Shown here: positions 1-64,000 of the stretch, piece after piece
Layout of the letters: the number at the start of each line of letters is the position of its first letter
Position numbering within the stretch: the first letter of the stretch is position 1
DNA from: Polaribacter haliotis
GTDB lineage: Bacteria > Bacteroidota > Bacteroidia > Flavobacteriales > Flavobacteriaceae
Length of the DNA stretch: 64,000 bases
Assembly: GCF_014784055.1 (NCBI RefSeq)
Contig: NZ_CP061813.1
Coordinates: forward strand, 1,870,001 to 1,934,000
Reading direction: 5' to 3'
Program-made: the position numbers and the translations under genes
The notes under the pieces: model-generated
What the model saw: only the letters and a program-made list of their open reading frames with translations
Databases searched by the model: none
What the model was told of the DNA's origin: nothing

Positions 1-455
1 ATTACATCTTCAAAAAACTGACGTAATCTTTTGGCAGTTGTTGGCGATTTTCCGTTTGTAGAAATCGCAATTTTTACATTTCCTTTGGTTACAATTCCTC
101 CCATATAAAAATCGCAATATGGAGGATTATCAGCAACATTTACCAAAATATTTCTTTCTTTACAATCTTTGTAAACTTCAACATTTACAGCTTCTTTATC
201 TGTAGTTGCAATGACGATACTTTTGTTTGATAAATATGATTTTTCATACTTATCAACAATCATTTTTATTCCGAATTTATTCGCCAATTCTTGAGTTTCT
301 TCTCTAAAAAAAGGAGAAACCATTGTTACTTTCGAATTAGGACTCGACTTCAACAAAAAAGATAATTTCTCTAATGCCACAAAACCTCCACCAACAATTA
401 GGGTTTCTAATTGATTCGTTTTTAAAAAAATTGGATATAATTCGTTTTGTTCCAT
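1..455 (-). CDS. Siroheme synthase N-terminal-type protein (precorrin-2 dehydrogenase/ferrochelatase), partial
   Basis: The first 151 codons of a minus-strand gene run off the left edge. The protein starts MEQNELYPIFLK and has a Rossmann-type GGG motif (residues about 22-24), followed by a segment with NVADNPPYCDF and ISTNGKSPTTAKRLR. Both are typical of the CysG N-terminal/Met8p family, which oxidises precorrin-2 to sirohydrochlorin with NAD and inserts iron to make siroheme. The ATG shares one base with the TAA stop of the upstream methyltransferase gene (TAATG), which suggests translational coupling. Together the two genes would make siroheme for the sulfite reductase encoded just upstream in the same operon. 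The 3' end is not visible, so the full domain content cannot be judged. Confidence 0.85.
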   Translation of the reverse strand, partial: MEQNELYPIFLKTNQLETLIVGGGFVALEKLSFLLKSSPNSKVTMVSPFFREETQELANKFGIKMIVDKYEKSYLSNKSIVIATTDKEAVNVEVYKDCKERNILVNVADNPPYCDFYMGGIVTKGNVKIAISTNGKSPTTAKRLRQFFEDV

Positions 456-1228
456 TATGAAGCAATTAATTCTCTTGAATATTCTTCTTGTACATTCGCT
501 AAAACTGCTCTATGATTCACAACTTCGCCCAAAACAATAATTGCAGGATTGCTTAATTCCTGTTCTTTAACCACCTCTAAAATGGTATCTACAGTTCCAA
601 TACCTATTTTTTCGTTGCTTCTTGTTCCATTTTGAATGATAGCAACTGGTAAATCGTTTTTATTTTCTTGTTGAAATAATTTAATGATTTCTGGCAGTTT
701 TCCCATTCCCATTAAAACTACAACTGTTGCATTCGATTTTGCAGCCAAAGCAACATCATTAGATAGTTTATGCTCTTTTGTAGTTCCTGTAATTACCCAA
801 AAACTTTCGGCACTTCCACGTTTTGTAACTGGAATATTTTGATATGCAGGAACCGCCAATGAAGATGAAATTCCTGGAACCATTGCAGTTTCTATTCCGA
901 AACTTGCTGCAAATTCCATTTCTTCTGCTCCTCTTCCAAAAATGAAAGGATCTCCACCTTTTAAGCGAACTACATGTCCATGTGTTTTTGCTCTTGCAAC
1001 AATTAACTCGTTAATTTGTTCTTGCTGATATCTATAACAACCTCTTCTTTTTCCTACAAAAATTAGTTCTGCATTTGGGTTTATAAAATCTAATAATTCT
1101 TCGTTTACCAGAGCATCATACAAAACAACATCTGCCTTTTTTAAAACTTTTACTGCTTTTAATGTGATTAAATCTACATCTCCAGGACCAGCTCCAACTA
1201 CTGTTAATTTTGGTGTTTTATTATACAT
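455..1228 (-). CDS. cobA: Uroporphyrinogen-III C-methyltransferase
   Basis: A 257-residue SAM-dependent methyltransferase that converts uroporphyrinogen III to precorrin-2, the first committed step to siroheme. Visible family motifs are VGAGPGD (residues 11-17, SAM-binding loop), VRLKGGDPFIFGRG (about 87-100) and VPGISSSLAVPA (about 118-128). Length fits a stand-alone SUMT rather than a CysG fusion; the dehydrogenase part is the separate next gene. The start overlaps the end of the sulfite reductase gene by 8 bp and the stop overlaps the next start by 1 bp, so this is a tightly coupled operon member. The symbol follows common usage; sumT is a synonym. Confidence 0.93.
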   Translation of the reverse strand: MYNKTPKLTVVGAGPGDVDLITLKAVKVLKKADVVLYDALVNEELLDFINPNAELIFVGKRRGCYRYQQEQINELIVARAKTHGHVVRLKGGDPFIFGRGAEEMEFAASFGIETAMVPGISSSLAVPAYQNIPVTKRGSAESFWVITGTTKEHKLSNDVALAAKSNATVVVLMGMGKLPEIIKLFQQENKNDLPVAIIQNGTRSNEKIGIGTVDTILEVVKEQELSNPAIIVLGEVVNHRAVLANVQEEYSRELIAS

Positions 1229-3326
1229 GACTTACTTCTTGTTTTCTAAACGCATCTGCTTTTTTATAAAATGATTTTGCATCATTCAAATAACTTTCTG
1301 CAAACGTTTTGGTTGGTGCTTCTTTTTTAATTTGATATACTAAATCTTCAAAAGAACCATTCAATTCGAATTTATTAGTGTCTACAAAATGCTTCTGAAA
1401 ATCAGAAATAATTACTGCTTGTGTATTTGTTTTTACATTTTCTGCAATCAATAGTGCTTTTGCTGTATTTACCAAAGATGTATATGCATGATAAATACTA
1501 TCTGAAAACTGATTTTCTTTTAACGCTTCTTCTGAATTGGTAATTTTTTCTTCACTTTCAAATAAAAGTGTTGCAATTAAATCGATTACAACTCCTGCAC
1601 ATTCTCCTACTCCAATTGCTTTTACGTAGTTTTCTGAATGCCCCCAATCTATAAAATCGCTTGGTTCTAAATTAGTGGTGTCTTGCAATCCTTTTAATAA
1701 ATCGTAGAAATAAGTTTTTCCTTGTCTGTCGTAATATTGTAAAAAAGTCTCTTTTTCTTGCTGATTTTCTTCAACATCATTCAATAAAATACGTAAAGAT
1801 TCTGGTCCTCTTTTACTTGGTACTTTTACCAATTTGTCTGAAAAACGTCCTTTTCCATCACCTAAAATTCCTCCACCAATTAAAATTTGTAATGCTGGCG
1901 CTTGTAAATTTCCTACTTTAATAGACATTCCTTGAAAACCAATATGTGCCATATTATGTTGCCCACAAGCATTCATACAACCACTAATTTTAATGGCAAT
2001 TTCTTTGTTATTTAAGTAATTTGGATATTCTTCTTCCAATACTTTTTCTAACTCCACTGCAATTCCTGTACTGCTTGAAATTCCTAAATTACACGTATCT
2101 GTTCCTGGACAAGCTGTAATATCTGCTGTAGAATTATAACCTGCTTTTGCGAAACCTAATTTTTGCAATTCAACATAGAAAAATGGTAATAATTCTTCTC
2201 TAATATGACGAATTAAAATATTCTGTCTTAAAGTCAAACGGATTTCATTTGCTCCGTATTTTTTAACTAAATCTGCTAACAATCTTGCTTTTGGCGTGTA
2301 AAAATCTCCTAAATGTATTTTTAAACCTATGGCAAATAAACCTTCTTGTTTTTGTGGAATTACATTAGTTTCTTTCCATTTTTTATAAGCAACTTCATCT
2401 TCTATTTTTACTGAAGGAATTACTGTTTCTTGAAAAACGATTGGTTGTTCAAAAGCAGTTGTATCAACTTTAAAAGTTTTGTTTTCTAACGCATTTACTT
2501 CCGCAGAAACCAAGTCTAAAAACGCTTCAACACCTAAATCTTTTACTAAAAATTTTAATCTTGCTTTTGCTCTTTTTGCACGCTCACCAAATCTATCGAA
2601 AATTCTTAAAACTCCTTCGATTGTAGGTATTAAAACATCTTCTTCTAAAAATTCGTAAATAACATCTGCATGTCTTGGTTGCGAACCTAAACCTCCACCT
2701 AATAAGACTTTAAAACCTTTTTTAGTAACTCCGTTTTCAGTTTTTACTTTGGCAATAAAACCTAAATCGTGAATAAAACTAATTGCAGTATCATCATCTG
2801 TTCCCGAAAAAGACATTTTAAATTTACGTCCCATTTCTTGACAAATTGGGTTTCTTAAAAAGAATTTAAACGTTGCATCTGCATAAGGTGAAACATCGAA
2901 AGGTTCGTTAATGTCTATTCCTGCAGTTTCTGATGCAGTAATATTTCTAACTGCATTTCCACACGCTTCACGTAAAGTAATATCGTCCTTTTCTAATTGC
3001 GCCCACAATTCTGGAGTTCTATCTAAACTCACATGATGAATTTGAATATCTTGTCTTGTAGTAATGTGCAATCTTCCACGAGAATATTCGTCTGAAACAT
3101 CAGAAATTCTGTGTAATTGTTCGCTGGTTACTTTTCCGTAAGGTAATTTTATACGAATCATTTGAACACCAAATTGACGCTGACCATAAACTCCTCTTGC
3201 CAAACGTAAACTTCTAAAACGTTCTTCGTCTATTTTACCTTCTTTAAAAAGTTGAATTTTTCTCTCTAATTCCAGAATGTCTTTTTCTACAACTGGGTTT
3301 TCTATTTCGGTTCTAAAACTTTGCAT
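1221..3326 (-). CDS. cysI: Siroheme-dependent sulfite/nitrite reductase with C-terminal helical (HEPN-like) domain
   Basis: About 701 residues from the ATG at 3326. The open frame extends nine codons further upstream, but those lie in a palindromic repeat and look unlike protein. Two ferredoxin-like half domains precede the siroheme/4Fe-4S site, whose ligands are visible as CPGTDTC (C406, C412) and CMNAC (C450, C454). Position among cysH, cysD, cysN and cobA argues for sulfite rather than nitrite as substrate (six-electron reduction to sulfide). The last ~130 residues are a helical extension not needed for the reductase fold; flavobacterial homologues are often labelled HEPN-domain proteins because of it. 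Its role is unknown to me. Confidence 0.88.
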   Translation of the reverse strand: MQSFRTEIENPVVEKDILELERKIQLFKEGKIDEERFRSLRLARGVYGQRQFGVQMIRIKLPYGKVTSEQLHRISDVSDEYSRGRLHITTRQDIQIHHVSLDRTPELWAQLEKDDITLREACGNAVRNITASETAGIDINEPFDVSPYADATFKFFLRNPICQEMGRKFKMSFSGTDDDTAISFIHDLGFIAKVKTENGVTKKGFKVLLGGGLGSQPRHADVIYEFLEEDVLIPTIEGVLRIFDRFGERAKRAKARLKFLVKDLGVEAFLDLVSAEVNALENKTFKVDTTAFEQPIVFQETVIPSVKIEDEVAYKKWKETNVIPQKQEGLFAIGLKIHLGDFYTPKARLLADLVKKYGANEIRLTLRQNILIRHIREELLPFFYVELQKLGFAKAGYNSTADITACPGTDTCNLGISSSTGIAVELEKVLEEEYPNYLNNKEIAIKISGCMNACGQHNMAHIGFQGMSIKVGNLQAPALQILIGGGILGDGKGRFSDKLVKVPSKRGPESLRILLNDVEENQQEKETFLQYYDRQGKTYFYDLLKGLQDTTNLEPSDFIDWGHSENYVKAIGVGECAGVVIDLIATLLFESEEKITNSEEALKENQFSDSIYHAYTSLVNTAKALLIAENVKTNTQAVIISDFQKHFVDTNKFELNGSFEDLVYQIKKEAPTKTFAESYLNDAKSFYKKADAFRKQEVSHV

Positions 3327-3344
3327 ACTAAAAGCCCATCCTAA

Positions 3345-3492
3345 CCTTCCCAAAGGGAAGGAATTCTTACTCGGGCGTAAGAATATTGTTAATTATTTTT
3401 TCTTTTTATACCTATAAGTTCAGCGTAAGAACTTTGTCTGATTTTCTATTAACAAACTTGCTAAATTCCCCCTTTGGGGGATTAAAGGGGGC
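3345..3492. repeat. Palindromic repeat pair between cysI and cysN
   Basis: Two short palindromes sit in the cysI-cysN gap: CCTTCCC-AAA-GGGAAGG at 3345-3361 and a CCCCC/GGGGG element at 3466-3492 (TTCCCCCTTTGGGGG followed by ATTAAAGGGGGC). The same two types recur together at 43385-43401 and 43800-43826, so they are members of interspersed repeat families. They could act as transcript hairpins inside the operon; their function is not shown by the sequence. Confidence 0.75.
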
Positions 3493-4738
3493 TTTTTATA
3501 AAACCGACTCCAACTGTATTATTTGTTTTTGGATTGATTAAAATAAACGATCCATTTGATTTGTTTTGATTGTAAGCATCTACCAATAAAGGTTTGCTTA
3601 ATTTTAATTGAATATCTCCTATTTGGTTCAATTCTAATGCTGATGGATTTTCTATTTTTCCAGAGAAATCCGTCTTAATAATTGTATTTAATTGCGTAAT
3701 TTTTGCTTGTGCATCATTTACACCATGTTTGATATAATATTTTTGAGACGCTTGCAATGGCTCTTTATCCATCCAACAAATAGTAGCATTTATTTGCTTT
3801 GTAATTGTTGGTTCTTCTGCAACTTTTACCAACATATCTCCTCTACTCACATTCACATTATCTTCTAAAGTGATGGTTACAGAACTTCCGCTTTTTGCTT
3901 TTGCGAACTCTTCATTAAAAAAATGAATACTTTTTATTTTCGATTTTGTTTGAGAAGGCAATACAGATACTTCGTCTCCAATTTCTAAATCTCCTCCGTA
4001 AATTTTACCAGCATATCCTCTAAAATCGTGGTATTCCTCTGTTTTTGGTCTAATTACTGTTTGCACAGGAAAACGAACTTGAGTTTCCTCTTGTACATCT
4101 TCTGCATCTAATCTTTCTAAATGATGCATTAATGTTTCTCCTTTATACCAAGGCATATTTTCTGAAGTAGAAACTACATTATCACCTTGTAAAGCAGATA
4201 ATGGAATGAACGTTAAATTCTGATTTTTATATTCGCTTTTGCTCGCTAAATATTCGATTTCTCCTTTGATAATGTTGTATTTTTCTTCTGAAAAATCGAC
4301 CAAATCCATTTTATTAATAGCAATTACAACATCTTTAATTCGTAATAAATTATTGATAAAAAAGTGACGATACGTTTGCTCTACAACACCATTTCTCGCA
4401 TCAATTAAAACAATAGAAGCTTGTGCTGTTGAAGCACCAGTAACCATATTTCTGGTATATTCTATATGACCTGGAGTATCTGCAATTATGAAACTCTTTT
4501 TTCTTGTTGAAAAGTAAATGTGAGCAACATCAATAGTAATTCCTTGTTCTCTTTCTGCCACCAAACCATCTGTTGCTAAAGAGAAGTCTAAATAATCGAA
4601 ACCTCTTTGCTTGCTTTTTTCTTCAATCGCTTCTAACTTATCGTCAGTTAACGATTTTGTGTCGTATAATAAACGCCCAATTAAGGTACTTTTACCATCA
4701 TCTACACTTCCTGCTGTTGCTATTTTTAATACGTTCAT
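3482..4738 (-). CDS. cysN: Sulfate adenylyltransferase subunit 1 (GTPase)
   Basis: A 418-residue translation-factor-like GTPase that drives ATP sulfurylase; with CysD it makes adenosine 5'-phosphosulfate (APS) from ATP and sulfate. G-domain motifs are GSVDDGKST (10-18, P-loop), DTPGH (87-91) and NKMD (142-145), followed by two beta-barrel domains. Length equals a CysN without a fused APS kinase (CysC) domain, which is relevant because no cysC is seen in this operon. The gene ends inside the downstream palindromic repeat. Confidence 0.95.
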   Translation of the reverse strand: MNVLKIATAGSVDDGKSTLIGRLLYDTKSLTDDKLEAIEEKSKQRGFDYLDFSLATDGLVAEREQGITIDVAHIYFSTRKKSFIIADTPGHIEYTRNMVTGASTAQASIVLIDARNGVVEQTYRHFFINNLLRIKDVVIAINKMDLVDFSEEKYNIIKGEIEYLASKSEYKNQNLTFIPLSALQGDNVVSTSENMPWYKGETLMHHLERLDAEDVQEETQVRFPVQTVIRPKTEEYHDFRGYAGKIYGGDLEIGDEVSVLPSQTKSKIKSIHFFNEEFAKAKSGSSVTITLEDNVNVSRGDMLVKVAEEPTITKQINATICWMDKEPLQASQKYYIKHGVNDAQAKITQLNTIIKTDFSGKIENPSALELNQIGDIQLKLSKPLLVDAYNQNKSNGSFILINPKTNNTVGVGFIKSPL

Positions 4739-4842
4739 TTCTTTTATGCTGTTCGCTATTAGGTTATGACTAATCGCTTAATTCGTATTCTTTTTATTGA
4801 TATTTACAAGCTTTTGAATCTTGCAAAATGTTTTTTAATTGT

Positions 4843-4919
4843 TGCGTTAGGGATTGAAACGGCATCCTTTTTTTGTTTTTTCAAAAAAAAGATATAGTGG
4901 AAAGCCCGTTAAAACGCCC
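4843..4919. repeat. Interspersed flavobacterial repeat, copy 1
   Basis: Starts TTGCGTTAGGGATTGAAAC and ends AAAGCCCGTTAAAACGCCC, enclosing a T-rich/A-rich hairpin (CTTTTTTTG...CAAAAAAAAG). GCGTT near the left end can pair with AACGC near the right end, so the unit folds as a long hairpin. Related copies are at 23094-23188 and 29311-29462. It lies in the cysD-cysN gap. Confidence 0.75.
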
Positions 4920-4927
4920 AAATAATT

Positions 4928-5833
4928 CTAAAAATATCCTTGCTGTTTTCTCTTTTCCATTGCGGCTTCCGAACGTTTATCATCGATTCTTGCACCTCTT
5001 TCTGAAATGGAGGAATCTCTAATTTCTTCGACCACTTTTGCAATATCAACTGCGTGCGATAAAACTGCGGCTGTACAACTCATGTCGCCAACCGTTCTAA
5101 AACGAACCATTCTTTCTACAACTTCTTCCTCTTCGTCTCTAAAAACAACGGCATCATCTGCAGACCAAATAAGACCGTCTCTTAAAAAAGTGTTTCTTTT
5201 GTGTGCAAAATAAATGGAAGGAATTTCGATATTTTCTTTTTTTATGTAAGACCAAACGTCTAATTCTGTCCAATTAGAAATTGGAAAAACACGTACGTTC
5301 TGACCTAAATCTATCTTTCCATTTAACATATCAAACACTTCTGGACGTTGGTTTTTTTCATCCCATTGACCAAAATCGTCTCTTACTGAAAAGATTCTTT
5401 CTTTTGCTCTTGCTTTTTCTTCATCTCTTCTTGCGCCACCAATACATGCATCAAAACCAAATTCTTCAATAGCATCTAGAAGTGTTTCTGTTTGCAACAT
5501 ATTTCTACTTGCATATCTACCAGTTTCTTCCTTTACTGTTCCATTGTCGATATTGTCTTGTACGTTTCTCACGATTAATTCAACACCTAATTCTTGTGTT
5601 AAACGATCTCTAAATTCGATAGTTTCAGGAAAATTATGACCTGTATCTATGTGCATTAAAGGAAATGGAATTTTTGCTGGATAAAATGCTTTCTGCGCTA
5701 ATCTTACTAACGTTATACTATCTTTTCCTCCAGAAAATAATAACACCGGTTTTTCGAACTGTGCTACTACTTCTCTAAAAATAAAAATTGCTTCGCTTTC
5801 TAAAGCATCTACTTGTATTGTTCTTTGATTCAT
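4928..5833 (-). CDS. cysD: Sulfate adenylyltransferase subunit 2
   Basis: About 301 residues from the ATG at 5833 (another in-frame ATG is at 5839; the open frame to 5863 would overlap cysH and is less likely). It is the catalytic adenylyl-transferring subunit of ATP sulfurylase, of the PP-loop superfamily: LLFSGGKDSIT places the SGGKDS loop at 34-39. The C-terminal part has the RGARIDDKRSEAAMEKRKQQGYF-type ending usual for CysD. It is followed by cysN with a 190-bp gap that contains an interspersed repeat. Confidence 0.94.
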   Translation of the reverse strand: MNQRTIQVDALESEAIFIFREVVAQFEKPVLLFSGGKDSITLVRLAQKAFYPAKIPFPLMHIDTGHNFPETIEFRDRLTQELGVELIVRNVQDNIDNGTVKEETGRYASRNMLQTETLLDAIEEFGFDACIGGARRDEEKARAKERIFSVRDDFGQWDEKNQRPEVFDMLNGKIDLGQNVRVFPISNWTELDVWSYIKKENIEIPSIYFAHKRNTFLRDGLIWSADDAVVFRDEEEEVVERMVRFRTVGDMSCTAAVLSHAVDIAKVVEEIRDSSISERGARIDDKRSEAAMEKRKQQGYF

Positions 5834-5844
5834 AATCATGTCTT

Positions 5845-6459
5845 TTAGATATGTAAGCCACATTCTCTATTGCTTTCTACTTTTGTTGGGTCGAAATATG
5901 TAAATTCATTTGGCAAATTGTATTGCTCTAAATACGTGTCTAAATCTTCATCTGACCAATGATAAAAAGGACTCACTTTTATAATGCCGTCTTTACTTTG
6001 TGAAACGATATCTATACTATCTCTAAAGGCTGTTTGCCCTTTTCTTAAATTTGTAAACCAAACATCTGGTTGATGCTCTTTCATTGCTCTTGCAAAAGGC
6101 TCTAATTTTACTTGTTCTGTAAAAAGTTGATGCTTTTTATCTTCTATTGAAGGAACTCCCAATACCACATTTCTATGTGCAACTGTTTGTTTTGGCACAT
6201 ATAATTTGATGTTTAAATCTAACTTTTCTATAATGTCTTCTGCGTGTTTATAAGTTTGAATGGTATTATAACCAGTATCGCACCAAATTACTTTTACATC
6301 TTTTTTCACTTCTGTAACAGCATTTAAAATTGCTACCTCATAAGGTCTAAAGTTTGTAGTTACTACAGGATTTTTAGCAATAGAAATTGCCCACTTTATA
6401 ATTTCTAACGGATTTTTATCCGCTAATTGTTTGTTTATTTCGTCTATATTAAAACTCAT
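5845..6459 (-). CDS. cysH: Phosphoadenylyl-sulfate reductase (PAPS-type)
   Basis: About 204 residues from the ATG at 6459, which shares its A with the TAA stop of the upstream DUF2061 gene; an alternative start at 6486 would overlap that gene. Thioredoxin-dependent reduction of PAPS to sulfite is the family role. The C-terminal ECGLHI carries the catalytic cysteine. Only two cysteines are present, so the CC...CXXC iron-sulfur ligands of APS reductases are absent; by family rules the substrate should be PAPS. That is odd here because no APS kinase gene is visible in the window. Confidence 0.9.
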   Translation of the reverse strand: MSFNIDEINKQLADKNPLEIIKWAISIAKNPVVTTNFRPYEVAILNAVTEVKKDVKVIWCDTGYNTIQTYKHAEDIIEKLDLNIKLYVPKQTVAHRNVVLGVPSIEDKKHQLFTEQVKLEPFARAMKEHQPDVWFTNLRKGQTAFRDSIDIVSQSKDGIIKVSPFYHWSDEDLDTYLEQYNLPNEFTYFDPTKVESNRECGLHI

Positions 6460-6722
6460 TACTTTCCCCATTTTATTTTGTTCCAAATTCTTTCGTGAAA
6501 GAAATATAAAACCAGTTTTGTTACAAAATCTACTGATGCAATTGAAGCTGCTAAAGTTATTTCTCCTGTTAAAAAGTAAGAAACGACTAAAGTATCTAAC
6601 GTACCAATTGCTCTCCAGCTCAATGCTTTTACCACACTTCGCAAAGGTTTTTCTGAAGTTTTATCTTCTTCAAAACCTCTACTTTGTGCTTTTTTACTAA
6701 AAATGATTTGGTTTAAAATCAT
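6459..6722 (-). CDS. DUF2061 small membrane protein of the cys operon
   Basis: An 87-residue protein matching the DUF2061 pattern: SVVKALSWRAIGTLDTLVVSYFLTG followed by a second hydrophobic stretch and FFHERIWNKIKWGK. Two membrane helices are predicted by eye (about residues 37-55 and 58-75). It is the first gene of the sulfate assimilation operon and overlaps cysH by one base (TAATG). Such genes often sit in cys operons of Bacteroidota; a part in sulfate uptake is a guess from context only. Confidence 0.85.
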   Translation of the reverse strand: MILNQIIFSKKAQSRGFEEDKTSEKPLRSVVKALSWRAIGTLDTLVVSYFLTGEITLAASIASVDFVTKLVLYFFHERIWNKIKWGK

Positions 6723-6742
6723 AAATATTAATTCAAATAATT

Positions 6743-6840
6743 ACCCTACTTAATTAATAGGGTATGCAAACATAGTCCAAAAAATACTATTAGAATAATA
6801 TTGAAGTTAAATAATTCTTAAAACCCTACAATTTTAGTAG
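6743..6840 (-). promoter_or_regulatory. cys operon promoter with two Rrf2-type operator candidates
   Basis: On the minus strand TATGTTTG (plus coordinates 6767-6774) matches the Bacteroidota -7 box TAnnTTTG. An inverted repeat ACCCTA-N9-TAGGGT (6743-6763) covers the expected start point. A second similar copy, ACCCTAC...GTAG (6823-6840), lies upstream of the promoter. I see no clear -33 TTG. The two operator-like copies flanking a promoter, next to an Rrf2 gene, suggest repression or activation of sulfate assimilation by that regulator. Confidence 0.6.
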
Positions 6841-6936
6841 ATTAATAAAAAAAGCGATAAATATTTAAGAATATCTAATTACTAAAAGGTTTTAGTTAGA
6901 TATATTAATGGTGAGTAATTTTTAAAAAAATTGAGA

Positions 6937-7350
6937 CTAACTACAACACAAATCTGCTAAAGAAGTATTTCTGAAAATCTGTAAAGAACTGTCTCTTACT
7001 TGAATCATTAACTTGTTTACTGCACAAGTATTTTCATCTGGACAATCTTCACATTTTTTATAAAAATTTAAGCTAACACAAGGTACCATTGCAATTGGCC
7101 CTTCTAAAATTCGCATAACAGTGGTCATTTGAATTTCTGATGGTTCTTTTAATAAATAATAACCACCACCTTTTCCTTTTTTAGAGCCTAAAATGTCGTT
7201 TTTACGAAGTGTTAATAGAATACTTTCTAAAAATTTAAGTGAAATATTTTCGCTTTTAGAAATTGTAGCAATTTGAACAGGTACTCTGTTTTCTAATCTT
7301 GCTAAATAAGTAAGCGCTTTAATTCCGTATTTTGTCTTTTTTGAAAGCAT
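6937..7350 (-). CDS. Rrf2-family transcriptional regulator
   Basis: A 137-residue protein with the N-terminal winged-helix of the Rrf2 family (KTKYGIKALTYLARL, then the wing GSKKGKGGGYYL around residues 55-66). A cysteine group C91, C100, C103 and C109, plus C135-C136 at the end, resembles cluster-binding members such as IscR, although spacing differs from the classic Cx5Cx7C. Family members of this kind control cysteine synthesis (CymR) or Fe-S assembly (IscR). Position directly upstream of the cys operon, in the same orientation and with operator-like repeats between them, favours a sulfur-responsive regulator. Confidence 0.87.
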   Translation of the reverse strand: MLSKKTKYGIKALTYLARLENRVPVQIATISKSENISLKFLESILLTLRKNDILGSKKGKGGGYYLLKEPSEIQMTTVMRILEGPIAMVPCVSLNFYKKCEDCPDENTCAVNKLMIQVRDSSLQIFRNTSLADLCCS

Positions 7351-7379
7351 TTAACAAAATTACACAAATTAAAATAAAA

Positions 7380-8546
7380 TTATGCGTTTAAGGCTTGCTC
7401 TAAATCTGCAATAATATCTACCACATTTTCTAAACCAACAGAAACTCTAACCAAACCTTTTGTAATACCAACTTCTAATCTATCTTCTTCAGAAAGTCTA
7501 CCATGAGTTGTAGATGATGGATGTGTAACAATAGTTCTTGTATCTCCTAAATTTGCAGAAAGTGAGCACATTTTTATATTGTCAAGAAATTTTCTTCCAG
7601 CTTCAATTCCTCCTTTTATTTCGAAAGCGACAATATTTCCGCCCAAACTCATTTGATTTTTAGCAATTTTATATTGTGGATGCGATTTCAAAAAAGGATA
7701 TTTTACCAACTCAACATTTTCTTGAGTTTCTAAAAATTCTGCAACTTTTAAAGCATTTTCTGAATGTTTTTCTACTCTTATTGCCAAAGTTTCTAAACTT
7801 TTTGATAAAACCCAAGCATTAAAAGGAGACATTGCTGGCCCAGTATTTCTTGCGAATAAATAAATTTCTCGCATTAATTCTTTGTTTCCAACTGTAACTC
7901 CACCTAAAACTCTTCCTTGTCCGTCTATTAATTTTGTTGCAGAATGAATAACCAAATCTGCACCAAACTTAATTGGCTGTTGTACATAAGGTGTTGCAAA
8001 ACAATTATCTACAATAAAAATAAGTTTATGTTTTTTTGCAATTTTACCAATCAATTCTAAATCTAAAATATCTACAGCAGGATTTGTAGGTGTTTCAATA
8101 TATAAGATTTTGGTATTTTCTTTAATTAAGCTTTCTACCAAATCAACTTCATCAACTTTAAAATATGAAGTTTCTATATTCCATTTTGGTAAAAACTTTG
8201 TAAACATACTGTGTGTAGAACCAAAAACAGATCTACAAGAAACTACATGATCACCAGCATTTAATAAAGCTGCAAATGTTGAAAATATTGCAGACATTCC
8301 TGTTGCAAAAGCATAACCTGCTTCTGCACCTTCCATTTGTACAATTTTATCTGTAAATTCTGTTGTATTTGGGTTTGTGAATCTACTATATAAATTACGT
8401 TGTTTTTCTTCTGCAAATGAAGCTCTCATTTCTTCTGCATCGTCAAAAACAAAACTCGATGTTAAATATAATGGTGTAGAATGTTCAGAAAATTGAGATC
8501 TTTCTGTCTGATTTCTTATTGCCTCTGTTTCGAAATGTTTGCTCAT
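7380..8546 (-). CDS. Trans-sulfuration PLP enzyme (O-succinylhomoserine sulfhydrylase/MetZ-like)
   Basis: A 388-residue Cys/Met-metabolism PLP-dependent enzyme. The Schiff-base lysine is K205 in HSATKLIDGQG, and YSRFTNPNTTEF (about 53-64) is the conserved active-site segment. It would make homocysteine from an activated homoserine and sulfide, or act as cystathionine gamma-synthase/lyase; these cannot be told apart by eye. It follows the MetX-ThrA fusion gene on the same strand after about 128 bp. A second paralogue (12117-13391) is shared between the same pathway steps. Confidence 0.85.
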   Translation of the reverse strand: MSKHFETEAIRNQTERSQFSEHSTPLYLTSSFVFDDAEEMRASFAEEKQRNLYSRFTNPNTTEFTDKIVQMEGAEAGYAFATGMSAIFSTFAALLNAGDHVVSCRSVFGSTHSMFTKFLPKWNIETSYFKVDEVDLVESLIKENTKILYIETPTNPAVDILDLELIGKIAKKHKLIFIVDNCFATPYVQQPIKFGADLVIHSATKLIDGQGRVLGGVTVGNKELMREIYLFARNTGPAMSPFNAWVLSKSLETLAIRVEKHSENALKVAEFLETQENVELVKYPFLKSHPQYKIAKNQMSLGGNIVAFEIKGGIEAGRKFLDNIKMCSLSANLGDTRTIVTHPSSTTHGRLSEEDRLEVGITKGLVRVSVGLENVVDIIADLEQALNA

Positions 8547-8674
8547 ATGTTAGGTTTTAGTAATTAGGTTTTAGTGCCAACTAATACCTAACTACTATTT
8601 ACTTTTTTTTACTTTTTTTTCAATCAGTTTTTTTCTTGACTAAAATATTGCCAACAGAAAACTGCCTACTTTTT

Positions 8675-11600
8675 TTAATTATTATGTTTTGCTAATCTTA
8701 AAATATCTCCAAAAACCCCTCTGGCTGTTACTTTAGATCCTGCTCCTGCTCCTTGAATTACAATTGGTTGTTCTCCATAAGATTCTGTATAAATTTCAAA
8801 AATTGCATCAGAACCTTTTAAAGATCCTAAAGGTGAATTTTTAGAAACCGACACTAATTTTACATCTAAATTCCCAGTGTCTTGAGATAAATCTCCACTT
8901 AATTCGCCAATATAACGTAAAACGTGGTTTTCTTCTTGACTTTCTTTTAATTGTTGATATTCCTCGTTCATCAATGCTAAATTTGATAAGAAATCATCAA
9001 CAGAACCTTCTCTTAAATTTTCTGGAATTAAATTCTGAATATTTACATCTACGAACTCATTTTCTAATTCTAATTCTCTTGCCAAAATTAGTAATTTTCT
9101 GGCAACATCATTTCCACCTAAATCTTCTCTTGCATCTGGCTCTGTAAAACCCGCATCAATTGCTACTTGTAAAACTTCTGAAAAAGGTTTATTTTCTTCA
9201 GAAAACGTATTGAATAAATAACTTAAACTTCCAGAAAAAACTCCTCTAATTTTTGTGATATTTTCTCCTGATTCATGTAATAAACGAATGGTATCAATTA
9301 ATGGTAAACCTGCACCAACATTGGTTTCATATAAATATTGTTTTTTGTATTCTTTTAATTTTCTTCTTAATTCTTTATAGAACTCAAAAGACAATGTATT
9401 CGCTATTTTATTACAAGAAACCAGATCGAAACCTGCTTCTACTAAGGGTATATAATTACTTACAAAATTAACACTTGCTGTATTATCTACTGCAATTAAG
9501 TTTTCGAAATGATTCGCTTTAGCAAACGAAATAATATCTTCTACAGCAATATTTTCTTCTCCTTTTGATACCAAATCTTCTTCCCAATTTTTGGAGACTC
9601 CATTTTTATTCAAAAGTACTTTTTTTGAATTTGCAACAGAAAAAACGTTCAATTGAATTTTTCTTCTTTCTAAAACTGATGCTGTATTTTCAATAATTTG
9701 ATCAATTAATGTTCCACCAACAGTTCCTTTTCCAAAAATGGCAATATTTATTTTTTTAGCAACTCCAAAAACTTGTCCATGAATTACATTTACAGCTTTA
9801 TGTAATTGTTCTTTCTTAACCACCAAACTCACATTTTTTCCTGTGATGGTATTGTTGAATAAAACAGGAACAATTTGGTTTTTAATTAATGCATTGTATG
9901 GCAAATGAAATTCGCTTAAATCTTGTCCAATAATTGAAATTACAGCCACATTATCTACAATAGAAATCTGATTTACATCTTGAGAATAAAAATCGTTTTC
10001 AAACTCTTTTTCTAATGCTAAAACAGCTTCATTTGCTCTATTTGCATCAATAATTAAGCCAATTCCTCTTTCTGAAGAACCTTGAGAAATAATACTTACA
10101 CTAATATTTTTATCACTTAAAGCTCTAAAAATTCTTGCATCTACACCAACTTTACCCAACAAACCTCTTCCTTCGAAATTTAATAAAGCAACATTGTTAA
10201 TAGTAGAAATGGATTTTATCCCTTTTGTTGAAGATTCTGATGTGATTAAAGTTCCTTTATCTTCTTTATTAAACGTATTTAAAATACGCAAATTAATGTT
10301 CTTTTCTAATAACGGAATAATGGTTTTTGCGTGCAAAATTGTCGCCCCAAAATTTGCCAATTCATTCGCTTCTGAAAATGATAATTGCTCAATTTTCTTT
10401 GCATCTGCAACTAAATCTGGATTTGCAGTAAAAATTCCACTTACATGTGTATAATTCTGAAGCTCATCTGCATCTAAATAATTTGCAATTAAAGCAGCAG
10501 TATAATTACTTCCATTTCTACCTAAAGTTGTAGTCTCTCCTTTTTTATTGGATGCAATAAAACCTGTTACTACATTTATTGCATCTGAATTTTCTTTGAA
10601 ATAAGAAATTACATTTTCCGAAGAAACTGCTGAAATCGGTTGTGCATTTCCAAAATTATCATCTGTAATAATTAATTTTCTTGCATCTGTTGGGTTTGCA
10701 GAAATTCCTTTTTCTTCCAACAAACTTGCAACTAACTTTACCGATAATAATTCGCCTTGTGCTAAAACTTCATCTTTAATTTTTTCGCTATAATCGCCCA
10801 ATAAATACACACCTTCGAAAATTGTTGCCAACTTTAAAAACTCTTGTGTACAGTCTAAATTCGGGTTTGGTTTTAACTGATAATCTTTAAAAGCATCAAA
10901 TGCATCTAAATACGGTTTCTGTTGAGAAGCCAAAGTCAACAAATTTTCTAATTCGTTGGTTGTATTTCCTCTTGCTGAAGCAATTAAAGTTATTTTCTCT
11001 CCGTTTTTATGTTTATTAAGAATGATTTCTAGTGTATTCTCTAATCCTTTTCCATTGGCTAAAGATTTACCTCCAAATTTTAATACTTTCATCTTTTTTG
11101 CTCTATAATCTTTATTGAAAATAGGTTCAATAATTTTCTGTAATTGGTCATATTCCATTAAAAATGCATCATGACCATGCACAGAATTAATTTCGTTATA
11201 CGTGACGTTTGCTTTTGTTAAAGCCAACTTTTTATGCGTTTCTCTATTTTCTTCTGCCGTAAAAAACAAATCGGAATCCACACCAATAATGTGAATATTT
11301 GCTTCAATTTGGTCTAAAACTTCTATATTTTTCTCTCCGTTTTTAGTGACATCAATACTTTTTAATAATTGATTCATTAATTTATAAGAAGATAATTGGT
11401 AACGTTCTTGCAACTTTTCTCCATGATGCAACAACCAACTTTCCACATTGAAAATATCTGAATTTTCTTTTTTAGAACGTTGAAAACGTGCTTTAAAAGA
11501 TTCTGGCGTTCTATAACATAACATCGCATGCATTCTTGCATCGTGTACAGGATTGCTCGAATTTACTAAAAATTGTTCCTGAATTTGACAGTTTCCAATT

Positions 11601-12076
11601 AACCAATCAGTAGATTTCCAATCGGTTGCTATTGGTAAAAAATGTTGGGTAATTTTGTTGTTTAACACTATCATTTCCCAAGCAATACCTCCACCTAAAG
11701 AACCTCCAATTAATGCAAAAAGTTGCTTAATTTTTAAATCAATTAATCCTTCTAAAAAAATTCTTGCAATATCTCTTGCAATAAAATCTTTATAATTTTC
11801 GATTAAAAAACCATCAAAACCATTTCCTGGAATATTGAAAGACAAAATTGTATACACATCTGTATTTATAGCTTTGTCCTTACCAACAATATCTAACCAC
11901 CAACCATTTTCTCCAGCAACATCACTATTTCCAGTTAATGCGTGGTTGATTAAAATTACAGGCGCAGTTCCTAAATCTTGACCAAAAACTTGGTAACTTA
12001 AATTGATTTCAGGAATTTTTGCACCTAATTCTGTGGTGAAATTCTTTATTTTGATATGTTGAAGTTTGTCTTTCAT
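8675..12076 (-). CDS. Trifunctional fusion: homoserine O-acetyltransferase - aspartokinase - homoserine dehydrogenase
   Basis: One uninterrupted 1133-residue frame. Residues 1 to about 325 are an alpha/beta hydrolase of the MetX family (oxyanion segment NHALTGNSD near 44-52, nucleophile S126 in GGSLGGG, late acid and base in DSDLFF and VHGHDAF). An internal Met near 328 begins an aspartokinase (VLKFGGKSLANG) with ACT domains. From about 780 a homoserine dehydrogenase follows (INIAIFGKGTVGG; later NVGAGLPLIDT). The enzyme thus covers aspartate phosphorylation, homoserine formation and its acetylation; aspartate-semialdehyde dehydrogenase must be elsewhere. It follows metY, separated by a perfect 20-bp palindrome. 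Confidence 0.92.
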   Translation of the reverse strand: MKDKLQHIKIKNFTTELGAKIPEINLSYQVFGQDLGTAPVILINHALTGNSDVAGENGWWLDIVGKDKAINTDVYTILSFNIPGNGFDGFLIENYKDFIARDIARIFLEGLIDLKIKQLFALIGGSLGGGIAWEMIVLNNKITQHFLPIATDWKSTDWLIGNCQIQEQFLVNSSNPVHDARMHAMLCYRTPESFKARFQRSKKENSDIFNVESWLLHHGEKLQERYQLSSYKLMNQLLKSIDVTKNGEKNIEVLDQIEANIHIIGVDSDLFFTAEENRETHKKLALTKANVTYNEINSVHGHDAFLMEYDQLQKIIEPIFNKDYRAKKMKVLKFGGKSLANGKGLENTLEIILNKHKNGEKITLIASARGNTTNELENLLTLASQQKPYLDAFDAFKDYQLKPNPNLDCTQEFLKLATIFEGVYLLGDYSEKIKDEVLAQGELLSVKLVASLLEEKGISANPTDARKLIITDDNFGNAQPISAVSSENVISYFKENSDAINVVTGFIASNKKGETTTLGRNGSNYTAALIANYLDADELQNYTHVSGIFTANPDLVADAKKIEQLSFSEANELANFGATILHAKTIIPLLEKNINLRILNTFNKEDKGTLITSESSTKGIKSISTINNVALLNFEGRGLLGKVGVDARIFRALSDKNISVSIISQGSSERGIGLIIDANRANEAVLALEKEFENDFYSQDVNQISIVDNVAVISIIGQDLSEFHLPYNALIKNQIVPVLFNNTITGKNVSLVVKKEQLHKAVNVIHGQVFGVAKKINIAIFGKGTVGGTLIDQIIENTASVLERRKIQLNVFSVANSKKVLLNKNGVSKNWEEDLVSKGEENIAVEDIISFAKANHFENLIAVDNTASVNFVSNYIPLVEAGFDLVSCNKIANTLSFEFYKELRRKLKEYKKQYLYETNVGAGLPLIDTIRLLHESGENITKIRGVFSGSLSYLFNTFSEENKPFSEVLQVAIDAGFTEPDAREDLGGNDVARKLLILARELELENEFVDVNIQNLIPENLREGSVDDFLSNLALMNEEYQQLKESQEENHVLRYIGELSGDLSQDTGNLDVKLVSVSKNSPLGSLKGSDAIFEIYTESYGEQPIVIQGAGAGSKVTARGVFGDILRLAKHNN

Positions 12077-12084
12077 TTTTAAAA

Positions 12085-12104
12085 CAAGGGGTTTAAACCC
12101 CTTG
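12085..12104. repeat. Perfect 20-bp palindrome between metY and the metX-thrA fusion
   Basis: CAAGGGGTTT/AAACCCCTTG is a perfect palindrome ten bases from the ATG of the fusion gene. In the minus-strand transcript it forms a GC-capped hairpin followed by UUUU, so it could weaken read-through from metY (an internal terminator) or block the next ribosome site. It may equally be an interspersed palindromic repeat. Confidence 0.6.
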
Positions 12105-12116
12105 CTATTTTATGTT

Positions 12117-13391
12117 TTATATTTCTGAAAAAGCTGCTTTTAAATCTGCTTTTAAATCTTCTAAATCTTCAATACCAACAGACAAACGAATTAAATCTTG
12201 GCTAACTCCAGCTCCTGCTTGTGCAGCTTCATCTAATTGTTGATGTGTTGTACTTGCTGGATGAATAATTAAAGATTTTGTATCTCCGATATTTGCTAAC
12301 AAGGAAAATACTTTTGTTTTATCTGCAATTGTTTTTGCAGCTTCAAAACCTTTTTTAGGTCCGAAAGTTACAATTCCACTTTGTCCTTTTGGTAAATATT
12401 TATCTGCTAATTTCTTGTATTTGTTACTTTCTAAACCAGGATAATTTACCCAAGCAACTTCGTCTTGTTGTTCTAACCATTTTGCTAAAGCCAACGCATT
12501 TTCCGAATGTTGTTTAATTCTTACTGGTAAAGTTTCCAATCCTTGAATGATATTAAAGGCATTTGTAGGACTTAAAGCACCACCAAAATCACGCAATCCT
12601 TCTAAAATTAATTTGAAAGTATAAGAAGCTGCGCCTAAAGCTTCGTGATATTTTAAACCATGATAACCTGCAGAAGGTTCTGTAAATTCAGGGAATTTTC
12701 CATTCGCCCAATTAAAAGTTCCAGCATCTATAATTGCACCTCCTAAAGAAGTTCCTTGTCCGCCAATATATTTTGTTAGAGAGTGAATTACAATGTTTGC
12801 TCCGTGTTTAATTGGGTTCAATAAAACAGGTGTTGCAACTGTATTGTCAACAATAAAAGGAACTTCTGCTTTTTTAGCATGTTCTGATATTGCTTCTAAA
12901 TCTAATACATCTAATTTAGGGTTTCCTAAAGACTCCACAAAAATGGCTCTTGTATTTTCTTGAACGGCTTTACCAAAATTTTCTGGCTCAGAAGCATCTA
13001 CAAAAGTAGTTGTAATTCCGAATCTTGGTAAAGTAACACTTAATAAATTGTAGGTTCCACCATACAAACTACTTGAAGCCACAATGTGATCTCCAGCTTT
13101 TAAAAGTGTTAATAAACCTGTTGCAATTGCTGCTGTTCCAGAAGCAAAAACTACTGCTCCAATTCCTCCTTCTACAGCCGCTAAACGATCTTGTAAAATT
13201 TGATTTGTTGGGTTGTTTAAACGTGTGTAAATAAACCCTAATTCTTTTAATGAAAAAAGATTTGCTGCATGTTCTGAATTGTTAAAAACATAAGAAGACG
13301 TTTGGTAAATTGGAACTGCTCTTGTTCCTCCATTTGCTTTTACATCATGTCCTGCGTGCAACGCGTTAGTTGCTAATTTGTGGTTACTCAT
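12117..13391 (-). CDS. metY: O-acetylhomoserine sulfhydrylase
   Basis: A 424-residue PLP enzyme of the Cys/Met-metabolism family, in the longer size class typical of O-acetylhomoserine (thiol)-lyases. The lysine that binds PLP is K207 in [19 protein letters not shown] (about 55-62) is the phosphate-side segment. Reaction: O-acetylhomoserine plus sulfide to homocysteine and acetate. The upstream SAM-I riboswitch shows that the gene is controlled by S-adenosylmethionine, and the downstream fusion provides its substrate. Confidence 0.92.
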
Positions 13392-13514
13392 TTTTCTATT
13401 TTTTTTGAGTTAATAAATAATTAATTCAAGTTCATCAATATTTGTATTGATGTAACTAATTAGAAAAATGTTATTAAGAAAATAGTATTTTCCAGAACAG
13501 GAAAATTCTTTTTT

Positions 13515-13621
13515 GTTATCTATCCAATTATAAAATAATTGAGTAGAATTTAGCACCTTCTTTATTACTAAAGGGTTGCTAAGGCTTCAATGGGTCTAAT
13601 CCCTCTGCCTTTCTTGATAAC
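13515..13621 (-). promoter_or_regulatory. SAM-I (S-box) riboswitch upstream of metY
   Basis: Read on the minus strand, the element starts GTTATCAAGAAAGGCAGAGG and has the S-box core: AGAGGGA, a GCAACCC-type segment, and AAGGTGCTAA. P1 closes by GTTATC (13616-13621) with GATAAC (13515-13520). A TATATTTG promoter lies just upstream. With SAM bound, transcripts for metY and probably the metX-thrA fusion would be down-regulated. The rest of the 13392-13985 gap holds the metK promoter and leader on the other strand. Confidence 0.92.
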
Positions 13622-13651
13622 ATTTCAATAAGTTATTGAACTTTGTGAGTG

Positions 13652-13659
13652 CAAATATA
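13652..13659 (-). promoter_or_regulatory. metY promoter -7 box
   Basis: TATATTTG on the minus strand fits the Bacteroidota TAnnTTTG box and is placed so that transcription would start just before the SAM-I aptamer. No clear -33 TTG is visible. Confidence 0.55.
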
Positions 13660-13824
13660 TGTTCAGAAAAATTTAATATCCTAATAAAAAGTACTTTATT
13701 TTTATTTTATGTTAATTTGATATTTTATTTGCCTTTGTATTCATCATTCTTCAAAATGATTACTTTTTCTTCTTTATAATTGATTAATTGATGATGTCAT
13801 CAAAAATAATTATTACTAAAAACC

Positions 13825-13853
13825 TTGGTATTTCATTTTATAATGTAACTTTG
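13825..13853 (+). promoter_or_regulatory. metK promoter
   Basis: TTG (13825-13827), an 18-nt spacer and TAACTTTG (13846-13853) match the Bacteroidota -33/-7 consensus. The inferred start near 13860 would put the whole putative SAM-binding leader in the transcript. Confidence 0.65.
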
Positions 13854-13879
13854 CATCAGAATTAAGAGGAAAAATTTGA

Positions 13880-13950
13880 ACTGATTGCAACCTCATTAAA
13901 AAAATGCTAAAGCAGTAATTATCTACTTCTTTTAGCGACCACGCAATCAA
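13880..13950 (+). promoter_or_regulatory. Putative SAM-II-like (long-loop) leader upstream of metK
   Basis: Between the promoter and metK an RNA-like element begins CTGATTGCAACC and continues with AAATGCTAAAGC, resembling the SAM-II core (CUGAUU...AACC, then AAAUG..GCUAAA). TGATTGC (13882-13888) pairs with GCAATCA (13943-13949), and GCTAAA can pair with TTTAGC inside. The long insert between the halves would make it a long-loop variant of SAM-II. Location before metK supports SAM sensing. I could not score it against a covariance model. Confidence 0.6.
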
Positions 13951-13985
13951 TTTCTATTTCCTACAACATTTAAAAGAAGAATATT

Positions 13986-15242
13986 ATGTCATATTTATTT
14001 ACATCAGAAAGTGTTTCTGAAGGTCACCCAGATAAGGTTGCTGATCAAATTTCAGATGCTTTAATTGATAATTTTTTAGCTTTCGATAAAAACAGTAAAG
14101 TAGCTTGTGAGACTTTAGTTACAACTGGACAAGTTATTTTAGCTGGAGAAGTAAAATCTGAAACATATTTAGATGTTCAGCAAATTGCAAGAGAGGTTAT
14201 CAATAAAATTGGTTACACGAAAAGCGAGTATATGTTCGATGGAAACTCTTGTGGAGTTTTATCTGCAATTCACGAACAATCTCCAGATATTAATCAAGGA
14301 GTTGATAGATCTTCACCTGAAGAACAAGGAGCTGGAGATCAAGGAATGATGTTTGGTTATGCAACAGATGAAACAGAAAACTATATGCCTTTGGCGTTAG
14401 AATTGTCTCACAGATTGTTAATTGAACTAGCACTTTTAAGAAGAGAGAATAAAGACATTACTTATTTAAGACCAGATGCTAAAAGTCAGGTTACTATTGA
14501 GTATTCAGACGACAATGTTCCACAAAGAATTGATGCTATTGTAATTTCTACACAGCATGACGATTTTAACGAATCTGATGATGTAATGTTAGCAAAAATT
14601 AAAAAAGATATTGTTGAAATTTTAATTCCAAGAGTTGTTGCTAAATTACCTGCTCATATTCAGAAATTATTTACAGATAATATTACGTATCACATAAATC
14701 CAACTGGTGTTTTTGTAATTGGTGGACCTCATGGAGATACTGGTTTAACAGGACGTAAAATTATCGTTGATACTTATGGTGGAAAAGGAGCTCATGGTGG
14801 TGGTGCTTTCTCTGGAAAAGACCCGAGTAAAGTGGATAGATCTGGAGCTTACGCAACAAGACATATTGCCAAAAATTTAGTTGCTGCAGGACTTTGTAAA
14901 GAAGTTTTAGTGCAAGTTTCTTATGCGATTGGTGTTGCAAAACCAACCAGTATAAATGTGGAAACTTATGGAACTGCAACTGTTGATTTAACAGATGGAG
15001 AAATCAGTAAAAAAGTAGAAGAAATTTTTGATATGCGTCCATATTTTATAGAACAACGTTTAAAATTAAGAACACCAATTTATTCGGAAACTGCTGCTTA
15101 TGGACATATGGGTAGAACACCAGAAGTTAAAACTGTAACATTCTCAAATCCAATGGGAGAAACAGTTTCTGAAGAAGTGGAAACCTTTACTTGGGAGAAA
15201 TTAGATTATGTCGATAAAGTTAAAGAAGTTTTCAAATTATAA
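13986..15242 (+). CDS. metK: S-adenosylmethionine synthetase
   Basis: A 418-residue enzyme that makes SAM from methionine and ATP. Signature parts are [20 protein letters not shown] near the start, [12 protein letters not shown] (about 118-129) and [16 protein letters not shown] (about 271-286), all in the usual order and length. It is divergent from metY, and its leader carries a second SAM-type element, so both synthesis of methionine and its conversion to SAM appear to respond to SAM. Confidence 0.97.
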
Positions 15243-15264
15243 TTCTTATTTAAGAAAACAATTT

Positions 15265-15297
15265 AGCCTTTAAAATTCATTTTTTAAAGGCTTTTTT
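15265..15297 (+). terminator. Terminator after metK
   Basis: AGCCTTTAAAA pairs with TTTTAAAGGCT around a short loop and is followed by a run of T. Confidence 0.8.
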
Positions 15298-15404
15298 ATG
15301 TTTGAAATCCAGTAGAAAACACCAATTCTCTTTAACAAAAATTTAAGATATCGTAAATAAGGGTTTGCGTAACTTCGAAGACAATAATTTTAATCCATTT
15401 TATT

Positions 15405-17897
15405 ATGATAAAAAAAGTACTTACTAGCTTTCTTCTGATTGCTTTTGTTTTCGGTTTTTCTACTGAAACTAACGCTCAGTTTTGGAAGAAAAAGAAAAAA
15501 GAAGCTCCAAAGACAGCTCAAAAACCGAAACCAAAACCTAAAAAAGGTGATATACAACCTTATGGAAAAGTGGTTACGAAAGATCACAAAACAGACGATG
15601 GTTTGTTTAAAGTGCACACAAAAGACCAAACTTATTTATTCGAAATTCCAGATTCTCTTTTAAGAAGAGAAATGTTAATGGTAACAAGAATTGCTAAAAC
15701 TGCCAGTGGAATTGGTTTTGGTGGTGGAAAAACAAATACGCAAGTATTACGTTGGGAGAAAAAAAATAAAACCATTTTATTAAGAATTGTTTCTCATAAT
15801 GTAGTTGCAGATACTATTTTACCTGTACACGAAGCTGTTGTAAACTCGAACTTAGAACCTATCTTATATTCTTTTCCTATAAAAGCATTTAGCAAAGATT
15901 CTACAGCTACAGTTATAGATGCCACAAAATTATTTACTTCAGATATTAAACCTCTTGGTTTTCCTGCTAGAGCTAGAAGAAGTATGCAAGTTACTCGTTT
16001 AGACAATACTAGATCTTATATAGAAAGAGTTAGTAGTTACCCAAGAAATATTGAAGTAAGACATGTAAAAACTTATTTTGCGAACAAAGCACCATCTAAT
16101 TCTGCTTTAGGTTCTATTACTTTAGAAATGAGTAACTCTATGGTTTTATTACCAAAAGTTCCAATGAAACGTCGTTATTTCGATGAAAGAGTTGGTTGGT
16201 TTACTCGTGGGCAGACTGATTATGGTTTAAAAGACCAAAGAAGTAAAACGCTTACTTATTTAGACAGATATCGTTTAGAAGTGAAGGACGAAGATATCGA
16301 GAAGTTTAAAAGAGGGGAATTGGTAGAACCAAAAAAACAAATTGTTTATTATGTAGATAGAGCAACTCCAGAAGAGTGGGTTCCATACATTATACAAGGA
16401 GTTAACGACTGGCAAGTTGCTTTTGAAGCGGCTGGCTTTAAAAATGCTATTGTAGGAAAAAGAGCTCCTACAAAAGAGGAAGACCCAGATTATAGTCCAG
16501 AAGATGTACGTTATTCTGTAATTCGTTATTTAGCTTCTCCAATCCCGAATGCAAATGGACCTCACGTAAGTGACCCACGTTCTGGAGAAATTTTAGAATC
16601 GGATATCAACTGGTACCACAATGTAATGTCTTTATTACACAACTGGTTCTTTATCCAAACAGCAGCAATAAATCCTGATGCTAGAGGAAACAATTTTAAA
16701 ACTGAAACAATGGGAGAACTAATTAAGTTTGTTTCTTCTCATGAATTAGGACACACTTTAGGATTGCCTCATAATATGGGAAGTTCTGCAGCATATCCTG
16801 TAGATTCTTTACGTTCTGCAAGTTTTACAGCTAAATATGGAACAGCTCCATCTATTATGGATTATGCTCGTTTTAATTATATAGCACAACCAGAAGATAA
16901 AGGAGTTGCTTTAATGCCAAACATTGGAACTTACGACAAGTATGCAATTTCTTGGGGTTACAGACCAATTTTAGACAAATCTGCTGAAGATGAAAAAGAA
17001 ATATTAGATGGCTGGATTTTAAAACATGCTGGAGACCCAATGTATCGTTTTGGACACCAACAAGCAGCAGGTGTTGTAGATCCAAGTTCTCAAACAGAAG
17101 ATTTAGGAGACGATGCTATAAAAGCTTCTATGTATGGAATTAAAAACTTAAAAAGAATTTTACCAAGATTAGAAGAATGGACTTCTGAAAAAGGAGAAAA
17201 TTACGATGAGTTGTCTACTATGTATGGTCAATTATTAGGTCAGTTCAATAGATATATGGGACATGTTTCTGCTAATATTGGTGGTGTTTATGAAAACTTT
17301 AAAGCATCTGACCAAGCAGGAGCAGTTTATACTTATGTTTCTAAAGAAAAGCAAAAAGAAGCTTTACAATTTGTTGTAAACGAATTGTTTAAAACTCCAG
17401 AATGGATGTTAGATGAAAACATTTTTAGCAAAACTGAATTTTCTGGTTCTGTTGAAAGAGTTAGAAGTATGCAAGCAAGAACTCTTAATAACATTTTAGA
17501 CGCTGGAAGAATGGCTAGAATGATTGAGAATGAAACTTTAAACGGATCATCTGCATATACTTTGGTAAATATGATGAGTGATGTTCGTAAAGGAGTTTGG
17601 AGTGAAATTTACTCTGGACGTTCTATAGATACTTATAGAAGAAATTTACAAAGAGCACATTTAGATAGATTAGACTACTTATTAAATAAAGCAGGAAACC
17701 AGAGAGGAATTAATCGTGGTTACTTAAAAATAAGTGGAATTAACGTAAACCAATCTGACGTGAAATCTGTTGCAAGAGGAGAATTAAAGCGTTTACAAAG
17801 GGATGCTAAAGCCGCTTCTAATAGAGGTAACACACTTACACGTTATCATTTACAAGATGTTGTAGACAGAATTGATGCGATCTTAGATCCTAAATAA
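15405..17897 (+). CDS. Secreted zinc-dependent metalloprotease (DUF5117/DUF5118-type)
   Basis: An 830-residue protein with an N-terminal signal peptide (hydrophobic run after MIKKVLTSF, probable cleavage after TNAQ) and a lysine/proline-rich stretch just after it. The metzincin-type zinc motif HELGHTLGLPH is at residues 446-456. Flanking regions (TRIAKTASGIGFGGGKTNTQ, and FFIQTAAINPDARG before the zinc site) fit the large Bacteroidota family annotated with DUF5117 and DUF5118 domains. Its substrate is unknown. A terminator follows directly. Confidence 0.85.
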   Translation: MIKKVLTSFLLIAFVFGFSTETNAQFWKKKKKEAPKTAQKPKPKPKKGDIQPYGKVVTKDHKTDDGLFKVHTKDQTYLFEIPDSLLRREMLMVTRIAKTASGIGFGGGKTNTQVLRWEKKNKTILLRIVSHNVVADTILPVHEAVVNSNLEPILYSFPIKAFSKDSTATVIDATKLFTSDIKPLGFPARARRSMQVTRLDNTRSYIERVSSYPRNIEVRHVKTYFANKAPSNSALGSITLEMSNSMVLLPKVPMKRRYFDERVGWFTRGQTDYGLKDQRSKTLTYLDRYRLEVKDEDIEKFKRGELVEPKKQIVYYVDRATPEEWVPYIIQGVNDWQVAFEAAGFKNAIVGKRAPTKEEDPDYSPEDVRYSVIRYLASPIPNANGPHVSDPRSGEILESDINWYHNVMSLLHNWFFIQTAAINPDARGNNFKTETMGELIKFVSSHELGHTLGLPHNMGSSAAYPVDSLRSASFTAKYGTAPSIMDYARFNYIAQPEDKGVALMPNIGTYDKYAISWGYRPILDKSAEDEKEILDGWILKHAGDPMYRFGHQQAAGVVDPSSQTEDLGDDAIKASMYGIKNLKRILPRLEEWTSEKGENYDELSTMYGQLLGQFNRYMGHVSANIGGVYENFKASDQAGAVYTYVSKEKQKEALQFVVNELFKTPEWMLDENIFSKTEFSGSVERVRSMQARTLNNILDAGRMARMIENETLNGSSAYTLVNMMSDVRKGVWSEIYSGRSIDTYRRNLQRAHLDRLDYLLNKAGNQRGINRGYLKISGINVNQSDVKSVARGELKRLQRDAKAASNRGNTLTRYHLQDVVDRIDAILDPK

Positions 17898-17919
17898 ATT
17901 CTTAAAAATTATACTGAAG

Positions 17920-17949
17920 AACCTCATCTTAATTGATGAGGTTTTTTTT
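17920..17949 (+). terminator. Terminator after the metalloprotease gene
   Basis: AACCTCATC-TTAATT-GATGAGGTT followed by eight T. Confidence 0.9.
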
Positions 17950-18211
17950 ATACCTTTATTTTTTGATTCAAAAATTCAATATCCTATTTGTGATACTTTT
18001 AATCATTGGAAATGCGTATTTTATATACTTATTAATCTTGTTGATTTATATTGGTTTTGGCACTTTTGGATTTGGTATATTTATAGTGCCATTTATATTA
18101 ATTGCTTTACTTTTCTTAATACCAAGCATTTTAGTTTTGAAGAAAAAAAACCATCAAAACCCTGTGTTCTTATTAATCAATTGTGTTGGGGTATCTTATT
18201 TTATGTTTTAA
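17933..18211 (+). CDS. Small very hydrophobic ORF, doubtful
   Basis: A 92-codon frame rich in L, I and F with two or three possible membrane helices and a KKKNH turn. Its only early ATG codons lie inside the preceding terminator hairpin, so the start is uncertain and the frame could be a by-product of AT-rich DNA. It resembles small integral membrane proteins, but no family is recognised. It precedes dus on the same strand. Confidence 0.3.
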   Translation: MMRFFLYLYFLIQKFNILFVILLIIGNAYFIYLLILLIYIGFGTFGFGIFIVPFILIALLFLIPSILVLKKKNHQNPVFLLINCVGVSYFMF

Positions 18212-18257
18212 CTTCATAAAGAGATTTATTATAGTGGCTCCAAAATGGAAATGGTAG

Positions 18258-18265
18258 TATATTTG
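18258..18265 (+). promoter_or_regulatory. dus promoter -7 box
   Basis: TATATTTG, matching TAnnTTTG, lies 16 bp before the ATG of the tRNA-dihydrouridine synthase gene. Confidence 0.5.
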
Positions 18266-18281
18266 CATAACTATTATTTTT

Positions 18282-19232
18282 ATGAGCAACACATTATTAT
18301 CTTCTCCTCTACAAGGATTTACCGACTTTAAATTCAGAAATGCTTTTAACAAATTCTTTGGTGGTATAGATACTTTTTATTCTCCTTATATAAGATTGAA
18401 TGGAAAATTGGTGATTAAAAACTCATATCAAAAAGATATTCTTCCAGAAAATAATACAACTTTAGAAGTAATACCGCAAATTATTACGAATGATGCAGAT
18501 GAGTTTTTGTTTGTATCTAAATACGTACAAGAATTAGGTTACAAAGAATTGAATTGGAATTTAGGTTGCCCTTATCCAATGGTTACAAAACGTGGAATGG
18601 GTTCTGGTTTAATTAGCGATGCTCAAAAAATAAATAGTATTCTTCATAAAATTCATAATGAGTCTAACATTATCGTTTCTATGAAAATGAGAATGGGTTA
18701 CGAAAATGCTGAAGAAATTTTAGATGTTTTACCAATTTTAGACAATTATCCATTAAAGAACATTGCCATTCACGCAAGAATTGGAAAACAATTATACAAA
18801 GGAGGAACAGATTTAAATGCGTTTCAAAAATGCTTAGATAACAGCAAACACAAAATGTATTATAATGGAGATATTACTTCTGTTGCAGCGTTTAAAAAAT
18901 TACAAGAACGCTTTACTTCAATAGATCATTGGATGATTGGTAGAGGCTTAATTACAGATCCTTTTTTACCTAATATGATTAAAAATAACACCACAGAATA
19001 TCCAAAAAATAGGTTTGATATTTTCGAGGAATTTCACGACCAAATTTTTGAACAATATGATGCTGCACTTTCTGGCCCAACTCCAATTAAAATGAAAATG
19101 TTAGGTTTTTGGGAATACTTTTCTCAAAGTTTTTCTAATCCGCAGAAAACATATAAAAAGATTAAAAAAGCCAGTAATGTAAAAGCGTATGCTGTTGCTG
19201 TAAGAGAAATTATTAAGGAAGCGAAAAGATAA
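18282..19232 (+). CDS. tRNA-dihydrouridine synthase family protein
   Basis: A 316-residue flavoprotein of the Dus family, which reduces uridine in tRNA D-loops. Motifs in order are SSPLQGFTDFKFR (FMN site), NWNLGCPYPMVTKRGMGSGL with the catalytic cysteine, MKMRMGYEN, IHARIG and YYNGDI, then GRGLITDPFL. It resembles DusC-like members more than DusB, but the exact tRNA position cannot be told. A single-gene unit with its own promoter. Confidence 0.9.
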   Translation: MSNTLLSSPLQGFTDFKFRNAFNKFFGGIDTFYSPYIRLNGKLVIKNSYQKDILPENNTTLEVIPQIITNDADEFLFVSKYVQELGYKELNWNLGCPYPMVTKRGMGSGLISDAQKINSILHKIHNESNIIVSMKMRMGYENAEEILDVLPILDNYPLKNIAIHARIGKQLYKGGTDLNAFQKCLDNSKHKMYYNGDITSVAAFKKLQERFTSIDHWMIGRGLITDPFLPNMIKNNTTEYPKNRFDIFEEFHDQIFEQYDAALSGPTPIKMKMLGFWEYFSQSFSNPQKTYKKIKKASNVKAYAVAVREIIKEAKR

Positions 19233-19252
19233 ATAAGAAAATTTATTATAAA

Positions 19253-20230
19253 TTACTTCAACTTAAATTTCATTTCTACAGGCAAATGGTCTGAAGATTC
19301 GCCAAATTCTACCAATACTTTTCCTGAAATATATGCTATAGAATTCTTTGTGTAAAATATATAATCGATTCTTTTAAATGGATTTTTAGAATCGTACGTG
19401 TTTTTAATATTTTCTTTTTTAAACGCTGCATTTCCAACATCGTCCATTAAAAATATTTTTTGAATGATTCCTTTTTCATCTCTCGCCAAAGAATTAAAAT
19501 CGCCCAATAAAATGGTTGGGTATTCTTTTTTATATTCATTAAATAGTTCTAGAACTGTATCAAACTGATTGGCTCTTGTTTGTTTATCGAAAGCTTCTAG
19601 ATGCACATTTATCAATACAACTTCTTTTCCGTTTAAAGTTACTTTTGCAACTTGCGCCAAGCGTTCTAAATACAAAGCTTCTCTATAAAAAGGAGCGTTT
19701 AAAACTCTTTCTAAGACAATTCTTTTGTGATCTTTTAAAGGATATTTACTAAGAATAGATTGTCCAGAAACAATTTTACCAAAATGCATTTTCGTTGGCC
19801 AATATGGAAAAGGAACATAACTTTTGTCCCAATTTATAGCTTGCGATACATAATTATAACCCAGTTTCGCAATTTCGTTTTGCTGATTTACAAAATAACT
19901 TCTCTTAGAATTGTAATCTATTTCTTGAAATGCAATAATATCTGGATTCAGTTTTTCAGTTTCAACTAATACTTTTTCTAAATTATTATCAAATAATTCT
20001 TTTGGTTTTAAAATGGGTAGATTGTTCGTCATTCCACTTAAATAACCAATATTGTAAGTTACAATACTAAAAATTGAATCGTTTTCTAAGACCTCATCAT
20101 AATTATTAATAATTAACTTTGAATATTCTTTATCACTTAAAGTTGCGGATGATGCCCAAAAGAAAAATACGAGCACAGCAATTATCAGCAATAATAAAAA
20201 CCTAAATAAATATTTTAAAAATTTTCTCAA
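19253..20230 (-). CDS. Endonuclease/exonuclease/phosphatase family protein, membrane-anchored
   Basis: A 325-residue protein with one N-terminal membrane segment (about residues 8-28) and the EEP metal-hydrolase fold: VTYNIGY, AFQEID, INVHLEAFD, LLGDFNS and a C-terminal SSDHLPVEM. Members hydrolyse phosphodiester bonds in nucleic acids, lipids or sugars; the anchored form suggests a lipid or extracytoplasmic substrate, which is inference. The start overlaps the mscS stop by 4 bp (ATGA), so the two are cotranscribed. Confidence 0.87.
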   Translation of the reverse strand: MRKFLKYLFRFLLLLIIAVLVFFFWASSATLSDKEYSKLIINNYDEVLENDSIFSIVTYNIGYLSGMTNNLPILKPKELFDNNLEKVLVETEKLNPDIIAFQEIDYNSKRSYFVNQQNEIAKLGYNYVSQAINWDKSYVPFPYWPTKMHFGKIVSGQSILSKYPLKDHKRIVLERVLNAPFYREALYLERLAQVAKVTLNGKEVVLINVHLEAFDKQTRANQFDTVLELFNEYKKEYPTILLGDFNSLARDEKGIIQKIFLMDDVGNAAFKKENIKNTYDSKNPFKRIDYIFYTKNSIAYISGKVLVEFGESSDHLPVEMKFKLK

Positions 20231-21873
20231 TTATTGGATTCTGTTGGATTTTCATTCGTAAACTCTGCTAATACTTTATCAATAGAATTAGCGATTCTCT
20301 CTTTATCTATATTGTATTTTGGTAATAAACCATTTTTCTCTGGAAATTGTTCTATAGTTACAGTTGTAGATGGGAATGCAAAATCGACACCTAATTCTTT
20401 CGCTAATTTTACAATGGCAATGTGTAATCTATGTTTCGAGGATTGCTCTACACCCCAAGCCAAACTTTTAAAATAAACGTTAACCATTACTAACAAAGCA
20501 GAATCTCCAAAACCAGTAAATTCTACATTATAAGAATCGGATCTTGTTTCTGGATGTGCAATTACAATTTCGCGAATTCCTTTTACAAAAGCCTCAATTA
20601 ATTCTGGTGGCGTGTCATAACGCAAACCTAAATTAGTATTATAACGTCTAAACAATCGTAAACCTTTATTATTTATAACAATTTCCGATAATTTACTATT
20701 TGGAATTTTATAAACAGATGTATCTGCGGCACGAACACTTGTAGATCTAAAACCAACTTTCTCCACAGTTCCAACAACTTCTCCAGCTTCTATCCAATCT
20801 TCTATATGGAAAGGTTTATCTAGAAAAATCATGATGGTTCCTATCAAGTTTTTTACTGTGTCTTGCGATGCCAAAGCAACTGCTAAACCACCAATTGTTG
20901 CTCCTGCCAAAATCGTTGTGGTATTTACTCCAAAAAGCGATAAAAGTTTAAAAACACCAATAACAAGGACTAAACCAGTAAAAAAATTATTTACAATTGG
21001 CACTAATTGGTCGTCCAACCTACTATGGGTTCTCTCTGTAAACTCAGAATAAATTTCCATAACAACTTTTACCAATTTCAGAAAAACATAAATCCAAAAA
21101 ACAGTTTTAGCAATATTTAATGCTAAAAACACCCAAGTATTAGTATCTAAACCAAATTGTAAAGAAGGAAAAATTTTATCTATAAAAGCAACTGTACATA
21201 ACAAACCTATTGGATGTGCCAATTTTTTTAAAAAGCTGTCTATTTTTAAATTTGTAGTCTTATTTATTAAATATTTAATTTTTTGAAGAATAAAAAATGC
21301 AATTTTTTTTATGATAAAAAACACTAAATAAGCCAATATAAAGAGCACTATTAATCCTACAAACTGCCATAATTCTATTCCTAAAAATTCTTTATGACCT
21401 GCAACAGGAATTATATTCTGCAATTTTTGAACATACCAAGGAAAAGTTTCTTTGTATAAAGTATCTATTTTCGCCACAGTTTCAGAAGAATAATACCATT
21501 TACCTCCTATTTTTTCGACATAAATCTCTGGCATTCTTTCAGGGAATATTACATATCTGTAATAAGAAGTATAACCAATTGTGTCTTTGTAATTATTGTT
21601 TGTAGGAACTTTATTTAATTCTACATACAAACCTTTACCATCTAAAACCTGCTTAATTTTAATCGCTTTTTGAATTGCTTTTTCTTCAGAAAGGCCTAAA
21701 ATAGATTTTGCCGCTTTTTTGGGTTCGTAAGAATCGGATTGCAAAAAATACAAATGCGTGTAAATGGTAGCATGTGGATTGCTTAAATTTACTTTAATGG
21801 AATCCTTTTCTTGTTCTTGAGAGACTAAAGTAGATGTAATAAAAAATAAGAGTAAAAATAAGTTACGCATCAC
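20227..21873 (-). CDS. Mechanosensitive ion channel (MscS family)
   Basis: A 548-residue protein with an N-terminal signal sequence (cleavage near VSQ), a periplasmic domain of about 150 residues and several membrane helices. The MscS core includes the pore helix rich in G and A (TTTILAGATIGGLAVALASQDTV) and the downstream beta domain (DWIEAGEVVGTVEKVGFRSTSVR). Role: relief of turgor on osmotic downshock. It forms an operon with the EEP-family gene. Confidence 0.92.
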   Translation of the reverse strand: MMRNLFLLLFFITSTLVSQEQEKDSIKVNLSNPHATIYTHLYFLQSDSYEPKKAAKSILGLSEEKAIQKAIKIKQVLDGKGLYVELNKVPTNNNYKDTIGYTSYYRYVIFPERMPEIYVEKIGGKWYYSSETVAKIDTLYKETFPWYVQKLQNIIPVAGHKEFLGIELWQFVGLIVLFILAYLVFFIIKKIAFFILQKIKYLINKTTNLKIDSFLKKLAHPIGLLCTVAFIDKIFPSLQFGLDTNTWVFLALNIAKTVFWIYVFLKLVKVVMEIYSEFTERTHSRLDDQLVPIVNNFFTGLVLVIGVFKLLSLFGVNTTTILAGATIGGLAVALASQDTVKNLIGTIMIFLDKPFHIEDWIEAGEVVGTVEKVGFRSTSVRAADTSVYKIPNSKLSEIVINNKGLRLFRRYNTNLGLRYDTPPELIEAFVKGIREIVIAHPETRSDSYNVEFTGFGDSALLVMVNVYFKSLAWGVEQSSKHRLHIAIVKLAKELGVDFAFPSTTVTIEQFPEKNGLLPKYNIDKERIANSIDKVLAEFTNENPTESNN

Positions 21874-21904
21874 TAATTTGTTAAATTATTGTTAATCGAT
21901 TTTG

Positions 21905-21912
21905 CAAATTTA
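21905..21912 (-). promoter_or_regulatory. mscS promoter -7 box
   Basis: TAAATTTG on the minus strand, 32 bp before the start codon, matching TAnnTTTG. Confidence 0.45.
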
Positions 21913-21962
21913 AACCTTTTCAAATTTGATTAGTCAAAGAAGTATAAATAATAAAAAATAGA

Positions 21963-22367
21963 ATGAAAAAAATAGTTAGTATACTCGTATTAGTTTTAGC
22001 AGTTACGTTTTCTGCTCAAGCTCAAAAAAAAGGTAAAAAAGGATCTGCTGAAAAACAAGTAGAAAAAACCTTAAAAAAAATGACTGCAGATTTAGATTTA
22101 ACAACTGCACAACAAAATGAAATTAAACCTTTGTTAATTGCACAGATTGCTGATAGAAAAGAAATGATGAAAAGCAGAAAAGCAATGAGAGATTCTGGAG
22201 AAAAGCCTTCTAAAGAAGCTATGAAAGAAATGAGAAAGGCAAGAAAAAGCAAAGAGAAAGAAATGAATGAAAAAATGAAAGCAATTTTATCTGAAAGCCA
22301 ATTTTCTACATTTGAAAAAATGCAAAAAAAAGGAAAAGAGAAAATTAAAAAAGGAATAAGTAACTAG
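21963..22367 (+). CDS. Small secreted basic helical protein (Spy/LTxxQ-like), paralogue 1
   Basis: A 134-residue protein with a signal peptide (cleavage near AQAQ) followed by an extremely Lys-rich helical domain. LDLTTAQQNEIKPLL fits the LTxxQ-type repeat of Spy/CpxP-like periplasmic proteins, and a second helix ends LSESQFSTFEKMQKK. The spacing is that of the short flavobacterial version. The function is unproven; a chaperone-like or stress role is only by analogy. A similar gene follows immediately. Confidence 0.75.
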   Translation: MKKIVSILVLVLAVTFSAQAQKKGKKGSAEKQVEKTLKKMTADLDLTTAQQNEIKPLLIAQIADRKEMMKSRKAMRDSGEKPSKEAMKEMRKARKSKEKEMNEKMKAILSESQFSTFEKMQKKGKEKIKKGISN

Positions 22368-22401
22368 TTTTTTGGGTTGATTGATTAGTTAATTGATGGT
22401 G

Positions 22402-22432
22402 CTCAGATTCTTAATTGAATCTGAGTTTTTTT
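22402..22432 (+). terminator. Terminator after Spy-like paralogue 1
   Basis: CTCAGATTC-TTAATT-GAATCTGAG followed by seven T. Confidence 0.9.
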
Positions 22433-22538
22433 ATTTAAAAATAAACTTAAATAATTGTTAATTAAGACAATACAATTAAACCTTTCTTATTATCGAAAGT
22501 CTTAGTAGTATAAAAAATAACATTAAAATTTATAAAAG

Positions 22539-23006
22539 ATGAAAAAATTAGCAAGTATTTTAGTAATGGTTTTCGCATTTACTTTTGCGACACAAGCACA
22601 GAAAAAAAGAAAACAAGAAAGACCACAATTAACAGTGGAACAACATACAGATTTAGCTATTAAACAAATGACTTTGGCTTTAGATTTATCTGAAAAGCAA
22701 CAATATAGAATTAAACCTATGATTGCTACAAAAATGGCAGAGAGAAAAGCTTTTATGGAAAAAAGAAAAGAAGCTAGGAAAGATAAAAAAAGACCAACTT
22801 CAGATGAGATTTATGCTATGAAAAGCAAAATGTTAGACAACAAAATCGCAGTAAGAAATAACATGAAAGAAATCTTAAACAAAGAACAGTTTGAGAAATT
22901 TGAAAAAATGCAGAAAAAGAGAAAAATGAAAGGGAAAAAAATGATGAAAAAAGGCAAAAAAGGAGAAAGAGGAGAAAGAGGTAAGAAAAGAAATAAAAAA
23001 GAATAA
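22539..23006 (+). CDS. Small secreted basic helical protein (Spy/LTxxQ-like), paralogue 2
   Basis: A 155-residue paralogue of the preceding gene: same signal peptide pattern (cleavage near TQAQ), LDLSEKQQYRIKPMI in place of LDLTTAQQNEIKPLL, and LNKEQFEKFEKMQKK near the end. It differs by a C-terminal tail of about 35 residues made almost only of K, R, G and E. Tandem duplication with separate terminators suggests independent expression. Confidence 0.75.
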   Translation: MKKLASILVMVFAFTFATQAQKKRKQERPQLTVEQHTDLAIKQMTLALDLSEKQQYRIKPMIATKMAERKAFMEKRKEARKDKKRPTSDEIYAMKSKMLDNKIAVRNNMKEILNKEQFEKFEKMQKKRKMKGKKMMKKGKKGERGERGKKRNKKE

Positions 23007-23040
23007 AATAGTTTTGGTTAATTAGTTTAGTTGATTGATA

Positions 23041-23074
23041 AAACCCGATTTCTTAACTGAAATCGGGTTTTTAG
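23041..23074 (+). terminator. Terminator after Spy-like paralogue 2
   Basis: AAACCCGATTTC-TTAACT-GAAATCGGGTTT with trailing T. Confidence 0.88.
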
Positions 23075-23093
23075 TTTTTATGAATTGTTACAG

Positions 23094-23188
23094 ATTGCGT
23101 TAGGGATTGAAGCATTTGTTTGAGCTCTTTTTTCTTTTTCAGAAAAAAAGCGAGTGCGTAAAGCCCGACCTTTTTAGGGAACGCCCAA
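23094..23188. repeat. Interspersed flavobacterial repeat, copy 2
   Basis: Begins TTGCGTTAGGGATTGAAGC and ends AAAGCCCGACC...GGAACGCCC, as in copy 1 at 4843, but the centre differs: a GAGCTCTTTTTT / AAAAAAAGCGAG arm pair. GCGTT and AACGC at the ends can pair. Confidence 0.75.
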
Positions 23189-23194
23189 ATATTA

Positions 23195-23707
23195 CTATTT
23201 AAACCAACTTGAATACTTTACATAATTATTAGCAATTCTATTGATTTCTCCAGAAATTAATTCTTGCGAAATATCTTTTACTTTCTTGGCAGGAACTCCT
23301 GCATAAATACTTCCACTTTTTACGTGTGTATTTTTGGTAACTACTGCTCCTGCTGCAATAATTGAGTTAGATTCTATAATACAATCGTCCATAATTATAG
23401 AACCCATTCCAACCAAAACATTATCGTGAATTGCACAACCATGTACAATAGCATTGTGCCCAATAGAAACATTATTACCAATTGTTGTTGGCGATTTTAG
23501 ATAGGTTGCATGGATTACTGCTCCATCTTGTATGTTTACCTTATTTCCAATTTTAATATAATGTACATCTCCACGAATTACAGCATTGTACCAAATAGAA
23601 CATTCTTTCCCTAATGAAACTTCTCCAAGAATAGTGGCATTTTCTGCGACAAAACAATCAGTTGGTATTTGTGGGTGTTTTCCGTTTACAGATTTAATTA
23701 TTGGCAT
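23195..23707 (-). CDS. Gamma-carbonic anhydrase-like hexapeptide-repeat protein
   Basis: A 170-residue left-handed beta-helix protein with regular hexapeptide turns, e.g. NAVIRGDVHYIKIGNKVNIQDGAVIHA and NNVSIGHNAIVHGC. The histidines in VIHA, SIGHNAIVHG fit the zinc ligands of gamma-class carbonic anhydrases (YrdA/PaaY group). Whether it hydrates CO2 is not certain for this group. It is a monocistronic minus-strand gene between an interspersed repeat and the LysM lipoprotein gene. Confidence 0.9.
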   Translation of the reverse strand: MPIIKSVNGKHPQIPTDCFVAENATILGEVSLGKECSIWYNAVIRGDVHYIKIGNKVNIQDGAVIHATYLKSPTTIGNNVSIGHNAIVHGCAIHDNVLVGMGSIIMDDCIIESNSIIAAGAVVTKNTHVKSGSIYAGVPAKKVKDISQELISGEINRIANNYVKYSSWFK

Positions 23708-23768
23708 AATTTATACTTATTTAATGTAGAGAAGTAAATTTAGACTTGGCAAGATTATTAGTTATTTT

Positions 23769-24617
23769 TTATTTGGTTAACAAGTGTTGACCAATAGAAA
23801 TTGTATTATTTTTTAAACCGTTAATTTCTTTTAAAACTGCAACTGTAGTATTAAATTTTCTTGAAATAGAATATAAAGTATCGCCTTTTTTTACGGTGTA
23901 ATATTGCCCTGCAACTTTTTCAATTACAATAGGTTTCTCGAAAGTTTCTCCGTCATTTAACTCCTTAATTTCTTCAGAAAACTCGTCTTTTTGTACTATA
24001 TCGAATTCGTATAATTTATAGTCTTTTATAATTTTTAACAACTTTACTGGGTATTTTCTATCGGTTGCATAACCAGCTTTACGTAGACCATAAGCCCATT
24101 TTTTATAATCTGTTATTCTATAATTAAACAAAAATGCATAACGTTTTCTTTGCGTTAAAAATAAGGAATGATCGTTGTACGAAGTTTCTGGATATACGTA
24201 TTTTCGGAAACATTCTCCCTTTTCATCATCATCGTGATAAACTCTTTCGCCTTTCCATTGTGTATGGCATTTTATTCCAAAATGATTGTTAGATTTTAAG
24301 GCTAATTCGCTTCTTCCTTTTCCAGATTCTAAAATTCCTTGTGCTAAAGTAATACTTGCAGGAATTTTATATTCGTGCATTTCTTTTACAGCAATTGCAG
24401 CATATTTACGTATGTAGGCAAGTGTGTATTTATTTAATTTCGGGTTTGTATCTTTAAGTTCTTTGGTAAGCTTTTCTTCATCCACAGAAGGTAATTCTAC
24501 TGGTTCTGGCTCTATTATTACAACTCCAGGGTTTTTCTTGTTAATTACCTTTTTCTTAGAACCACAATTAGATAATAACAACAATAAAACACAGCCAAGT
24601 AAAATTTTTAACTTCAT
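23769..24617 (-). CDS. Glucosaminidase-LysM lipoprotein (peptidoglycan hydrolase)
   Basis: A 282-residue lipoprotein: signal peptide with lipobox LSNC (Cys at about 18). A glucosaminidase (FlgJ/Lys-73) domain spans about residues 65-200, with the catalytic Glu likely in QGILESGKG and a typical NNHFGIKC. A C-terminal LysM (YTVKKGDTLYSISRKFN) binds glycan. It would cut the sugar backbone of peptidoglycan from the periplasmic face of the outer membrane. The start overlaps the upstream deaminase gene by 4 bp. Confidence 0.92.
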   Translation of the reverse strand: MKLKILLGCVLLLLLSNCGSKKKVINKKNPGVVIIEPEPVELPSVDEEKLTKELKDTNPKLNKYTLAYIRKYAAIAVKEMHEYKIPASITLAQGILESGKGRSELALKSNNHFGIKCHTQWKGERVYHDDDEKGECFRKYVYPETSYNDHSLFLTQRKRYAFLFNYRITDYKKWAYGLRKAGYATDRKYPVKLLKIIKDYKLYEFDIVQKDEFSEEIKELNDGETFEKPIVIEKVAGQYYTVKKGDTLYSISRKFNTTVAVLKEINGLKNNTISIGQHLLTK

Positions 24618-25555
24618 AAATTATTAATAATTTGCTGGTTCTTCTTTTCTAATTTTTGATTAAAACCCTCAATTCCCTGAATTCCTCCTGTATGAATTGC
24701 CAGTATTTTACTATTCTCTGGAAAATAATCTTTTTCTATTAAATCTAAAATGCCAAATAGCATTTTTCCAGTATAAACTGGATCTAACAAAATATTGGTT
24801 TGTTTAGAAAAATCATTTATAAATTGAATTAATTCCTCTGTATATTTTGCATAGCCACCAAAATGATAGTCTTTATTTAACGACCAGCTATCGTTTTTAA
24901 TTGCATACTTTTTTATTTCCTCAACAATAAAACCTCCATTTAAAGCAGGGAAACCAATTACTTTTTGCTTCTTTTTTTTAGACTTAATTAACCCTGCAAT
25001 AGTACCTCCAGTTCCAACAGCCACACAAATATAATTAAAAACGGTATCTTCTTTTGTTAAAATTTCTTGGCAACCTTCTACTGCTAAACCATTTGTACCA
25101 CCTTCTGGAACCAAATAAAAATCGCCCCATTTGTTTTTCATCTTTTCTGTAAAGCCAAAAGAATCTTTTTGTCTATAGATTTCTCTAGAAACAAAATTAA
25201 ATTTCATTCCATTGTTATGCGCTTCTCTTAAAGTTGCGTTTTCTTCTAAAGTTTTTTTGAGATTTTTACCCAACTCATCTCCTCTTATAATTCCAAAAGT
25301 TTTTAAACCTGATAATTTTCCAGCGACTGCAGTTGCTGCAATATGGTTGGAGTATGCTCCTCCAAAGGTTAAAATTGCTTTTTTTTTCAGTTTTTTAGCT
25401 TCTGCTAAATTGTATTTTAATTTTCGAAATTTGTTTCCGGAAACAAAAGGATGAATTAAATCTTCTCTTTTAATGAAGAGTTCTACTTTTTTTTCTTCTA
25501 AAATAGAAAGATGAATTTGTTGATTTTCGGATATTATTTGTTTGTTAAAGTTCAT
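24614..25555 (-). CDS. ACC deaminase/D-cysteine desulfhydrase family PLP protein
   Basis: A 313-residue fold-type II PLP enzyme. The PLP lysine is in FVSGNKFRKLKYN (about 38-50), followed by FGGAYSNHIAA and a glycine loop VGTGGTIAG. Family members are 1-aminocyclopropane-1-carboxylate deaminases or D-cysteine desulfhydrases; flavobacterial copies are usually left unassigned, and D-cysteine desulfhydration is the more likely role in such organisms. Its 3' end overlaps the glucosaminidase gene. Confidence 0.85.
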   Translation of the reverse strand: MNFNKQIISENQQIHLSILEEKKVELFIKREDLIHPFVSGNKFRKLKYNLAEAKKLKKKAILTFGGAYSNHIAATAVAGKLSGLKTFGIIRGDELGKNLKKTLEENATLREAHNNGMKFNFVSREIYRQKDSFGFTEKMKNKWGDFYLVPEGGTNGLAVEGCQEILTKEDTVFNYICVAVGTGGTIAGLIKSKKKKQKVIGFPALNGGFIVEEIKKYAIKNDSWSLNKDYHFGGYAKYTEELIQFINDFSKQTNILLDPVYTGKMLFGILDLIEKDYFPENSKILAIHTGGIQGIEGFNQKLEKKNQQIINNL

Positions 25556-25607
25556 ATTTGAAAAAACCTCACAGATTAATAATAATCTCCGAGATTAGGA
25601 TTTTGTT

Positions 25608-27527
25608 TTAAGAGAAATTAGCAACTTCAGATTCAACCTTTTCCCATTGTTCCATTAAAGAATCTACTTTTGCTTTTTTTGCTTTGTATTTCTCGAAGAA
25701 GTTTGGCCTTGAAGAAACTTCATCATAATTTTGCGCCAATTCTAAATCTATCTTTTCTATTTCTTTTTCTAAATCTGCAATTTCAGTTTCTATATTAGAA
25801 AGCTTATTATTTAATTTTTTTAGCTGTTTTTCTTGCTCTCTAGATAGTTGATGTGCTTCTTTTTTAGACGTATCTTTATCTATCTTAACAACCGTTTTCT
25901 TTTCTGCTTCACGTAAATTTTCCATTTTGTGTTGCTCTAAGAAATAATCGATATCGCCTAAATATTCTTTAATTTCTTTGTCTTTAAAACCATAAACTGT
26001 TGTGGTTAATCCTTGTAAAAATTCTCTATCGTGAGAAACTACAATTAAAGTTCCATCAAAATTATTTAAAGCTTCTTTTAATACTGTTTTAGAGGCAATA
26101 TCTAAGTGGTTTGTTGGCTCATCCATTATTAACACGTTAAAAGGTGATAATAATAATTTACACAATGCCAAACGATTTCTCTCTCCTCCAGAAAGTACTT
26201 TTGCCTTTTTATCTACTGCATCTCCACCAAATAAAAACGAACCTAACATGTCTCTAACACGCATTCTGTTTCCATCTGTTGCAGCATCTTCCATAATTTC
26301 TAAAACCGTTTTTTCTGGCGGTAAATGCTCTGACTGATTTTGGGCAAAATACCCAACTTCTACATTATGACCCAGTTTTAAATGTCCTTCAAAAGGAATT
26401 TCGCCAACCATCATTTTTGCTAGAGTAGATTTTCCTTGTCCATTTTGACCTACAAAAGCAATTTTACTATTTCTTTCAATTAGCAAATCTACACCTTCTA
26501 AAACGTGTTTATCTCCATAACTTTTCGAAAGGTTTTCTGCTTCCACAATAATTTTACCAGGATCTTTAGAAATGGCGAAACGCACATTCATGGCTTGGTT
26601 ATCATCTTGGTCTACTTCAATTAATTCAACTTTATCTAGTTGTTTCATTAAAGATTGCGCCATAGAAGCTTTACTGGCTTTTGCCTTAAACTTATTTATT
26701 AAATGTTGTTTTTGTTTGATTTCTTTCTCTTGATTTTTCTGAGCTTGTAACTGCTTTTCCTTAATTTCTCCTCTTAGTAATAAGAATTGAGAATATGGTT
26801 TTTTGTAATCGTAAATTTGCCCTAAAGAGATTTCAATTGTTCTATTGGTTACATTATCTAAGAACATTTTATCGTGAGAAACTAATACAATTGCACCAGA
26901 ATAATTTTTTAAAAAGTTCTCTAACCAAATAATAGATTCGATATCTAAGTGGTTTGTTGGCTCATCTAAAAGTAGAATATCGTTATTTTGAAGTAACAAT
27001 TTTGCCAACTCGATTCGCATTCTCCAACCTCCAGAAAATGTGTCTGTTAACTTATCGAAATCTTCTCTTTGAAAACCTAAACCTTGTAATATTTTCTCAG
27101 TATCTCCTTGATAATTATAACCTCCTAAAAGCTCATAACGTTCTGTTTTTTCGGTTAAATCGATAATTAGTTGGCTGTAACCTTCACTTTCGTAATCTGT
27201 TCTTGTAGCTAATTGCTCGTTAATTTCGTCTAATTCTAATTCAATCGCTTTTATTTCTTCAAAAGCTTGGTAAGCTTCTTCCAAAATAGTTCTTCCTTCT
27301 ACAAAATCGATATCTTGTCTTAAGAAACCCATTCTTATATCCTTGTCAAAAGCCATGGTTCCACCACTAGTTTCTAAATCTTTAGAAAGTACTTTTAAAA
27401 GTGTAGATTTTCCAGCTCCATTTTTACCAATAAGTCCTATTCTATCTCCTTTGTTCAACTTAAAAGTGATTCCTGAAAACAAGTCAGTTCCCATAAAGGA
27501 AACCGTTAAATTATGTACGTTTAACAT
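25608..27527 (-). CDS. ABC-F family ATP-binding protein
   Basis: A 639-residue protein with two ABC ATPase domains and no membrane part. Domain 1: GKNGAGKST, then SGGWRMRIELAK and LLLDEPTNHLD; domain 2: GQNGQGKST, LSGGERNRLALCK and LIMDEPTNHLD. The linker and a C-terminal coiled coil (about 545-635, rich in E, K and L) fit the Uup/EttA-like translation factor group. A role on the ribosome is established for the family; a resistance role has no support here. Confidence 0.92.
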   Translation of the reverse strand: MLNVHNLTVSFMGTDLFSGITFKLNKGDRIGLIGKNGAGKSTLLKVLSKDLETSGGTMAFDKDIRMGFLRQDIDFVEGRTILEEAYQAFEEIKAIELELDEINEQLATRTDYESEGYSQLIIDLTEKTERYELLGGYNYQGDTEKILQGLGFQREDFDKLTDTFSGGWRMRIELAKLLLQNNDILLLDEPTNHLDIESIIWLENFLKNYSGAIVLVSHDKMFLDNVTNRTIEISLGQIYDYKKPYSQFLLLRGEIKEKQLQAQKNQEKEIKQKQHLINKFKAKASKASMAQSLMKQLDKVELIEVDQDDNQAMNVRFAISKDPGKIIVEAENLSKSYGDKHVLEGVDLLIERNSKIAFVGQNGQGKSTLAKMMVGEIPFEGHLKLGHNVEVGYFAQNQSEHLPPEKTVLEIMEDAATDGNRMRVRDMLGSFLFGGDAVDKKAKVLSGGERNRLALCKLLLSPFNVLIMDEPTNHLDIASKTVLKEALNNFDGTLIVVSHDREFLQGLTTTVYGFKDKEIKEYLGDIDYFLEQHKMENLREAEKKTVVKIDKDTSKKEAHQLSREQEKQLKKLNNKLSNIETEIADLEKEIEKIDLELAQNYDEVSSRPNFFEKYKAKKAKVDSLMEQWEKVESEVANFS

Positions 27528-27552
27528 GAAAATTTTGTAAATTTGTAAGGCG

Positions 27553-27560
27553 CAAAGCTA
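27553..27560 (-). promoter_or_regulatory. ABC-F gene promoter -7 box
   Basis: TAGCTTTG on the minus strand, 25 bp from the start codon, matching TAnnTTTG. Confidence 0.5.
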
Positions 27561-27577
27561 CTTAAAAAAATAGAGTT

Positions 27578-27961
27578 ATGATGTTTAAAAAAGGGACAAA
27601 AATATACAGCGTTTTAAATGGAAAATGTCCAAGATGTCAAGAAGGTAATTTTTTTAAATATAAATTTACTTTTAATCCTTCTAAAATTACTCAATTACAT
27701 AGTAATTGCTCGAATTGTAATTTAAAATACATGATGGAACCTTCTTTCTTTTATGGTGCTATGTATGTAAATTATGGAATTACTGTAGGCCTTTCTATAG
27801 TTATTTTTTTAATATCAAAACTACTTTTTAATTTAACATTGTTGCAATCTTTTATGGCAATTATTGTTGCTTTAATTGTTTTAGCTCCTGTAAATTTACG
27901 TTTATCTCGAATTCTTTGGATAAATATGTTTGTAAGTTTTAAAAAGACTAACACATTTTAA
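27578..27961 (+). CDS. DUF983 family membrane protein
   Basis: A 127-residue protein with an N-terminal zinc-ribbon-like pair, CPRC (near 18-21) and CSNC (near 46-49), followed by two membrane helices (about 65-85 and 88-108). KCPRCQEGNFF and the MEPSFFYGAMYVNYG segment match DUF983. The function is unknown. It is divergent from the ABC-F gene. Confidence 0.87.
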   Translation: MMFKKGTKIYSVLNGKCPRCQEGNFFKYKFTFNPSKITQLHSNCSNCNLKYMMEPSFFYGAMYVNYGITVGLSIVIFLISKLLFNLTLLQSFMAIIVALIVLAPVNLRLSRILWINMFVSFKKTNTF

Positions 27962-28066
27962 ACTACGAATTTATTTAAATATTTAATTTTAAAAAACAGG
28001 TATTTATACTCTTATTTGGTTCATTTATTTTTTAGACATTTGCTTTCTAACCAAACTTTTTGAATA

Positions 28067-28216
28067 ATGTTTTTACTAAAAATTATTTCAAAAAAAATTG
28101 AAAAATTAAAAGAAAGAAGAAATTACAGAAGAGAACGAAGATTTGCTAATAGTCGTAGAAAAGGATATTATTATCTTAAAAAAAGTGATAAATTAAAAGC
28201 AGAACGACCTATTTAA
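28067..28216 (+). CDS. Small basic protein, 49 residues
   Basis: An open frame beginning MFLLKIISKKIEKLKERR and ending KLKAERPI, with about 40% Lys+Arg and a RRNYRRERRFANSRRKG core. It follows the DUF983 gene by 105 bp, and its stop overlaps the convergent oxidoreductase gene by 8 bp. The clean helical, basic composition suggests a real small nucleic-acid-binding or ribosome-associated protein, but no family is recognised. Confidence 0.45.
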   Translation: MFLLKIISKKIEKLKERRNYRRERRFANSRRKGYYYLKKSDKLKAERPI

Positions 28217-29249
28217 ATCTTTTAATGTTTATTTCATCATCTAGCTTTTCGTTATTTGTTAGATGATGAAATAAATTTTTCGCTACTGTTGGAGCAATCA
28301 TTACTCCACGAGTTCCTAAACCATTTAAAACCGCTAAATTTTTAAATTCTGGATGTACACCAACCATTGGCCTTCTATCTTTTACAGCAGGTCTAATTCC
28401 TGCAGACTGGTCTATAATTTTATAAGGTACTGAAATTACTTTTTGTAATTTTTCCACCAACTCTTCTCTTCCTTCTTTGGAAGGTTTAGAAGTTTTATCT
28501 AAATGATTAAAAGTTGCTCCAATTTTATAAGTATTGTTTCCTAAAGGCATTACAAATAAAGTTGATTTTAATAAGAAATCGATTTTTAATTTTGGAGCAT
28601 GAATGGTAATTAATTCGCCTTTTACTTCGTCTAATGGCAAGTGTTTAAAATAGGGGTTTTCTTTTACTCCAAAACCTTCTGCAAATACAATTGTATTGGC
28701 TTCTATATCTTTATATTTCGCTAAATTTTCCTCTAAAACAATTTCTTTATGATTGAATTTCTCGAAACGAATCCAATTTTTTTCTTTTAAATAATTTCTG
28801 TAAGTTTCTACTAATTTTAGAGTATTTATTCTTCCTCCTTCTTTTACATTTCCAAAGTGATGTTCTCCAATAACACCTGAATAACTACCTTTATCTAATT
28901 TCTCATCTAAGAAAGGTGCAACATTTGGTTTATCGAAAGCTGCAAACCAATTGTTTTGGTCTTTAATGGATTTAAAAACCTTTTTGATAACAAATTTTTC
29001 ATCGAACTTTATATTGAATTTCTTTTCTAATCTTTCGTAGAATGGAAGTGCTACTGCCAATTGTTCTTTGGCGTTCCAAACTGGAGAAAACCTTTTTAAA
29101 ATTACAGGATTGTATACTCCACCTGCAACTAGAGACGATGTTTGTGAGGCATCTTCGAAAACCATAAATGTTTTTTTTGCAGTTATTAATTCTTCTGCAA
29201 ATGCTAATCCTGCCAATCCTAAACCAACAATAATATAATCTACTTTCAT
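28209..29249 (-). CDS. FAD-dependent oxidoreductase (DAO family)
   Basis: A 346-residue protein with an N-terminal FAD-binding GxGxxG-type segment (YIIVGLGLAGLAFAEEL, 5-21) and a C-terminal DAO-type end (RPAVKDRRPMVGVHPEF, LNGLGTRGVMIAP). It likely oxidises an amine or amino acid. The group often has a MnmC-like C-terminal relationship, but no methyltransferase domain is attached. Substrate unknown. Confidence 0.85.
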   Translation of the reverse strand: MKVDYIIVGLGLAGLAFAEELITAKKTFMVFEDASQTSSLVAGGVYNPVILKRFSPVWNAKEQLAVALPFYERLEKKFNIKFDEKFVIKKVFKSIKDQNNWFAAFDKPNVAPFLDEKLDKGSYSGVIGEHHFGNVKEGGRINTLKLVETYRNYLKEKNWIRFEKFNHKEIVLEENLAKYKDIEANTIVFAEGFGVKENPYFKHLPLDEVKGELITIHAPKLKIDFLLKSTLFVMPLGNNTYKIGATFNHLDKTSKPSKEGREELVEKLQKVISVPYKIIDQSAGIRPAVKDRRPMVGVHPEFKNLAVLNGLGTRGVMIAPTVAKNLFHHLTNNEKLDDEINIKRFK

Positions 29250-29310
29250 ATTCCAAAAGTAATTAAGTTCTGCTAAAAATTATAGTAATTTAATAAAACA
29301 TCTAAGTGTG

Positions 29311-29462
29311 CTTAGCCCTGATTGTAGCATTTGTTTGAGCTCTTTTTTTATGCTATACTCGATTAAGTATCTGTTATAATAATAAAATTACTTTTTAAAA
29401 GGTGAGATGCTAAAAAAATTAAGCATAAAAAAAAAGCGAGTGCGTAAAGCAGGAAACAGCTT
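29311..29462. repeat. Interspersed repeat, copy 3, split by an 80-bp insert
   Basis: The central arms match copy 2 (GTAGCATTTGTTTGAGCTC and AAAAGCGAGTGCGTAAAGC), but an extra segment of roughly 80 bp (about 29349-29427) beginning ATGCTATACTC and ending TTAAGCAT interrupts the T/A-rich loop. The insert begins ATGCT and ends AGCAT. The outer ends of this copy are decayed. Confidence 0.6.
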
Positions 29463-29467
29463 CAAAT

Positions 29468-29497
29468 AAAAAAACGCTTGCTTGCGCAAACGTTTTT
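29468..29497 (-). terminator. Terminator of the gldKLMN operon
   Basis: AACG-C-TTGC and GCAA-A-CGTT form a hairpin with one mispaired position; on the minus strand a run of seven T follows. Confidence 0.7.
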
Positions 29498-29515
29498 AGT
29501 TTTATTAGGATGGAA

Positions 29516-30370
29516 TTAGTAATTCCACATATCCATTTCTTTATTTCTAATATCTTCTTTGATTTTGTTCGCTTCTAATAGCTGGAATAATGAGTTTCCA
29601 CGAACGTAATCTTCTATTCCTCTATTTCCATAAATATTCTCTTCACGAACAATTACTGAACTAAATCTTCTTGCATTTAATAAATGATCGAATGAAATTG
29701 GGTGAGAAGCATTTTGTGGGTTAAACACTTTTGCATCGTGTAAGACACCTCTTGCAGATGGAAAGAAAATCCAGAATAATTCGTACAGTTCTTCGTCTTC
29801 AATTTCTTGAACTCCTAGTGTTTGTACATCTTTACCCATTGGTGCTATTGCTAACATTCTGTATTTTAATTCTCCTTGACGTTTATCGAAATACCACATT
29901 CCTTTTATCATATAACCTCCAACATCTTCCGATTGAATTCTATAAGTGTCTGAATATCCATTTTCATCACGAACGTTTACCAAACGAGAGTTTATTTCTT
30001 CTGGAGTCATTCTAGATGTAAAAAAAGAATCGGAATATGCTTCTTTAATTTTTCCTTGTTGGATTCCTTTGATTAAAGTATCGAACAAAGATCTTCTATC
30101 TGTAGAAATATTGGTGGTATCTATTGGAAAATAGTAAGGTAAATTTATTTTCTGATTTAAATCTATAAATTCCCAAACAACTTTCGACCACATAACATCT
30201 CTATCATCCACATAACCATAAGGTAATGGACCATCGTTATCTGCAGCTAGTTGTTGCTCACTTTTTACACCAATTTGATCTACAGATTTAGCATTTAATA
30301 AGTTTGCTTGCGCACTTACCAAACCTGTTGTTAAAAAAGCGAAAAATAGTATTATACAATTTTTAGTCAT
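29516..30370 (-). CDS. gldN: Gliding motility/T9SS protein GldN
   Basis: A 284-residue protein with a signal peptide (cleavage near VSAQ). It carries the GldN/PorN pattern: LPYGYVDDRDVMWSKVVWEFIDLNQKIN near residues 50-77 and the C-terminal SSVIVREENIYGNRGIEDYV. With GldK it forms the periplasmic/outer-membrane ring of the type IX secretion machine. It is last in a gldK-L-M-N operon, 15 bp after gldM. Confidence 0.96.
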   Translation of the reverse strand: MTKNCIILFFAFLTTGLVSAQANLLNAKSVDQIGVKSEQQLAADNDGPLPYGYVDDRDVMWSKVVWEFIDLNQKINLPYYFPIDTTNISTDRRSLFDTLIKGIQQGKIKEAYSDSFFTSRMTPEEINSRLVNVRDENGYSDTYRIQSEDVGGYMIKGMWYFDKRQGELKYRMLAIAPMGKDVQTLGVQEIEDEELYELFWIFFPSARGVLHDAKVFNPQNASHPISFDHLLNARRFSSVIVREENIYGNRGIEDYVRGNSLFQLLEANKIKEDIRNKEMDMWNY

Positions 30371-30385
30371 AACTAAGTTTATTTT

Positions 30386-31918
30386 CTAGTTTGTTAACTC
30401 TATATTAACGGGTAATACTTTCTTTATTTTGTAAGAGTTATTTTTTATTACTGCTTTAATATCAAAAATATTAATCATATCTCCTCTTCTTGCTTTGGCT
30501 AAAGCTTTTTTAGCTGCTGCATTTAATACAGTTCCATTAACAACTATTGCTAATTGTCCAGGAACCTTTACTTTAAAACTTGTTACTCTTAAATCTAAAT
30601 CGAATAAGAAATCTGGTAAACCTGCACCAATTGGTGTATTTGCTAAACCAGATTTTGGCATTCTTACTGTTCCAAATTGATTTCTAACAGTTCCCATTGC
30701 AGCAGGAATATCTTTAATTCTAAAAGTTGAGCTTGTATTTATTGAATTACCATCTGCTAATTTTGCATTTACGCTAATTTTTACAGATGTTCCTCCTTGA
30801 GGACTCATCATATATTTACCAGCTCCTGTTTTCCTTAATCCAGGTGCACTAGCTTTAATATCTTTATCTGGAACTCCAGGTAATGAAATAGAAATTGGGT
30901 TTTGTAAACCTCTATAAACTACATTCATTTTATCTGCAGAAACTACTGGGGCATTTGGTTTAGAAATTACAGAGTATGTACTTTTAAATGGAACTGGAAT
31001 TTCCTCGCCATTTTCCATAAAATAAATTGTTCCTTTAATGTCTTTTTCTCCAACACTACCTGCTCTTAAATCTAAAACGACACTACCGTCTTTAAAGTTG
31101 TCGTATTTACTACCATTCAATTCTACTCTACTTGGCTTTAAATTGGGGTCGTATCTACCTAAAACTACAGAACCTGTAACTTTATCTCCAGGATAAAAAG
31201 CATTTTTGTCTAATTGAACAATTCCATTGTAGTTAGACATAGAAACTTCACTTTCTAATTGACCTCCTAATAAATCTGAAATAATATCACTCTCTGTATT
31301 TTTAATATCTGCTTGAATTTGTGTAAAATTTGTTAAAGAAGCAACCATTGGAAATCCTTCGTAACGCGCTTTTAAAAATGGAACAGATTTTTCTGATTCA
31401 CTAACTTTAACCTCTGCTGTAGAAAATCTACTGTTTAGTACAGGAACAAATTTACTATCTGTACCTAAAACCTGAATAACACTTGTTCTATAACCGTTTA
31501 TTTTATCTAAAAACTCTTGACCTTCTGCTGTATAACCATCTCCTTTAAAGAAATAAGCATCCAACCAATCTGTTTTATCCATTACTTCATAATCATTCTT
31601 ATCTTCAATTTCAGAAATCATTTTAGTTTTTAAATCTCCTAAATAGGAATAAAAATCTGATGAATATTCTCTAACCTTATCTGCTTTCGCTTTTAAGGGA
31701 CCAAATTTCGCTGGTTGTTCTGATGCTTTTGTAGCTAAATTATCATATGCTAAAGCATTTTTTTCTGTTGTAGAAATATTATTTTCTACTAATTTTTCGT
31801 TCATAAAACCAAAAGCTGATAACACTTCTTTACTCATATTTAGTGCTAACATTGCAATAAATACAAGATACATTAAGTTAATCATCTTTTGTCTTGCGGA
31901 CATTTTTCCTCCTGCCAT
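30386..31918 (-). CDS. gldM: Gliding motility/T9SS protein GldM
   Basis: A 510-residue inner-membrane protein: a short cytoplasmic start (MAGGKMSARQKMIN), one membrane helix (about 14-33) and a long periplasmic part of stacked beta domains. With GldL it forms the proton-driven motor; the periplasmic part reaches the GldK/GldN ring. Length and N-terminal motif are as usual for the family. It lies 46 bp after gldL. Confidence 0.96.
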   Translation of the reverse strand: MAGGKMSARQKMINLMYLVFIAMLALNMSKEVLSAFGFMNEKLVENNISTTEKNALAYDNLATKASEQPAKFGPLKAKADKVREYSSDFYSYLGDLKTKMISEIEDKNDYEVMDKTDWLDAYFFKGDGYTAEGQEFLDKINGYRTSVIQVLGTDSKFVPVLNSRFSTAEVKVSESEKSVPFLKARYEGFPMVASLTNFTQIQADIKNTESDIISDLLGGQLESEVSMSNYNGIVQLDKNAFYPGDKVTGSVVLGRYDPNLKPSRVELNGSKYDNFKDGSVVLDLRAGSVGEKDIKGTIYFMENGEEIPVPFKSTYSVISKPNAPVVSADKMNVVYRGLQNPISISLPGVPDKDIKASAPGLRKTGAGKYMMSPQGGTSVKISVNAKLADGNSINTSSTFRIKDIPAAMGTVRNQFGTVRMPKSGLANTPIGAGLPDFLFDLDLRVTSFKVKVPGQLAIVVNGTVLNAAAKKALAKARRGDMINIFDIKAVIKNNSYKIKKVLPVNIELTN

Positions 31919-31964
31919 TCTAATTAGTTTTTTAAGTTGTTATACATTTCGTTTTAACTAATTA

Positions 31965-32606
31965 TTATTTTGTTGACATTGCTGAAAGCATTCCTCCATA
32001 AACTCCGTTTAAAGAAGACATGTTTTTAGCTAAAGCATCCATTTGTTCTTTTAATCTTTCTGTGTTTTGTACAACTTCTGTATTTAATTCTGTTTGTCTG
32101 CTAGAATTTTCTACTTGAATTTTATATAAATTATTCAACGATTCCATTTGAAGTGCTGCCTTAGACATTTCTTCATTATATTTATTTGTTGAAGCTACAG
32201 AGCCAGATGCTGCAGATAAACCTTCTGCTGCATTTTGAAAGTTTTTCATACTAGAACCTAAGCTTTCCATTAAACTTGAATCTATTTTTGCTTCTTGTAA
32301 TAAATTGTCTAATTTTTGAGACAACATACCATCTGCTCCTAATTTCTTCTGGTCTTTTTCTGAAGATATACCATCTGCTAATTCAGGATAAACTTTAGAC
32401 CAATCTAAATCGTCTTCTGGTGTATCAAAAGCAGAAATTGCAAATACAATTGCTTCCGCAATTAAACCAATAGTTAACATCATTCCTCCAGTTATACCCC
32501 AAATTTCGATATGTTGTATTTTAAATAAAGCTCCTATAATTACTACTGCTGCTCCAATTCCGTAAACGAAATTCATAGTTTTTTTGTATGTTCTTGATTG
32601 TGCCAT
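31965..32606 (-). CDS. gldL: Gliding motility/T9SS motor protein GldL
   Basis: A 213-residue protein with two N-terminal membrane helices (about 12-30 and 36-58). The second, GLIAEAIVFAISAF, carries the conserved intramembrane glutamate that family studies link to proton use. The C-terminal part is helical and cytoplasmic. It forms the motor with GldM; gene order K-L-M-N is intact. Confidence 0.96.
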   Translation of the reverse strand: MAQSRTYKKTMNFVYGIGAAVVIIGALFKIQHIEIWGITGGMMLTIGLIAEAIVFAISAFDTPEDDLDWSKVYPELADGISSEKDQKKLGADGMLSQKLDNLLQEAKIDSSLMESLGSSMKNFQNAAEGLSAASGSVASTNKYNEEMSKAALQMESLNNLYKIQVENSSRQTELNTEVVQNTERLKEQMDALAKNMSSLNGVYGGMLSAMSTK

Positions 32607-32645
32607 AATTTTTTAATTTTTTTTAGGGGTTTTTATGTTATTTAT

Positions 32646-34019
32646 TTACTTGTTAGTTGTTCCTATGTAATTTTGTACGGTTCTAAAACCAATATAACTT
32701 CTTGCAGTATCTGCATATTCGTAATCTCTAGAAGCAACTTCCAAGAAATACGCTACATCTTTCCAAGAACCACCTCGTACAATTTTTCTTTTATTTTTTC
32801 TATCCTCTACATTAGGGTTCATTGTTGAAGCCATGTAATAAGAAGATAAATTATATGCTGTATTTGTCCATTCCGAAACGTTACCAGCCATGTTGTATAA
32901 ACCATAATCATTTGCGTTAAAAGATTGTGCTTCCATTGTATATAAAGCGCCATCTACTGCATAATTTCCTCTTACTGGTTTAAAGTTTGCTAAAAAACAA
33001 CCTCTGTCGCTTGTTGTACTTCCAGTTCCCCAAGGATATGTTGCAAATTCCAATCCACCACGTGCAGCATATTCCCATTCTGCTTCTGTTGGTAGTCTAA
33101 AATCTGGAACTTGGGTTACATTTTTTCTAGTTCTTAAATAATCGTTTTTCTTTTTTGTTCTCCAATTACAAAATGCGTTTGCTTGTCCCCAAGTTACACC
33201 AACAACAGGATACTCTCCATAAGATTGATGGTAAAAGTAATCTTGATGCATTGGATCGTTATAAGAATAATTAAAATCTTTTACCCAAACAGTTGTATCT
33301 GGATAAATATTTAATACTTCCGATTGTACAAAATCTTTTCTATTTCCTCCTTTTCTTGCAGCGTTATCTCTATCGAACCAAGAATATCTATACTTTAAAA
33401 ATTTTGTGTTAAATGTTCTAATTCCATCTACAGCTTCGTCTCTACTGATATATAGAGAATCCATAACTTCTACATAATCTATATCTGGATATTCTTCTGT
33501 TTTCCAAAATAATTCTTTTTGCCAGTTTAATGGTTTTATAGAATCGATTCCATCTCCCAAACTCCAATAGTTTTCGTACATGTATCTTTGGTATGGAGTT
33601 GCATTGGTAGTATCTACTGTTGCAAATGCATAATCGTGAATTCCACCAGAAGGTAATGCTCCTGTAGGGTCTGGAGTCGAACTCATTGCTGCAAATTCTG
33701 CTTGATATCCTAATCTTGTTCTAATTATTGAATCTCTAACCCAATGAACAAACTCTTTGTATTCGTTATTTGTAATTTCAGTTTCGTCCATGTAGTAAGG
33801 TCTAACTGTTACAGTTTTGGTTGGAGTACTCATTGCACCAATTACATCTTGGTCTTGTTTACCCATTGTAAAAGAACCTCCTGGAATTAATGACATGCCA
33901 AAAGGCTTCTCTGAAAACCATTTTTTCTTGGCTTTTACACCTACCAATTCTCCTCTATCATTAGAGCCACAACTGTAAATTACTGTTATTAAGAGTGCAA
34001 ATATTGCTGCTTTCTTCAT
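32646..34019 (-). CDS. gldK: Gliding motility lipoprotein GldK
   Basis: A 457-residue lipoprotein (lipobox IYSC, Cys at about 17) with a formylglycine-generating-enzyme-like (SUMF1) fold: IPGGSFTMGKQDQD, YYMDETEITNNEY, PVVGVTWGQANAFCNW, RLPTEAEWEYAARGG and a final KIVRGGSWKDV...RSYIGFRTV. It is a structural ring component of T9SS, not known to be an enzyme. It is the first gene of the operon. Confidence 0.96.
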   Translation of the reverse strand: MKKAAIFALLITVIYSCGSNDRGELVGVKAKKKWFSEKPFGMSLIPGGSFTMGKQDQDVIGAMSTPTKTVTVRPYYMDETEITNNEYKEFVHWVRDSIIRTRLGYQAEFAAMSSTPDPTGALPSGGIHDYAFATVDTTNATPYQRYMYENYWSLGDGIDSIKPLNWQKELFWKTEEYPDIDYVEVMDSLYISRDEAVDGIRTFNTKFLKYRYSWFDRDNAARKGGNRKDFVQSEVLNIYPDTTVWVKDFNYSYNDPMHQDYFYHQSYGEYPVVGVTWGQANAFCNWRTKKKNDYLRTRKNVTQVPDFRLPTEAEWEYAARGGLEFATYPWGTGSTTSDRGCFLANFKPVRGNYAVDGALYTMEAQSFNANDYGLYNMAGNVSEWTNTAYNLSSYYMASTMNPNVEDRKNKRKIVRGGSWKDVAYFLEVASRDYEYADTARSYIGFRTVQNYIGTTNK

Positions 34020-34124
34020 ATTCTAATATATCTTTACTAAAAAGTTCGTAAACCTATTATTTTTTTTGCTAATAAACAACGTTCAAATTGCATTTTAACG
34101 TATTACTTTTCAATATTATTTAAA

Positions 34125-35285
34125 TTACACAAGTTTTCTCATTGCTTTATACCACTTTTCTGGTATTATTTGCCTGGTAGCATCTTGGTAATCTTTATAT
34201 GTACATGGTATTAACGCATGTCTTTTGTATTTATTATCTGATAAAATATTTATCTCTATCCACCATCTTCCAGATTTGTTACTTTTATAGAATGTTAAAG
34301 GATCGTCGTCTTCTAGTAAGACTGTAAACTTCTGGTAATTTTCTTTTCCTGAAAATGGATAATCTTTTACTCTAAAATTAACACCTTCGATAAAATACCA
34401 AATCATTTGCGCAATTAAATGTGCTGTTTGATGGTTATTATCGTGTTTAGAATTGTACTCATAAACTCCAAAGGAAGAAACTTTATCGCTAATTCCTGCA
34501 TATCTAGCAAGGGCACAGATTTCTTCTCCATAAAATCCATTTGGAGATGCATTATTATTTGCTGGCGCTTCACTTTGTCTAATGGCTCCAATATCTATAG
34601 AAACAATGTCTGCGTTTCTAAAAGCGGGTTCTATTGACTCTAAATCTTTTGATTTCCCTAAACGAATCGTATCGAAATACAAATTATCTAAAAGTTCTAT
34701 TTCGTCTTGCGAATTGAAATAAGTTTGATACCCAATATTTGTATAATTAAATAAATTATTAGGCTCTTGCATAATAATTTTACTCAAATATGATTGAGAA
34801 CTTAGCTCATCTTCTAGATTTCCTAAATCGAAACGACTGTCTACAGTAGCTAAATTTACAGTTTGCTCTAAAGAATCGTAAGCTCTGTAATTAACGTAGG
34901 TAATATCTTGACCTCCACCAATAATAACTGGAATGATATTTCTTTTCAGTAAATAAGTGATAATTTCTGAAACTGCAAAATACGTGTCTGAAACTGCATT
35001 TCCTTTTAGAACATTTCCTAAATCTGCAATACTTGTACTCCAATTTCCTGGAAAAAGTTGATATAATTTTTTACGAATGTGATGTAAATCTTCTCCACAA
35101 CCAAAATTGTTTTGAGAATTTCTATCTTCTTGAACTCCTAAAATTGCAATTTTTACATTTTCCAAGTCTGGAAAACCTTCTTCTTGCGTATAAATATTAA
35201 TTTTATTTCCTAAAGAGAGGGAAGATTGCAACGCTAAATGCGCCACAACAGTTTCTTTCACAGGAGTTAAAAAGTCTATATTCAT
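34125..35285 (-). CDS. Arginase/formimidoylglutamase-fold protein with degenerate metal site
   Basis: A 386-residue member of the ureohydrolase (arginase) fold. Motifs are in the expected order but altered: GGGQDITY where GGDHS is usual, VDSRFDLG for DAHxD, and SIDIGAIRQSEAP for SxDxDxxDP. Three of the six usual metal ligands (two His, one Asp) are therefore replaced. It may be a structural or regulatory protein rather than an enzyme. It sits between topA and gldK. Confidence 0.8.
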   Translation of the reverse strand: MNIDFLTPVKETVVAHLALQSSLSLGNKINIYTQEEGFPDLENVKIAILGVQEDRNSQNNFGCGEDLHHIRKKLYQLFPGNWSTSIADLGNVLKGNAVSDTYFAVSEIITYLLKRNIIPVIIGGGQDITYVNYRAYDSLEQTVNLATVDSRFDLGNLEDELSSQSYLSKIIMQEPNNLFNYTNIGYQTYFNSQDEIELLDNLYFDTIRLGKSKDLESIEPAFRNADIVSIDIGAIRQSEAPANNNASPNGFYGEEICALARYAGISDKVSSFGVYEYNSKHDNNHQTAHLIAQMIWYFIEGVNFRVKDYPFSGKENYQKFTVLLEDDDPLTFYKSNKSGRWWIEINILSDNKYKRHALIPCTYKDYQDATRQIIPEKWYKAMRKLV

Positions 35286-35322
35286 TTATTATTTTAAATA
35301 AAGTATGCAAGATACTAAATCA

Positions 35323-37833
35323 TTACTTTTTCTTGGTCGTTTTCTTCGGCGTTTTTTTGGCTGTAGTTTTCTTTTTTGTAGCTTTTTTCTTCGGCGTTTT
35401 TGCTTCAATCATCTTAACTGCTTCATCCTTAGAAAGTTTTTCTATTTCTGTAGTTTTTGGCAATTCAATTTTAATTTTACCTTTTAGGACATTGTATCTT
35501 CCCCAACGTGCTTTTTCTACGCGAATACCAACATCTTCCCAATTATGAATTACTTTATCGATCTCTTTCTGCTTCTTTACTTCAATTAACTCAATAATAT
35601 CATCATCTGAAAGATTATCGAAATTGTATTTTTTATTTACATTGATAAACATTCCGTTCCATTTTATAAATGGTCCAAAACGTCCCACTCCTTTTTGTAC
35701 AGGCAAATCTTCGTAATGATAAATTGGTGCATCTGCTTTTTGCTTTGCAACAATTAATTCTTCTGCTCTTGGCAAATCTACCTCCATTGGGTTTTCACCT
35801 TTATCTAAAGAAACAAACATGGTTCCGAATTTGATATAAGGCCCAAATCGTCCGTTAGAAACAATTACCTCTTCTCCTTCATAAGTTCCTAACGTTTTTG
35901 GAAGCAAGAACAATTCTAATGCTTCTTCCATTGTTATGGTTCCTAAATTCTGGTCTTTATTCAAGCTTGCAAAAGATTTCTCTTCGTCTTCTGGTGCTCC
36001 AATTTGTGCAATTGGTCCGAATTTACCAAGTCTAACTAAAACTGTTTTTCCAGATTCTGGGTGTTTTCCTAAAATACGTTCTCCACTTTCTCTATCTGCA
36101 TTTTCTTTTACATCTTCTACATTGTCGTGAAATTTGTGATAGAAACCTTTAATCATTTCTGTCCAATCTTCATTTCCTTCAGAAATATCATCAAAAGAAT
36201 TTTCGACTTTAGCTGTAAAACCAAAATCTAAAATGTTTGAAAAATTAGCGACTAAAAAGTCGTTTACGATATTCCCAATATCTGTAGGAACTAATTTATT
36301 TTTATCTGAACCTGTCTTTTCTGTTAAGGTTTGTGTTTCCACATTTCCACCAGATAAAATTAATTGCTGATATTCTCTCTCTACACCTTCATTTGTTCCT
36401 TTTTCTACATAACCTCTTCTCTGAACTGTAGAAATTGTAGGTGCATACGTAGATGGTCTTCCAATTCCTAATTCTTCTAATTGTTTTACTAAAGATGCTT
36501 CTGTAAAACGATAAGGTGGACTCGTAAAACGCTGTGTTGCGTTTATAAAATTGTATTCTAAAGCTTCATTTACCTTTAAATTTGGCAACATTCCAGCTTG
36601 CTCTTCATCTTCATTATCATTTCCTTCTAAATACACTTTCAAGAAACCTTCAAACTTAATCATTTCACCATTTGCAGTAAAAATCTTTGAATTTTCAGAA
36701 TTCTCAATCTTCATATTTGTACGCTCCAATAAGGCATCGCTCATTTGTGAAGCTAAAGTTCGCTTCCAAATTAAATCGTATAATCTCGTTTGGTCGTATT
36801 CTGTATCGATAGAATGCATTTTCATGTTTGTAGGTCTAATCGCTTCGTGCGCTTCTTGCGCTCCTTTAGATTTTGACTTAAAAACACGTTGTTTGCTATA
36901 TTCTTTTCCGTAATAATTGCTAATTTCTTCTTCGGCCGCGTTTCTTGCATCTACAGATAAGTTTACACTATCTGTTCTCATATACGTAATTAAACCTGCT
37001 TCATACAAACGTTGTGCAACTTGCATGGTTTTACCTACTGGAAAACCTAATTTTCTTGATGCTTCTTGTTGTAATGTTGAAGTTGTAAATGGTGCTGCAG
37101 GGGATTTCTTTGCTGGTTTTTTTGTTAAATCTGCAATTGAAAAATCTGCTTTTGTACACGATTTTAAGAAAGTTTCGGCTGCTTTTTTAGAATCGAAATT
37201 CTTTGGAATGGTTGCCTTAAAGGTTTTTCCTTCATTATTAGCAAATTCTGCAACTACCTTATAATGTGTTTCTGCTTTAAAGTCTTGAATGCTTCGTTCT
37301 CTTTCTACAATTAAACGTACTGCAACAGATTGTACTCTACCTGCAGATAAACCTCCTTTTACTTTACGCCATAAAACTGGTGATAGTTCATAACCAACAA
37401 GTCTATCTAAAACTCTACGTGCTTGTTGTGCGTTAACCATATTATAGTCGATATCTCTTGGATTGTCGACTGCTTTTAATATGGCGTTTTTTGTAATTTC
37501 ATGAAAAACGATACGTTTTGTACTCTCGTCTTTTAAATCTAATTGCTCTTTTAAATGCCAAGCAATTGCTTCTCCCTCTCGATCCTCATCACTTGCTAAC
37601 CAAACAGTATCTGCTTTTTTTGCTAATGATTTTAATTTTTTTACAACTGCCTTTTTATCGTCTGAAACAATATATTTGGGACTAAAATCTCCATCTACAT
37701 CTATTCCTAATTCTTTGGAAGGTAAGTCTGCAATATGCCCATAACTAGATTCTACTTGAAAATCTTTTCCAAGAAATTTCTCGATGGTTTTTGCTTTTGC
37801 TGGTGACTCTACAATTACTAAATTCTTTGCCAT
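35323..37833 (-). CDS. topA: DNA topoisomerase I
   Basis: An 836-residue type IA topoisomerase. The TOPRIM start is NLVIVESPAKAKTIEKFLG, with DEDREGEAIAWH near 81-92; the active-site tyrosine is in GLITYMRTDS. Several C-terminal repeats (GRFGPYIKFG, VGRFGPFIKWNG) replace classic zinc fingers, and the last ~30 residues are almost all K, T and P. Role: relaxation of negative supercoils. Confidence 0.96.
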   Translation of the reverse strand: MAKNLVIVESPAKAKTIEKFLGKDFQVESSYGHIADLPSKELGIDVDGDFSPKYIVSDDKKAVVKKLKSLAKKADTVWLASDEDREGEAIAWHLKEQLDLKDESTKRIVFHEITKNAILKAVDNPRDIDYNMVNAQQARRVLDRLVGYELSPVLWRKVKGGLSAGRVQSVAVRLIVERERSIQDFKAETHYKVVAEFANNEGKTFKATIPKNFDSKKAAETFLKSCTKADFSIADLTKKPAKKSPAAPFTTSTLQQEASRKLGFPVGKTMQVAQRLYEAGLITYMRTDSVNLSVDARNAAEEEISNYYGKEYSKQRVFKSKSKGAQEAHEAIRPTNMKMHSIDTEYDQTRLYDLIWKRTLASQMSDALLERTNMKIENSENSKIFTANGEMIKFEGFLKVYLEGNDNEDEEQAGMLPNLKVNEALEYNFINATQRFTSPPYRFTEASLVKQLEELGIGRPSTYAPTISTVQRRGYVEKGTNEGVEREYQQLILSGGNVETQTLTEKTGSDKNKLVPTDIGNIVNDFLVANFSNILDFGFTAKVENSFDDISEGNEDWTEMIKGFYHKFHDNVEDVKENADRESGERILGKHPESGKTVLVRLGKFGPIAQIGAPEDEEKSFASLNKDQNLGTITMEEALELFLLPKTLGTYEGEEVIVSNGRFGPYIKFGTMFVSLDKGENPMEVDLPRAEELIVAKQKADAPIYHYEDLPVQKGVGRFGPFIKWNGMFINVNKKYNFDNLSDDDIIELIEVKKQKEIDKVIHNWEDVGIRVEKARWGRYNVLKGKIKIELPKTTEIEKLSKDEAVKMIEAKTPKKKATKKKTTAKKTPKKTTKKK

Positions 37834-37885
37834 GTATCTTTTTTTGTCGTAATTCTCGCAATCGAAACCGCAAGTTTTTGGACTG

Positions 37886-37893
37886 CAAAAGTA
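37886..37893 (-). promoter_or_regulatory. topA promoter -7 box
   Basis: TACTTTTG on the minus strand, matching TAnnTTTG, about 52 bp before the start codon. Confidence 0.55.
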
Positions 37894-37954
37894 TGTAGTT
37901 TTTTTTTATTAATTTTTTTTTGAAGCGTTTTTACTTCATTTTTTTATAGAAATT

Positions 37955-40261
37955 TTATTCTACAGTGATTTTTCGCTTCAATTTTGTTGTTGAATTTCCT
38001 CCAACAAATAATAAAAATTCTCCTGCCTCTACTTCCCATTTTTTGTTTGAAGTATAAAACTGAAGCACTTCTTTATCAATAGTAAAAGAAACTGTTTTTG
38101 TTTCTCCTGCTTGCAACATAATTTTTTCGAAGCCTTTTAATTCTTTAATTGGTCTTACAATACTTGCCACTAAATCTCTAATATATAATTGTACAACTTC
38201 TTCTCCTGCAACTTTTCCTGTGTTTTTTACATCTACTGAAAGTATAATTTTTCCATCGGCATTTATTGTTTCTTTATCTACTTTTAAATTGTTGTAAGAA
38301 AACGAAGTGTAACTTAAACCAAAACCAAAAGGATATAATGCTGTTTTTTTAGAATCGTCGTAACCAGCATACGTAACATGAATATCACTATAAGGTCTTC
38401 CTGTATTTTTTTGATTATAATATAAAGGTACTTGCCCAACATTTCTTGGAAACGAAACAGGTAATTTTCCTGACGGATTATAATCTCCAAACAAAACATC
38501 TGCAATTGCAATACCAGATTCTGAACCCAAATGCCAAGTAACTAGAATCCCTGGTAAAATTTCACTTGCATGAGAAATATCCATGGGTCTTCCGTTTGAT
38601 AAAACCAAAACAATATTTTTATTCACTTCATAAACAGCCTCTAACAATTCGTTCTGCAACCCTGCAAAACCAATGTTTGTATAACTTCTTCCTTCCCCTG
38701 ATTGATATGCATCTTCACCAATTGCTAAAAAAACGATTTCTGCTTTCTTTGCAGCCGCAACTGCTTTTGCAATTCCAGATCTATCTTCTGTATTCATTTT
38801 TAGAGGAATCATAAACTGATTATCGCCAGGTTTTACAGTTGGTATTGTTAATTCTACTCCTTTTTCGTAATATATTTTTGTGTTTTTATCAACTTTTTCT
38901 TTTACACCTTCTAATAAAGAAACAGCAGAATTATAAGTTGCTTTTGCTCGCCAATTTCCTAAAGGTTGATTTTTATCATCCGCAAAAGGACCAATAACAG
39001 CAATGCTTTTTACGTTTTTAGAAATTGGTAAAATATTATTTTCGTTCTTAAGTAAAACAATAGATTTTTTTGCGACATCTCTTGCAATTGCTAAATGTTC
39101 TTTTGTATAAATTTCGTTTTTCTCTCTTTCTTCATCACAATATTTAAAAGGATTATCAAACAAACCTAATTGAAACTTTACTCTTAAAATTCTTCTAACA
39201 GCATCGTCTAAATTTGCTAAAGAAACTTTATTCTCTTCCAATAAACTCGCCAAATGAGCTCCATAAGAATGCGATTCCATATCCATATCACTTCCTGCAT
39301 TTAGAGCAATAATTGCAGCTTCTTTTTTATCTTTTGCAAAACCATGATCAACCAATTCTCCAATAGAACCCCAATCTGAAACAATAAAGCCATTCCAGTT
39401 CCAACCTTCTTTTAAAATATCTCTTTGTAAAATTTTATGACCAGTTGCAGGAATTCCATCAATATCATTAAATGCATTCATAAAAGTGGCAACACCTGCT
39501 TTTGCTGCTGCTTTAAAAGGAGGTAAAATTGTGTTATGCAATTCATTTTCGCCAATATTTACAGTACTGTATTCTCTACCAGCTTCTGCAAAACCATAAC
39601 CTGCAAAATGTTTTGCACAAGCTGCAATCGTATTTTTATTTGATAAATCTTCACCTTGAAAACCCTTAATTCTTGCAACTCCAATTACAGCATTTAAATA
39701 CGGATCTTCTCCTCCACCTTCCATAACTCTGCCCCATCTTGCGTCTCTTGCAACATCTAACATTGGTGCAAAAGTCCAGTTTAAACCAGAAGCTGCTGCT
39801 TCTTTTGCAGCAATTTTAGCAGATTGTTTCATAATTTCTAAATCCCAACTTGCACTTTCTCCTAAAGGAATTGGAAACATTGTTTTAAAACCATGAATTA
39901 CATCGTAACCAAAAATTAATGGAATTTTTATGCGAGATTGCATTGCCAGTTCTTGTGCTTCGCGAACTTCTTTTACAGTAGCAACATTTAAAAGAGAACC
40001 TACCAATCCTTTTTTAATTTTGCTTGCTTTCTCTTTGTTTCCTCTAGAAGATTCTGGCCCTGTTAAATCTCCACCTGAAGCATATTGCACCAGTTGTCCG
40101 ATTTTCTCTTCCAAATTCATTAATGCTAAAACAGAATCTACTTTCTGTTCTATATTTTCGTCTAAATTTGAGTTTGTCATTGTCTTTTTAGAGTCTTTAC
40201 AATTAAAAAAAACAGCAATAAAGATTAAAGCAGTTATAAAAAGTGATTTCGATTTTCTCAT
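37955..40261 (-). CDS. bglX: Periplasmic beta-glucosidase, GH3 lipoprotein
   Basis: About 768 residues from the ATG at 40261 (six extra codons upstream look untranslated). Lipobox IAVFFNC marks a lipoprotein. GH3 N-terminal domain with KHFAGYG and the catalytic nucleophile Asp in GFIVSDWGSIGEL, then the GH3 C-terminal domain and a fibronectin-III-like end (VKNTGKVAGEEVVQLYI). It would release glucose from beta-glucans or oligosaccharides. It follows glpK by about 50 bp, but a functional link is not obvious. Confidence 0.92.
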   Translation of the reverse strand: MRKSKSLFITALIFIAVFFNCKDSKKTMTNSNLDENIEQKVDSVLALMNLEEKIGQLVQYASGGDLTGPESSRGNKEKASKIKKGLVGSLLNVATVKEVREAQELAMQSRIKIPLIFGYDVIHGFKTMFPIPLGESASWDLEIMKQSAKIAAKEAAASGLNWTFAPMLDVARDARWGRVMEGGGEDPYLNAVIGVARIKGFQGEDLSNKNTIAACAKHFAGYGFAEAGREYSTVNIGENELHNTILPPFKAAAKAGVATFMNAFNDIDGIPATGHKILQRDILKEGWNWNGFIVSDWGSIGELVDHGFAKDKKEAAIIALNAGSDMDMESHSYGAHLASLLEENKVSLANLDDAVRRILRVKFQLGLFDNPFKYCDEEREKNEIYTKEHLAIARDVAKKSIVLLKNENNILPISKNVKSIAVIGPFADDKNQPLGNWRAKATYNSAVSLLEGVKEKVDKNTKIYYEKGVELTIPTVKPGDNQFMIPLKMNTEDRSGIAKAVAAAKKAEIVFLAIGEDAYQSGEGRSYTNIGFAGLQNELLEAVYEVNKNIVLVLSNGRPMDISHASEILPGILVTWHLGSESGIAIADVLFGDYNPSGKLPVSFPRNVGQVPLYYNQKNTGRPYSDIHVTYAGYDDSKKTALYPFGFGLSYTSFSYNNLKVDKETINADGKIILSVDVKNTGKVAGEEVVQLYIRDLVASIVRPIKELKGFEKIMLQAGETKTVSFTIDKEVLQFYTSNKKWEVEAGEFLLFVGGNSTTKLKRKITVE

Positions 40262-40310
40262 AATATTTATTTCGTACAAATATATAAAAGTGGTTTATAG
40301 AAAATTTTAG

Positions 40311-41801
40311 TTATTTAGCCCAATATTCTAAAGCTGCAATTGCTTTATACCAACCTTTAATATTCTCCTCTATTTTTTCTCTTTTTTTTGATGGTTTATA
40401 AGTTTCATCTATTTGCCAGATTTTTTTAATTTCTTCTTCACTTTCCCAAAAACCAACTGCTAAACCTGCTAAAAAAGCGGCACCCATTGCTGTGGTTTCT
40501 ACTATTTTTGGCCGAATTGTTTTTGTGTTTAAAACATCTGCTTGAAATTGCATTAAAGTATTATTAACTGTTGCTCCACCATCAACTCTTAATTCTTTAA
40601 TTGTAGTTTCTGCATCTGCTTCCATCGCTTTTAAAATATCCATAGATTGGTATGCAATCGCATCTATAGTTGCTCTTGCAATATGTGCATCTGTGGTTCC
40701 TCTTGTAATTCCAAAAATAGTTCCTTGCGCTTTCTGATTCCAATGTGGTGCTCCTAAACCAGCAAAAGCTGGTACAAAATAAACACCATCTGAATCTTCT
40801 ACAGATTTTGCCAATGCTTCTACTTCCGAAGAATTTCTAATAATTTTTAATCCATCTCTTAACCACTGTACAGCTGCTCCTGCTATAAAAACACTTCCTT
40901 CAAAAGCGTAGGCAGTTTTTCCGTTAATTTTCCAAGCAACTGTAGTTAATAAATTGTTTTTTGAAACAATTGGTTTGTCGCCAATATTCATCAACATGAA
41001 ACAACCTGTTCCATAGGTGTTTTTAACCATACCTTTTTTGGTGCACATTTGTCCAAAAAGCGCTGCTTGTTGGTCTCCTGCAATTCCTGCAATAGGAATA
41101 TTGCAATCAAAAAAAGAGGACTTTGTATGTCCGTAAATTTCGCTGGATTGTTTTACTTCTGGTAACATCGATTTAGGAATGGTAAATAATTCTAACAATT
41201 CGTCGTCCCAAGACATGGTATTTATATTGAATAACAAAGTTCTAGAAGCGTTTGAAACATCTGTAATATGTTTTTGTTTTTTTGAAAAATTCCAAACCAA
41301 CCAAGAATCGATAGTTCCTAATAATAATTCTCCATTTTCTGCTTTTTTTCTTGCTCCTTCAACATTATCTAGAATCCATTTTACTTTTGTTCCAGAAAAA
41401 TAAGAATCGATAACCAAACCTGTTTTCTCTTTAATTATTTCAGATTTTCCTGCTACCTTTAATTCATCACAATAATCAGCTGTTCGTTTATCTTGCCAAA
41501 CAATTGCATTGTAAATGGGTTTACCTGTGTTTTTATCCCAGACAACAACAGTTTCACGCTGATTTGTAATTCCGATTGCAGCAATTTCTTCCATTTCTAT
41601 ACTTTTCATAGCAATAGCTTCTGCTGCAACACCTGCTTGTGTAGACCAAATTTCTAAAGCATCGTGTTCTACCCAACCTGGTTTTGGAAAAATCTGTGTA
41701 AATTCTTTTTGAGCAATAGATTTTATGTTTCCTTTTTTATCAAAAACAATCGCTCTAGAACTTGTTGTTCCTTGATCTAATGCTAAAATGTATTTTTTCA
41801 T
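40311..41801 (-). CDS. glpK: Glycerol kinase
   Basis: About 496 residues from the ATG at 41801; the open frame reaches 41879, but the family start is [20 protein letters not shown]-family ATP-binding and substrate motifs are visible: [39 protein letters not shown] and [16 protein letters not shown]. It phosphorylates glycerol to glycerol-3-phosphate. No glpF or glpD gene is adjacent. Confidence 0.94.
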
Positions 41802-41888
41802 TGTGATGCTGCTTTTCAGAAACTCAAATCTATAAAAATCATTTCTTTGTTTTTCTGCCAATTTGTCACAATTTTTCATTTTTGGTTG

Positions 41889-41896
41889 TATATTTG
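41889..41896 (+). promoter_or_regulatory. miaB promoter -7 box
   Basis: TATATTTG (TAnnTTTG) 17 bp before the chosen ATG, which argues against the longer open frame starting at 41863 being used. Confidence 0.6.
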
Positions 41897-41913
41897 CAAT
41901 TCATTTTTTGAAT

Positions 41914-43368
41914 ATGGAACACATCGAAAAAGTTATCGACGAAAGAATACAAGGAAAAGCACTTGTAACTGAAAATAAAAAAGAAAATACCAAGAAATTA
42001 TTCATTGAAAGTTACGGCTGTCAAATGAATATGAATGATAGTGAAATTGTTGCTTCAATTTTAGATAAACAAGGTTACAACACCACTCAAATTTTAGAAG
42101 AAGCCGATTTAGTTTTGGTAAATACTTGCTCAATTCGCGAAAAAGCGGAAACTACAGTTCGTAAACGTTTGCAAAAATACAACAAGGTAAAACGCATAAA
42201 CCCAAAAATGAAAGTTGGGGTTTTAGGTTGTATGGCAGAACGTTTAAAAGAAAAATTTTTAGAAGAAGAAAAAATTGTAGATTTAGTTGTTGGGCCAGAT
42301 GCTTACAGAGATATCCCTAATTTATTAGAAGAAGTTTCTGAGGGTAGAGATGCTGTAAATGTTATTTTATCGAAAGAAGAAACCTATGGAGATGTTTCTC
42401 CTGTTCGTTTAAATTCTAACGGAGTTACTGCGTTTGTTTCCATTACAAGAGGTTGCGATAATATGTGTACTTTTTGTGTGGTTCCTTTTACAAGAGGAAG
42501 AGAAAGAAGTAGAGATCCTAAAAGTATTTTAGAAGAAATTCAATCTATGGTTGACCAAAACTATAAAGAAATTACGTTGCTTGGGCAAAATGTAGATAGT
42601 TTTCTTTGGTATGGTGGTGGTTTGAAAAAAGACTTTAATAAAGCTTCTGAAATGGCACAAGCAACTGCAGTTGGTTTTGCAGAATTGTTAGATATGTGTG
42701 CTACCAAATTCCCAAAAACACGTTTCCGTTTTTCAACTTCAAATCCTCAAGATATGAAGTTAGACGTGATTCATACCATGGCAAAACACAAAAACATTTG
42801 TAAATATTTACACTTACCTGTACAAAGTGGAAGTAACGCCATGTTAAAAGCCATGAACAGACAACATACGCGTGAAGAATACATGGAATTGGTAGATAAT
42901 ATCTTTAAAATTGTTCCAGAAATGTCTTTATCTCAAGATATGATTGTTGGTTTTTGTGGAGAAACTGAACAAGATCATCAAGATACTTTAGAATTGATGA
43001 AATATGTAAAATACGATTTCGGTTTTATGTTTTCTTATTCTGAAAGACCAGGAACTTTAGCTGGTAATAAAATGGAAGATGATGTTCCTTTTGAAACTAA
43101 AAAAAGAAGATTACAAGAAGTTATCGACTTACAACAAGAACACGCTTTATACAGAACACAACAACATTTAGGAAAAACTGAAGAGTTTCTTATTGAAGGA
43201 ACTTCAAAGAAAAACCCGAATGAATGGAAAGGAAGAAATACACAAAATACAGTTGCCGTTTTTGAAAAAGGCGATTATAAATTGGGTGATTTTGTAATGG
43301 TAAAAGTAGAAGATTGTACTTCAGCAACCTTAAAAGGAACTGTTGTTGGGTATTCTGATAATAATTAA
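41914..43368 (+). CDS. miaB: tRNA-2-methylthio-N6-dimethylallyladenosine synthase
   Basis: About 484 residues from the ATG at 41914, chosen because a TATATTTG promoter sits just upstream. N-terminal MTTase domain (ESYGCQMNMNDSE, with CSIREKAE and GCMAERLKE cysteines), radical-SAM cluster motif in RGCDNMCTFCVVPFTRG, and a C-terminal TRAM domain. It adds a methylthio group to i6A37 of tRNA. It is divergent from glpK. Confidence 0.95.
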   Translation: MEHIEKVIDERIQGKALVTENKKENTKKLFIESYGCQMNMNDSEIVASILDKQGYNTTQILEEADLVLVNTCSIREKAETTVRKRLQKYNKVKRINPKMKVGVLGCMAERLKEKFLEEEKIVDLVVGPDAYRDIPNLLEEVSEGRDAVNVILSKEETYGDVSPVRLNSNGVTAFVSITRGCDNMCTFCVVPFTRGRERSRDPKSILEEIQSMVDQNYKEITLLGQNVDSFLWYGGGLKKDFNKASEMAQATAVGFAELLDMCATKFPKTRFRFSTSNPQDMKLDVIHTMAKHKNICKYLHLPVQSGSNAMLKAMNRQHTREEYMELVDNIFKIVPEMSLSQDMIVGFCGETEQDHQDTLELMKYVKYDFGFMFSYSERPGTLAGNKMEDDVPFETKKRRLQEVIDLQQEHALYRTQQHLGKTEEFLIEGTSKKNPNEWKGRNTQNTVAVFEKGDYKLGDFVMVKVEDCTSATLKGTVVGYSDNN

Positions 43369-43384
43369 GAAACCCAACCTTAAT

Positions 43385-43401
43385 CCTTCCCAAAGGGAAG
43401 G
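43385..43401. repeat. Palindromic repeat CCTTCCC-AAA-GGGAAGG
   Basis: Identical in its 17-bp core to the copy at 3345-3361. It lies between miaB and the small gene at 43437. Confidence 0.8.
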
Positions 43402-43436
43402 AAACTATTGCGAATACAAAAGAAAAAAGATTAATA

Positions 43437-43778
43437 ATGGATGAATTCAATTTTAATAACAAAGTTTTTCACTTGATAGAAAATTCTAAAAGTGGAAAAG
43501 TGAATTCTGAAACTGTTTTTAATTATCAACAAAAAGGAAATATAGTAACTGCAGATTATAATGGAGGAACTATTAAATACGGAAAAATAATTGCAACTCT
43601 TGATAAGGATATTTTAAATATGATGTATCAATGTGTAACATCAGAAAACGAATTAAAAGCTGGAAAAGCAACTGCGAAAGTAAGTTTTAAGAAAGAAAAT
43701 AAAATTCATTTAAAACTGAATTGGCAATGGCTAAATGACAATCAAGAAAAAGGCGTTTCAGAATATATTGAAAATTAA
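43437..43778 (+). CDS. Small hypothetical protein (113 residues)
   Basis: No signal peptide or membrane segment; alternating polar/hydrophobic strands (FNYQQKGNIVTADYNGGTIKYGKIIATL, and TAKVSFKKENKIHLKLNWQW) suggest a small beta-barrel or beta-sandwich. Similar proteins in Bacteroidota are sometimes labelled N-acetylglutamate synthase, a label I do not trust from the sequence. The gene is bracketed by two palindromic repeats (43385 and 43800), so it may have arrived as a unit. Confidence 0.6.
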   Translation: MDEFNFNNKVFHLIENSKSGKVNSETVFNYQQKGNIVTADYNGGTIKYGKIIATLDKDILNMMYQCVTSENELKAGKATAKVSFKKENKIHLKLNWQWLNDNQEKGVSEYIEN

Positions 43779-43799
43779 AATACAGTTGATAATACAATT

Positions 43800-43826
43800 T
43801 TCCCTTTTGGGGAAATTAAAAGGGGC
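43800..43826. repeat. Palindromic CCCTTTTGGGG/AAAAGGGG repeat
   Basis: CCCTTTTGGGG followed by AAATTAAAAGGGGC, the same layout as the element at 3466-3492. It ends just before the regulator gene at 43832. Confidence 0.7.
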
Positions 43827-43831
43827 TATTT

Positions 43832-45058
43832 ATGGAAAACTTACAAGCAATAAAACAACGTTTTGGAATTATCGGTAACGATGTTCAATTAAATAGAGCT
43901 TTAGAGAAAGCTGTAAGAGTTGCGCCTACAGATATTTCTGTTTTAGTTACAGGTGAAAGTGGTGTTGGTAAAGAGAATATTCCAAAAATTATACATTCTT
44001 TATCTCATAGAAAACACGCAAAATACATTGCAGTAAATTGTGGTGCAATTCCTGAAGGAACAATTGATAGTGAACTTTTTGGGCACGAAAAAGGTTCTTT
44101 TACTGGAGCAACACAAGACAGAAAAGGTTATTTTGAAGTTGCAGATGGAGGAACTATTTTTCTTGATGAAGTTGGTGAATTACCATTAACAACACAAGTT
44201 CGTTTGTTACGTGTTTTAGAAAATGGCGAATTTATAAAAGTAGGTTCCTCTAAACCACAAAAAACAGATGTTAGAATTGTTGCTGCAACAAACGTTAATA
44301 TGCAACAAGCTATTGAAAAGGAACGTTTTAGAGAAGATTTATATTATAGATTAAGTACAGTAGAAATTCATTTACCTGCTTTAAGAGAACGTAATGAAGA
44401 TATTCATTTATTATTCAGGAAATTCGCTGCAGATTTTGCACAGAAATACAGAATGCCTTCTATTCGTTTAGATGAAAATGCTGTAGATGTTTTATTAAAT
44501 TTCAGGTTTCCAGGAAATATTCGTCAACTTAAGAATTTAGCAGAACAAATTTCTGTAATAGAAGAAAGCAGAACAATTACTGGTTCTAAATTACAGCAAT
44601 ATTTACCTAACAATAAAGGAAATTTCCCTGCAGTTATAGGAAGTAAAAAAGAAAATGATTTCTCTACAGAAAGAGATATTATGTACAAAATTTTGTTTGA
44701 CATGAGAAATGACATCAACGATTTAAAAAAGTTGACGTTAGATTTAATGAAAAACGGAAATCTAGAAGAAGTTCAAGAAGAAAACCATCAATTAATAGAA
44801 AAAATTTACAGCGATAAAGAATTAAGAGAACATGATATTGAGGTCTTAAACATTCCTCAAAAATCTTCTTCTGCCGAAAAAGATTATGATTTTATTGAGA
44901 CTATTGAGGAAGACGAATCTTTATCTTTACAAGACAAAGAAATAGAAATGATTAAAAAATCTTTAGAGAAAAACAACAATAAACGTAAATTAGCTGCTAA
45001 AGAATTAGGCATTTCTGAAAGAACTTTATACAGAAAAATTAAACAATACGATTTGTAA
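43832..45058 (+). CDS. Sigma-54-interaction-type AAA+ regulator without receiver domain
   Basis: A 408-residue protein beginning directly with the AAA+ domain: Walker A GESGVGKE (41-48), GSFTGA (88-93, the sigma-54 contact loop usually GAFTGA), Walker B GGTIFLDEVGELP. A C-terminal Fis-type helix-turn-helix ends KLAAKELGISERTLYRKIKQYDL. No sensor or receiver domain is present, so its trigger is unknown. Flavobacterial homologues commonly stand before an LptE-like gene and secG, as here. Confidence 0.9.
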   Translation: MENLQAIKQRFGIIGNDVQLNRALEKAVRVAPTDISVLVTGESGVGKENIPKIIHSLSHRKHAKYIAVNCGAIPEGTIDSELFGHEKGSFTGATQDRKGYFEVADGGTIFLDEVGELPLTTQVRLLRVLENGEFIKVGSSKPQKTDVRIVAATNVNMQQAIEKERFREDLYYRLSTVEIHLPALRERNEDIHLLFRKFAADFAQKYRMPSIRLDENAVDVLLNFRFPGNIRQLKNLAEQISVIEESRTITGSKLQQYLPNNKGNFPAVIGSKKENDFSTERDIMYKILFDMRNDINDLKKLTLDLMKNGNLEEVQEENHQLIEKIYSDKELREHDIEVLNIPQKSSSAEKDYDFIETIEEDESLSLQDKEIEMIKKSLEKNNNKRKLAAKELGISERTLYRKIKQYDL

Positions 45059-45127
45059 AATCAAGGTTTACTATTTAAAGTTCAAAGTTAACCGAACTTG
45101 AAACCCTTAATTTTGAATTTTGAATAA

Positions 45128-45640
45128 ATGAATATGAAAAAACTTTTTTACATAATAGCTTTTATAGTTAGCTCGACACTATTTATTTCTTGTGGTATTT
45201 ATGGTTTTACAGGAGGAGATGTTGGCGATGCAAAAACAATACAGGTAGATTATTTTCAGAATCAAGCACAATTAATTGAGCCTGAATTGAGCCAACAACT
45301 AACTCAAGAACTACAAGACTTATTTACAAGACAGACGAATTTAACTCTAACCTCTACAAATGGAGACTTGTATTTTAGCGGAGAAATAACAAGCTACAGA
45401 ATTACACCTATGAGTGCTACATCTCAACAAACAGCAGCACAAAACAGACTTACTATTTCTGTAAATGTCCGTTATATAAATAAGTTAGATGAGAAGAAAA
45501 ATTTCGAACAACAATTTTCTTTTTACTCAGATTATCCTGCAAGACAACAATTAACAGGTGGAGTAAAAGAAACCGCATTTAAAGAGATTTTAGAAAGGAT
45601 AACACAAGACATTTTTAATGCGTCTGTTGGAAAATGGTAG
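45128..45640 (+). CDS. LptE-like lipoprotein
   Basis: A 170-residue lipoprotein with lipobox LFISC (Cys at about 22; the start may be the second ATG, at 45134). FTGGDVGDAKTIQVDYFQNQA followed by regular beta strands and ETAFKEILERITQDIFNASVGKW fits the LptE family, the outer-membrane partner of LptD in LPS assembly. It is 69 bp after the AAA+ regulator gene. Confidence 0.8.
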   Translation: MNMKKLFYIIAFIVSSTLFISCGIYGFTGGDVGDAKTIQVDYFQNQAQLIEPELSQQLTQELQDLFTRQTNLTLTSTNGDLYFSGEITSYRITPMSATSQQTAAQNRLTISVNVRYINKLDEKKNFEQQFSFYSDYPARQQLTGGVKETAFKEILERITQDIFNASVGKW

Positions 45641-45644
45641 TTTT

Positions 45645-45706
45645 TGAAGTTAGAAGTTAGAAGTTAGAAGTTAGAAGTTAGAAGTTAGAAGTTAGAAGTT
45701 AGAAGA
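45645..45706. repeat. Tandem 7-bp repeat (GAAGTTA), about 8 units
   Basis: GAAGTTA is repeated head to tail about eight times between the LptE-like gene and the next gene, ending some 17 bp before the start codon. Number changes by slippage could alter expression of the gene at 45723. Confidence 0.85.
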
Positions 45707-45722
45707 AAAATAAAAGTTAAAA

Positions 45723-46499
45723 TTGAAAAGAGAAATATTTTTAGACATATTAGAGGATAAAAAAGACGTTCAGCAATTAGAAACTGTTGAATTAAAATCT
45801 GTTGTCGAAAAGTATCCATTTTTTCAATCGGCAAGAGCACTATATTTAAAAGGATTAAAAAATCAAGACAGCTTTAAATATAATAACGAGTTAAAAATTA
45901 CTGCTGGTTACACAACAGATAGAACAGTTTTATTTAATTATATTACAGCTTCTAACTTTAGTTCACAGAAAGAAAATATTCATCAAAAGATCACAGAAAA
46001 AATTTCTAAAGAAAACCTCGAAGAAAATTCAATTTTAAAAGTTGAAGAAAATACTCCTCAAACTACAGAAAATACTATTCCAGAAGTCAAAGCTGTAGAA
46101 GAAACTTTAGAAGTTGGAAAACCGATTGCTTTTTCTTCAAATGAAAATCATTCTTTTAATCAATGGTTGCAACTTTCAACAAAAAAACCGATTGTTAGAA
46201 AAGAAAAATTAGTAGTAAAATCACTTCCTAAAAAAGAGGAGTTAATAGAAAAATTCATACAAAATAATCCAAAAATAGAACCACTTCCTAAAGATAAAAA
46301 ATTCGTTGTTCCTGTTGATAAAAACGAGCAAGATGCAGCTCTAATGACAGAGACTTTAGCGAAAGTTTATTTAGAACAAAAGAAGTACAACAATGCTATA
46401 CAAGCTTATAGAATTTTAAGTTTGAAATATCCAGAAAAAAGTGGTTTCTTTGCAGACCAAATTAAAAGAATACAAATTTTACAAAAAAATAAATTATGA
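45723..46499 (+). CDS. Hypothetical protein with C-terminal TPR-like repeat
   Basis: A 258-residue protein that appears to start with TTG (KREIFLDILEDKK...). The middle is low-complexity and acidic (rich in E, K and T). The C-terminal MTETLAKVYLEQKKYNNAIQAYRILSLKYPEKSGFFADQI is a tetratricopeptide-like helix pair. No signal peptide is seen. It overlaps secG by 4 bp (ATGA), so it is likely cotranscribed with it. Confidence 0.7.
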   Translation: MKREIFLDILEDKKDVQQLETVELKSVVEKYPFFQSARALYLKGLKNQDSFKYNNELKITAGYTTDRTVLFNYITASNFSSQKENIHQKITEKISKENLEENSILKVEENTPQTTENTIPEVKAVEETLEVGKPIAFSSNENHSFNQWLQLSTKKPIVRKEKLVVKSLPKKEELIEKFIQNNPKIEPLPKDKKFVVPVDKNEQDAALMTETLAKVYLEQKKYNNAIQAYRILSLKYPEKSGFFADQIKRIQILQKNKL

Positions 46500-46828
46500 G
46501 TTATACAGCTTTTTTAATTCTGATTTTAATTATTGCAATCGCTTTAATTTTAATAGTTATGGTACAAAACCCTAAAGGTGGAGGATTATCTTCTTCTTTT
46601 GGTGGTGGTGGAGCACAGTCTTTAGGAGGTGTGCAAAACACAAATAAATTTTTAGATAATACAACTTGGACATTGGCAATTGCAATGTTTGCTTTAATTT
46701 TATTAGCTAATATAGCGATTCCAAGAGGTGGTGATGATAACTTTAAACTAGACAATACTTTAGATGGTATCGAAAGTACAACACCAGCTCCAGCTACTCC
46801 AACAACAACTACAAACGATAGTTTATAA
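46496..46828 (+). CDS. secG: Preprotein translocase subunit SecG
   Basis: A 110-residue protein with two membrane helices (about 4-22 and 53-73) around the conserved loop VQNPKGGGLSSSFGGGG. The C-terminal tail is rich in T, P and A. It is part of the SecYEG channel. It overlaps the preceding gene by 4 bp and is followed by a terminator. Confidence 0.93.
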   Translation: MSYTAFLILILIIAIALILIVMVQNPKGGGLSSSFGGGGAQSLGGVQNTNKFLDNTTWTLAIAMFALILLANIAIPRGGDDNFKLDNTLDGIESTTPAPATPTTTTNDSL

Positions 46829-46854
46829 TAATAAACTTTTGTAACAAATATTTA

Positions 46855-46890
46855 AAATGCCAATGTTAATGACACGTTGGCATTTTTTTT
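46855..46890 (+). terminator. Terminator after secG
   Basis: AATGCCAA pairs with TTGGCATT, followed by eight T. Confidence 0.88.
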
Positions 46891-46928
46891 GTTTTATCTT
46901 TTACTAAGAAATCGTTTCAGAGAAAAAA

Positions 46929-46962
46929 TGTCAGTATTATTGTAATGGCATACTTTCTGACA
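46929..46962 (+). promoter_or_regulatory. Inverted repeat upstream of groESL
   Basis: TGTCAG (46929-46934) and CTGACA (46957-46962) are perfect inverted repeats with a 22-bp spacer, about 50 bp before groES. It is not the classic CIRCE element (TTAGCACTC-N9-GAGTGCTAA), so it may be a different heat-shock control site. Half-sites also share TCAGTATTAT / ACAGTATAAT as a direct repeat. Confidence 0.5.
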
Positions 46963-47010
46963 GTATAATAAGTGTAAAAAATATTTAATTAATCAAAATT
47001 TATATAAAAA

Positions 47011-47286
47011 ATGGGATTAAACATTAAACCTTTAGCAGATAGAGTTCTTGTAGAACCTGCTCCAGCAGAAACAAAAACAGCATCTGGATTAATTATACCA
47101 GATAATGCAAAAGAAAAACCACAACAAGGAACTGTTGTAGCCATTGGAAATGGTAAAGTAGATGAGCCATTAACTGTAAAAGTTGGTGACACTGTTTTAT
47201 ATAGCAAATATGGTGGTACAGATTTAAAGTTAGAAGGAAAAGATTATTTAATGATGCGTGAATCTGATATTCTTGCAATTATATAA
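47011..47286 (+). CDS. groES: Co-chaperonin GroES
   Basis: A 91-residue protein ([41 protein letters not shown]...) with the mobile loop and [27 protein letters not shown] ending. It caps GroEL. It is followed by groEL in the usual operon after 78 bp. Confidence 0.97.
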
Positions 47287-47343
47287 GTATTCAGTTTACA
47301 GTTGCAGTAGGCAGTTGTAACAATTACACTTTTAAACAATTAA

Positions 47344-48999
<1,656 letters not shown>

Positions 49000-49107
49000 G
49001 CAGCGAATCGCCATAAATAAATTATTTCACTCTTTTGTGATAAATTTATTTTATTCCTTTTTTGTCATTTCGACTTTATGGAGAAATCTCAAAAAGTATC
49101 AAATATA

Positions 49108-49145
49108 AAAATCCGTAAGAAATAAATTTCTTACGGATTTTTTAT
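49108..49145 (+). terminator. Terminator after groEL (twin 1)
   Basis: AAAATCCGTAAGAAAT-AA-ATTTCTTACGGATTTT, a 16-bp stem with two-base loop and flanking A/T runs, so it can work from both sides. Nearly identical to the terminator at 49987. Confidence 0.88.
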
Positions 49146-49216
49146 TTTAAAATATACCTAAATATAGGTATTGATTTGCCTTTGCTTTCCTTGTAAGTTT
49201 GGCAAAAACATCAACC

Positions 49217-49987
49217 ATGAAAACTTTACGCCTAAAATTATTTTATTTATTATTTGGATTTAGCTTATTAACGTTTGGACAAACTTTAGAGAAAACATAT
49301 ATTTCAAGCGCTGGTCAAGTTGAAGAACCACCTAATTTTGCCTTTTATGCAAATGATGAAATGCATTATTTTACCACAGAAGGAAGTAAAGGAAATATTA
49401 CTTTTAATATAAAATTTTACGACACTTCGCATCAAGAGAAAAAAAACATTACAATAGCAACTTCCTCTAGAGGTATTGAAAAAGTTGGACTTCCTTCTGA
49501 TAAATTATTCAATTCAGATTCTAAAATAGAGTTTCTACTTTTGATAGAAAGTGATGAAGTTGAAAGATATAGCTTTAAACTTTTTAACGAAGATGGCGAT
49601 GAATTATTTGATTTTGGAATGGGGTATAATTATAAATTATTTAAAGATCATAATAATAATTTTAAACTTTTAATAACGGATTCAGATAAAGCCAAAGGGC
49701 AGAATTTTAGAGTATATGGACTTTCTGGCACACTCTCAACTGAACAAGAAAACTTGTTATTAAGTAAAGTAACAACGTTTCCAAATCCTTCTTCAAAAGT
49801 TTTAAATATTTCAAACTTAAAAAAACATAATGGATTCCTAGAAGTTTATACAATTACAGGTAAAAAGGTATTTACCAAAAAAGTTGATAAATCACTAACA
49901 GAAATTTCTTTTGACATCTCTTCATTATCAAAAGGAGTGTATTTTTATAAGATTGGAAAAACTTCTAATAAGTTTATCAAAAAATAA
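49217..49987 (+). CDS. T9SS-secreted protein with type A C-terminal sorting domain
   Basis: About 256 residues from the ATG at 49217 (an in-frame TTG at 49199 is less likely). Signal peptide, cleavage near TFGQ. No recognised middle domain. The C-terminal ~70 residues (TTFPNPSSKVLNIS ... VYTITGKKVF ... LSKGVYFYKIGKTSNKFIKK) are a typical type A sorting domain, so the protein would be exported by the T9SS whose core genes lie in this window. The cargo role is unknown. Confidence 0.87.
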   Translation: MKTLRLKLFYLLFGFSLLTFGQTLEKTYISSAGQVEEPPNFAFYANDEMHYFTTEGSKGNITFNIKFYDTSHQEKKNITIATSSRGIEKVGLPSDKLFNSDSKIEFLLLIESDEVERYSFKLFNEDGDELFDFGMGYNYKLFKDHNNNFKLLITDSDKAKGQNFRVYGLSGTLSTEQENLLLSKVTTFPNPSSKVLNISNLKKHNGFLEVYTITGKKVFTKKVDKSLTEISFDISSLSKGVYFYKIGKTSNKFIKK

Positions 49988-50023
49988 AAATCCGTTAGAA
50001 ATAAATTTCTAACGGATTTTTTA
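49987..50023 (+). terminator. Bidirectional terminator (twin 2)
   Basis: AAAATCCGTTAGAAAT-AA-ATTTCTAACGGATTTT. It differs from twin 1 by one compensated base pair and lies between convergent genes. Confidence 0.88.
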
Positions 50024-50041
50024 TGTTTAAGAAACGTTGCT

Positions 50042-51583
50042 TTACATTTTCTGTAACCAAGTTTTTACGTCTACTTCTGCTTTTATAATCTCTTTTAAAT
50101 CGTCAATTGCAACACGTTTTTGTTCCATTGTATCTCTATGACGTATTGTTACACAATTGTCTTCTAAAGTATCATGATCTACTGTAATACAGAAAGGAGT
50201 ACCAGCTGCATCTTGTCTTCTGTAACGTTTTCCTACAGCATCTTTTTCATCATAAAATACGTTGAAATCCCATTTTAAATCGTCCATAATTTTACGTGCA
50301 ACTTCTGGTAAACCATCTTTTTTAACTAACGGAAAAATTGCCGCTTTAAATGGTGCTAAAACTGCAGGTAATTTTAAAACAGTTCTTGTAGTTCCGTTTT
50401 CTAATGCTTCTTCTTGTAAAGAATTAGAAAAAACAGCTAAAAACATTCTATCTAAACCTATAGAAGTTTCTACAACATAAGGCACGTAACTTTTGTTTTC
50501 TTCATGATCGAAATATTGTAATTTCTTTCCAGAATATTCTTCGTGCGCTTTTAAATCGAAATCTGTTCTTGAGTGAATTCCTTCTAATTCTTTAAAACCA
50601 AAAGGGAATTTAAACTCAATATCTGCAGCTGCATCTGCATAATGTGCTAATTTATCATGGTCGTGAAAACGATAGTTCTCTGCTCCCATTCCTAATGATA
50701 AATGCCATTTTAATCGTGTTTCTTTCCACTCTTTATACCACTCTTTTTGAGTTCCAGGTTTTACAAAAAATTGCATTTCCATTTGTTCGAACTCACGCAT
50801 CCTAAAAATAAATTGTCTTGCAACAATCTCATTTCTAAAAGCTTTACCTGTTTGTGCAATTCCGAAAGGAATCTTCATTCTTCCTGTTTTCTGAACATTT
50901 AAGAAGTTTACAAAAATACCTTGTGCAGTTTCAGGTCGTAAATATACTTGTGTAGAGTTTTCTGCAGAAGCTCCAATTTGAGTTCCAAACATTAAATTGA
51001 ATTGCTTTACTTCCGTCCAATTTTTTGAACCAGAAACTGGGCAATTGATTCCTAAATCTATTATTAATTGTCTAAAACCAACCAAATCACTTTCTTCTTG
51101 AACTCTTGTAAGCTCTAAAGTTATTTCGTCCATTTGTTTTTGACGGCGCAAAACATTCGGATTTGTATTTCTAAATTCCTCTTCGTTAAAAGCTTCTCCA
51201 AAACGTTTTTTAGCTTTATCTACATCTTTTTGAATTTTTTCAGAAATTTTCTCTCTAAAATCTTCCACTAAAACATCTGCTCTGTAACGTTTTTTAGAAT
51301 CTTTATTATCAATTAAAGGATCGTTAAAAGCATCTACGTGACCAGAAGCTTTCCAAGTGGTTGGGTGCATTAAAATTGCAGCATCTATACCCACAATATT
51401 TTCGTGCATTTGCACCATTGCTTTCCACCAGTAATCTCTTATATTTTTCTTTAATTCTACTCCATTTTGAGCATAGTCGTAAACTGCACTTAATCCGTCG
51501 TAAATTTCGCTCGACTGAAATACATAACCATATTCCTTCGCATGCGATAACACCTTTTTAAATTGATCTTCTTGTTTTGCCAT
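50042..51583 (-). CDS. glyS: Glycyl-tRNA synthetase (dimeric, eukaryote/archaeal type)
   Basis: A 513-residue class II synthetase of the alpha2 type (often called glyQS). Motifs: SSEIYDGLSAVYDYAQNGVELKKNIRDYWW at the start, RPETAQGIFVNF (motif 2 area), then GIHSRTDFDLKAHEEYSG and the C-terminal anticodon-binding domain (RYRRQDAAGTPFCITVDHDTLEDNCVTIRHRDT). It charges tRNA-Gly. Confidence 0.95.
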   Translation of the reverse strand: MAKQEDQFKKVLSHAKEYGYVFQSSEIYDGLSAVYDYAQNGVELKKNIRDYWWKAMVQMHENIVGIDAAILMHPTTWKASGHVDAFNDPLIDNKDSKKRYRADVLVEDFREKISEKIQKDVDKAKKRFGEAFNEEEFRNTNPNVLRRQKQMDEITLELTRVQEESDLVGFRQLIIDLGINCPVSGSKNWTEVKQFNLMFGTQIGASAENSTQVYLRPETAQGIFVNFLNVQKTGRMKIPFGIAQTGKAFRNEIVARQFIFRMREFEQMEMQFFVKPGTQKEWYKEWKETRLKWHLSLGMGAENYRFHDHDKLAHYADAAADIEFKFPFGFKELEGIHSRTDFDLKAHEEYSGKKLQYFDHEENKSYVPYVVETSIGLDRMFLAVFSNSLQEEALENGTTRTVLKLPAVLAPFKAAIFPLVKKDGLPEVARKIMDDLKWDFNVFYDEKDAVGKRYRRQDAAGTPFCITVDHDTLEDNCVTIRHRDTMEQKRVAIDDLKEIIKAEVDVKTWLQKM

Positions 51584-51591
51584 AATGCCGA

Positions 51592-51599
51592 CAAAGATA
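51592..51599 (-). promoter_or_regulatory. glyS promoter -7 box
   Basis: TATCTTTG on the minus strand, only 9 bp from the start codon, which implies a very short or absent leader. Confidence 0.45.
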
Positions 51600-51696
51600 C
51601 ACGTTTACAGAATTTTTCAATAAAAAAATATTGAGTTTTTAACATCAAAATCATATAACATTAATTCAATTTTTTCTAACTCTTTTAATGAAGTTA

Positions 51697-51704
51697 TATT
51701 TTTG
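51697..51704 (+). promoter_or_regulatory. comF promoter -7 box
   Basis: TATTTTTG (TAnnTTTG) about 33 bp before the comF ATG. Confidence 0.5.
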
Positions 51705-51736
51705 TACTATCTTTAAAATGAACCATTTACATAAAA

Positions 51737-52432
51737 ATGAAAATATTAACTGATCTTTTTCAACTTTTTTATCCTAGATTATGTGCAAATTGCGATACTC
51801 AACTGATTGAAAACGAACTTATTTTATGTACATTTTGTAGACACGATTTACCGTTAACAAACTTCAATAATTATAGAGAAAATAAAGTTGCAAAAATTTT
51901 TTATGGAAGAATTGCTGTAGAAAAAGCATATTCATTATTATTTTATAGAAAAGAAGGCATTTCCAAAAAACTAATTCAGGAATTAAAATACAAAGGAAAT
52001 GAAGATATTGGTATTTTTTTTGGTAATTGGTTGGGCGAAATGTTAAAAGAAAATAAAGAATTTAACGATATAGACTGCATTATACCTGTACCACTTCATC
52101 CTAAAAAAAAGCGACAAAGAGGTTACAATCAAGTTAGTAAATTTGGTGAAACTGTTGGAAAACACTTACAAATTACTTTTAACGAAAGGCTTTTAACAAG
52201 AATATCCTCTTCAAAAACACAAACCTTACAATCTCGTTTTGAGAGATTTACAAATAACGATACCAAATTTTCATTAATGGATTACACTACTTTAAAAAAC
52301 AAACATATTTTAATAGTAGATGATGTTATTACTACTGGTGCAACTTTAGAAGCGTGTGCGAAAGAACTTCAAAAAACAGAAAATATTAAAATTAGCTTTT
52401 TAACAATTGGCTATACAGAGTTAAATTTATAA
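51737..52432 (+). CDS. ComF-family phosphoribosyltransferase-like protein
   Basis: A 231-residue ComF protein: N-terminal zinc-like cysteines (CANCDTQ, CTFC), then a PRTase domain whose PRPP loop is HILIVDDVITTGATLEACA (near 189-207). In transformable bacteria ComF helps DNA uptake; in others its role is unclear. No other competence genes are adjacent. Confidence 0.88.
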   Translation: MKILTDLFQLFYPRLCANCDTQLIENELILCTFCRHDLPLTNFNNYRENKVAKIFYGRIAVEKAYSLLFYRKEGISKKLIQELKYKGNEDIGIFFGNWLGEMLKENKEFNDIDCIIPVPLHPKKKRQRGYNQVSKFGETVGKHLQITFNERLLTRISSSKTQTLQSRFERFTNNDTKFSLMDYTTLKNKHILIVDDVITTGATLEACAKELQKTENIKISFLTIGYTELNL

Positions 52433-52479
52433 TTTTTAAGTAAAAAATAAATTGTTAATTTGTATAAAATTTATTGCTT

Positions 52480-54090
52480 GTGATATTTTCTAAAAAAATT
52501 ATTTTTTTACTTTTTTTCGTTGTTTTAATTAGCAGTTGTGCAAAAACAGGAAGACCAGATGGTGGCCCAAAAGATGAAGATGCTCCTTTATTTGTTACAT
52601 CAAATCCACCCTACGAATCTATTAATTTTAAAGAAAAAGAAGTAGAGTTGTATTTTAATGAATTTGTAAAATTAAAAGATTTAAATAAACAATTGGTAGT
52701 TTCTCCTCCTCTAAAAAATCCACTTATAGTAACTCCACAAAGTACAGCTAGTAAATTTTTAAAAATTGAAATTTTAGATACATTAGCGACCAACACCACA
52801 TACATTTTTAATTTTGGAAACGCTATTGAAGATAATAATGAGAGTAATATATTAGAAGGTTTTAAATATGTTTTTTCTACTGGAACATATATAGATTCTC
52901 TTAAAACTTCAGGAGAAGTACAAGATGCTTTTTTTAGAGAAAAACCTAAAAAAACAAATATTGTTTTATATCGAATAGATAGCACCTATACAGATTCTCT
53001 TATTTATAAGAAAAAACCAAACTATGTAACATCTGCATTAGATACAACCAAATTTAACTTTAGTAATCTTAAAGAGGGTAAATATCGATTAATGGCGCTA
53101 CAAGAAAGTTCGAGCGATTATCTATTTAATTCGAAATTAGATAAAATTGGTTTTTATAATGATACTATATCGTTACCAAGAGATAGTATTCTTTTGCGAC
53201 CTATTGTTCTTTTTAAGGAAGTACAGCCTTATAAATTTAGACGAGGAAAAGAAATTACAAAAGGTAAAATTCAGTTTGGTTACGATGGAAAAATTAAAGA
53301 TTTAAAAGTAAATTTATTATCTAAAGTTCCAGATTCATTTAAAAGCATTTCACGTTTTGAAGCGAATAAAGACACCCTTAACTATTGGTTTACACCTATT
53401 GATGTAGACTCTTTAAATTTTACTGTTTCCAACGATATTTATATAGATACTGTAACTGTTCGATTAAGAAAAAATAAGATAGATTCTTTAAACGTAAACT
53501 TTCCTTCAAATAAATTATTACATTTTAGAGACACCTTATTTATTAAAGCTAACAACCCTTTAACAGCGATAGATACTAGTAAAATTTCTTTAATTGATTC
53601 AGATACTTTAAGGGTTGCGTTCAATATCTTTAATTCTAAAAAAGAAAATAAATTAGGAATTATTTTTGAGAAAAAACAAAAGAGCGCTTACAATTTAAAA
53701 CTTTTACCAAAAGCAGTATCCGATATTTATAAAACAACAATAGATACTTTAAATTTTAGTTTTAGAACACAAGAAATAGAAGACTATGGAAAAATAACAC
53801 TGGACGTAGTAAATTCTAAAAACGAAAATCTAATAATTGATCTTATTTCTGTAAAAGAAAAGAATAAAATTATAGAAAGACGCTATATTAAGAGTTCCGA
53901 AAATTTAGTTTTCGATTTATTAGAACCTAAATCTTATATTTTTAGAGCAATTATAGATAGTAATAAAAATAAAATCTGGGACACAGGTAACTACCTAAAA
54001 ATGAGACAACCAGAGAAAGTTTTTTATTATGAAACACAAATAGATTTAAGAGCAAACAACTATGTTTTTGAAACATTTTCTATAAATTAA
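52480..54090 (+). CDS. Ig-like (Big_5-type) lipoprotein
   Basis: About 536 residues; start probably GTG at 52480 (TTG at 52474 is the other choice). Lipobox LISSC followed by AKTGRPDGGPKDEDAPLFVTSNPP, an opening shared by a flavobacterial family with an N-terminal Ig-like domain (fold of bacterial Ig-like Big_5). The rest is beta-rich with a final domain ending IIDSNKNKIWDTGNYLKMRQPEKV. It is probably on the outer-membrane surface or periplasmic face; function unknown. Confidence 0.8.
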   Translation: MIFSKKIIFLLFFVVLISSCAKTGRPDGGPKDEDAPLFVTSNPPYESINFKEKEVELYFNEFVKLKDLNKQLVVSPPLKNPLIVTPQSTASKFLKIEILDTLATNTTYIFNFGNAIEDNNESNILEGFKYVFSTGTYIDSLKTSGEVQDAFFREKPKKTNIVLYRIDSTYTDSLIYKKKPNYVTSALDTTKFNFSNLKEGKYRLMALQESSSDYLFNSKLDKIGFYNDTISLPRDSILLRPIVLFKEVQPYKFRRGKEITKGKIQFGYDGKIKDLKVNLLSKVPDSFKSISRFEANKDTLNYWFTPIDVDSLNFTVSNDIYIDTVTVRLRKNKIDSLNVNFPSNKLLHFRDTLFIKANNPLTAIDTSKISLIDSDTLRVAFNIFNSKKENKLGIIFEKKQKSAYNLKLLPKAVSDIYKTTIDTLNFSFRTQEIEDYGKITLDVVNSKNENLIIDLISVKEKNKIIERRYIKSSENLVFDLLEPKSYIFRAIIDSNKNKIWDTGNYLKMRQPEKVFYYETQIDLRANNYVFETFSIN

Positions 54091-54156
54091 TCTTCACAAT
54101 CTACAATTAGTTATTTTTTTTTATATATTTGGTTTTTTACTTAAGACCCCTAAATC

Positions 54157-54948
54157 TTGAAAAACCCCTTAACAATTCTTTTTGTAATTGTTTTTTTTCT
54201 AGAAATAAAGGCTCAACATTACACACACGATATTGGTGGTTTTGTGGGCTCTACTAGTTTACAAACTGATTATGGAGAGAGAAACCATTTTGGTAGCGAA
54301 TTAAACAATCAAGGAATGTCCTTTTCAGTGGCATATTACCTTAGTTTTTACAACAGAACTTTACGTTGGGACCCCAACAACGTTTTGCACAATCACTTGA
54401 TGGTTAAAACCAACTTGCAGTATTTAAGCAAAACAAAAATGCAACATCATGGAATTTATGCTTCTAAGCAAAGTTATGCTGGAGAGCAATTAAGATCTAT
54501 GAAAGGTACTGTAAGAATGATGAATGTTGGTGTACATCTAGAGTACTTTTTACGTCCTTTAGAGGAATTTGTATATCCATATTCCGATATTTTTTTCAAT
54601 CCGTTTTTTACATTCGGATTTCAATATTCCTTCTTTAACAATACTGCAACTTCCGATTTAGGAGATTGGCAAAATGATATCACTGTATTTCCTAAAAAAT
54701 ACCAAAATAACGGACATGTAGAAGTTGGTGCGAACGAGTCTTTCGTATTTTCTATTGGGCTTGGTTCTCGATTTAAGCTAACAGAAAAATTAGATTTAGC
54801 TGCGCAGTTTAACTATCAATATTTCTTTTCTGATAAAGTAGATGGATTACAGGCAGCAGTTATTGAGAATAAAAATAACGAATGGGCATTAAACATACAA
54901 GTTGGTTTAGTTTATCACTTGAACTTTAGTTTGCCTTTATTTTATTAA
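54157..54948 (+). CDS. Flavobacterial outer-membrane-type protein (THC0290_0291-like)
   Basis: A 263-residue protein with a signal peptide (cleavage near IKAQ), starting at TTG by position. HYTHDIGGFVGSTSLQTDYGER, the conserved RWDPNNVLHNHLMVK, and many aromatic amphipathic strands with a terminal F-Y fit a small outer-membrane beta-barrel. The recognised name is only a family label. It ends convergent with a small minus-strand ORF. Confidence 0.75.
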   Translation: MKNPLTILFVIVFFLEIKAQHYTHDIGGFVGSTSLQTDYGERNHFGSELNNQGMSFSVAYYLSFYNRTLRWDPNNVLHNHLMVKTNLQYLSKTKMQHHGIYASKQSYAGEQLRSMKGTVRMMNVGVHLEYFLRPLEEFVYPYSDIFFNPFFTFGFQYSFFNNTATSDLGDWQNDITVFPKKYQNNGHVEVGANESFVFSIGLGSRFKLTEKLDLAAQFNYQYFFSDKVDGLQAAVIENKNNEWALNIQVGLVYHLNFSLPLFY

Positions 54949-55124
54949 TATTCGCTTGTTTTTTTTCCAATAAAAAAATCTGTAAGTGTATTTGGGTATT
55001 TAAGAACATACCTATCTGCAACATCAAGCGTACGTTTTACCATACTTGTGTCTAAAAGTACTTTCTTCTTTACAATTGGAGAAGCTTTATGATTGGGGAG
55101 AATTTTTTTAAACGGATTGCTCAT
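54945..55124 (-). CDS. Small protein downstream of the ECF sigma factor gene (59 residues)
   Basis: A frame starting MSNPFKKILPNHKASPIVKKK and ending DFFIGKKTSEY, four bases after the sigma factor stop, thus most likely cotranslated with it. It is basic at the start, with no membrane segment. It overlaps the convergent outer-membrane gene by 4 bp. It occupies the place where an anti-sigma factor might be but is too short for a typical one. No family recognised. Confidence 0.55.
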   Translation of the reverse strand: MSNPFKKILPNHKASPIVKKKVLLDTSMVKRTLDVADRYVLKYPNTLTDFFIGKKTSEY

Positions 55125-55128
55125 TATT

Positions 55129-55713
55129 TTACAACTCTTCGTATAATTTAATTACTTTTTGTTTTGCTCTTTTAATTCGCATTTTAACAGCACTTTCGCC
55201 AATATTTAAAATGTCTTTTATTTCTTTAATACTCTTTTCATCTTGGTATTTCATTAATAAAATCATTTTATCTGATGGTTCTATTAAAGCTAACACCTTA
55301 ACTAACTTCTTAGACTTTAATTCAAATAAACTATTGTCTTCAATTTCTTCAAAAGAACTTTCTTCTTTAATTTGATCTGTTACTACAGTTACTCTTTCTC
55401 TTTTTTTGTGTTGATCTCTTTGTACATAATTCACACAAAAATTATAAGTGAAAGAATATAACCAAGTAGAAAATTTAGAATTCCCTTTAAAAGTTCTCAA
55501 TTTTACAAACAGTCTCACAAAAACATCTTGCATTAAATCTTCTGCCTCTTGCCTATTTTTAGAAAAACTATAACATTTATTATAAACAACAGTAGAAAAT
55601 CGGTCATATAAAGTTGCAAACAACTCTGTATTGTTGGTTCTTACTATTTCAAATACTAATTCTTCGTCGGTAATTCTAGCGGTTAATGTTTTCAATGTTC
55701 TTAATTTTGACAC
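55129..55713 (-). CDS. ECF-type RNA polymerase sigma factor
   Basis: A 194-residue sigma-70 family factor with region 2 (YDRFSTVVYNKCYSFSKNRQEAEDLMQDVFVRLFVKL) and region 4 (YQDEKSIKEIKDILNIGESAVKMRIKRAKQKV). There is no region 3, as usual for the extracytoplasmic-function class. Its regulon is unknown; no membrane anti-sigma gene follows, only a 59-residue ORF. Confidence 0.92.
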   Translation of the reverse strand: MSKLRTLKTLTARITDEELVFEIVRTNNTELFATLYDRFSTVVYNKCYSFSKNRQEAEDLMQDVFVRLFVKLRTFKGNSKFSTWLYSFTYNFCVNYVQRDQHKKRERVTVVTDQIKEESSFEEIEDNSLFELKSKKLVKVLALIEPSDKMILLMKYQDEKSIKEIKDILNIGESAVKMRIKRAKQKVIKLYEEL

Positions 55714-55919
55714 TAAATAAAGAATTTAGTCACACCTAGATTGGAGAAAAAAGATAAGCAGTCGTATTCTGTCGTTAAATGGTAACTTTTATTCTTTATA
55801 TAAAATCCACTTATATTTATTTTAAAAAAATAAATTTTTTTGTAACATAAAGTTCTTTTCTTACGTATAAGTAATTGTAAGCCTCTCAATAATCTTAAAA
55901 AGCTTACGGTTTAGAATAC

Positions 55920-56783
55920 ATGAGACAACTTAAAATTACCAAGCAGGTTACCAATAGAGAAACTGCATCGTTAGACAAATATTTACAGGAAATTGGAAAA
56001 GTAGATTTAATTACTGCAGATGAAGAAGTTGAATTAGCACAGCGAATTAAAGCTGGCGATCAAAGAGCATTAGAGAAATTAACAAAAGCAAATTTACGTT
56101 TTGTAGTTTCTGTAGCAAAACAATATCAAAACCAAGGATTAACATTACCAGATTTAATTAATGAAGGTAATTTAGGTTTAATTAAAGCCGCAAAACGTTT
56201 CGATGAAACTAGAGGTTTTAAATTTATATCATACGCAGTTTGGTGGATTCGTCAATCGATCTTACAAGCATTGGCAGAACAATCTAGAATTGTACGTTTA
56301 CCGTTAAATAAAATTGGTTCTATCAATAAAATTAACAAAATGTACGCCTTCTTAGAGCAAGAAAACGAGCGCCCACCAAGTGCCGAAGAAATTGCGAAGA
56401 AATTAGACATGACTGTGAATGACGTAAAAGAATCTATGAAAAATTCTGGACGTCACGTATCTATGGATGCACCTTTAATTGAAGGTGAAGATTCTAATTT
56501 ATACGATGTTTTAAACTCTGGAGAATCTCCAAATCCTGATCGTAAATTATTACACGAATCTTTAAGAATCGAGATTAACAGAGCGTTAGAAACATTAACA
56601 CCTCGTGAAGCAGATGTTGTAAAATTATATTTTGGTTTAGGAGAACACCAACCAATGACTTTAGAAGAAATTGGAGAAACTTTCGATTTAACAAGAGAAA
56701 GAGTTCGTCAAATTAAAGAAAAAGCAATTCGTAGATTAAAACATACGTCTAGAAGTAAAATTTTAATGACATACTTAGGCTAG
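55920..56783 (+). CDS. rpoD: Primary sigma factor RpoD (short Bacteroidota form)
   Basis: A 287-residue housekeeping sigma factor lacking the long N-terminal regions of E. coli sigma-70, as usual in Bacteroidota. Region 1.2 ([20 protein letters not shown]), region 2 ([38 protein letters not shown]), region 3 and region 4 ([35 protein letters not shown]) are all intact. It recognises TTG/TAnnTTTG promoters like those noted here. The cassette array begins some 240 bp downstream. Confidence 0.97.
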
Positions 56784-56831
56784 CAATCGCAGATTGCATT
56801 GGGTATTTCACTTATGCTTTAAGAATATACA

Positions 56832-56864
56832 AACTCTCGAATTCATTTTCGGGAGTTTTTTTTT
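56832..56864 (+). terminator. Terminator after rpoD
   Basis: AACTCTCGAA...TCGGGAGTT with one wobble pair, followed by nine T. It separates rpoD transcription from the cassette array. Confidence 0.8.
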
Positions 56865-57019
56865 AGTGAAAAATATCTAAAAATTAAACAAAGCTTTTAA
56901 AATTAAATAACTTTTAAATCTGTTTAAATAATTTATCTTTACAGGATAACAGTAACATAAGAGATATGATATCCAGATTTATTTACGGGATATCGTTAAT
57001 AAAAGTTATTATATAACGA
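56865..57019. other. Left boundary of the cassette array (possible attI-like end)
   Basis: No gene. It holds an inverted repeat GATATCC (56968-56974) and GGATATC (56988-56994) with a 13-nt spacer, and a small GTTAT/ATAAC repeat (57005-57017) touching the first cassette. The first cassette starts at 57020 with GTTGCCACCA, but no upstream inner-stem arm like those of the later sites is seen. If the array is integron-like, an attI-type primary site would lie here, yet no integrase gene is next to it. Confidence 0.4.
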
Positions 57020-57053
57020 GTTGCCACCAATACGAAAAAAACCAATCTGACGA

Positions 57054-57563
57054 ATGAAAAAAATTCTGATTTTATTAATAATGTTGAATTTTATATCGTG
57101 TAGTAAAATCACACCTTCAGGATTTTGGCTGAATTACGAAACCGACTTTATTACAGAAAAACAAAATGACCAAGGACCTTTTGGAGGAACATTGCTTATA
57201 AATTGGATTGCGGATAACGATTATGAATTTGATATTAAAAAAATAACTGAACTTGCCGATAAAAACGATTGGAAACTGATTGACAGTATGAATTATAAAA
57301 AAGCGGATTTGAGAAATATGACGGATTTTGGAAAACCGACAATCAATCTTCCTCTCAAAAATTTTACGCCTGAATCAAAAAAAGCGGATTTGAAATCGGA
57401 ACCTTTTCCTCGCTGGATTGAAACGAATTTTAAGCTTTACCGATTTAAAACTGGTTGGTTGATTTTTGAACCTGGAACTAATGACTCGACTAATGAAAAT
57501 GGATTTTTATTAATAAGTTCTGACAATAAACAAATGACTGTTTATCATTTATGGGGCGAATAA
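57054..57563 (+). CDS. Cassette 1: lipoprotein, unknown function
   Basis: 169 residues with a lipoprotein signal (ILLIMLNFISC, Cys at 16). Middle part is rich in aromatic and acidic residues (GFWLNYETDF, FRWIETN-like PFPRWIETNFKLYRF) and ends MTVYHLWGE. No domain recognised. It starts 34 bp inside the cassette and ends 13 bp before the left 10-mer of its site. CTG, GCG and CGG-type codons look more common than in the chromosomal genes to the left, suggesting a foreign origin. Confidence 0.8.
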   Translation: MKKILILLIMLNFISCSKITPSGFWLNYETDFITEKQNDQGPFGGTLLINWIADNDYEFDIKKITELADKNDWKLIDSMNYKKADLRNMTDFGKPTINLPLKNFTPESKKADLKSEPFPRWIETNFKLYRFKTGWLIFEPGTNDSTNENGFLLISSDNKQMTVYHLWGE

Positions 57564-57576
57564 ATAGAAAAAGTAC

Positions 57577-57715
57577 TGGTGGCAACACCGTATATAATTT
57601 ATTGCTAGTTCTAGCCTACTTACGAAAATCCTCGCGGATTTTCTTGGTCGGTTTTTATTTACTAACTTTAGTGCTTGAAACACGCAACAAATCATATACA
57701 ACAACGTTGTAAGTA
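57577..57715 (+). repeat. Cassette site 1 (between cassettes 1 and 2)
   Basis: Left 10-mer TGGTGGCAAC (57577-57586, pairs with 57020-57029), spacer ACC, inner arm GTATATAATTTATTGC (57590-57605), central hairpin GAAAATCC-TCGC-GGATTTTC (57624-57643), inner arm GCAACAAATCATATAC (57684-57699), spacer AACAAC, then the next cassette's GTTGTAAGTA (57706-57715). Inner-arm mismatches are A-C at positions 7 and 12. Confidence 0.88.
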
Positions 57716-57733
57716 ATTTGCCAAAAACCGAAA

Positions 57734-58303
57734 ATGAAGTATCTGATTTTAATTTTAGTCTGTTTATTTATACAATCTTGTTCTGATTGCACAAATGTAT
57801 ATTTTACGGAAAACGACAAAACTTGGTTTACTAATTATAATGTTGGAGATAAAATAATATTCAAATCTCAACTAAATGATTATGACACAATTTTTATTAC
57901 AAATAAAGTTGTCAAAGAACCAAAAGGTGAATGCAATCCATTTGTGTCTGAATTTGACAAAGATTTTGTTAGAGTAGATTACGAAATTAAAAAAGATACT
58001 TTCAAATTAGTAAACGATTACTTTGTACAAATTGGAGCGAATGAAAATCTGAAAGACGCAAGTCCTGTCATTCGTTTACTAAATATGGAATATAGTAATT
58101 CTAGAAATAATTTACCTACACCAAAAGTATCTGAATTGAATGCTGACTGGAAAAATGTTTATACTTTCGACAAAAATAATTGTCCATATTCAAATTTGAA
58201 TGGAAAATTTGGTTTAACTGAATTTCAATGGGATAAAACTTATGGACTTGTCTCGTATAAAAACGAAAGCGGAGAAAAATGGATTTTATTAAAGAAAGAA
58301 TAA
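57734..58303 (+). CDS. Cassette 2: lipoprotein, unknown function
   Basis: 189 residues with lipobox LFIQSC (Cys at 16), followed by SDCTNVYFTENDKTWFTNYNVGD. Beta-rich, with a C-terminal WKNVYTFDKNNCPYSNLNGKFGLTEFQWDKTYGLVSYKN that has two of its four mature-chain cysteines pairing possibilities. No known family. The stop comes 4 bp before the cassette's terminal 10-mer. Confidence 0.8.
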   Translation: MKYLILILVCLFIQSCSDCTNVYFTENDKTWFTNYNVGDKIIFKSQLNDYDTIFITNKVVKEPKGECNPFVSEFDKDFVRVDYEIKKDTFKLVNDYFVQIGANENLKDASPVIRLLNMEYSNSRNNLPTPKVSELNADWKNVYTFDKNNCPYSNLNGKFGLTEFQWDKTYGLVSYKNESGEKWILLKKE

Positions 58304-58307
58304 AAAC

Positions 58308-58443
58308 TACTTACAACAACGTATATAATTTATTGCTAGTTCTAGCCTACTTACGAAAATCCTCGCGGATTTTCTATTCGGTTTTTATTTGCTAAATTAG
58401 GTGTTTAACCACGCAACAAACCATATACAAACCGTTCTACGCA
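58308..58443 (+). repeat. Cassette site 2 (between cassettes 2 and 3)
   Basis: Left 10-mer TACTTACAAC (58308-58317, pairs with GTTGTAAGTA at 57706), spacer AAC, inner arm 58321-58336, hairpin 58355-58374, inner arm GCAACAAACCATATAC (58413-58428), spacer AAACC (5 nt), next GTTCTACGCA (58434-58443). A-C mismatches at inner positions 7, 8 and 12. Confidence 0.88.
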
Positions 58444-58467
58444 ATTTACCAAAAATACCGCTGAAAA

Positions 58468-58983
58468 ATGAAAACCGAAAAAATAATTTATGAAACTAAA
58501 CCGAAAATAATTAGTCTTTATGGAGTTCTTTTTTTGTTTTTAATTGGAACATATTTCGTTTATACTTCTGAATCATTGACAATCAAAATTTTTATGGGTG
58601 GAATTTTTTTATTCGCACTAATTTTTGGAATGATTAGAAATTATCTTGCAAACGGAATTATAATTACTGAAAATAGAATAGAATTACTGAAAACGAATAT
58701 GACTGGAAAAACTGAATCTGAATTTATTAATTTTTCTGAAATTAAAAGCGTAAAATATAATCAAGGTCAATATCGACAAGACAGCGCAATTTATTTAAGG
58801 AGAAAACTGAAATCGGAACTGAAGGTTCTTATTCCAATTAATTCATTTGAATTTGGTCACGTTTTAAAGTTTTTAAACGGAAAAGGAATTGAAATTAATT
58901 TAGTTCATTCTGACCAGGAATTACGAATGTTTATAGACGGAAAAATAACTGAATTTCCAATGACGAATGAAAAAACTGCGTAG
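58468..58983 (+). CDS. Cassette 3: two-helix membrane protein with PH-like domain
   Basis: 171 residues. Two membrane helices (about 13-31 and 38-55) are followed by a soluble part, NGIIITENRIELLKTNMTGKTESEFINFSEIKSVKYNQG..., whose pattern resembles bacterial PH-like membrane proteins. No closer assignment. The TAG stop lies inside the terminal 10-mer TGCGTAGAAC, so the gene uses the cassette end itself. Confidence 0.75.
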   Translation: MKTEKIIYETKPKIISLYGVLFLFLIGTYFVYTSESLTIKIFMGGIFLFALIFGMIRNYLANGIIITENRIELLKTNMTGKTESEFINFSEIKSVKYNQGQYRQDSAIYLRRKLKSELKVLIPINSFEFGHVLKFLNGKGIEINLVHSDQELRMFIDGKITEFPMTNEKTA

Positions 58984-59116
58984 AACACCGTATATAATTT
59001 ATTGCTGGCTTCTTGCCTACTTGCGAAAGTCCTCGCGGACTTTCTTGGTCGGTAATTATTTATTAAATTAGTTGCTTGAAACACGCAACAAACCATATAC
59101 AACAACGTTGTACACA
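58977..59116 (+). repeat. Cassette site 3 (between cassettes 3 and 4)
   Basis: Left 10-mer TGCGTAGAAC (58977-58986, pairs with GTTCTACGCA at 58434), spacer ACC, inner arm 58990-59005, hairpin GAAAGTCC-TCGC-GGACTTTC (59025-59044; one compensated pair versus site 1), inner arm 59085-59100, spacer AACAAC, next GTTGTACACA (59107-59116). Confidence 0.88.
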
Positions 59117-59132
59117 ATATGAGAAAAACCCT

Positions 59133-59762
59133 ATGAATACTGAAAAAATAGACATTCAGATTTTATCCAAAACGGATAATTTGAGGCTTTACATAATTGA
59201 ACATACTTTACATATTGAAACACTAATCTCTGAAGCAATAGGTAGTCTACTAAATATTGATTACGAAACTTCAAAATCATTTGGATTTCGTTCAAGTTCT
59301 CTTTCTTTCAGCCAAAAAACATATATAATTCAAGATATTAAAGGGCTTGAATCAGAAATGGCGAAAAAACTAAATGCTTTAATGAATATTAGGAATAAAT
59401 TCGCTCACGTTCAAGTAATTGATTCTTTTGAGAAATTCTTTGAAATTGCAAGTAATGGAGAACAAATAAAAAATAGCCTTGAAAAATGGTATAGTGTTGA
59501 AAATAAAAAAGAAGAAGACAATAAATACAAATTTTTATTTTTTTTACTATCAGAAGAAATAACTAAAATGCTTTGGGATTTAAGAGTAAAAGATAGGTTA
59601 GAAAAAAGTGTGCTTCAAGCTGAAAAGGTTTTCCAAAAAGGTCAATTGGAATCTTTTAAAGAAATAATGAATGAATCTGAAAATCCAGAGGAAATAAACG
59701 CAGAAGTTTTAAAAAGAACAATTAAAAAAGTTCCACAACTTCGAGTTGAAAGTAAAAAATAA
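59133..59762 (+). CDS. Cassette 4a: HEPN-motif helical protein
   Basis: 209 residues from the ATG at 59133; a TTG start at 59076 would read through the recombination site and is rejected. All-helical, with IRNKFAH (R87 to H92), an R-x4-H pattern like that of HEPN ribonucleases and also seen in MltR-like proteins. The C-terminal half is charged and coiled-coil-like. It is paired in one cassette with a GIY-YIG-type gene 15 bp downstream; a toxin, repressor or defence role is possible but not shown. Confidence 0.75.
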   Translation: MNTEKIDIQILSKTDNLRLYIIEHTLHIETLISEAIGSLLNIDYETSKSFGFRSSSLSFSQKTYIIQDIKGLESEMAKKLNALMNIRNKFAHVQVIDSFEKFFEIASNGEQIKNSLEKWYSVENKKEEDNKYKFLFFLLSEEITKMLWDLRVKDRLEKSVLQAEKVFQKGQLESFKEIMNESENPEEINAEVLKRTIKKVPQLRVESKK

Positions 59763-59777
59763 AGTTCTGTACAAAAG

Positions 59778-60674
59778 ATGAAAAAAACTACAGATAAAAC
59801 TCATAAATGGGAATTTGGTATGTATCCAATCTCAAAAGAAATGTCTGATAGATATGAAAAATCTATTTTTCGCATTATAAAATTTCTCAATGATTTTATT
59901 ATTTATAATAAGGTTCTTGATGATTTTTCCGAATTAAAAGGAATGTTAAATAGAACAGTTAAAAAAAATCAATTAGATTGGTTTACAGTTTATGAAAAGT
60001 TACATTATCCTAATGAACGTGAATTAGTTGGAGTAATATTTTTAATCACTGAATTAAGAAACCTACTAAAAAACAACAACTCATTAGAAGAGTTCAAACA
60101 AAATGAAAAAATATTCTTGTGCTATTTAAAGAAACTAATTGAAAATTATAATTCAAAAATAAATGCACCAGAAGAATATCTTTATATTTTATCGTTAAAA
60201 AATGAGCCTGATATTCTCAAAATTGGAATGACAACTGGAAAAGTTTCAAAAAGAGTTAATCAAATTAATTCAAGCACAGGAGTTTTGAATCCATATGGTG
60301 TTAGAAAAGTCTTTAAAGTTAAAAACTGTAAAGTTGCAGAGCGAGAAAGTCATTTAATATTAAGTGATTATAGAATTAGAAAAGACCGAGAGTTTTTTAA
60401 AATCCCTTTTGCTCAAGCATTAGATTTAATTGAGAAAAGTTTTACTCAAAATGGTCTTAAAATTCGGAATATTGGAAAAATCATTTATTTTAATCCTGCA
60501 AGTAAAATAGGAAAAATCAAATATTGTGGCATTGAAAACATTGAGTTTTCTAAAGAAGATTTAGTTTTTGAGAACGAAACTTTTGAAATTGGAAATTTAG
60601 TTGAATATGATATTAATATCGTTAAGAAAAAACTAAAAAAGATAGTGAAAAATACTGTGTACAACACCGTATAA
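59778..60674 (+). CDS. Cassette 4b: GIY-YIG (T5orf172/MUG113-like) protein with cold-shock-like C-terminus
   Basis: 298 residues. Residues 134-214 fit the GIY-YIG superfamily in its T5orf172/MUG113 form: YLYILSL (134-140), KIGMT (148-152), R159 in KVSKRVNQIN, AERESH (187-192), then REFFKIP. Residues about 232-280 (GKIIYFNPASKIGKIKYC ... NLVEYDI) look like a cold-shock/OB domain. The N-terminal 130 residues are helical. The frame runs into the site and stops at TAA (60672-60674) inside the inner stem. Likely acts on nucleic acid; a defence function is inference. Confidence 0.75.
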   Translation: MKKTTDKTHKWEFGMYPISKEMSDRYEKSIFRIIKFLNDFIIYNKVLDDFSELKGMLNRTVKKNQLDWFTVYEKLHYPNERELVGVIFLITELRNLLKNNNSLEEFKQNEKIFLCYLKKLIENYNSKINAPEEYLYILSLKNEPDILKIGMTTGKVSKRVNQINSSTGVLNPYGVRKVFKVKNCKVAERESHLILSDYRIRKDREFFKIPFAQALDLIEKSFTQNGLKIRNIGKIIYFNPASKIGKIKYCGIENIEFSKEDLVFENETFEIGNLVEYDINIVKKKLKKIVKNTVYNTV

Positions 60675-60796
60675 ACTTTATTGCTGGCTTCTCGCCTATT
60701 TGCGAAAGTCCTCGCGGACTTTCTTGGTTTGTGTTTTATTTACTAAATTAGTTCCTTAAAACACGCAACAAAGCTTATACAACAACGTTACCACAC
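60656..60796 (+). repeat. Cassette site 4 (between cassettes 4 and 5)
   Basis: Left 10-mer TGTGTACAAC (60656-60665, pairs with 59107-59116), spacer ACC, inner arm GTATAAACTTTATTGC (60669-60684), hairpin GAAAGTCC/GGACTTTC (60704-60723), inner arm GCAACAAAGCTTATAC (60765-60780), spacer AACAAC, next GTTACCACAC (60787-60796). Inner positions 6 and 8 differ from site 1 on both arms with pairing kept. Confidence 0.88.
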
Positions 60797-60798
60797 AT

Positions 60799-61500
60799 TT
60801 GAGAAAAACGCTTTTCATATCGACAATTTTAGTTTTGAATTCATTCTTTTCGTTTGCCCAAAACAGAATTGAATTAGTTGCGAATGATTGTAGTCAAGAA
60901 AATGGATTTACAATGTTTTTATTGGATAGAGCTAAACCGAAAATTCTAACTGAACAAAAATTTGAACAAGAAGAAAAATATTGGAATAATCAAAAGAAGA
61001 TTTTACTCAATAATTCGGACATTATAAAAATAGAATACACGAATATTTTTGGACAGATAATCGACACAACTTTCACAAACGCAAAGGAACTGAATGAAAT
61101 AAAAATCTGTGTAAATAAATTCAAAGATTACGAAAAGAAATCTCTAATAAAAGAATCAATCCAAAACGACCAAAGCTGGGTTTTAAACTCAACTTGGGGA
61201 CATCAAACTTTTGAATCTGATGAACTGACTTTAAAACCTAAAAACGGATTTTTAAAATATAAATATTACAAAAACGGAAAAAGAATAAAGCGTGGAAAAA
61301 TAAAAATAACGGAATCCGTTATGGACAGAATAGCTTTATTTGAGCGTAAACTGAATTTAATGCAAAATGCTGACAATTCTTGTAATTTCGGAATTAGTTA
61401 TAATCTTGACAATGGAATTGAAAAAATTAATTTTCAAGACGACAGTTGTTCTGGATTTTCGAATGAACAATTACTGACTGAATTAAAAATAGTGAAATAA
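60799..61500 (+). CDS. Cassette 5: secreted protein, unknown function
   Basis: 233 residues, starting at TTG (60799) only 2 bp after the initial 10-mer; no ATG fits. Signal peptide with cleavage near SFAQ. Two cysteines early (NDCSQ, and ICVN) and two late (NSCNF, DDSCSG) may form disulfides. No domain recognised. The region before the stop (YNLDNGIEKINFQDDSCSGFSNEQ) is beta-like. Confidence 0.75.
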   Translation: MRKTLFISTILVLNSFFSFAQNRIELVANDCSQENGFTMFLLDRAKPKILTEQKFEQEEKYWNNQKKILLNNSDIIKIEYTNIFGQIIDTTFTNAKELNEIKICVNKFKDYEKKSLIKESIQNDQSWVLNSTWGHQTFESDELTLKPKNGFLKYKYYKNGKRIKRGKIKITESVMDRIALFERKLNLMQNADNSCNFGISYNLDNGIEKINFQDDSCSGFSNEQLLTELKIVK

Positions 61501-61505
61501 AAAAC

Positions 61506-61642
61506 GTGTGGTAACACCGTATATAATTTATTGCTAGTTCTAGCCTACTTACGAAAATCCTCGCGGATTTTCTATTCGGTTTTTATTTGCTAAATTACGT
61601 GCTAAACCACGCAACAAACCATATACAAACACGTTGTAAGCA
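61506..61642 (+). repeat. Cassette site 5 (between cassettes 5 and 6)
   Basis: Left 10-mer GTGTGGTAAC (61506-61515, pairs with GTTACCACAC at 60787), spacer ACC, inner arm 61519-61534, hairpin 61553-61572, inner arm 61611-61626, spacer AAACAC, next GTTGTAAGCA (61633-61642). A-C mismatches at inner positions 7, 8 and 12. Confidence 0.88.
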
Positions 61643-61652
61643 ATTTGAGAAA

Positions 61653-62348
61653 ATGGCGAAATATTTAACAGACATAAGTATTGAAAGTGAATTTTCGCAG
61701 GAATTTTCAAATGGATTTACGAAATTAGACTTTAACAAAACTACCAAAGTTGTTCAAGACATATTTTGGTATCTAATTCCAAATAAATTCGAATTTGATG
61801 GAATTGGAAAATTAAATATTAGAATCACTTCTGCAATTCCAGATAATAAATACAAGGAAACAGCTGTTGGATTTGCACAATATACATACGGACAATTTGA
61901 ATTTTCTAAATATTTTAAATTACATCAAACCGAACAGAATAAGGTTATATTAAAAATATTACAGAAAGCTATATCTGATATCCTAAAGCACAATCAAGAA
62001 AAAGCTAATACTTTAATTGAAATTACGAATAGAATAAGTGACATCGGATTTGAATACGAGACAGAGGACAAAAAACTATCTAAGTGGAATAGAAAACGTA
62101 ATTATAGAGGTTTAGTCATTTACAAAATTGACAAAAACGGACAAAATGCATACGTTACGTTAACTGATAAAAATGGAGTTGTATTTTTTAGAGAACACCT
62201 TTTAAAGAATAGGGTTTACGACTTCTTTAATAGTTTATATAAAACGAAATGGATTGGAGAAAAATTTCAGATTATTAATAGAGATGGAAATTTATTTAAA
62301 GAATTTGATGCGGAAAAAACTGCTTACAACAATGTATATAAAAAATAG
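61653..62348 (+). CDS. Cassette 6: soluble protein, unknown function
   Basis: 231 residues from the ATG at 61653; an upstream in-frame start at 61587 would encode site sequence and is rejected. No signal or membrane segment. Mixed alpha/beta with a basic middle (KKLSKWNRKRNYRGLVIYKI) and a repeat-like end (NRDGNLFKEFDAEKTAYNNVYKK). The last codons and TAG stop lie inside the left arm of the following site. Possibly an immunity or regulatory protein; no family recognised. Confidence 0.7.
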   Translation: MAKYLTDISIESEFSQEFSNGFTKLDFNKTTKVVQDIFWYLIPNKFEFDGIGKLNIRITSAIPDNKYKETAVGFAQYTYGQFEFSKYFKLHQTEQNKVILKILQKAISDILKHNQEKANTLIEITNRISDIGFEYETEDKKLSKWNRKRNYRGLVIYKIDKNGQNAYVTLTDKNGVVFFREHLLKNRVYDFFNSLYKTKWIGEKFQIINRDGNLFKEFDAEKTAYNNVYKK

Positions 62349-62525
62349 CGCAAGTCGTTGCTAACACTAAGTCTTGGGCATTTTTCGGAAGTCGCCAAAT
62401 TTTTAAATTTGACGATTTCCCAAAAATAAAATAAATAGTAAAATTTAAAAATTCGGCTTGTGTTTATCCGAAAAGTAACAGCTTATTTTCAGCACTACTT
62501 TTCATATACGGAGCCGTTGGGTTTA
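62321..62525 (+). repeat. Cassette site 6, divergent in sequence but same geometry
   Basis: Left 10-mer TGCTTACAAC (62321-62330, pairs with 61633-61642), spacer AAT, inner arm GTATATAAAAAATAGCGC (62334-62351), central hairpin GGAAGTCGCCAAATTT...AAATTTGACGATTTCC (62387-62420), inner arm GCACTACTTTTCATATAC (62492-62509), spacer GGAGCC, next GTTGGGTTTA (62516-62525). A-C mismatches again fall at inner positions 7 and 12, although the sequence is unlike the other sites. Confidence 0.8.
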
Positions 62526-62531
62526 ATACGA

Positions 62532-63230
62532 ATGAAACATATAAACTACATTTTAATATTTCTATTTTTAGTTGGTTGCTCATCAACAAAAAAACTGACT
62601 AAAAACAGTTCCAAACCGACAAAGTTTGTTTTTAAGAAATCTATGGTTTCTTCCCAAAATGGAATCTCGAATTTAAAATCAAAGCAGGATTCTTTAATTG
62701 ATGCAACTTACAAGCCGAATGGAAAAGATTCTTTGATGAATAAAAAACTTAAGGAAATGCAGATGACTGATTTTCTAACTCAAACACCAGAAACGGAAAT
62801 TTATGTAGAAATTCAAAATGACTCTATTTGGCGTTATACCAAACAAAAAGGTAAAATGATTGGCGATTATTTTATGATTCAAAAAAATAGCGGAATTTTA
62901 AACTATTACGACAAATCCAAATCTGTCAATTATAGAAAGTATGACCTGTTTGCTAAAAATCACGAATACGAAATAGTTGAAAATCGAAAAGACAGAAAGG
63001 AAATAAAGGGTTTTGATTGTTACAAATTGACTTTAATAAAAAAAGACACAGAAAGCGACTTAGGAAATACGATTTACGAGATGTATGTGACTGACCAAAT
63101 TGAATTACCAATACATTCCGTTATTAATTTAACTAAACTTATTCCGAATAACTTTCCAATGGAAATTAAAGTCTGGGAAGAAAAACTTTCTGGAATGGCT
63201 GAATTATATGAATTAATCGGTATTGAATAA
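62532..63230 (+). CDS. Cassette 7: lipoprotein, unknown function
   Basis: 232 residues from the ATG at 62532, 6 bp after the 10-mer; an open frame from 62460 reads through the preceding site. Lipobox LFLVGC (Cys at 16). The second half, KEIKGFDCYKLTLIKKDTES...IYEMYVTDQIELPIHSVI, resembles DUF4412/GLPGLI-type secreted proteins in pattern. Function unknown. Confidence 0.75.
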   Translation: MKHINYILIFLFLVGCSSTKKLTKNSSKPTKFVFKKSMVSSQNGISNLKSKQDSLIDATYKPNGKDSLMNKKLKEMQMTDFLTQTPETEIYVEIQNDSIWRYTKQKGKMIGDYFMIQKNSGILNYYDKSKSVNYRKYDLFAKNHEYEIVENRKDRKEIKGFDCYKLTLIKKDTESDLGNTIYEMYVTDQIELPIHSVINLTKLIPNNFPMEIKVWEEKLSGMAELYELIGIE

Positions 63231-63235
63231 AGTAC

Positions 63236-63372
63236 TAAACCCAACAACGTATATAATTTATTGCTAGTTCTTGCCTACTTATGAAAATCCTCGCGGATTT
63301 TCTATTCGGTTTTTATTTGCTAAATTACGTGCTAAACCACGCAACAAACCATATACAAACACGTTGTGTTTA
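63236..63372 (+). repeat. Cassette site 7 (between cassettes 7 and 8)
   Basis: Left 10-mer TAAACCCAAC (63236-63245, pairs with GTTGGGTTTA at 62516), spacer AAC, inner arm 63249-63264, hairpin 63283-63302, inner arm 63341-63356, spacer AAACAC, next GTTGTGTTTA (63363-63372). Confidence 0.88.
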
Positions 63373-63390
63373 ATTTGAAAAAGAAAATTA

Positions 63391-63804
63391 ATGAAACAAA
63401 GTAAGATTTCTAAAACTTGGAATTATTACAAAAAAAATAGTTGGAAATTAGGAGTCTTAATTTTATCAATAGTTCTTTTTTACTTTGTTATTCAGAAAAT
63501 TGAATTGAAACAAAATTCCGTTGAAACTTATGGTAAAATATATGAAAAAAAACGAATTGTAAGTGGAATCAGAGTTGGACCTCTATTTAAGTACAAGTTT
63601 TGGTTTATGTATAATGGGAAAAAACATTTTGGAGAAACAACAAAAACTCTTGAAGGAGAAAATAATATTGGAAAAGTATTTAAAGTGAGAGTTTTAATGA
63701 ATAAACCTGAGAACTATGAAATTCTTTTTGACCAAGAATATGTTGAAAAATATATTATTGACAAAAACGGAATTAAAAAAACTCTATATTTTGAAAAAAA
63801 CTAA
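63391..63804 (+). CDS. Cassette 8: single-helix membrane protein
   Basis: 137 residues: a basic N-terminus, one membrane helix (about 20-38) and a beta-rich outer part (GKIYEKKRIVSGIRVGPLFKYKFWFMYNGKKHFGETTKTL) somewhat like DUF3592-type domains. The TAA stop forms the first three bases of the terminal 10-mer TAAACACAAC. Function unknown. Confidence 0.75.
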   Translation: MKQSKISKTWNYYKKNSWKLGVLILSIVLFYFVIQKIELKQNSVETYGKIYEKKRIVSGIRVGPLFKYKFWFMYNGKKHFGETTKTLEGENNIGKVFKVRVLMNKPENYEILFDQEYVEKYIIDKNGIKKTLYFEKN

Positions 63805-63938
63805 ACACAACAACGTGTATAATTAATGGCTAGTTCTCGCCTACTTACGAAAATCCTCGCGGATTTTCTATTCGGTTTTTATTTGCTAAATTAGTTGCTT
63901 AAACACGCCACAAATCATACACAAAACCGTTGCCAGTA
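63802..63938 (+). repeat. Cassette site 8 (between cassettes 8 and 9)
   Basis: Left 10-mer TAAACACAAC (63802-63811, pairs with 63363-63372), spacer AAC, inner arm GTGTATAATTAATGGC (63815-63830), hairpin 63849-63868, inner arm GCCACAAATCATACAC (63907-63922), spacer AAAACC, next GTTGCCAGTA (63929-63938). Inner positions 3 and 14 are changed on both arms with pairing kept. Confidence 0.87.
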
Positions 63939-63969
63939 ATACAAAACCAAACTAACTAAAAATCGAAGT

Positions 63970-64000
63970 ATGTTTAAAAAAGCAATAATAGAAGCCTTTC
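63970..64000 (+). CDS. Cassette 9: start of a gene, cut by the window edge
   Basis: An ATG at 63970 opens a frame MFKKAIIEAF that runs off the edge, 31 bp after the cassette's initial 10-mer. Nothing further can be said. Confidence 0.5.
   Translation, partial: MFKKAIIEAF

What the first reader, a model, noticed from the sequence alone, without database searches (positions are those of the whole stretch)
57020..64000. Integron-like cassette array with a non-classical attC-type site, directly after rpoD
Seen: eight full cassettes and part of a ninth, all in one direction, one or two genes each, separated by eight related folded sites. Known: integrons carry such arrays, with an IntI recombining folded attC sites at GTTRRRY. 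Here most core sites (e.g. GTTGCCA, GTTCTAC, GTTGTAA) do not fit GTTRRRY, the outer helix is 10 bp instead of 7, and the inner helix is 16-18 bp. Inference: a Bacteroidota cassette system related to, or convergent with, integrons. I cannot say whether it has been described.
Basis: partly seen in the sequence, partly recalled or inferred. Interest (0 to 1): 0.96.

Follow-up and report, generated by a model that had tools for sequence, protein, structure and literature searches.

The report
Bacteroidota integron with its own integrase
Next to a housekeeping gene, this marine bacterium carries a row of swappable gene cassettes that look as if they are collected by a recombinase unlike the one known from ordinary integrons, and the same kind of cassette system appears to be common in its bacterial family.

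Summary
In detail: eight complete one-way cassettes plus the start of a ninth, with eight related folded sites, directly after rpoD. The array runs on to 12 cassettes, then rpe. In each cassette the first 10 nt (GTT+7) are the reverse complement of 10 nt near its own 3' end (140 of 147 variable positions over 21 cassettes, 0 of 100,000 permutations). A second array in the same genome lies directly behind a 389-aa tyrosine recombinase. Both arrays start with the same attI-like leader, and one 587-bp cassette occurs in both without a mismatch. Integrase, attI motif (49 of 76 loci) and sites recur in relatives: sites in 218 of 249 family genomes, 99 of the 101 with the integrase. The integrase lacks the IntI-specific insert (58 against 100-101 residues), fails the integron-integrase cut-off, forms a separate clade and often has attI behind its 3' end. 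The window's array keeps a fragment of an integrase gene's 3' end and is absent after rpoD in 28 of 29 same-genus loci. It works like an integron, with a different integrase and site family. I found no description in the held papers. Recombination itself is untested.

The parts
55920..56783 (+). rpoD (sigma factor), left neighbour of the array
   Evidence: the same protein found in relatives
56927..56974 (+). fragment of the 3' end of an integrase gene (reads NNLSLQDNSNIRDMIS; compare NKLSLQDNSNIKGMIS at the end of P0019)
   Evidence: sequence read by eye against alignment A2
56968..57022 (+). attI-like leader; last 36 bp identical to the leader directly behind the integrase at L014, the 55 bp nearly identical
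   Evidence: motif [GAT]TATAA[AC]nnGTT lies behind the integrase in 49 of 76 loci
57020..57705 (+). cassette 1, ORF 57054-57563 (169 aa, no family); folded site 57577-57705
57706..58433 (+). cassette 2, ORF 57734-58303 (189 aa, no family); site 58308-58433
58434..59106 (+). cassette 3, ORF 58468-58983 (171 aa; weak bPH_3, below its cut-off); site 58977-59106
59107..60786 (+). cassette 4, two genes: 59139-59762 (HEPN-like, PADLOC Cas13b model 1e-6) and 59778-60674 (T5orf172, PADLOC PDC-S57 1.6e-21), probably a defence pair; site 60656-60786
60787..61632 (+). cassette 5, ORF to 61500 (228-233 aa, no family); site 61506-61632
61633..62515 (+). cassette 6, ORF 61653-62348 (231 aa, no family); long-variant site 62321-62515
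62516..63362 (+). cassette 7, ORF 62532-63230 (232 aa, no family); site 63236-63362
63363..63928 (+). cassette 8, ORF 63391-63804 (137 aa, no family); site 63802-63928
63929..64000 (+). start of cassette 9, which runs to window-equivalent 65247; cassettes 10-12 follow to about 68370, then rpe

Best explanation
This is a cassette array of an integron-like capture system of Bacteroidota that runs on its own tyrosine recombinase instead of IntI. Inferred mechanism: the recombinase (in this genome encoded about 77 kb away, in front of a second array) cuts at the GTT that begins each cassette. It excises a cassette as a circle whose two ends pair into a 10-bp outer helix around a conserved bulged stem, and inserts such circles at the attI-like site ATATAACnnGTT or at other cassette sites. 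Cassettes thereby pile up head to tail, one or two genes each, in one direction. Shown by sequence: the anatomy, the covariation, the linkage of integrase, attI motif and array in several named genera, and exact cassette duplication with boundaries at GTT, once with one copy at attI. Inferred: circles, single-strand folding, which strand is cut, and that this integrase does it. The window's array is the integrase-less kind (a CALIN in integron terms): its leader still holds the last codons of an integrase gene, so it probably derives from a complete element.
For: Ends pair within the same cassette: 140 of 147, 0 of 100,000 permutations. Inner stem: 13 of 13 pairs covary, 156 cells changed on both sides against 4 on one side. 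A second array follows the integrase with the same leader. A 587-bp cassette with 0 mismatches lies in both arrays, identity reaching 1 nt left and 3 nt right. Eleven full-length duplicate pairs among 232 cassettes, ten inside one genome and one between two genomes at 93.6%. In Polaribacter L166 a 794-bp cassette is identical at the attI position and about 6 kb further in. Arrays behind the integrase in 10 of the 20 relatives first fetched, five of whose loci are shorter than 3.5 kb. Contig ends within 4 kb behind the integrase in 51 of 80 loci, in front in 7 of 80. attI motif in 49 of 76 loci against 23 of 1520 control windows. Longest frame forward in 203, reverse in 7 of 232. Sites in 99 of 101 genomes with the integrase, 119 of 148 without, Fisher p 1e-5. 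rpoD-rpe without array in 28 of 29 same-genus loci.
Against: No recombination assay, circle or read data. Five of the 15 first-fetched integrase loci with enough sequence showed no chain of at least two exact cassettes, though one of them, G168, has cassettes by eye. 119 of 148 family genomes without the integrase at E<=1e-60 still have sites, and 5 of 14 site-bearing genomes checked elsewhere in the phylum have no match to the integrase profile better than 1e-44: remoter or other enzymes may act there, or the sites are relics. The IntI-specific insert, called essential for integron function in PMC8138268 (passages), is absent, so the enzyme must hold folded sites in another way. The GNAT gene of the duplicated cassette has an 82-83% relative in G031 without a detected cassette site.
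Confidence: 0.88

Rival explanations
1. The sites are ordinary attC sites moved by a classical IntI, and the neighbouring integrase is a bystander.
For: IntI1 recombined one of two tested sites of Polaribacter phage P12002L (PMC9892861, passages), and that phage holds sites of this family; which site was tested I did not see. 84 of 296 phylum genomes have real IntI.
Against: None of those 84 is in the own family and one is in the own class. In four loci around IntI (L252-L255) model R2 found no site at E<=0.001, though two of them hold 14 exact classical sites by my finder. G340 and G355 have both enzymes, and there R2 sites lie beside the integrase of this family.
Confidence: 0.06
2. The integrase moves cassettes but is a true, very divergent IntI (sister clade, or descendant that lost the insert), so this is only a divergent classical integron.
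For: The tree does not exclude that family and IntI are sisters (AU p 0.73, the held tree even scored better); IntI 2A3V is among the nearest solved structures. Anatomy is otherwise integron-like.
Against: IntI is one clade at 100 and the family another at 99. XerA-type structures score higher than IntI by sequence and fold, and XerA has about the same spacing (60 and 62 residues). Extra N-terminal stretch of about 95 residues in Flavobacteriaceae.
Confidence: 0.35
3. The repeats are static intergenic elements (terminators, REP- or MITE-like insertions) between vertically inherited genes.
For: Sites are similar to each other and can form hairpins; some lie alone in the genome.
Against: The outermost 10 nt differ between sites and pair with the start of the same cassette, not with the neighbour; whole gene-plus-site units are duplicated; the array is missing in 28 of 29 same-genus loci.
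Confidence: 0.02

Closest known systems
Classical integrons (IntI, attI, attC; chromosomal arrays)
   Same: Mostly one-gene cassettes in one direction, folded site at each cassette's 3' end, outer pairs made by the two ends of one cassette, attI-like entry site beside a tyrosine recombinase, exact duplicates at GTT, integrase-less clusters
   Different: Integrase outside the IntI clade without its insert, below the TIGR02249 cut-off, with an extra N-terminal stretch in Flavobacteriaceae; attI behind the 3' end of the gene there; different site family (R2 finds none in four IntI loci, and the outer helix stops at exactly 10 bp in 83 of 85)
XerA/XerC/XerD-type recombinases (NF040815 family)
   Same: Closest by score: 219.4 bits against a cut-off of 220; XerA-type chains are the best solved structures by sequence and fold
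   Different: Sits at cassette arrays rather than at a single dif site (dif recalled); extra N-terminal stretch
CALIN in Polaribacter phage P12002L (PMC9892861)
   Same: The phage holds sites of this family, some beside methyltransferase genes
   Different: The paper treats them as attC sites of ordinary integrons; in the passages that I read no host integrase is considered

Membership tests
Integron (IntI class) | Integrase in the integron-integrase family (TIGR02249, 265 bits) | tested here: not met
   196.5 bits, matched in two pieces
Integron (IntI class) | IntI-specific insert between the KGxKDR and HxLRH motifs | tested here: not met
   58 residues in 104 of 120 family members (16 escaped the pattern) against 101 in 117 of the 120 IntI hits (one 102, two escaped) and 100 in 11 of 11 phylum IntI used; 13 against 58 residues in the 2A3V alignment
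Integron (IntI class) | Integrase inside the IntI clade | tested here: not met
   separate clades, 99 and 100; sister relation left open
Integron (IntI class) | attI site beside the integrase gene | tested here: met
   49 of 76 loci against 23 of 1520 controls, but behind the gene's 3' end
Integron (IntI class) | Folded attC-type site per cassette, ends paired within one cassette | tested here: met
   (pairing; folding in the cell not tested)
Integron (IntI class) | Core site GTTRRRY | tested here: inconclusive
   16 of 232 fit, but also only 1 of 14 in two IntI arrays of the phylum
Integron (IntI class) | Genes in one direction, driven by a promoter at attI | tested here: inconclusive
   direction met, 203 against 7 of 232; TAnnTTTG (Bacteroidota -7 box, recalled) upstream of the motif in 18 of 51 against 42 of 2040
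Integron (IntI class) | Integrase-dependent excision and insertion through single-stranded sites | not testable with these tools
   needs an assay

The most novel reading that the evidence does not exclude
Bacteroidota run a second kind of integron: a Xer-like recombinase family without the domain held to be essential in IntI, that came to capture folded cassettes separately from IntI, whose sites are found in most Flavobacteriaceae genomes sampled, that reaches phages and plasmids, and that may lie behind the spread of genes such as tet(X).
Probability: 0.45. Interest if true: 0.93.

Novelty: new variant of a known kind. Interest (0 to 1): 0.88.

Why it matters
Integrons are rarely reported from Bacteroidetes: IntegronFinder 2.0 names one complete element, in Salinibacter, besides earlier integrase-only ones (PMC9024848, passages; reviews do list the phylum, PMC8618304, passages). 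Here sites of one family occur in 218 of 249 Flavobacteriaceae genomes. It would give an abundant group an unnoticed gene-capture system, suggest that folded-site recombination can work without the IntI insert, and open a test of whether integrons arose twice. Eight of ten cassette proteins scanned match no Pfam family, one only weakly, and one window cassette looks like a phage-defence pair.

Tried and rejected
Rejected as evidence: the GTTRRRY misfit and the 'longer' outer helix. Rfam: no attC-type hit, one chance miRNA match far below its cut-off. Chains of two cassettes with one mismatch allowed occur by chance (37 of length 2 and 1 of length 3 in 5 x 100 kb of Markov sequence), so foreign arrays were mostly taken with exact ends and all-A/T ends dropped. 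My finder also sees the mirror image of an array on the other strand; the strand was set by gene direction and the site model. The 232 cassettes come from 32 arrays or loci given to the script (some may have yielded none); one mismatch was allowed in chains with at least two exact cassettes, those over 3500 bp were dropped, and a few ends (e.g. sites of 44-86 nt) are probably wrong. In one search ten further cassettes had no clear direction. The site scan was too narrow and was repeated. Alignment A3 took 59 foreign sites of 138 (only 119-128 nt, near-copies and L087 dropped) plus 16 own ones. R2 matches per genome are capped at 14 or 11 scored candidates. Duplicated-cassette search in 249 genomes: found only here and as an 82-83% relative without site in G031. 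My finder gave no chain in phage P12002L and none in C. oryzae plasmid L229. AlphaFold model is middling (pLDDT 73.9, pTM 0.46); the N-terminal domain was not identified. Literature: nine searches on the question found no account of such a system; a tenth was on tet(X). Only open-licence papers are held.
Full report
OBSERVATION. The window holds, from 57020, eight complete cassettes and the first 72 bp of a ninth, genes on the + strand, with eight related sites. The genome is one contig of 3,800,626 bases. Outside the window the array goes on to 12 cassettes, the last with half a site, and ends before rpe. In 21 cassettes of this genome (12 here, 9 in a second array) the first ten bases, GTT plus seven variable ones, are the reverse complement of ten bases before the site body of the same cassette: 140 of 147 variable positions agree; 0 of 100,000 permutations reach this, maximum 94; agreement with the next cassette is 0 to 6 of 7 in 19 comparisons. 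The site body has a bulged stem of 13 pairs. On 75 sites (16 own, 59 from 24 other loci) all 13 pairs change on both sides, 92.6% of cells pair against 72.6% in shuffles (0 of 500), with 156 cells changed on both sides and only 4 on one side. On 17 own sites alone 7 of 13 pairs do so. The near lack of one-sided (G-T) changes suggests selection on DNA pairing; that is my inference.

THE REST OF THE SYSTEM. A second array in the same genome starts directly behind a tyrosine recombinase of 389 aa (L014:1811-2980) that follows pnp. The 55 bp in front of its first cassette recur in front of the window's array with the last 36 bp identical, and in front of a third array with 35 of 36. The bases just before the window's leader read NNLSLQDNSNIRDMIS, like the C-terminal end of an integrase of this family (P0019 ends NKLSLQDNSNIKGMISD), so this array is probably what is left of an element that had its own integrase. 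With model R1 the genome has 40 sites at E<=0.001 in four arrays and some lone places (150 of 4905 candidates scored); only one gene of this integrase family was found at E<=1e-60. In same-genus genomes rpe follows rpoD within 96-781 bp in 28 of 29 loci examined (30 loci fetched of 55 genomes with a match, one of them the window itself; the 29th shows no rpe within 1.5 kb). So the array between rpoD and rpe looks like a gain of this lineage. The genus is probably Polaribacter (nearest named relative P0003, 85%); no tool named it.

MOBILITY. One 587-bp cassette (a GNAT-like gene with its site; the gene name is my reading, not scanned) lies in both arrays with 0 mismatches; identity goes on for 1 nt to the left and 3 to the right. 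Among 232 cassettes from the 32 arrays or loci given to the script there are 11 pairs alike over their full length: 10 inside one genome and one between two genomes, G113 and Algibacter onchidii L169, at 93.6% (G113 is unnamed, so their kinship is not known). In Polaribacter locus L166 a 794-bp cassette stands both first behind attI and about 6 kb further in, identical, with nothing shared to the left. The longest frame runs forward in 203, backward in 7, in 12 no frame reaches 60 codons, and 10 are undecided.

SPREAD. Integrase relatives (E<=1e-60) occur in 101 of 249 genomes of the family, sites (R2, E<=1e-6) in 218 of 249. Of genomes with the integrase 99 of 101 have sites, of those without 119 of 148 (Fisher p 1e-5). 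Of the 20 integrase loci first fetched, 10 show chains of at least two exact cassettes, five are shorter than 3.5 kb and show none, and five with 20 kb show none (the count is mine from that output); one of the last five, G168, has cassettes by eye. In 80 named loci the contig or stored sequence ends within 4 kb behind the gene in 51 and in front of it in 7, as repeats would cause. A motif [GAT]TATAA[AC]nnGTT lies around or behind the stop codon in 49 of 76 loci, mostly at 15-34 bp, against 23 of 1520 control windows. R2 sites also occur in 77 of 296 genomes of the phylum. Fourteen of these were searched with the integrase profile: nine match at E<=1e-60; the other five (G390, G411, G448, G458, G459) only at 1e-32 to 1e-43, the level of the second, probably Xer-type, matches in the others. 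In G348, G340, G471 and G355 the gene lies next to its array but points away from it, with sites on the other strand in front of its 5' end, as in most known integrons (recalled); the profile match starts there at position 45-96, so the N-terminal part seems missing. In G410, of the own class, sites follow the 3' end as in Flavobacteriaceae.

WHAT THE INTEGRASE IS. It has the invariant R, K, H, R, H, Y expected of tyrosine recombinases (alignment; residue roles recalled). Best NCBIfam score is NF040815, 219.4 bits with a cut-off of 220; integron integrase TIGR02249 gives 196.5, cut-off 265. From the KGxKDR to the HxLRH motif there are 58 residues in 104 of 120 relatives (16 escaped the pattern), 101 in 117 of the 120 IntI hits, 100 in 11 of 11 phylum IntI used, 60 and 62 in XerA; eight of nine relatives from other families and classes have 58, one 59. 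So the insert of IntI is absent. In trees family and IntI are separate clades; whether they are sisters is open. Genuine IntI over the cut-off is in 84 of 296 phylum genomes, 83 of them listed as 'same phylum' only, one as 'same class', none in the own family.

COMPARISON WITH CLASSICAL ARRAYS. Two IntI arrays of the same phylum (G355, G329), measured in the same way, have outer helices of 10-13 bp (14 sites) and fit GTTRRRY once in 14; 85 sites of the present kind stop at exactly 10 bp in 83 and fit in 6. R2 finds nothing at E<=0.001 in four IntI loci, one of them only 4.3 kb, but 33 matches in the other six loci of that call (overlapping loci of G348 counted twice). G355 and G340 hold both enzymes, so two cassette systems seem to live side by side in one genome.

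LITERATURE. IntegronFinder 2.0 (PMC9024848, passages) names Salinibacter ruber as the complete integron found in Bacteroidetes. [quoted passage not shown] PMC2426708 (passages) selected sequences by that additional domain, so such a system would have been left out there. PMC9892861 (passages) reports a cluster of attC sites in Polaribacter phage P12002L and IntI1 activity on one of two tested; R2 finds seven sites at E<1e-5 in that phage. Whether the tested site is one of these I could not see. Nine searches found no description of the present system.

VERDICT. It works like an integron; as a member of the IntI class it fails the integrase tests. I file it as a new variant of a known kind. Recombination, circles and strand choice remain to be shown.

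Noticed in passing
window 59139-60674: Cassette 4 carries a probable phage-defence pair: a HEPN-like protein (PADLOC Cas13b model, 1e-6) and a T5orf172 protein (PDC-S57, 1.6e-21).
   Followed up: partly
L227:2967-4988 (Acinetobacter baylyi plasmid NZ_CP104735.1): The partial recombinase in front of tet(X3) is a relative of this integrase (44% over residues 137-370); tet(X3) stands where a first cassette would. R2 finds no site there. 24 of 29 plasmid records with a match at E<=1e-50 are Acinetobacter. PMC7494873 (passages) describes xerD-tet(X3) and does not use the word integron.
   Followed up: partly
L228 (Chryseobacterium sp. SNU WT5 plasmid NZ_CP041688.1): Plasmid-borne version: integrase (36% identity), attI-like leader and four R2 sites at E<1e-4.
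   Followed up: partly
L214 (Polaribacter phage P12002L): A lytic phage carries seven R2 sites at E<1e-5, some around DNA methyltransferase genes; my chain finder gave no exact cassette chain.
   Followed up: partly
L014:11330-12600 and L076:1818-3100: An IS3-like element (my reading of its ORFs) with nearly the same flanking sequence sits in the array of this genome and of G168, both just behind a cassette start.
   Followed up: no
51 attI loci of L104-L183: TAnnTTTG, the Bacteroidota -7 promoter box (recalled), lies upstream of the attI motif in 18 of 51 loci, mostly about 14 nt away, against 42 of 2040 controls; a cassette promoter may sit there.
   Followed up: partly
L246-L250: In other classes the same integrase family lies divergent from its array and seems to lack the N-terminal domain.
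   Followed up: partly
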